Assembly (NCBI GenBank): GCA_009602725.1
Contig: WELB01000269.1
Location: forward strand, 61,292-92,784
Source of the DNA: Spirogloea muscicola
Lineage: Eukaryota; Streptophyta; Zygnematophyceae; Spirogloeales; Spirogloeaceae
Reading direction: 5' to 3'
Length of the DNA: 31,493 bases
The notes below the pieces were generated by a model, which had not been told where the DNA came from, ran no database searches, and saw only the letters and a program-made list of their open reading frames with translations. The translations under genes were made by a program, and so were the position numbers. Positions 1 to 31,493 of the stretch are shown here, piece by piece. Positions within the stretch are counted from its first letter, which is position 1, and each line of letters opens with the position of its first letter.

Positions 1-538
<538 letters not shown>

Positions 539-540
539 NA

Positions 541-2274
541 CGGCGCAGGGCCTGCGGCAGCGGCGGCGCTGGCGGCAGCGCGCTCGTGATCTGCCACGCC
601 ACCGCTTCGCCCATCTCCACCGTCGGCCTCCAGGTCGCGCCGCCGCCGCCGCCGCCGCCACCGCCGGGCTCTGGCCATGCGGCGGCCTTGCGAGGGGAGC
701 CCACATGCATGCCTGACATCGCTGTGCAGCGCAGGTTTGGCGCGGCGCCATCCTCCTCGCCGACTTCCTCCTGGCGGCCATGGCCGGCTCGCTGGCGACG
801 GCAGCCCCGCTACGCGGCTCGACGGTCATGGAGCTCGGCGCCGGGACCGGTACTGAGCTCTACCTGCCGCTGGCATGGCCAGCCACAGGCCACCCTCATG
901 GCAGCTCCATGGCGCCTGACGTGTTTGCTAGACCTTGGTTGGTCACCTTGGCGGTGACCTTGGCGCAGTGGTTATGTTGTTGGTTTGCGCAGGGCTAGCT
1001 GGCATCGTCGCCGCGCGCGTTGCCAGCTCCGTCTTCCTCACCGGTGACTGCAGCGGCCGGCCCCCATGATGTTTGCTGTCGCTGCTCCCACTTGCTGTGC
1101 CTGCAGCGACTCCTCAAAGGATGCAGAAGCCGTGAAGGCCTGACGGCTGCCTCTACTGCTGGCGACGTCCCTTGGCAGACGCCGACGCAGCCGTCCTGGC
1201 CAACTGTGCCGCAAATGTGGAGGCCAACGCCGTGGGACACGTCGCTCGAGTCCGTCACCTGGACTGGCGCAGAAGCTGGCCCCCGCCGGTAGCCGCCGAC
1301 GTAGGTGCGCCACCAGACGGCAAGGGCGTCCAGCAGCCCTGCACCGCTGCACCAGCAGTTCTGCAGCTTCTGAGATTGAGTCCAGTTGAGCTCCAATAGC
1401 ACGAGCATCATTGTGGCACACAGTGATGGTGGGGAGAGGGCAGGCACCCAGTTATGGCTGGTCACAGGAGGACGTCGAGGCCGCTAGTCGGGCTGCCGTG
1501 CTCCTCGCTGCGGATGTGATTTATGATGACGACCTCACTGATGCGCTCTTCCAGCTGCTTGCACGCCTCATGCTGCCTGGCAGCAATAAGGTGGCCCCTT
1601 GACCATTGCAGCCTCCCCCTGCTCCTTCAACACTTCCACTCAATGCACATGCAGGGCTTACAAGCTAGAAATTATTTTGTTGAGGTTCATCAGATGTACC
1701 ACAATACCACTGATTCATATCATGATACGGTCAGCTTGCTGTCATGTGCGAGTTCCGAGAATGCAATTATGGCATCTGATTGTTTGGCTCAGTGTCCATC
1801 CTGACTGGTGAAGCTGCGATGGTGAGCAGACACTGTATTTGACCCTGGAGAAGCGCTACAACTTCTCGCTGGAGGAGCATGGCATCGTTGCGCATGGTTA
1901 TCGCAGATTTCAGGCGCAGTTTGAGCTCACTCCTGACGGCTGTGACGACTGTGCCGGCTCCTCGTCAGGAGGCAAGTCCTTAGCTATATGCACGTGGTTA
2001 CGGCCTTTGCATTTGTCAGCGACTTGCGGCTGCTCTGCAGCTATTTCCTGAGCTGACCGTTTGACTCCACTAAGAACAGGCAGATTGGTACACCGCAGGT
2101 ACAGTAGCGGCGTTGACAGACGATGCTGCAGGGGCTCCTCTAGTTGCCAAGCCCCACGCCGGTGCCAGGCTCCTGGGCCGGCGGCTGCCAGTTGCAGATA
2201 TACCGGAGCACTTTTGTGGCTACGAGCGCGGCACCAACTTGGAGCTGTGGGAGCTGCAGGCGCCACTATCATAG
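541..2274 (+). CDS. METTL22: METTL22-like protein-lysine N-methyltransferase (5' partial, 7 exons)
   Basis: Exons: <541-633, 735-849, 993-1043, 1179-1288, 1444-1590, 1830-1971, 2132-2274. They splice in one frame to about 266 residues ending in TAG at 2272. The family is class I (seven-beta-strand) SAM-dependent methyltransferases; the human member methylates the nuclear protein KIN on lysine. Seen in the sequence: HATASPISTVGLQVWRGAI (exons 1-2), the SAM-binding motif ELGAGTG at about residues 64-70, the motif-II acidic turn TDADAAV after the third intron, YGWSQEDVEAA then ADVIYDDDLTDALF (post-motif III), TLEKRYNFSLEEHG, and the C-terminal ERGTNLELWEL. All have clear counterparts in METTL22. 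The fourth donor could instead lie at 1301 (GTAGGT), adding four residues in frame. Intron 6 starts with GC (AG|GCAAGT) and only this choice keeps the frame. The true start is lost in the A tract. A TGTAA polyadenylation-type signal lies near 2515. Confidence 0.88.
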
Positions 2275-2875
2275 CATAGGGGTAGGCTGCACCAGAGCGA
2301 AACTGGGGACTAGGAGGAAGAAGTTTGACATTGTTCTGGTGCCGCTATAAGTGCCTGTTGCTGGCAGACACTTGCTCGCTATTGACGGCTTTGCAGGACA
2401 TGCCCGGCAAATTACAGCTGGATATTTCTGCAATGTCGAGAACACTTATGCTGACTGCATTGAGTTCGTACTTGCACATGCGAATGCAGATCTGGCTTGC
2501 GGATAGATGTGTCTCTGTAAGGTCGTAATACAATGGCTCTCTGAGCACCATAATTTGAACGCCCACACAGACCATGCACATAGACCAGCAAGGCCTTGGC
2601 CTGTCACGAGCTGCCAAATCAGGCCAGGTTGCGATCTTGTGAATGTCAGTCCTGGTTGACCCCCTGACATCTTGTTACTGTGGCCATCTTGGGCTGCACA
2701 CCAAGCTCCCCTTACCTGCCCGGGAATCTTCTCTGAAGTAAGGGCTGGGTGCTTGACAACTTGGCGCAACAGCTCCGTGCATAGCAGGACCTGCCCCGGA
2801 TGCTGAGCTCTATCTGCTTAGCAGTGACGAGTGTACAAAAGGGCACAGCAAACCTGCTGCTTTCCTTTTGACACA

Positions 2876-3151
2876 ATGGCTTTGGTTGCTGGTGTCCAAG
2901 CTCAGGCATTACTAAAGACTTCGAAGTGTGGTAGCACCTCTGGAATTTTGCCTGCTACTCATGGCGTAAAAATACTACTCAGACCTGGCACGGTGGCAAG
3001 AAAAACTGGCCCAGTTGCTCAGTATGCACAAGTAGCAAGCACCAACCCCCTCCCGTCTCCTCCCCCCCCCCCTCCTTCGGTCGCCCCGGACGTTTTGTGG
3101 AGCTCTACATGCCTCAAGCCAGCTCAACATGCCAGCGGCAGCCACACATAG
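2876..3151 (+). CDS. Doubtful small ORF with transit-peptide-like N-terminus
   Basis: An ATG in a reasonable context (ACACAATGGC) opens about 91 codons. The N-terminus is rich in Ala, Ser, Thr, Lys and Arg with few acidic residues (MALVAGVQAQALLKTSK), as in plastid transit peptides. A run of six prolines follows and then unconvincing sequence before the stop. A splice near the proline run into a later + strand frame (3097-3465) is possible but no convincing domain appears. No family is recognised. It lies between two confident genes and could also be untranslated DNA. Confidence 0.22.
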   Translation: MALVAGVQAQALLKTSKCGSTSGILPATHGVKILLRPGTVARKTGPVAQYAQVASTNPLPSPPPPPPSVAPDVLWSSTCLKPAQHASGSHT

Positions 3152-3549
3152 CCAACTTGAGCTGCCGCTGGAAGTCAAGGCTTGGCAGTCGCAGGCACGG
3201 CACATTTCTCGCCCAACAACACTTGAAGGATGCCTTCAGTCCAATGTGCTTACCGATCACAACTATGAGCGCCAGCGATGCAGCAAAGCTGGCTGCCTTC
3301 ACATCTTCCCCTGGACACCAACTAATGCCACAAATATGGGGACTGTATAGAATGGACGAGGCCTGCGGCACGTCCTCGTGCCCAGGTGCTGCGGCAGACT
3401 GTCTTGGAGAGCGAGGAAGAGGGAGAGGGTTTGGAAGATGGGAGAGGGACAAGAGAGAAACTTAGGCTCTGGAGGAGGCAATGGCTCCGCAAGAGGCTGC
3501 ATGAAGGAATGGGGGTGGGAGGTGGGAGTTGGCGCTGTAGTGCAGGAAC

Positions 3550-4261
<712 letters not shown>

Positions 4262-4400
4262 GGCGCGACCCGCCGCTGGGCTAGGGTTCCACGGCCGCGG
4301 CTCGCCGGTAGGGGTTTAAGACCCGCGTTCTAGGGTTGGGGGCCTCCTTCTCAGGTTTATGAGCTCCGGTTGGGCTTGGGCTTGGGCCCTCCGATGCGCG
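4262..4400 (-). promoter_or_regulatory. RPL22 upstream region with telo-box motifs
   Basis: On the coding strand two AACCCTA boxes lie at 4331-4337 and 4282-4288, with a TTAAACCCC stretch (4312-4320) between them. The AAACCCTA telo-box is an established promoter element of plant ribosomal-protein genes. Here the boxes lie within 80 bases of the RPL22 start codon, so they may sit in the 5' leader or at the promoter. Function is inferred from position and motif only. Confidence 0.5.
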
Positions 4401-4754
4401 CCACGTTGGGAGCATCGAGACCGTCGACATGCGCCCCGAACCGCACGTAAACGACCCCCTCACCTTCCCCGCAACTGTACACAGTACACACTTCTTTCTC
4501 GTATAGAAGGAAATCCCGTGTATAAGAAACAAATGTAGGCCTAATGGCCAAGTACAAAGGCAAGCGCATCTGAAGATCTACATAACCTACAGCAGATTGA
4601 CCCGCTCAATAACCACGGGTCAAAACATAAAGGTCATCAAACATAAAGGTAACTAATTGATGCATGCATATTAGATGCCAGAAACGGAGCCCTTCTGCCA
4701 CCAACTAGAGCTCGGCCAGCTTTCTGGTGCAAGGCACTAGCCTGAGCACGCTGC

Positions 4755-5052
4755 AAAGAAAGAAGAAAGTGCTCGCCCATTGAGAATAGGGGCTGGAACA
4801 ACCAGCCCGAAAAAGAATGAACAGAGTACGAGAAGGGGGCCAGGGGAAGCGCTAAGTAACAGAAACAAAGCAGCTACGAGACACTCAGTAACCCCTGCTA
4901 AGCAGCCGCAGATCAGAGATGCTGGGCTCCTGGAAGTGGGTCCCCTGGCCAGAGCCAGAGGCAGCAGCGAGGGCTCTGCCGGCACGAAGGTGCAGCGCCC
5001 GGGCCATGGACCTCTGCAGCGAGACGGCCAGGCGCATTCGATACACTTGCGC
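4755..5052 (-). mobile_element. 5'-truncated retroelement fragment: C-terminal ORF end plus 3' tail
   Basis: On the minus strand an open frame reads LAQVYRMRLAVSLQRSMARA and LHLRAGRALAAASG and ends DLRLLSRGY with a stop at 4885-4887. It is followed by the dispersed 3' tail (GGGCTGG...CCAGCCC hairpin, ending at a CCCAT(T/A)GAG...GGGCGAGC box). The same ORF end plus tail occurs at 5190-5625 and 13740-14222. Shared 3' ends with different 5' break points are what non-LTR retroelement copies look like. The element class is inferred; no reverse-transcriptase core is visible. Confidence 0.6.
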
Positions 5053-5189
5053 CAGCAAAACAGGAGGAAAAAAAATCGTCGTCGCAAGAGCGACAGTTTT
5101 GCAACTGGCAAGAAAAGTCGTATAGACCTCCTTGGCTTGAATTTGGCCACCAAATTATCTAATGTACACCGCGCGCATTGCCTCTTGTT

Positions 5190-5625
5190 CATTCTTTTGT
5201 GGACTGGCTTTTCACGGCTGGCTTTTCCCGCTCGCCATCGACACCCACGGGGCGTTGGGCGCTCGGTGGCTCGAGCTTCTCAACCAGCTCTCGGGTCACG
5301 CCATACATCCCGCCGATACCATGGGAAGCCGGTGGACTTCCATGCAGCAGGCTCGCTCGCGCAGGTGTACCGCATGCTTGTCTGTCACGCTGTAGAGGTC
5401 CATGGCGCGCGCGCTGCATCTGCGTGCCGGTCGCACTACCAGGAGCCCAGATTTTCTGACCTACGGCTGCTTAGCAGGGCTTATTGAGTCTTCCGTAGCT
5501 GCTTAGTTCCTTATGTGCTAGCTTTTTTAGCGCTTTCCCTAGCCACTTCGAATTTTGTACATTCTTTTTGGGCTGGCCTTTCGCAGCCCCTATCCTCTAT
5601 GGACGAGCACTTCTCTCTTTCATGG
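5190..5625 (+). mobile_element. Retroelement fragment, second copy, frameshifted
   Basis: The plus strand encodes FPLAIDTHGALGARWLELLN, then after a frame change AAGSLAQVYRM, a further frame change with a stop inside LSVTLxRSMARALHLRAG, and the end SDLRLLSRAY. The 3' tail follows from about 5488, with the TTTTTGGGCTGGCCTTTCGC / AGCCCC hairpin near 5567-5595. It lies head to head with the copy at 4755-5052. The frame changes and the internal stop show it is a dead copy. Confidence 0.6.
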
Positions 5626-6261
5626 CACTCCCCCCCTTTTGAGTACCAACATATCAGCGGGCTTAGTAAGTACTCAAGCCAAGCTTTATGTCATGGTCAA
5701 CGCTCTTCCTCTTACCAATGCATGTGATAGCTATAAGTTGTTGCAATGGCCTGTGTAAGAACGCTTTTGCATATGCTGGATATAGCTTGTCGAAGTCCAG
5801 CCTGAAGAAGAACGAACAAGGTCCAATGGAGCCTTTCAAAGTAAACCACTGAGTGGATGACCACCACAAAGGCCGCTCAGTTTTCCCTCATCAGCAGTCG
5901 CAAGTTAATCAAGTAGCACTTATAGCTGCTCTCGGATGAACGAGCCATCACTCAGCTAGAAAGCTCGTGTTTAAGTACTGCCGACTTCCTGACACCAGCC
6001 CACATACTCGTGGTCATATAATCACATGGCGCAATGCTCAATGTGCCGTGTGGCATTCACTGCTGCCTTCTATGAAATTTCCCAATCTCTACAGACACCG
6101 TCCTTTCAATACACTTGCACACAAGAAGACATGCTTCTCGGTGTTTTTCTCCGGCTAGCATCCTCACAGCCACTGCCCTTGAAGGAGGGCAGTCGGTGCT
6201 TTCTCAAGTGTCTACTCTAGGCAAAATTTTCTTTACGACCAACTGTCCCCTTACCATTTGC

Positions 6262-6636
6262 CCCGTACTGAGGCCCTTGTCAAGAGCACATTGGAGAGAC
6301 ACAAAAATAGACGCTTCCAGTAGAGGGAGGTGGCAGTGAGAGGCCAGCCCAGAAAAGAGAATGAACGAAGTTCGAAGGGGTCAGAGAAAGCTCTCTTCCC
6401 GTTATAAGGAGCTCGCTTCCTCCTCCTCAACTGCATTTTTGAGTGGCGGTAGTGAAGCCCTTGTCAAGAGCACATCGCAGACAAGAAAGAGAAGACGCTT
6501 CCAGTGGAGGGCGGTGGCAGTGAGAGGCCAGCCCAGAAAATGAACAGAAAATGATCGAATTCCGAAGACATCAGAGGAAGCTCTCTTCCCGTTCAAAGGA
6601 GCTCGCTCCTCAGCTGCATAATTGAGTGGCGGCACT
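6262..6636. repeat. Tandem duplication of a ~185-bp repeat-derived unit
   Basis: Units at about 6262-6449 and 6450-6636 run in parallel: GAGGCCCTTGTCAAGAGCACA / GAAGCCCTTGTCAAGAGCACA, then GACGCTTCCAGT-GAGGG, GGTGGCAGTGAGAGGCCAGC, AAGCTCTCTTCCCGTT, GGAGCTCGCT and CTGCAT--TTGAGTGGCGG. Each unit contains one minus-oriented copy of the dispersed tail. The units differ by scattered substitutions and small indels, so the duplication is not recent. Confidence 0.75.
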
Positions 6637-6639
6637 GGC

Positions 6640-7112
6640 TGTGACTGGCCTGCCTTAAGAATGTGCATGAAATCTGAGGAGAAGAAGGTACGTGAGCGTG
6701 TCGCACTGGCCTGTGTAGCATGCGTGGACGTGCCACTGGCCGATGAGTTTTTGAGAAGTTATATGTCTTCCTGGGCTTGATGCTCTTACAGCTATCTCCT
6801 CCTGCTGAGGAGCTTATGATTGATCTTGCTGTGTCCAGTCAGTGATTGGCCATTATGGAGAAGCTCCGTTGTTACACTCCTCTCCTTTGTTGAGCCGCTT
6901 CTCGCTTGAGTCTTTGAGCTCGCATTGGAGGGCATTTTCTTGGACCAGAGACTTCTTGATCAGCGGCATGTCTCACAAGACCCTGCACAGGTCAATGGAT
7001 TAGCAGGACCTATGGTGTCAAGCGTCCTTTGATTATATCTGCATTTAACAAGGGAGCCGACCAGTATCCACCATCTCCCTTGTACGACTAGCTTTTGTAA
7101 TTTCTTGCATAG
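6640..7112. other. Spacer without recognisable gene
   Basis: AT-richer sequence with stops in all frames at short intervals. No repeat copy, RNA gene or conserved peptide was recognised. Confidence 0.5.
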
Positions 7113-8380
7113 TCATAATATGGCCAGTATTGTCTTTGTGAGAAATGCTCTCTGTTCCAAAGCAACGCTCTGTATGGTGCGGAACGCTCTTGAGGAGTTC
7201 AGGAGCTCAGGAGCTTCGCCCTTGAGGGCTATGTCCATATAAGCATCTGCAACACTTGCTGCAACCCTGCTTTTATGGAATCCAAAAAGGGAATCCAGCA
7301 GAACCTCGCTCATCTTCAAGGGACTTCTACTCACAACTTTGTGGTCGCAGATTCTGAAATAAGCACCGTCACTGGTGCCTTAACTGCCTTAGGAGGTCTG
7401 ATAGCCAGCATACAAAAGCTCAAACAAAAACTCTAAATAACGATCACATTTCTCCATATAGTAGAGGGCACAATCTACCTTCTTGAACAGAGCACGGCTC
7501 CACTTAAAGTCGGCCAATATTGGTCTTGCATCGTCAGGAGCCACTTGCGTCGCTTGGGGTTGGAAGTTCAACCCCAGACCTCCTACCTCCTTCTACATTT
7601 GTTTCTTATACACGAATTTTTCCTTCTGGCAGGGTCAACATCAGCAACCAGCCCAAAGGAAGGTGAAATCCACTAGATGGTAGCTATCACCTTTGTCAGC
7701 TTGACCATTGGTGTAGCTCTCGAATGGCGCACCCAGTTCCTGACTTCACTGGATTTCCTTGCCATGAGATACTCGGCTATGGGGGCTGCAGTCCGCACCT
7801 CCCCAATTGCCCTGCATAATAGAGTGGCAGCACGGCAAACAGACCGATTGCCGACTTGAATATTCCTCAACTGCTTCACTGCTTCAAGAAGGAAGAAGCA
7901 GAAGATGCGCCATCCACCAGGTGTCAGGTGCCTGGGTAGATCTCGGCCCTTGCCACAGAAGGCTTCATATGTCTGAATTGCTACAGTATCAAGACCTGCT
8001 TCCGTCATTGGAAGCAAACGTCCTGGCATTTCAGCCCAGACTTCCGGTTGTGCGTAGGCCGCTGACAAAGAGTCCCCAAGAGCCGTGCTGGACATCTTTG
8101 CGTTATCCTCTCTTCTCGGGCGGGGCTCTTGGAACACCTGAAGACTAGCAAATACTTGCCTCCTACCTGTGCACCAAAGGGTGGACGACTTTGTCCCTCA
8201 TAGTCATCGCTGTCTAAACAACTAGCTTCAAGGTGGCCTGGATTGGATATCCCCCCTCTCTGTTGTAAGCCACGCCTGCCACCACGAGCATGGCCGAAAC
8301 ATGTCAGGTGCATCAAGCAATCCCTCTTCCCATCCTTTGAGGCCAGTTGAACGAAGTGCTCCAATAACAAGAGTAGCAAG
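7113..8380 (-). CDS. Hypothetical multi-segment gene, model unresolved (possibly decayed)
   Basis: Three minus-strand segments look protein-coding but match no family I recognise. Segment 1 (about 8167-8379) reads LASKDGKRDCLMHLTCFGHA then YEGQSRPPFGAQ. Segment 2 (7691-8137) begins VFQEPRPRRED and includes AAYAQPEVWAEMPGRLLPMT, GWRIFCFFLLEAVKQLRN and AATLLCRAIGEVRTAAPIAE, ending LTK before a GTGATA donor. Segment 3 (7113 to about 7370) contains EVLLDSLFGFHKSRVAAS and AYMDIALKGEAPELLNSS. Segments 1 and 2 join in frame only by removing 29 bases (8138-8166) with perfect GT...CAG borders, which is very short for an intron. The join from segment 2 to 3, with a possible exon near 7480-7530, could not be phased. 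It may be a real gene with tiny introns or a frameshifted relic, perhaps of a mobile element. Confidence 0.35.
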
Positions 8381-8935
8381 TCACAAATTGCAGCGCATTA
8401 TGGAAGAGTCAGGAACTCATGAACGAATGACCTCAAATAGAGTCTCTTAGAAGTATTCACCTTGAAAGTACAATGATATCAGTAGCAGCTGTAACCCTTA
8501 AACATATTTAATTGACAACCGATCTAGCACAAGACAGCTCAGTCGCTCACCCAAAAAAATAAGCCGAGGCACAACGCCTCATATGCAATGTCACAGGCAA
8601 ATGGCGTGGAGATAACTGAATACGCGACACCTCACGCAACCATCCATATGCTTACAAACTGTGCGTCGTCACACAAGACACAAACCTGCCTTGGGTGCAT
8701 GCCGATCTGCAGGTCTGCCCACGGAGTTCTCAAGGTAAGGCTCCCTGATTGCTAGTGTGCCTCTTGTCCACGATCAAGCCCTCCTGGCACGCTCTGCAGC
8801 GGGCGACGCCGCCTCAGCAGCGGCGGCGTCGCCAGCGTCGACCCTGGCTTAGGTCCACTCCAAGGCAGGGCACGCGGTTGCTGGCGCGCCTCGTGGCAAG
8901 AGAGAAGTCGCGCGCGGTGCGCATGAGAATGCGGA
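8381..8935. other. Spacer with a strong GC hairpin
   Basis: No gene was recognised. At 8802-8833 lies a perfect 12-bp inverted repeat (GGCGACGCCGCC / GGCGGCGTCGCC) around the 8-base loop TCAGCAGC. The short plus-strand ORF over it is Arg-rich low-complexity sequence and is not supported. Confidence 0.5.
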
Positions 8936-8990
8936 TGCTGATATTATAAGAGCGGCTGTACAGAGGGTGTTCATGACTATATTGCGAGTT
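8936..8990. repeat. Dispersed repeat shared with 28041-28130
   Basis: The string AGAGCGGCTGTA followed by GGAGGGTGTTCATGACTATATT-GCG recurs at 28070-28128 as AGAGCGGCTGTA, an inserted stretch of about 20 bases, then GGAGGGTGTTCATGACCATATTAGCG. Both copies are in the same orientation. The second lies in an intron of the F-box gene. Confidence 0.65.
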
Positions 8991-9099
8991 TTAAACCATG
9001 AAAGGAGAGGGAGCCGAGCAAGCCAGTACGCACTGTAACAAGAATATGGAGAGAAATAACAGGGGCTGTGGTAATAAGACGACAAATACTTGACCGAAG

Positions 9100-9322
9100 G
9101 AATGGAGTGTACATTGTGGCATGGAGGGCCTGAATGGCCAAATACAGAAGGCAAGTTGAAGGGGGTTCTAGTATCCCCGAGCGAGTGAACATATACATAT
9201 CTGCCAGACTTATCTGGGGCGCCGGAGCTCAAGCGAGTGTCTTGGCTTAGTGCTTGCCCAGCACGCTGATGTATGGCTCGCTCCAGGCTCAGGCTGCGCT
9301 GCAAAGTAAGCGAGAGCCGCAT
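9100..9322 (-). mobile_element. Retroelement fragment, diverged copy
   Basis: On the minus strand the peptide MRLSLTLQRSLSLERAIHQR followed by AGQAL aligns with RMRLAVSLQRSMARALHLRAGRAL of the other copies. Downstream (about 9110-9160) GGCCTGAATGGCCAAATACA resembles GGCCTAATGGCCAAGTACAA at about 4537. The homology is short and the copy is more decayed than those at 4.8-5.6 and 13.7-14.2 kb. Confidence 0.45.
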
Positions 9323-9554
9323 ATATCATAAGCATACTGCTTTATAAGCACCCGACTCTGGGCGGGACAGTAGTATGCCCTAAGCTACCGGCCCGACTAT
9401 GAGGGCGCGCATCGACAAGGTGGGCCAGGCGATGGAGGAGGAAGGATCACTTAGTACCGTAGCCGCCATTGAATGTCCACAGTGCATGGACAAAAGCGGT
9501 CTGCATGGGGGTTGCTCTTGTGCTCCTTGTCGTTCTCTTGAGTCGCTCTTGAAA

Positions 9555-9835
9555 AGCTGTCTACATTTTGGGCTGGCCTCTTGCAGCCACCGCCGTACGC
9601 TAGAAAGAGCCGCTCTCCTTGTCCGCACCTTCGCTGCTGCCTCTGGTTTCTGCAGAGCGATCCTTTACCGCCCTCTATCTATTCCAATCTGCATTTGCTG
9701 ACTGAATATTACTGAGCATCCACTCGCAAACTACACAAGTACTAGCTTCGTAGAATTTGCGCCTTTCGGCCCTTTCAGACTTCGTCAAGCCTTTGGGCTG
9801 GCCTCTCACAGCCATTGCCTCACATTGAAGATCTT
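9555..9835 (+). repeat. Two dispersed 3'-tail copies
   Basis: TTTTGGGCTGGCCTCTTGCA / GCCACCGCC begins near 9566 and TTTGGGCTGGCCTCTCACAG / CCATTGCCTCACATTGAAGA near 9793. Both show the GGCTG...CAGCC stem of the family tail. Small ORFs running across them are not supported as genes. Confidence 0.6.
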
Positions 9836-9839
9836 TTTA

Positions 9840-11390
9840 TCTTTGTAGTATTGCTCCTTTCTTTCTGCATCCGTTTGTCGCCCAGCCAGGCACAGTTGGC
9901 ATGGGTTCCCAGTTGGAAGCGTCAGTTTAGTATGACGTCAAGGAGGAGGCGGCCTTGTCTGAGGGGTGACACTTCTAGCCTCATTTTCAGCTTGCCGTGT
10001 TTTTAGTTACCGGCATGATGCCCCACACCTCCACGACCGGATGGTCATCAGCGTTGCGAAAGAAGACAGCGTCTCTTAGTAGTTTGCCAAAGGCATTCAG
10101 CTCACCTCCCTCAACACATCTAAGCACTTAGGCGACCAAACAAGTTTTCATCAGCAGATCTAGGCCCACACTTGCACTGCTGGATGCCGGCCAAGCAAAG
10201 GTGGGGACCGACATGGTGGTGGACTGCCGTTTGGAAATGGTCATCAGGAGCCGAAAAAATCCGTCTAAGAAAGAAAGGCGCGCGGTGCGCACCATTCTGT
10301 AGGAAGTATATTTCTCTGGGAATGTTCCTCAAGAGTTATGACGAGAAAGCCCTTCTAGTGCCTATGCGATGCACGTCAAACGACTTGGGCAGGCCATTGA
10401 TAAAGCCCCCTGCTCTAAGAATGCTCTAACTATATCTGCCGCCAGCACGTGGACAAGCATGTTGGAGAGGGAGCTACCTACTGTGGTGGAGTGCTCAGGT
10501 ACCACCATTAGATAACTACCATAACCTAGTCAACAGCTAGGAAATGTATTCACATAGGACCTATTTTGGCCGTTTGATGCAAGCCACATAAGACTATTCA
10601 CTGCAAGCAGATCTTTTAAGTCTCCAGCGATTAGCATTGGTAAGGTACTCGGTTTGCACATAGCTTGTGAAGCTTGGCACACTCATGTAAGCAACACCAA
10701 GTGAAAGATTCTGAAAGGTTCGCCACATCATGCATTACATTACATGCCATGTCCTTTTCTGTATACACAGTACTTGCATCACTTGTTGACTCAGTATATG
10801 TAAATTAGACAGATGCGCAAGGAGACATGCAACTAGTAATTTCACCACAGTAGTGGGGAATGCCGTGTACATGCATGCATGCAGGACGAGCCTTGCTTTT
10901 CACAACTAAGAACAGCTGTCGAGATGATGAGCCAGCCTCTTATGAGCACCTGCAAGGTGTGGACTGTGAGTGCCTAAGGTTGGAAGTTTGCAAGTCCGAT
11001 TGTGTTGTCTAGGTGTCGTCCAGTATAACGGCCCAGATTGGACAGAATGTCCACGACAGTTGCCGCCTGCTCCTGAGGTGTACTTGGTGTCTGGTGACGT
11101 ATCCAATAACAACATGTCCGCATTTAGTCAGTACCATTGGGCTAAATCAGATTCAGATAAAGAGCAAACAGCAGCTTCTGCCGGAGCGGAGATTGCGTGA
11201 TGAGGCTGCCAATGGATGCTGCTGTGACAAGCAGTCGAGCGGTCACCAATTTCTCACCTGTAGAATTGGATAGAGCAGCGTGGTGACCTGGGATTGCAGA
11301 CTGGACCGAATATCCACAACACCTGGGACTGCAGCCAAGGATGGCAAAATAGTATGATTGCGAAGCAGCCAAGGGCGTGCGCAGGGGTGA
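9840..11390. other. Spacer without recognisable gene
   Basis: Several ORFs of 60-90 codons occur on both strands, none with a recognised motif, transit peptide or splice partner. Two short stretches near 11030 and 11305 (GACAGAATGTCCACGACA versus GACCGAATATCCACAACA) are similar and may be an old duplication. No RNA gene was recognised. Confidence 0.5.
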
Positions 11391-11398
11391 TGAGCAGG

Positions 11399-11618
11399 CT
11401 AATTCGCACATGTGCCTTGCTGTTGCTTTGGCACGATACCGACATTGATGCGTGTGGTACTGAAGGGCTCACTTTGCTGCAGCAACCGGATCGCTTCGAA
11501 AGCAGACTGCTGAACTGGTCCTGATGTCGACGCTGAGAGCTGCTGAAGCAGCCACAGGAGCTCAGCCGCCCTCACTGTGGCGGCCGAGCTCGCGTTCAAA
11601 TTTACATTCACTTGAGGG

Positions 11619-11650
<32 letters not shown>

Positions 11651-12507
11651 AGGAGGAGCCTTGACTTTGTGGCCATGGTGCTGCCTTGCAGATGCCTTGT
11701 GGGGGGTAGTGTGTCGTCGACTTCGGTGTTTCAAGACAGGCAGAGCTGCAGGAATTGGGGCGACTGATGGCGGCGACGGTGGCAGCACAATGTGTTTGAG
11801 CCCATTCTCATCTTTTCGTGCAGCTGCGGCCTCTGGAGCCACCACGACCTGGAGGCGATGGCGAGGGGCAGAGGCTGCGAGCATGTCGCTGAGGGCCCTC
11901 CTGGCTTCTGCCGCATGCCAGCGCTTGGCTACTATTAGGCTTCTGTGTGGGGTGTCTTGCTTCAAGTGCGCCGACTGTGACCCCCAGACTGCATGCAAGC
12001 TGCGGGCTTGGAGCAGCCCTGCTGCGGAGCAGAACAAGCGCCACATGAGATGGTGAGTGTAGGCACTCAATGCAAATAAAGCAGCCGATGCGAAGGGCCT
12101 GCTGGCAGTGCACCTTGATTGTCTATGACTGCTGGAAAACCGATTCACAACGGACACATACTGGTGTAGCAAATGCTGGGGCGACTCCAACAAGAATGGA
12201 CAGCACCCGGGGCACAGCACCATTTATGTCTGCTGAGCTGTGAGCTGCACGGCATGCCAAGCTCCAAGACGTTCTCACCGAGCTCCGCTTTGGGTCTCTT
12301 CTGTGCAGCATTCTTCTTCGCAAGGCTGCCCGCCGACGTAGCTGCGATCTGGCTGCGCTGCTGGCTCGCCCTCACGAGCAGGGCCACCTCTGCAGATGCC
12401 CGCTGGCCAACGCCGGCCAACGCCACGACGAGGGCGAGTAGTGTGAGGAGGCCCATCGCTGCAACGCATCGGCTGCTGGGTCGCCGCAGTTGGGAAAGCG
12501 GCGACAT
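11399..12507 (-). CDS. Hypothetical secreted protein, Pro-rich and basic, 2 exons
   Basis: Model: exons 12162-12507 and 11399-12021 (complement), phase 1, giving 322 residues. The ATG at 12507 opens an N-terminus with several Arg residues and the hydrophobic stretch MGLLTLLALVVALAGVG followed by QRASA|EV, a good signal-peptide cleavage site; a type II anchor is the alternative. The middle is Ala/Arg/Gln-rich. The C-terminal half has a basic His/Lys/Arg stretch (KHRSRRHTTPHKASARQHHG), a (PA)n run, and an amphipathic tail (ELLWLLQQLSAS, FEAIRLLQQS). The long frame of exon 2 and the match of donor GTATGT to acceptor CCGCAG in phase support a gene, but other acceptors in the same frame are possible. 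No family is recognised. A short extracellular or cell-wall Pro-rich protein is the best guess. Confidence 0.5.
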
Positions 12508-12869
12508 GGCGGGCGCGGCCACGAGCTCCTCGGCGGCGGGACGCAGCAGGGCCGCCAATGTGGCGTTCCTCCATTGCGGCCGCGCTGCCAGCAATGTCGG
12601 TCGCCCGAGAGGCGAGCAGGCGGCGGGGCTCCCCGGGCGCTGTCAGGCGTCCTGTCGGCCCTCAGGCGCGTGGGCGCAGAGGTCCATGACGGCGATGGGA
12701 TAGGGGACCGGCACGATCCGGGGCAGCTCCGACAGACCCGCCTGTGACGGCCTGCAGCTTGCAGACGTCGACCATAAGTAAATGCTATAATCTCTCCCTG
12801 GGGCCCAAAATTTGGCATCTAACAATTTATCGCCGTTTCACCTTGGGGGCCCAAGCAGTCCTAGCTCTT

Positions 12870-12960
12870 ACCAGCCCCTTTCAGCCTATTCATACCTTTG
12901 GGCTGGCTTCCCACAGACATTGCGTCACATTGCTTCACATTACACACTGAAAGAGCTGTT
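12870..12960 (+). repeat. Dispersed 3'-tail copy
   Basis: CCTTTGGGCTGGCTTCCCAC / AGACATTGCGTCACATTG matches the tails near 9793 and 29056 (shared CATTGCGTCACATTG / CATTGCGTTACATC). Orientation is plus. Confidence 0.55.
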
Positions 12961-13472
12961 CCACCGGCTTCCGTGGCGGCGCTTCGGCTCCCAAAGTTAG
13001 CTTGAAATCTGTAATGTGCTCACTCGTGGGTACTGCGTCACTCTGTTACCTTAGCCACCTTAGCATAGGGCTTCGTTTCATGTAGCCCAATCTTTGCACG
13101 AGTTGTTACCTGAACAATGCATCTTCTTTATTGGCCACCCTTTCATCTCATGCACACCGGGCCTTCTCTTTTCCTAGCATAGCGGAGTGACAACGGGGAC
13201 CCTGCTCTTCCAACTCTCCCTCACTGTAATCCAAAGCGGCTTCCTCTGCTCGTGCTCATCACTCGAGGAAACGGAGCCAATTCTGTAGTGTGGGCGGGCT
13301 GCTCTGACACCAAGGCACAACAGCACTTCACACACGCCGCCAACGAGCAGGCCGTGACTCCCTGAAAATTGTGTGTCATGCTTATCAAGCTGGGGCCTGA
13401 CGGTCGTCCCCCAAACCCACCAAATCGGCAACAGAAGCAGGGCACGCAATCGGCAAGGCTGCTCCCTGCTGG

Positions 13473-13695
13473 TGATGAGTTTGTGGCGCTGGCGATGGAC
13501 GTGCACGGGCCGTTTTAAGAAGGGCCGGAAAGAGAAAGGGCTCGCCCATTGAGGAGAGGAGGAAGCGCGGCCAGATTGACTGGTGGCTGGGAAAGGCCAG
13601 CCCAAACGAATGGACAAAGGAGAGGGGCTGGAACAGACAGCCCCAAAAAGAATGAACAAAGGACGAGAGGGGGCCAGGGGAAGGGTCATATCCCC
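13473..13695. mobile_element. Retroelement ORF scrap followed by minus-oriented tail copies
   Basis: At 13473-13514 the plus strand reads DEFVALAMDVHGPF, the same motif as FAALAIDVHGAFG in the copy starting near 13765. Immediately after it, 13527-13695 carries two tail units in the opposite orientation: GCTCGCCCATTGAGGAGAGG, GGAAAGGCCAGCCCAAA, then GGGGCTGGAACAGACAGCCC / CAAAAAGAATGAAC. The arrangement suggests nested insertions. Confidence 0.5.
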
Positions 13696-13739
13696 TCTCT
13701 TCTGTGGGCGAGCTCTCTCTCTCATATCGGCAGTCGGTA

Positions 13740-14222
13740 GCTGGACCTTTTGACCACCCTCCAGGCGATGCCTTCGCGGCACTGGCCATTGACGTACACG
13801 GGGCCTTTGGCAGTGGCTGGTTGGATCTCCTCCAGCGGCTTGCCCGGGAGGCCATCGAGCGGCGGCAGGTTTCAATGCTCGCCAGGCTTCAATGCTGCCG
13901 GCTCCCTCGCGCAGGTCTTTCGGATGAGGCTGGCGGTCTCGCTACAGCGCTCTTTGGCTCATGCGGTCCACGCGCGCGCTGGCCGTGCTATGGCAGCTGC
14001 TTCCGGGTCTCGGCAGAGTGCCGCTTTTCCTGCTCCTAGTTACTCTGATCTGCTGTTGCTCACACTTGGATACTGAGCATCCATCTGCATCTCCCTCTGC
14101 ACCGTCTTGCACTTTGTAATGTAGTCCTTTTACGGCACTTCTTTCTTTGGCTTTGAACATTGTCCATTCTTTTTGGGTTGGCTTTGCTAGCCCCTCTTCT
14201 GTATGGGCGGGCACTTTCTTTT
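13740..14222 (+). mobile_element. Retroelement fragment, longest copy, with 3' tail
   Basis: The plus strand reads FAALAIDVHGAFGSGWLDLL then QRLAREAIERR in one frame. After a frame change near 13890 it reads AAGSLAQVFRMRLAVSLQRS, LAHAVHARAGRAMAAASGS and ends YSDLLLLTLGY with TGA at about 14074. The 3' tail follows, with CATTCTTTTTGGGTTGGCTT / TGCTAGCCCC at 14162-14193 and a GGGCGGGCACTTTCTTTT end. Alignment with the 4.8 and 5.2 kb copies supports a protein-coding ancestor. Confidence 0.6.
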
Positions 14223-15138
14223 GAAGCGGCTTGCATTGCGGGCCTTCGATCTTCGGCAGGGACAGCACGGTGAGCTGCCCGGCTTCGACGCCCCATCGCT
14301 TGCCCTGGTATTCCGCATGCGGCTTTCCATTTCCTCCTAGCTTTCCCAGGCTCACACAGCGCATTTGCGGGCAGGCCGCGTTTTGGCTGCTACTTCTGGC
14401 TTGTGATGCCTCAGTTACAGCTGCAAGTGAAACCCAAACCACCTCGATCATTCTCCTGGGCTTGCTTTTCAGAGCCGTTGGCAGTCTTGGAGGCTGTATC
14501 ACCCTAGCTGTCTTGCTTGTGTAAAGTTTCTGGACTGACCCTCCTCATTCCCCGCCCCAGACAGCTACTTAGTGATGTTTGGCTAGGTGCTTTGCGTCTC
14601 AGTATCTTTGCTTCTAAGCTGCTCTCGATAAACCTGTGAACTAGCCCTATGTCCTTTGGGAGGATAGCCAACATCTGCTAGGACTCGCGCAAGAGTACTT
14701 GTACAGATCCCCGTTGTTATCGCTTTGTCAAGCCTCAGCTTGACAAGTTCCAACTTGCGTTGGAAACAATTCAACGAATAGCAAGTCACATCGGCCAGAG
14801 TTGGTGGCTTTAGTGGAAAAATGTCACAGGGCAATTGATGAGAAAGCGGGGCACTTTGCCTTGCAGGCCTCCACCTTGCTGGCGCTTTTGCCTAACCCAC
14901 AGCTATCCCGTCTACATGAGGGTATAAGAGGTGTCTGGTTCTGAATGCATTCTACCCTAAGTCCTACTCTTATTCTCGTCTCCCTTGTTGCTGGTTTCAG
15001 CAGTCGGGATGCTGGGTACTAGTTCCAATAGTCCATGTAATTGTTACCTATCTTCCTTTAGCTGATGGTCTAATTGAGAAGAAAACCGATGAGGACTACG
15101 CCACTTGAAGGGCGTCTGATCCATATTCTGCAGAAAGA
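14223..15138. other. Spacer without firm gene
   Basis: A minus-strand ORF at 14583-14834 (includes NCFQRKLELVKLRLDKAI) has no recognised motif and no splice partner. A partial tail-like string, GGGCTTGCTTTTCAGAGCC, lies near 14460. Nothing else was recognised. Confidence 0.45.
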
Positions 15139-15186
15139 AGCTTAGTGCACGTTATGCAGCAAAGCTGCATCTACGTGCACTAAGCT
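15139..15186. repeat. Two-tier perfect hairpin downstream of the G8 gene
   Basis: Outer arms AGCTTAGTGCACGT (15139-15152) and ACGTGCACTAAGCT (15173-15186) are a perfect 14-bp inverted repeat. Inside, ATGCAGC (15154-15160) pairs with GCTGCAT (15164-15170) around AAA. It starts 97 bases after the stop codon of the minus-strand gene, so it probably lies in its 3' untranslated region. Confidence 0.85.
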
Positions 15187-15283
15187 GCTGCATCCGTCTG
15201 TGTGAGAGTAAGCAGCGGCAGTAGCAATAGTACACTCGTGGCTTGCCAATTTGGCAGATGAAGCCACCACAGAACGGCTGAGC

Positions 15284-18200
15284 TCAAGTTCGCCGGGGAA
15301 GGCAGTTCGCACCTTCTCGTCGGCCAGCCAATTGCATGTCAAAGAAGAAGTCGGTCTTCTTCGGGAAGAAGAGGTGCGCCTCTACTGCGATGACATTGGC
15401 CCCATTCTTGACCCATGTCCCAGGTGTCAAAATTGTGTCCTGCCATGACCAGCTGCCCCAGAAGCTCGCCTGTGTCGCTGACGTGACGGGTGTGTCTGGC
15501 ATGTTGAGGCGAAATACCTCATTGCCGTTCACGTACACCACAGCACCATCATTGACGATGATGCTAGCAGTCAGCTCGAAGAAGCATGCCAGATCAGCAG
15601 CTGTTATGGTGGTCCGAAAACAGTAGGTCAATGCCTTGTTGGCATCATCTGCTCCAAATGAGACTTTCGTTTGTATTCCCCCATTTGAGCCAAAGCCAAA
15701 CATCCCGGAGCCTGTTTCACAACCAGCGAAAAGTATTCAGAGGCATAACAGTAAGGACGTGGACGGCAGACGACCTGGCAAGGTAGAGTGTGAAAGCCAG
15801 GGCAAGCTAACCAGTAAATAAATAGTAATAGTAAATAGTAAACAAAGCGAGTAAATAGTAAATAAATAGGACCATCTATACTTTTTACTAGTATAGATGG
15901 TCCAGTGTCGCGTTGCAGTGCAAGTTGAGGAGCAGAATTGAGACAGAAGCTAAGGAGCTGACCAGTCTTCCAATTGCTATCATCAAAGGTAACCGTAGTC
16001 CATGTGGCAGGCGCGACGGCACCTCCATCTAAGTACCTCCATGTAGACTGGCTCTGCACATCCAGGGATACTTGGATCTGAGATCACCAGGCCTATATCA
16101 AAATTGTCAAGCAGTTCAGGCAATAGGAGTCTTACACTCTTGTGTCAGCTTTGGAGTGCTGAAGTACCGGCAAAATATGGTTGAAAGAGGAAGGTACTCA
16201 CAGGTAGCAAAATCTTCGATGGAGCTGCCAGAATGCAAGCTTTCGGAGCGCCCGGTAGCGTTTGGCAGGAACCAAAGAGGTACTTTGAGAGCACTACATC
16301 CATGGCGGCATCTCCAGACCACAGGTAGTTCTGGTGCAGCTCTACCGCAATGTAATTGAGGCCAGCCTGCGGACGGCATATGCGGTCGATCCTATTTAGC
16401 CATACTATGCTACTGAGCTGTAGTGGACGTTCCTTCTATGTGTGCGAAGGCTCATATGTGACACTTGCCTGGCATGGAAAGCGCTAACTCAGTGCTCACC
16501 TTGAGGAGGGATGCCGTGCTTGGGCCACAGGTATCGCATGGATAGAAGGTGGTCTTCAAGTCAGAGTTCCAAGTTATCGATGTCGCGACGGTCTGAAAAG
16601 TGATCAAGCCACTTGGCATGTTGGTACGGAAGACCTCTTGCCCATTAACATACAGAACTGCTCCATCGTCCCTCCTCACTGCAGCCACTGCCACGTGACA
16701 ATCAAGTAAATGTGCATATGAGTATCAGAAAGATGGTGATGAGCATGCAAGGCAGTCAAAGGAAGGGGAAGAATGTGATGTTGCTAGTATGAAGGGTCAG
16801 AATTGAGGCTTACTCATGCTCTCAATCATAGGGAGGTCTGTTGCAGTGAGCGTGAAGGCCTTGACAAAGTAGGAAGTGATGAACTTCCCCTGAATGCTGC
16901 CAATTGGGGTCTGAAAGATGTCGCTTGCATTGTACGTGTCATAGCCCAGAGGAGCAGTGCCTGTTTTCCAACTTGCAATGCCTTGGCTGAAGAACAAGAA
17001 GGAGGCAATGTTCACAGTACTTTGTCAGCTTGTGTGCAATATTGCACAAGTAGTATTATGCGAGACTGAACAAGAAGCTCCTTCCTAAGGTCTCACAAGA
17101 TCTCGATCCTGCGAATGGACTACAAGCTGGCTACTTAGGCCAATGAAATGAGCGGATGACATTGACTCACCCCACTTTCCACTGGGGAAAGGCTGCAGTG
17201 GCATCTCCTCCAAGGTCGTAGTAAGACCAGCCAGCCGATCCGGCTGGGACGACTGGTATTGCTCTTACGTAGTCAGCAATAGGTTGACATTTGCCAGCAA
17301 AGCAGCCCTGCCCTGCGCCGCAGTTCAGGTTGCCAGGCCCATTGTCCACGTAACCATCACAATCATTGTCGATGCCGTCACAGCTGTGTGAAAATGGCAA
17401 ACAATTTGGCACAGATGAGTAGCTTGCCCTGGACACCATGTGCAGGACTTCATGAGGAGGCAGCTGCTCAGCGGGGCACACTGTACACATCATTACATCC
17501 AAACAAAAAATCACGTACATTTCTGCTGATGGCTGATGGACTGAGCATGTCGAATACGCCCCATTCACACATGTCTGGATGCCAGTACCGCACTGGTTTG
17601 AACATGGCTTGGTCAAGGGGTTTCCATTGGCATCCAAACATGTGGCAGCTTGTGACGTCAACCCGCAGGTGGCCCTGTCAGGAAATTATTGAGATATTGA
17701 GTGATATCCTGAAGACATCTGTTACAGGGGTTTCCAGTATGCAATGCAAACTTCTCCTCTCTCCAAGTCTTGTATATGCATTCAAGCTGGAAGATTTATA
17801 TGATAATCCAATTATGTTGGCCTGTTGCAGAGAATTGTAGGTCCTCACTGCTTGATAGCGGAGATGCGCATGTCAAAGGCCATCTCCCATGCGTAATTGA
17901 AAGCAGCATGGACTTCCACAGTGATAAGATTTATGCCCTCCCTTAAAGCATACGAGCTTGATGATCCCACAAGGTCGACGTGGAATGAGGTGTAGTTGAC
18001 ATTAGGATATTGGATGGGCTGTAGGTGAGACAGAGCCTGAAACAGTGAGGAGATATATACATCAGCCATACCCATACTGGTTAATGCTTAGGACGATTGC
18101 ATTGAATGCACATCAGAGTTGCTCTCCCAAGATCGCCAAGGCACCTGAGTGAGTGGCCGTATCTTTCCGAGTGGCATGTTGCTCCGCAGCACCTCGTCAC

Positions 18201-21200
18201 CGTTGAGGTATACCACAACTCCATCGTCCACAATGATATCAAGATCCAGGCCGCTGTAGCAGGCCACGCTGGTCAAATTGAAGGCTTGCTGAAAGTAGTA
18301 AGTGATGACGGAGGCCGTTGTTTTGGGGATGGTGGTGACCAGAAAGTTGTTCCCGTAACCAAAGATGCCCTGCCCAGATCCAAAGCCTCCCTGGAGTGCA
18401 TGTTGCCCCACTTTGGTGGCCGTCGTCTGTGCAAAGCTGGCAGGTACAATGCCTGCACTCCAGTCCCAGCCGGCTGATCCTGATGGAAGTATGCCACAAG
18501 AGCTGCCAAAGATAGGACAAGTCATGGGGAGAGCCTCAGCGATCCAGCAGCCCCGCCCTTTGTGACACACATCAATACTGCCAGGTTAATGTCCGGCAGT
18601 ATCACAGATACGGTGGTCACAATGATACAGCCACTTTACTAAGTGGCAGGTGACCACCATATGCCTGTAAGATCAATGTGTCCAGTCAAGAGCCTGTCTC
18701 TGCCAAGGTAATGCTGCAACAGCATGCAGCTCAAGGCAGGGTGCAGATGTAGACCTTGAGAGTGGGCAACTGCTGCTGCCTGCGACGAGGCTTAGTTGCA
18801 CAAGGTCCACAATGGAAGGTCCAAGAGATATCTCAATCTGCGCTGGCTGCCCGGCCTTGCAGAAATAGCTCACGGTGGTGAGCTTGGGGGCCATATTTGA
18901 CACTAGCCCAGTGCAAGGCCTGCAGGGGTCAGCATTCTGTTAGCGCAGGTCCATACTGTAGCTTTGGACATGTAGCAGCAGACATATACAAATTTCACTT
19001 TCATTACATGAGACAAGGGCCGCTTACTTGAACACGATCTGGTCTGTCGAGGAAAATGTCCACTGGTGAAAGGCGTCAGGTGGCGCTATGCGAATTTTGG
19101 CAATGCCACCGCAGCCTGCTCCATCCTTGAGGTTCACAGCGGCTGCTGCAGGGTAGAACTTGCCACTCGACTTGAACGCGACTAGGTAGGTGTACCCAGT
19201 CAGCAGGTTGGCAAAGAAGAACCGAGACGTGCTTGTCGCCCCTCCATAAGCGACATACTCAGCATTGAGATTACCATCGAGCACCGTGGTCATGCCATCC
19301 TCCACTCTGTCAAGATCATGGCAAACTCTTTAGGCAAGTGTGTGCATGCATGAAAAGCTTGTCGGAGCACAAGCAAGTTTCCCTCAACAGGCAATGATGG
19401 TCAGGCAATCGCAAGGTCCAAACAGGGGTGTGCTGCACGTCGACAACCTGTCTACTTACTAAGCTTCTCCTGTTGTTTAAGTTACACACCGCCCATTGCG
19501 ATCAGCCAAGAAATACATCAAGCATCACACTTGGCCAGCCACAGTCCAGGCCTTGTGGTGGTTTGCCAACCTGGTTATCTCCACCCAGCTGAAGTCGCCA
19601 TGCTTGCGAGCGCCCAACATCGTGGGGCCGAAGCCAGGCTCGTTATACTGGATGGCGACTGTGCGGTAACAAAGCTTTGGGCAGCTGTATGCGTTCCATG
19701 CAGCCTGCAGCGTGCACCCCTTAGCCGCCGGCGGCAGCATGGCAGGAGTGCGTGCAACGACATAGCCGGGCGCACCGACCAGGCAGCCGTCCAGGTCCCT
19801 GAGCGCGTACTGCAGCGAGATTTCGCCGCCATCCACAACAGGCATACCTGGGCTCCACGCTGCAATGCGCGGAACCATGTATACTGGGGTCGCATTCACG
19901 AAGCTCAGGCTCTGTACCCTGCATTGTCATGAGTTGAATAATCAGCGGCTAACAACCTTAGGATCCTGCAAAGTATCACTGAAGAGTATAACCGCCACAG
20001 TATGTTTGCACTCAGACATACAGTCTAAGAAGATGGCGAAAATGATTTAGTCTGTATGTACAGCTGCAGCTATTTTCCGGCACGAAGTTGTCCAAGAAAG
20101 GGCACATGCTCACCTCTGAGCCGCATTCCAGAAGTCAGCTGCGCCTGCGAGGCCGAGCGCGGCAGCCGGACGGCAGGTCGGGTCGTAATTGGCAAACGTG
20201 GACCCTTTGACGAGGTTGGGAAAGCCACCAGACTCGCTGCGGTTGCCCTGGTCCCACACGATGCCGAAGCTTGGCATCTTGTGGTGCCCGATAGACGACC
20301 TCGCCGGCGTTCCGCGCGACACCGGCAACGTGCAACCTGTGACCGGCCTGTGGCAGGGAGAAGAGAACCCAAGGTTATCCTCATGTATACCTTGCCTCGC
20401 TGCAGCTTTTCCTCAGTGAAAGATTTTATCAAGTAGATGGAGCATAGAGTCTGGGGCCAAGGGCTTACACGCAGGGGCCCCATTCGTCGGTGCGAAAGCA
20501 CTGTGCCGGATTGCCGTAGTTGGCGCTAAGGCCAACAAATCTGGACCTCTGCACTGTGATGCCCTCGTCCTGATTGAGGTAGATGCCCCAAGGGTTGTCA
20601 GAGAAGGTAAGGTCAGTCGCCGTTATGCCGTCACTGTTGTGAATGAACAGCCTGTAATGACATTTGCACGGAGAGAAAGCATGTGAGAAGGAGAAGATGT
20701 ATCATTGTTACACCCAATATACACTGCAGGCTCCTTGCGCGCCGCATGTTCAGATTCGGAAAACTGAATGTCATTGTATAGTCCTTTGCCATTCTGCAGC
20801 ATGCAGCTAGCCTGCCACATACCCTATCCACCCGTTCTTGAATGCTTGCAGGCGTGCGAAAACAGCGGACGCCGGAACCTGAACACGAATAGACAGTGCG
20901 TTTTAATGAATATGGTGAAGTCACTGACACAGCCCTCGGGAGAGGAGCAGGCTTTACAAATTATATGACATCCAAAACATGTTTGCCATTGACATCTGCA
21001 GTTGTATGGATGAATGTAGACTGGCACAAGACACTGCTTGCTCACCCCAGAGGGCAAACGTGGCCGCATGCCGTGGGGGTATGTGCGGAAGCCGGCAGTC
21101 CCATACGAGTGTGCAACATTGTCAGTGAAGATGCCCAGTGGGACGTTGAAGGGGACGACTGCATTGTTCCCGGGGAGGTCAGCCGAGATGCCGCGCACCG

Positions 21201-23740
21201 CCTCCCGCAGCTCAAACCAGAAGCTGCGCGCCCACGAGACCAATTGGTGTGGCGATGTTAGCCAGCTGTGCCCCCTGAGAGCATGAGGGAGGAAGAGGAG
21301 AGAGGAGGACAGATTGCGCACCCCGTGTCGTCGCCGCCACCAGCAAAATTCCCCACGAGAACGTTGTTGGGGTTGCTCATCCAGAACGTGGCCGGCCGGT
21401 CATCGGTCTCAGTCGACGGGCCGGGCGGCGACTCATTGGGGATCAGTGTTGCAACGGCGCGCGTTGCCAGTCCCAGGTTGCGCAGAAAGGCGTTGCCCGT
21501 CTCACCACCCTCCTCGGTGATGTAGCAGTGCCCCGCCGTGTCGTATGCCACGTTGTCTGACACAGTCACGTTTGCCGTCCCATGGATCACCACGCACCGC
21601 TGAGCAGGAGGGAGGGGTTTTCGGGTTAGAACATCGTCCTGCCACAAGGGACATGCCCCTCCTCTCCCTCCATCCTCTGTCCCTCCTCTCTCTGCCTTTC
21701 CCAACTCGCTCTATCTTGTACTACATTGCCCCTTTCATCACCCTACACCGCACACCTGGTAGCTTTGGTGGACGCTGTTGCGAGTTACAGTGGTGCCGCC
21801 AGCCTGGTTGCCGCACATGTGAATGTGAATGGGATAGCGGCCCAGCGTGCCCTGCTGCCCCATGTTTGTGAACTCCACTCCGTCAATGTACTGTGCCACG
21901 GTTGTGAAGAAGACCATGAAGTGGCCACCTGTGACATTGGGGGCAGGTCTCGGGCAGGTGTGTCAGGCTAGGGCAAAAGCATCCCTGCTTTGGTTGAGGC
22001 GGGTTTCATGTCTTAGCCACAAGGGGAAAGCTTATACACATGTTATGGTACGAATGCGGGGATGTGAGAGGTTGGAGAATAGTGGGGCTGTACACTCGCT
22101 TACCCACGAGATTGTTGGAGGGCGGCGCGGTGATGAGGATGTTCCGCGTCAGTAGCGCAACCTCGGCGCCCTGGTCCAGATTGCCGCCGGCACCGTCAGG
22201 CAGCAGTGCACCGCCCCAGTGCATGTAGGCGAGCGGCCGATCAAGGGCCACTACGCTGCCACCACTGGCGTTGCTCTGGACTGGCGATGGCAGGAAAGCA
22301 GGGGTGCTTTGTCAGCTCCTTACATGATGGAGGGTGAGAGCACGATGGAGGGCTGAGATGTTTGGGACTACGAGTTCCTGCCTGCCGTGATGACTGCGAC
22401 CTCGGCCTGCGTGTAGTCGTAGTCCGTCGATGCCACGACCACCTGGCCGCCCACTGGCCAGCCGGCTGCATTTGCCCGGACCGCAATCTGTTTCTCCCCG
22501 GGCGCCGCTGAGGCTGCCAGGCGCGTGAAGGTCGCCGTGGTGGCGCCCGCGGGCATGCCATGCAAGTGAACTCGGCCGCCCACCTGGGACTCAGAAGCGT
22601 TAGTGAATACCAGAAGCATGACGTAGACTGATTGAGCAAAGCAGTACAAGCAGAGAGGCAGTACACAGGATTTGGAACTTGAAAGTGGGAATGGGATGGC
22701 TGCTGTGCATACCACAGCAAGGACCTGGTAGCCAAGCTTCCGAGGGTTGGCGGCATCTGCAGGCGCGGCGCCCGAGAAGAGGTACTGGATGGGGCCGGCA
22801 GGGTTGGGCACAAGCGTGATGCGTGCGTTACTCTTGAAGTGCGCCGTCGGTGTGCCAATGGTCAGCTGGCCCTGGACGATGATGTAGCTCGCATTGAGAG
22901 CGATGACGGGCAGCGAGGGGCTGTCCAAGAACCTGTGGTGGAAAGGCGAGGAGGCGGCGAGGAGTGCGGCCAGAGGTCAGCAGTGAAGAGGGAGGAGCCC
23001 AATGAGAGTTGCAGCATGAGGGAGGTGAGACATGGGGCCAGAGATGGGGGCGCACTTGAGGAAGCCCTGAATGAGGAGCACCGTGAGGCTGACAGCGGGG
23101 ACGTCGAGGAGGATGGCCTTGCCGCACGGGATGGTGGCGTTGCCTCCGGCACGGGGGCCCACGCCCGGTACGCCGTCGCCGCCCCACGTTGCGGCGCTGC
23201 TCCACCTCATGAAGCCTGCAGCCGAGCGAGCACAGCAGGAAGGACAAGGACTGGAGGCAGTGAGGACGGGCTCATGGCATAATGTGGCATGTCCGTCATT
23301 ACATGGACTTTCTGAGCTCTGACACCCATTTCCGGTGCACCTGGTATGATATATGCCGGGTCTTGGGAAGTACTGCAGCGGCAGATTGACGCGCTCGCCA
23401 CATACCATCTTGCTCGAGCTGAGCTAGCACTCCAGAAGCATGCAGCTTACCGACAGTCCACAGCAGCAGTCGACACAAACACAGACTTGAGAAACACAAA
23501 CACAAAACAAACACAAGCACAGACACAGACACAGACAAAAACACAGACTGCAGTGTGGAGAGGGGACTCTGCGGGCCTCCAACAGCAGGAGGGCGCACCT
23601 CCTGGAGGCGGGTCAGGCTGGAAGGGGCACGGCGCGACGAAGACGTCGCCAGCCTTCTGGGGCGCCGCGGCGGCCTGCGCCAGCAGGACCGCCAGGAGGG
23701 CCGTGGCAGCCACAAGCGGCACCATCGGCCAGTCGGCCAT
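15284..23740 (-). CDS. Secreted G8 / beta-helix (CEMIP/TMEM2-like) protein with MopE motif and three galactose-binding-like repeats, 23 exons
   Basis: Exons (complement): 23599-23740, 23056-23215, 22713-22932, 22382-22583, 22104-22280, 21756-21928, 21322-21599, 21046-21265, 20823-20878, 20469-20651, 20114-20347, 19571-19918, 19028-19306, 18755-18919, 18145-18502, 17849-18036, 17519-17674, 17171-17383, 16814-16986, 16500-16687, 16202-16366, 15963-16077, 15284-15711. They total 4821 bases (1606 residues) with every phase in agreement. Residues 1-26 are a signal peptide. About 50-240 is a G8 domain (RWSSAATWGGDGVPGVG, STDYDYTQAEVAVITA). About 300-690 resembles the CEMIP/TMEM2 beta-helix (GRYPIHIHMCG at 330-340, AYDTAGHCYITEEGG, FWMSNPNNVLVGN). 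A linked region has RDLDGCLVGAPGYV. At 1181-1195 is a MopE motif, and at about 950-1125, 1215-1400 and 1430-1595 are three related domains. No membrane anchor is visible. CEMIP and TMEM2 act on hyaluronan in animals; the algal substrate is unknown. Confidence 0.88.
15869..15903. repeat. Perfect hairpin in the last intron of the G8 gene
   Basis: GGACCATCTATAC (15869-15881) and GTATAGATGGTCC (15891-15903) are a perfect 13-bp inverted repeat with loop TTTTTACTA. On its left lies an AT-rich array of AGTAAATA-type repeats (about 15810-15868), several units long and containing stop codons in all frames. Confidence 0.85.
17033..17048. repeat. 16-bp perfect palindrome in an intron of the G8 gene
   Basis: TGTGCAATATTGCACA is its own reverse complement. 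It lies in the intron 16987-17170. No function is assigned. Confidence 0.7.
17339..17383 (-). other. MopE-type metal-binding motif within the G8 protein
   Basis: Exon 18 begins by completing an Ile codon, giving EICDGIDNDCDGYVDNG. This is the signature of the MopE repeat (CDGxDNDCDGxxD) known from bacterial and some eukaryotic surface proteins, where Asp/Asn side chains bind calcium and MopE itself binds copper. The preceding exon is Cys-rich (CSNQCGTGIQTCVNGAYSTC), the usual companion of this motif in myxobacterial-type proteins. Confidence 0.8.
18612..18658. repeat. Two-tier hairpin in an intron of the G8 gene
   Basis: Outer arms GGTGGTCAC (18612-18620) and GTGACCACC (18650-18658) pair over 9 bp. 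Inner arms GCCACTT (18630-18636) and AAGTGGC (18641-18647) pair over 7 bp around the tetraloop TACT. It lies in the intron 18503-18754. Confidence 0.8.
23461..23551. repeat. Imperfect CA/ACACAG simple repeat in intron 1 of the G8 gene
   Basis: The stretch is built of ACACAA, ACACAG and ACAAAC units. On the transcribed strand it is a GT/CTGT-rich tract. It lies in the first and longest intron of this gene (23216-23598, 383 bases). Confidence 0.8.
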
Positions 23741-24780
23741 AACAGTGGCTCTGGAGGTTCCCTCCCTCGGCAGCCGTTCGCGTCAGTGCCAATGACTTTT
23801 CATCAAAGATACGCCTTCGGCTGCAATCTCCTCGGAGTCGCTCCTGGCCCCGAACCAGGGCGGCCCGTCCGCGGGCTCCACGCCTCCGCAGACCTGCTCC
23901 TGCTGCCGAGCCGCGGCGGCCTCGCGGAAGGGCGCTCTCTCGCGTTCCTGGCAGCACCTGGCCGGCTATCGCAGCCGCTCTCTTAGAATCGGCAGCCGTA
24001 TCCGTCACTTGCAGGCTGCGGCTGCGGCTGCGGCAGCCTGCGGCTACGCACAGACAAGCAATGTGATGGGGCCTAGGGGGCGCTTAGAACGGGACGGGGG
24101 CTTGGTTTCTATGGCCGCCACAGCCGAAGCTCGGGACGTGGCGGTCTGTCCCGGGGGCCGGGCCAGGCCATGGCCACCCTCCCCCCCTGCTCCCTCCCTC
24201 CGCACCCCCTTGTACCCCCCCTCCTCGCCCCCGCCCTTCTCCAGGGCCACAGAGGCCCACCTGGGCTTGTCCCTTTGCGGGCCCCCCCTCCCCCCTTGCC
24301 CAGCGGCGCCGTACGGCCGCACGTCGGCCGTTGGATCGCAGGCGCATCCACCACGTGGCAGCCCCAGCACGCGCCTCACTCGGGCCGCCCGGACCGACGC
24401 CCGATCTGTGACAAAGCTCTGTCGGATCCTCCCGGCCAGGGCCATCACGCCACGCCTTATCGAACCTATTGGGCGGTAAACGACAGAAATCCGTCGGCAT
24501 CAGGCGACCATGGTCACATGTGATTCGCTGCCGACCAGGAGCTTCCGGCTGAGGGCTGTCTGGGGTCTCCCAGGTGCAGGCCAAACCCCGCGCTTGTCGC
24601 GAAGCGGCGGGACCCGCTTGGCCCGCCCGCCCCGCTTGCCAGGCCCCGAGGCCCACACCCCCCAGGCCCAAGGATTGTTAGTGCCGTATCATATCCCAAA
24701 AACGGATGTAGGATGGACCACTCAGTAACGACGAGTGAGGAGCCTCGAATCCCAGTGGGGGTTTGAAATTGGTTACTCTA
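23741..24780. other. Upstream region of the G8 gene, C-rich, no supported gene
   Basis: This presumably contains the promoter and 5' leader of the minus-strand G8 gene. A strongly C-rich tract on the plus strand (about 24175-24320) keeps several frames open on both strands, which explains ORFs of up to 195 codons there. Their composition is low-complexity Pro/Gly/Arg/Ala and no conserved motif is visible, so none is called. Confidence 0.5.
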
Positions 24781-24789
24781 TCTGAAGAA

Positions 24790-25115
24790 TGACGCTTTCT
24801 AGTGAAGAGTGAAGTTGCTCGCCCCTAGAGGGTAGGGCCTGGGAAAGGCCAGCCCACAAAAGGATTGATACAGGCCAAAGAGCCAAAAGCTCCCCAAGAA
24901 GATACCACCCAGCTAGACACCCAGCTTCTAGTAGAGGGCGATTGCTGTGAGAAGCCAGCCCAGAGAAGAGAGTGAAGAGACTGCGAAGGGGCCAGAGAAA
25001 GCGATGTGTGTCTCTATGTGTGTACTGATGTCATCTGAAGTGTGAGCCCTTCCATAGGGGGCGGCTTCCATAGCCAGCCCAGAAAAAACGAACGATGTCC
25101 AAAGGGCCGAAAGGT
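24790..25115 (-). repeat. Cluster of three minus-oriented tail copies
   Basis: GGAAAGGCCAGCCCACAAAA at about 24842, GAGAAGCCAGCCCAGAGAAG near 24948 and CATAGCCAGCCCAGAAAAAA near 25069 each carry the family box followed by a GA(T/A)(T/C)GA or GAACGA-type extension. CTAGAGGG, TAGTAGAGGG and ATAGGGGG precede them as in the other copies. Confidence 0.6.
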
Positions 25116-25314
25116 GCCAAATTCCACAGCCATACAAGAGACTACAGCGAGTGGGAGCTTAGTATTCCGAATCAGCAGCCGCAATCAGAGAAGTTGCACA
25201 CACTGGAAACGAGGCACCCCGACAAGACCCAGAAGTAGCACCTAAAACGCGGCCTGCCTCTGCAAGTGCACAACATGGAACGAAAGTGGCCAGAAAAATC
25301 TGTTGCTTACTCCT

Positions 25315-25370
25315 TCCTATGTACATTCCCTTGGGCTGGCCTCTCCAAGCCAATGCCTTGTCACGATCCG
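25315..25370 (+). repeat. Dispersed 3'-tail copy
   Basis: TGTACATTCCCTTGGGCTGG / CCTCTCCAAGCCAATGCC matches the tails at 9.6-9.8 and 29.1 kb. Orientation is plus. The surrounding 25.1-25.7 kb holds no recognised gene. Confidence 0.55.
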
Positions 25371-25747
25371 AAATGTACTGAAACACACCACTAAGCAATT
25401 GGCTACAATCGGCCCTATCGACTTGATATGGCACTCGACGTCCCTTGGCATGACATGTGACTGCAGGAGACATTGCCGGCTCTTCCTTTACGCAGCTTGG
25501 TCCTACCAAGGAAGTCCAGCTCAAAGCCCTCTCCATCAAATGATAACTATTTGAGCACTGTGGTGTGCCAAGAGGCAGACCAGGAGCTGCCAGGGGAGGA
25601 AGACCGCAACCAAGTTGCAGCAAACAGAGGAGCTTAGGTGCTAACTAAAAATCTGAACCCCTCCGAATTGGCTCAAAGGAGGAGACATGTCAGTCCACCT
25701 TTGTCAGAGGGCCAGCGAAGGGGACAGGCTGACATGCGGCATGAGCC

Positions 25748-28742
25748 CTAGAAGGTGCCCAGCGTGGTGCGGAGGCGGTCAACTCCGGCGACAGTAATGT
25801 GCGTGAAAAAGTCCATCGGTGCCCAGAGCTCGCCACCGATGTACAATCGCTTGAGCGCCCGGCAGCCAGAGAGCCGCAGAAGGCCAGCATCAGAGATAAG
25901 GAGGTCATCAATTGCGTGGGGGTACCCATACGGGTCACTCTCGCACACAAATCCCAGCTGAATTTGCAAGACCATTCCAGCAGGCCATATTTAGTATTAG
26001 GCACATGCTTGCTTGAGCAATGCTTGGGACTATGGCGAAGGTACCAGTGTGACAAGTAATGGGCTAGGCTGACAAGAGCCCCTGCCCGCATTGGCGAGGA
26101 GTGACGATGTCTGACAACATTGGTTGGCGGCCATGCGGAAGCGGCCATTTGGAAGGACAGTGCCTCACCTCGAGCTCCTCAAGGACAGCTAAATGTTGCC
26201 CCAGGGATGCCAGGCCTTTATCGGTCACGCCGTAGTTGCACAGCATGCGCAGCACCTGCGTGGGCCGCCCGGCTCATCAAAATCGTGGGTGCTGCTATCC
26301 CTAGGAGCTCGGCCATAGACGATCGATGATATGCACAGACAACGGTATCCGCTTGGTGCAGCACAGGCACATGTAGCAGCTGAGACCTTGAGCAATGGAA
26401 GCGCCACGGCAATAATGCCCAGCGTGCCATCGTCAATGCTGCCGTGCCAGAGCTCCAAGGTCTCCAGCTCGGAGCAGCCCCTGGCGACGGCGTCAAAGGC
26501 TTCATTGGACAGCGCATATCCTCCAAGCAAGAGCCTGGACACATTAAGCATCCTAGGGGTGTGTGAGAATGAGGGAGGGGCTGGAGAGGCAACCCATGAA
26601 GGGAAGGGCTTGTATCTGGAATCAAGGGTTTAAGGAGGATCACAGTGGCTAATCATGTGGCCTCAGCAACTAGGTAGAGAGTTCATGAGATGGGGTGTAG
26701 GCATAAGTGACTAGCTTACTCAAGCTAAAACCTACACTCAAGAAAGACTCACCCAAAACGCAACTTGACCCAGCAACTTTATTATTGACATAGGAGGAGG
26801 TGCTGAGGTAGGAGCAAGGAGGGAGGAGAGTGAAGGAGGTGCGAGGAGGACAGTGGAGTCAACTGAAGGCCCCACGCACGAGCGAAGCTTGTGGTGACGG
26901 GCGAGGTCGGGCGCAAAGTGGCTGCCGTCGGGCTGCAGGAACATCGAGGTGGCAAACTCCTCGCGGCGACCGAGTGCAAGGTGCTCCAGCGGCCCCCGGG
27001 TGGCGCCCAGGAGCGCGCCGGCAATTGACGAGTCCCACGGCGACTGGCCCAGCGAGAAGGAGCGCAGACGCGGAAGCGCGCGTGCAAGCGAGGCAACGTT
27101 GTCTGCCCCAGGCACCGCGTCACCGCCGCTGTTGCCGCGCTTGCACAGTTGCCGGTTTTAGGCAGGTGCAGCCAGCTAAGCACCGGTTAGGAAGCATACA
27201 GCAGCCGGCAAGCAAGCGACAACTGCGAAGCATCCTTTGGGGCCGGAGGGGCATTGGGGGCCAAAAGGAGATAGACGCAGGCAGAGAGAGGCAACCAGCA
27301 ATGTGTGGGGGGAAGTTTAAGGTGGTTGTGGGGTGAGCAAGCAGAGGGAGGAAAGAAGAAATGGCGTCGGGCAGTGGAGGTTTGGGATTGAGGTTTAAGC
27401 TTGAAGCGATTTAGGATTGGGAGTTAGGGTTGGGTTCAGGGTTTAGGGTTTAAGGGATTACAATTTAGGGTGTGACAGGAGATTCATAGGTTGTCAATGG
27501 GTCGTCAAAAGGGGAGGAGAGTAAGGCTGAGTGACTGGAAGCAGGGGTAGCCATAAGGGGGGCGAGGAGAGAGGAAGAGAGAGCGCAGGGACAGAGCTTG
27601 GGCGCTGACCAGCCCTCGAGGTCCTGGAGGGCGAGCGCCTCGAGGCAATGCAGCTTGGCAATCGTGCGCAGCATAGCGGCGCTGGCGGGGCAGTCGCGGA
27701 GGTCGAGAGTGACAAGCCCCGGGCACGCGGAGGCCAGCGCCTCCAAGTCGGAGTCTGCCAGCACCAGCTGGGCGAGCGCGAGGTGCTGGAGGCTGGGGGA
27801 GGCGGCCAGGAGGGCGACGGCGCGCAGCGGCAGGCTCGGCAAGCCCCCTGGCGGGTCAGAGGTCCGCAGGCGCAGGTCGCGGATGGCAACGCTGCGCAGC
27901 TGGCCCTGCGCGCGTGCCAGAAGGTGCTCCAGCTTGGCAGTGCCGCGGCGGCCGTCGAGTCCGTCGGGGCCTGGCGCCAGCACCAGCGCTGCGCCCGAGG
28001 CGACCAGTGCCTGGCCGAGGAGGAGGGAAGCTTAGTGTGAACAGGAGAGTATGCGGCTCCTGATATTTGATAGAGCGGCTGTAAAAGCCAGCCAGGTGCA
28101 TACGGAGGGTGTTCATGACCATATTAGCGGAGCCACAGGCTAGGCAGACGGGGCGCTCTTACTAACCCCGTGTCAGCAATAGAAAGACTGATGAGCTGAG
28201 GGGAAAACTGAGCAGGAAGGAGGAGGGAGGTCTGGCGCCAGCCGGCAGGCAGCAGGGTGGCCGCACGAACCTTGACATCAACAAGTGCCTGGCTGCTGTA
28301 GTTGGTGTGGTGCTTGTGCCGGCCATGCACGTCGGACGGCACCACGAAAAGCTCCAGCTCCTGCCACAGCCGCGAGTCCGCCGCCAGCCGCCGCATCTGC
28401 AGCGCACCACAGCGGCGTCAGCATGCGATGGGACGATCAGAAGACTGACTATATGATGCAGATTGTGGCCGGATAGAGATGCAGGTCAGTGCGATCAAGA
28501 TCGCAAATGCGACTGTGAGTAAGATGAAGAGCAAGATCAAGGCTTAGGGTAAAGGTTTGGAGGACAGAGAGGGGGAAGGGCACCTCTCGGCTGGCCATGC
28601 CCAGGCGCGCGCGGTCGGCGTAGCACAGCCGCCGGAAGACCTCCAGCATCAGCGCGTCCGGCAGCATAGCGGCGCAGCGCGCGCCGCCGGCGCCTGCCGC
28701 CGTCGGCGGGGGCGCGCCGTCGCGCTGGCTCGGAGGCGCCAT
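25748..28742 (-). CDS. F-box / leucine-rich-repeat protein, 7 exons
   Basis: Exons (complement): 28584-28742, 28271-28396, 27610-28010, 26880-27128, 26387-26552, 26169-26255, 25748-25957. They give 465 residues with all phases matching. The N-terminal F-box (about residues 26-70) reads MLPDALMLEVFRRLCYADRA then LGMASREMRRLAADSRLWQE across the first intron. From about residue 100 imperfect leucine-rich repeats follow (LVTLDLRDCPASAAMLRTIA, LEALALQDLEG, LRSFSLG, ELETLELWHGSIDDGTLG, CRALKRLYIGG). Proteins of this class usually use the F-box to bind SKP1 in an SCF ubiquitin ligase and the repeats to choose the target. The substrate cannot be told from sequence. The ATG at 28742 is the first in frame. 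The acceptor of exon 4 (27128) was chosen by phase. The C-terminus at TGA 25748 follows a last partial repeat. Confidence 0.88.
27379..27472 (+). repeat. Degenerate telomere-like repeats in an F-box gene intron
   Basis: The plus strand carries variants of GGTTTAGGG: GGTTTAAG, GATTTAGGA, GTTAGGGTTGGG, GGGTTTAGGGTTTAAGGG and ATTTAGGG. They lie within the 481-base intron 27129-27609. It is probably an old interstitial telomeric tract. Confidence 0.7.
28041..28130. repeat. Dispersed repeat shared with 8936-8990 (in F-box gene intron)
   Basis: See the partner copy at 8936-8990. Here the unit lies within the intron 28011-28270 and contains an extra stretch with AAGCCAGCCAGG that resembles the family tail box. 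Confidence 0.65.
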
Positions 28743-28956
28743 GGCGGCGCCAGCCGTGCGCGACGCCCGGCGCCGGCGCAACGGGCAGCTGCCNATGCCT
28801 CCGCCGCCTCCAGTGCCGCCGCCGCCGCCGCCGCCGTCGGGCGCGGAGCTCGGGAGGCGGCGCGGCTGTGAACGAGGCGCAGGCCCTGGCGGCGTGGCGG
28901 CAGCGGCTGAGGCGGTGTCCGCGGCGTCTAAACCCTAACCCTAAACCCTAAACCCA
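28743..28956 (-). promoter_or_regulatory. F-box gene upstream region with CCG repeat and exact telomeric repeats
   Basis: A CCG/GCC trinucleotide run lies at about 28800-28838 with an N at 28794. At 28927-28956 there are four tandem plant-type telomere units (CTAAACCC, TAACCC, TAAACCC, TAAACCC) on the plus strand. They lie about 185-215 bases upstream of the start codon and could act as telo-boxes or be an interstitial telomere insertion. Confidence 0.6.
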
Positions 28957-29029
28957 GTGCTCACTCGTCTGTACCAGCGTCACTCTGCCACCTGGAGAGC
29001 AGTTCCGTCATCTCTGCGCCTTCTTCCGG

Positions 29030-29385
29030 CTCTTCCAGACATCCGTGCATTCTGTTTGGTCTGGCCTTTCCCAGCCATTGCGTTACATCGGAAGAGCTTC
29101 CTCGCTTGTACATTCTGTTGGGCTGGCCTCGCGCAGCACGTAAAGGGCGATGACAGCGATTGGCACAGAGACATGCACGTCATATCTGTGCTTGAAACAC
29201 CTCCAACGAACCGAAAGAGTGCCGTACATCTCTTAAGCACCCAGAAGTCTCAAGCTGTTGTTTGACGTCCTATACACCTCTCTTAGTGCTTCCCCTGGCC
29301 CCTTCTCGTAATTTGTTCATTCTCTTTTGGGCTGGCTCTTCTGGCCCAGCCCCTATCCTCTATGGGCGAGCCCTTCTCTATACAC
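29030..29385 (+). repeat. Three plus-oriented tail copies
   Basis: Units begin near 29050 (TTTGGTCTGGCCTTTCCCAG / CCATTGCGTTACATC), 29110 (TTGGGCTGGCCTCGCGCAGC) and 29285. The last is nearly full length: CTTAGTGCTTCCCCTGGCCC, TTGTTCATTCTCTTTTGGGC, GGCCCAGCCCCTATCCTCTA and TGGGCGAGCCCTTCTCT. It is the reverse complement of the tail at 4776-4858 with few changes. Confidence 0.65.
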
Positions 29386-29389
29386 CACG

Positions 29390-29856
29390 GAAGCTTGCTG
29401 CAACTTGTAACAAGCCACTGAGGCCTCATAATACCATGTCGTTGCCAAGCGGTGGAGAAAGGGCACTACCTTTTCAAGATTGCTGCGCTGCTCACACACA
29501 TCAGCGCTTGCTAGGGCCTGTGGTGCTTTGTTGAGATGGCCACTGCCTTTCTAGACGTGCACTGCTGCTTGCAAAGATTGCACAGATGCTTGCCAGGCAG
29601 GATGTGCTGTTTAATAGCCATATACACAAGAACAGCCTGAGTCATGCTACGAATAAACTGCTAGACCTGGGTGCCTGACATCCAGCTGATGTCTTGTAGC
29701 TGATGAGCTCAAACAGTCGTCTAGTTGCTGCTGCTCAGCTGCTGCATCCGCAAAGGCCTCTATGTCAAAGTAAGCCCGACATCAGTGTGTATGTTCCTCA
29801 GGTTGGCCACTGCCACTGCCTTGCTGGAGGATCTCTGACTGTGGTGGTAAGCTCCC
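29390..29856. other. Spacer / MGMT 3' region
   Basis: No gene was recognised. Part of it should be the 3' untranslated region of the minus-strand methyltransferase gene ending at 29857. Confidence 0.4.
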
Positions 29857-30853
29857 TTACATCTCTGCCTTGGCCGTGATTTTCGCCGGCTTCTCAAGCT
29901 GCAGAAGAAAGCTCTTGCGGTCAAGGCCGCCGGCATAGCCTGTGAGCCCGCCCGACTTGCCGACCACGCGGTGGCACGGTATGATGATCGCGAGCGGATT
30001 CCGCCCATTGGCGGCGCCGACGGCGCGAGCGTGACCAGCGCTCAGGCCCATGAGCGTGCTCTGGGCTGCATACGACCGCGTCTCACCGTGCGGAATCTGC
30101 TGCAGCGCTTGCCACACCGCGAGCTGAAATGTTGTGCCCAGCGGCGCAAGCGGCAGGCTGAAGCGTTTCAGCGTGCCCTGGAAATAACTTTGAAGCTGCC
30201 TCCTTGCCTGCAGCAGGAGTTTAGCAGTGAGACAATGAGCTCATCAGGATCACCACAGAGTGCACAGCAGAAGTTGCTCCTTTGCATGCATGATACAGTA
30301 CATTCACTGGACACAGCAACTTTGAGATTTGTCCTGCAATTCTTCTGCAGAACTTGCTGGCACATGTCATTGCTCAAAGGCTGACAAGCCAGGGCGTAGA
30401 CAGCATAAGTTCATCTGTGACGCTGGAGTACCTCGGCGAGCAGCGGCTGGTCCGGGTTGTGGGGGAGCCCGGCGAGGGCGTCTGCCCGCGTCCCGTCGCC
30501 GTCCATGAGCACGGCGTGCAGGCCTGCCGGCGACGCCACGACCGTCAGCCGGCCCAATGGCGACGGGAATGCGTCGTACTCGCACCCGGGCACTTTGCTG
30601 GACAGGCACAGCTCGGCATGACGGAGGCTCAGCAACAGCTCAGCTCAGCTTCCTTCCCATGTCCGCTGCTTGACAAAGTTTCTCGGACTTGGCTCGATTG
30701 CTCGGCCGAGACTGCCGCAAGCAACGCACGCGGTCCTCACGATGTGATAGAAGGCGCTCACCGGAATGTCACAGCCCCTGCTGGCGCAGCCCGCGCCACC
30801 GGGGTCCGGGCCACGGCCACGGCCATCCTGACCTTGGGCGCCGGCGCCCTCAT
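29857..30853 (-). CDS. MGMT: O6-methylguanine-DNA methyltransferase (methylated-DNA--protein-cysteine methyltransferase), 3 exons
   Basis: Exons (complement): 30762-30853, 30432-30597, 29857-30207, in phase, giving 202 residues. The enzyme moves the alkyl group from O6-alkylguanine in DNA to its own cysteine and is used once. Seen: the N-terminal domain (YDAFPSPLGRLTVVASPAGL; LLAEARRQLQSYFQGTLKRF), FQLAVWQALQQIPHGETRSY, the helix-turn-helix recognition segment with the hinge Asn (AVGAANGRNPLAI), and the catalytic IPCHRVVGKSGGLTGYAGG with Cys164. The layout is that of bacterial Ogt and short eukaryotic MGMT. The first 31 residues are Ala/Val/Arg-rich without acidic residues and could be an organelle transit peptide. 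The ATG at 30853 is chosen because its exon ends CG|GTGAGC in the phase that exon 2 needs. The TAA stop lies inside a TGTAA string. Confidence 0.93.
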
Positions 30854-31058
30854 GCTCTTATGACTCGGGCTCGCGTGGCAGGCCTTGCAGCACAGGCCGC
30901 CGAGAACGAGAGGCGAGAGGGCTTGAAGACGGCGCCGTCACCTCGGCGAGCCTTGCTAAGCGCGGAGCGAGAGCGGTGCCGGCTTGTTGGCTCGGAGCGA
31001 CTGGCCGGCTGGCGGGCTGGGCTGGCAAGCCGAGCTGCGGCGGAGTGAGGCGGCGACC
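30854..31058. promoter_or_regulatory. Divergent promoter region, MGMT and a partial plus-strand gene
   Basis: The start codons of MGMT (30853, minus) and the next gene (31059, plus) are 205 bases apart, so both genes must be driven from this GC-rich interval if both models are right. No TATA-like box stands out. Confidence 0.4.
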
Positions 31059-31427
31059 ATGGGCTCGGAGCTTCATAAGGCGTCAGCCATGCGCGAGCTC
31101 GCGCAGCTTCGCCTGCAGGCGGGGAGGGGACCGCTGGCCCCCGGCGTGAAGCTCACGACGCCCGGGTATGGGCGGCTCGTCGCCACTGGCGGGATAGATC
31201 CGAGCATTGCATTATTTGTTGTATGCCCGTGCCGCCGTTGCTGCTGACGGGGCCGCCGCCGGGTGGCGCGTCCCGCGAGCGCGCCGTACGGTGGAGCCTG
31301 CCCCACACCAATTGACACTGCAAAAATGTGCTTAGCAGGCATATCTGAGATGCCATCCTCATAATCTGCCAATTAGCAGTTGCCGCTGCTCGCCGCTGGC
31401 TCCGGAGCCGCTGCTGGCTCCGGGGCA

Positions 31428-31462
<35 letters not shown>

Positions 31463-31493
31463 GATGCCCGGGCGGCAAATGCGGCGGCGCTGG
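31059..31493 (+). CDS. Hypothetical protein, 5' exon(s) only (runs off window)
   Basis: The ATG in GACCATGGG context at 31059 opens MGSELHKASAMRELAQLRLQ then AGRGPLAPGVKLTTPGYGRL. A donor-like GG|GTATGG lies at about 31166 within the frame; if it is not used the frame stays open to about 31245. The end of the window has a GCC trinucleotide run (about 31428-31460), which could belong to a later low-complexity exon. No family is recognised. The divergent layout with MGMT and the good start context support a gene. Confidence 0.35.

Follow-up and report, generated by a model that had tools for sequence, protein, structure and literature searches.

A gene on the minus strand of the window, i.e. 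the whole stretch of 31,493 nucleotides analysed here, encodes a protein that is a variant of the G8/CEMIP beta-helix kind, new in uniting a core that appears to lack the lectin-like insert of TMEM2 with a tail of bacterial type. We propose, with a probability of roughly 0.55, that the green alga secretes this product as a beta-helix protein that acts on polysaccharides and whose tail is carbohydrate-binding-like.

Gene structure and coding constraint

The coding region occupies 15284..23740 (minus strand), in agreement with the original prediction, and comprises 23 exons encoding 1582 residues. The predicted number of exons was likewise retained, but not the predicted length of 1606 residues, which exceeds the present model by 24, so that some exon edges differ from the first reading. 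From high to low coordinates, exons 1-6 lie at 23740-23599, 23215-23056, 22932-22713, 22583-22372, 22264-22104 and 21928-21756, exons 7-12 at 21599-21322, 21223-21046, 20878-20823, 20651-20469, 20347-20114 and 19918-19571, exons 13-18 at 19306-19028, 18919-18755, 18502-18145, 18036-17849, 17674-17519 and 17383-17171, and exons 19-23 at 16986-16814, 16687-16500, 16366-16202, 16053-15963 and 15711-15284. These edges were settled by aligning the window with near-copies on contigs C74 and C149 of the genome searched (153 Mb, 471 contigs), which are syntenic, including the neighbouring sequence, with approximately 83-91% identity in long blocks. An earlier 28-exon model, containing tiny or broken exons, was superseded by this three-copy comparison of splice sites, pN/pS, indels and codon positions, and was dropped.

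All 22 introns begin with GT and end with AG in each of the three copies, and identity between copies is 94.4% in exons and 82-83% in introns. The pN/pS of the gene frame is 0.15 for C74 and 0.17 for C149, as compared to 1.6-2.4 for the two other frames, and the wrong frames contain 38-51 stops in the near-copies. Relative to C74, the exons harbor no indels and the introns 59, of which 45 are not multiples of three; for C149, the corresponding numbers are one (a single base in exon 17) and 55. That extra base shifts the frame of the C149 copy, the downstream sequence of which is still coding-like in its conservation, and is due either to a recent disruption or to faulty assembly. Exon differences at codon positions 1/2/3 amount to 46/39/183 for C74 (183 of 268 at the third) and 46/37/184 for C149 (184 of 267), an excess at the third position that is far above chance, while the same three-base count in introns yields 209/186/215 and 182/181/238. 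The third position leads in 22 of the 23 exons, and the exception, exon 22, was retained as its translated sequence agrees with the beginning of the C-terminal domains (CTDs) found in bacteria. The gene is hence real, and purifying selection acts on its frame.

The whole stretch around the gene, at about 4.5-31.4 kb of the window, is present in three diverged copies (window, C74 and C149), and matches to the RuBisCO small subunit occur at four places in the genome, which therefore looks triplicated or hybrid. The presence of these small subunit genes is consistent with a photosynthetic alga. Neighbouring matches, all on the minus strand, are to ribosomal protein L22e (3830-4315, 1.4e-20), an O6-methylguanine-DNA methyltransferase-type domain (29857-30240, 1.3e-30) and, weakly and under the cut-off, a leucine-rich repeat (27465-28031, 0.0013). 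An imperfect inverted repeat directly 3' of the stop codon (approximately 15138-15200) is kept in all three copies. At the window edge, positions 2-538 consist of 537 uninterrupted A, which may be genuine poly(A) or an artefact of assembly.

A G8/beta-helix core shared with bacteria and TMEM2

Residues 1-26 (23663..23740, minus strand) constitute a probable signal peptide, coinciding with the 19-residue window that scores highest for hydrophobicity in the protein (2.12, beginning at residues 6-7); the next value, 2.03, starts at residue 82 inside the G8 domain. None of the twelve highest windows across the 1582 residues lies near the C-terminus. Judging from the N-terminal hydrophobic stretch, the protein is probably secreted. 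The G8 domain spans residues 57-189 in exons 2-4 (22539..23189, minus strand; Pfam PF10162, 5.3e-17, 62.3 bits against a cut-off of 22.9), and is followed by the CEMIP beta-helix at residues 298-494 in exons 5-8 (21088..22107, minus strand; PF24606, CEMIP_beta-hel, 1.4e-62, 211.6 bits against 27.3). Both domain searches thus succeeded, in line with the proposal that this is one large, probably secreted protein with G8 and a CEMIP/TMEM2-type beta-helix. The relation to TMEM2 is also detected directly, as residues 212-494 match the TMEM2 structure 8c6i at 4.4e-43 in phmmer.

Downstream of the helix lies region X (residues ~632-926; 18766..20217, minus strand), the probable counterpart of TMEM2 domain X, as identified using a bacterial profile and a predicted bacterial model. 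Residues 632-747 match the bacterial profile at 2.2e-9, residues 748-926 are placed by one alignment with bacterial proteins only, and the link to TMEM2 runs via the bacterial model, the alignment of which with 8c6i reaches chain residue 1156.

The core had been regarded as known from animals and protists, and this needs to be widened. Residues ~31-930 are colinear, at 28-34% identity, with bacterial secreted proteins that are about 900 residues long, stemming, according to record titles, mostly from Pseudomonadota, with some Acidobacteriota and one Gemmatimonadota. The predicted model of one such protein aligns with 8c6i over 745 residues. Its further structural matches, i.e. epimerases, lyases, tailspikes and adenovirus LH3, reflect a common fold only and were not accepted as evidence of function. 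No polysaccharide gene cluster was found among the 10 neighbouring ORFs at the five of 78 bacterial core loci inspected, and viral contigs yielded no relatives of either helix or CTD. The 78 loci (L037-L114) contain 96 helix ORFs. Several bacteria carry at least two core genes near each other, and genome G005 has four. Two metagenome-assembled records with a core, L046 and L107, are titled Bordetella parapertussis and Klebsiella pneumoniae, titles that may be misassigned. In a 37-row tree, the four algal rows group together; alga, TMEM2 and bacteria are left unresolved, with long branches meeting, and horizontal transfer is not claimed.

The similarity to TMEM2 raises the question of hyaluronan. 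R265, D273 and D286 of TMEM2, located in its lectin-like insert, have been tied to hyaluronan breakdown, but hyaluronidase activity was not detected for the purified ectodomain and the active site could not be assigned; both activity and site are disputed (PMC10206443). In the phmmer alignment, 69 algal residues face 217 of 8c6i, with a weak anchor on the upstream side (0.8 bits), and the insert with these three residues appears to be absent. The algal protein would therefore lack the feature tied to hyaluronan in animals and yet keep the helix. Hence, the suggested connection to hyaluronan does not follow from the shared domains, as there appears to be no room for the insert and purified TMEM2 itself showed no hyaluronidase activity (PMC10206443). 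The homologous core speaks for a true hyaluronidase or a hyaluronan binder of the TMEM2/CEMIP kind, but this reading is highly improbable given the apparent absence of the insert and the disputed activity of TMEM2.

Conserved helix residues and the proposed working face

Conservation in the helix was counted across 68 sequences, namely 63 bacterial ORFs, the window, C74, C149, a paralog on C281 and a TMEM2 fragment, leaving out a partial family member on C101. At 57 of 283 positions, the residue is kept in at least 95% of these sequences and in both TMEM2 and C281, with the polar ones including D228, E235, H260, R285, H301, E317, R329, H333, H335, H352, R357, H362, H380, E385, E389, N392 and H487. 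Since the bacterial loci were fetched by patterns covering residues 355-363 and 385-392, conservation is partly built in there; other conserved residues fall outside these patterns, which also played no part in fetching TMEM2. We propose a working face made up of H301, E317, R329, H333, H335, R357, H362, H380, E385, E389 and N392 (exons 6-7; 21492..21923, minus strand) together with H487 (21109-21111, minus strand), which is also kept in at least 95% of the 68 sequences. In the predicted bacterial model, the equivalents of H333/H335, R357/H362 and H380/E385 are situated on or beside three successive strands, 23-26 residues apart, and from this arrangement we infer that H333, H335, R357, H362, H380, E385 and E389 form one face of the helix.

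These residues bear on the main competing explanation, a non-enzymatic extracellular-matrix or adhesion protein in which the helix serves as a rigid rod and the tail binds sugars or partner cells. In its favour, the TMEM2 ectodomain was inactive (PMC10206443), the CTDs form tandem repeats in very large bacterial ORFs, an arrangement that we judge to be adhesin-like, and the structural matches of the bacterial model include beta-helix proteins that are rod-like. Against this, many His, Glu and Arg residues of the helix are near-invariant from bacteria to man, beyond the needs of a rod, and we consider such a structural role somewhat unlikely.

A bacterial-type tail joined to the core

The C-terminal third comprises three homologous domains and a cysteine-rich linker. 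CTD1 (residues 930-1112, exons 14-17; 17674..18756, minus strand) and CTD2 (residues 1207-1387, exons 18-21; 16271..17256, minus strand) are homologous to CTD3 (residues 1404-1574, exons 21-23; 15311..16222, minus strand) by BLASTP at 4e-19 and 1e-16, with CTD3 sharing 31% identity with CTD1 and 32% with CTD2, and itself matching the own genome and bacteria. Between CTD1 and CTD2, residues 1113-1198 (17281..17673, minus strand) form the MopE-type linker, which contains the motif CDGIDNDCDGYVDN (17341-17382, minus strand) and reaches 30.7 bits against Pfam PF11617 when the 86 residues are searched alone and 24.4 bits within the whole protein, the cut-off being 27. The MopE-type motif and the three related C-terminal domains of the original prediction thereby find support. 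A MopE search of the own genome returned zero matches despite the motif being present, a miss attributable to sensitivity, as the same search is positive in seven of ten bacterial CTD genomes.

The suggested galactose-binding-like nature of the CTDs is tentative: sequence searches of Pfam, NCBIfam and PDB gave no significant match, and the predicted model of exon 23 (CTD3) has a pLDDT of 33 and was set aside for fold assignment. Weak matches include sugar-binding beta-sandwiches (Laminin_G_3, 0.035; CBM-like, 0.11; BetaGal_ABD2, 0.2; PDB 7kmm, 0.049). The domain occurs in one of seven core-bearing bacterial genomes and in 10 of 247 genomes of the phylum of that genome, itself included, with a best bacterial match of 5.1e-36 and weaker others. 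At 30 loci, some of which overlap in part, 32 ORFs bear a CTD; nine of these ORFs, coming from two genomes, also contain MopE-type motifs, and the CEMIP helix is found in two of the ten CTD genomes, always elsewhere in the genome. Two plasmid records carry the bacterial CTD, and none matches the algal tail.

Core and tail reside in one gene in the window and C74, in C149 up to the one-base shift, and in a paralog on C1 as far as sequenced, but in none of the 78 bacterial loci. No ORF at these loci matched the MopE pattern or the CTD profile, which was built from three algal domains only, and some loci stop at contig ends. Since core and tail each have bacterial parallels, the join is the unusual part, seen only in the alga among the genomes searched. 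The combination had originally been called unfamiliar, which holds for the join but not for the tail of MopE and CTDs, and searches of one open-licence library yielded no published description of the architecture.

Whether the join could instead reflect two genes or transcript forms split near 17849, one with G8, helix, X and CTD1 and the other with MopE, CTD2 and CTD3, depends on intron 16 (17675..17848, minus strand), named as a possible break at the outset. This intron is GT..CAG in three copies, with lengths of 174, 185 and 172 bases, and diverges like other introns. Unspliced, exon 16 reads into a stop in the window, but a stop directly after a phase-2 GTRA donor is expected anyway, and in both the window and C74 the in-frame ATGs within the intron each meet a stop ahead of exon 17, with C149 having no such ATG. 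The C1 paralog keeps the order, its matches running from the helix end through region X, CTD1, the MopE linker and CTD2 to CTD3; its upstream half would be covered by a stretch of N. In the C281 paralog, G8, helix, region X and one CTD are followed by a proline-rich stretch, and no second CTD match was found downstream within the sequence examined; a further family member is truncated by the start of contig C101. The kept splice sites, the ATG and stop pattern and the order in C1 together favour a single gene across intron 16, as far as genomic sequence can tell, and a split is improbable, although C281 suggests that the family may include a form that stops after CTD1.

Proposed function

For the polysaccharide-active protein that we favour, the first ~930 residues would form a right-handed beta-helix including G8, followed by the beta-sandwich region X. 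This core would most likely bind and chemically act on, by hydrolysis, elimination or epimerisation, a polysaccharide of the wall, sheath or environment at the helix face lined by H333, H335, R357, H362, H380, E385 and E389. The tail, i.e. CTD1, the MopE-type linker, CTD2 and CTD3, would most likely hold the core on its substrate, presumably by sugar binding of the CTDs, with the MopE-type loop acting as a disulfide-held spacer that perhaps binds metal. Beta-helices also build non-enzymatic rods, and tailspikes and LH3 are among the structural matches, which counts against an enzyme; in the literature consulted, we found no demonstration of activity for a G8/helix core.

More tentatively, the G8/beta-helix/X core may be an ancient polysaccharide enzyme, with a His/Glu/Arg ladder on three adjoining coils (H333, H335 / R357, H362 / H380, E385, E389) kept from bacteria to man and distinct from the animal lectin-like insert. 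To this core the alga would have added a MopE/CTD tail of bacterial type, and the resulting enzyme would remodel wall or sheath and have no part in hyaluronan biology. If so, TMEM2 and CEMIP would have branched off later towards hyaluronan, and the missing activity would best be sought in the proteins of alga and bacteria. The apparently insert-free core of bacteria and alga separates the conserved helix, likely the working part, from what animals added, and provides soluble proteins for testing along with a short list of residues to mutate. The tail in turn links a domain family without significant sequence match in Pfam, NCBIfam or PDB to a polysaccharide-type core.

Comparison with known systems

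G8 and helix are common to the algal protein and the TMEM2/CEMIP2 ectodomain (8c6i), but the alga bears a probable signal peptide and has three CTDs and a MopE-type linker instead; the best phmmer stretches end before the C-terminal lectin-like domain 2 of 8c6i, the structural model being that of a bacterial protein. Fibrocystin and PKHD1L1 likewise have G8 followed by parallel beta-helix repeats, but are set apart by their description, in a review, as membrane proteins of very large size that carry IPT and PA14 domains; the same review notes putative green-algal orthologues of their extracellular motifs (PMC13424714). The bacterial ~900-residue proteins end after region X, whereas the algal protein extends for about 650 residues more. 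For the tail, the same domain is found in large bacterial ORFs where it is repeated in tandem, in some cases along with MopE-type motifs, and at the N-terminus of a bacterial purple-acid-phosphatase-like metallophosphoesterase (L116), in each case without a G8/CEMIP helix at that place.
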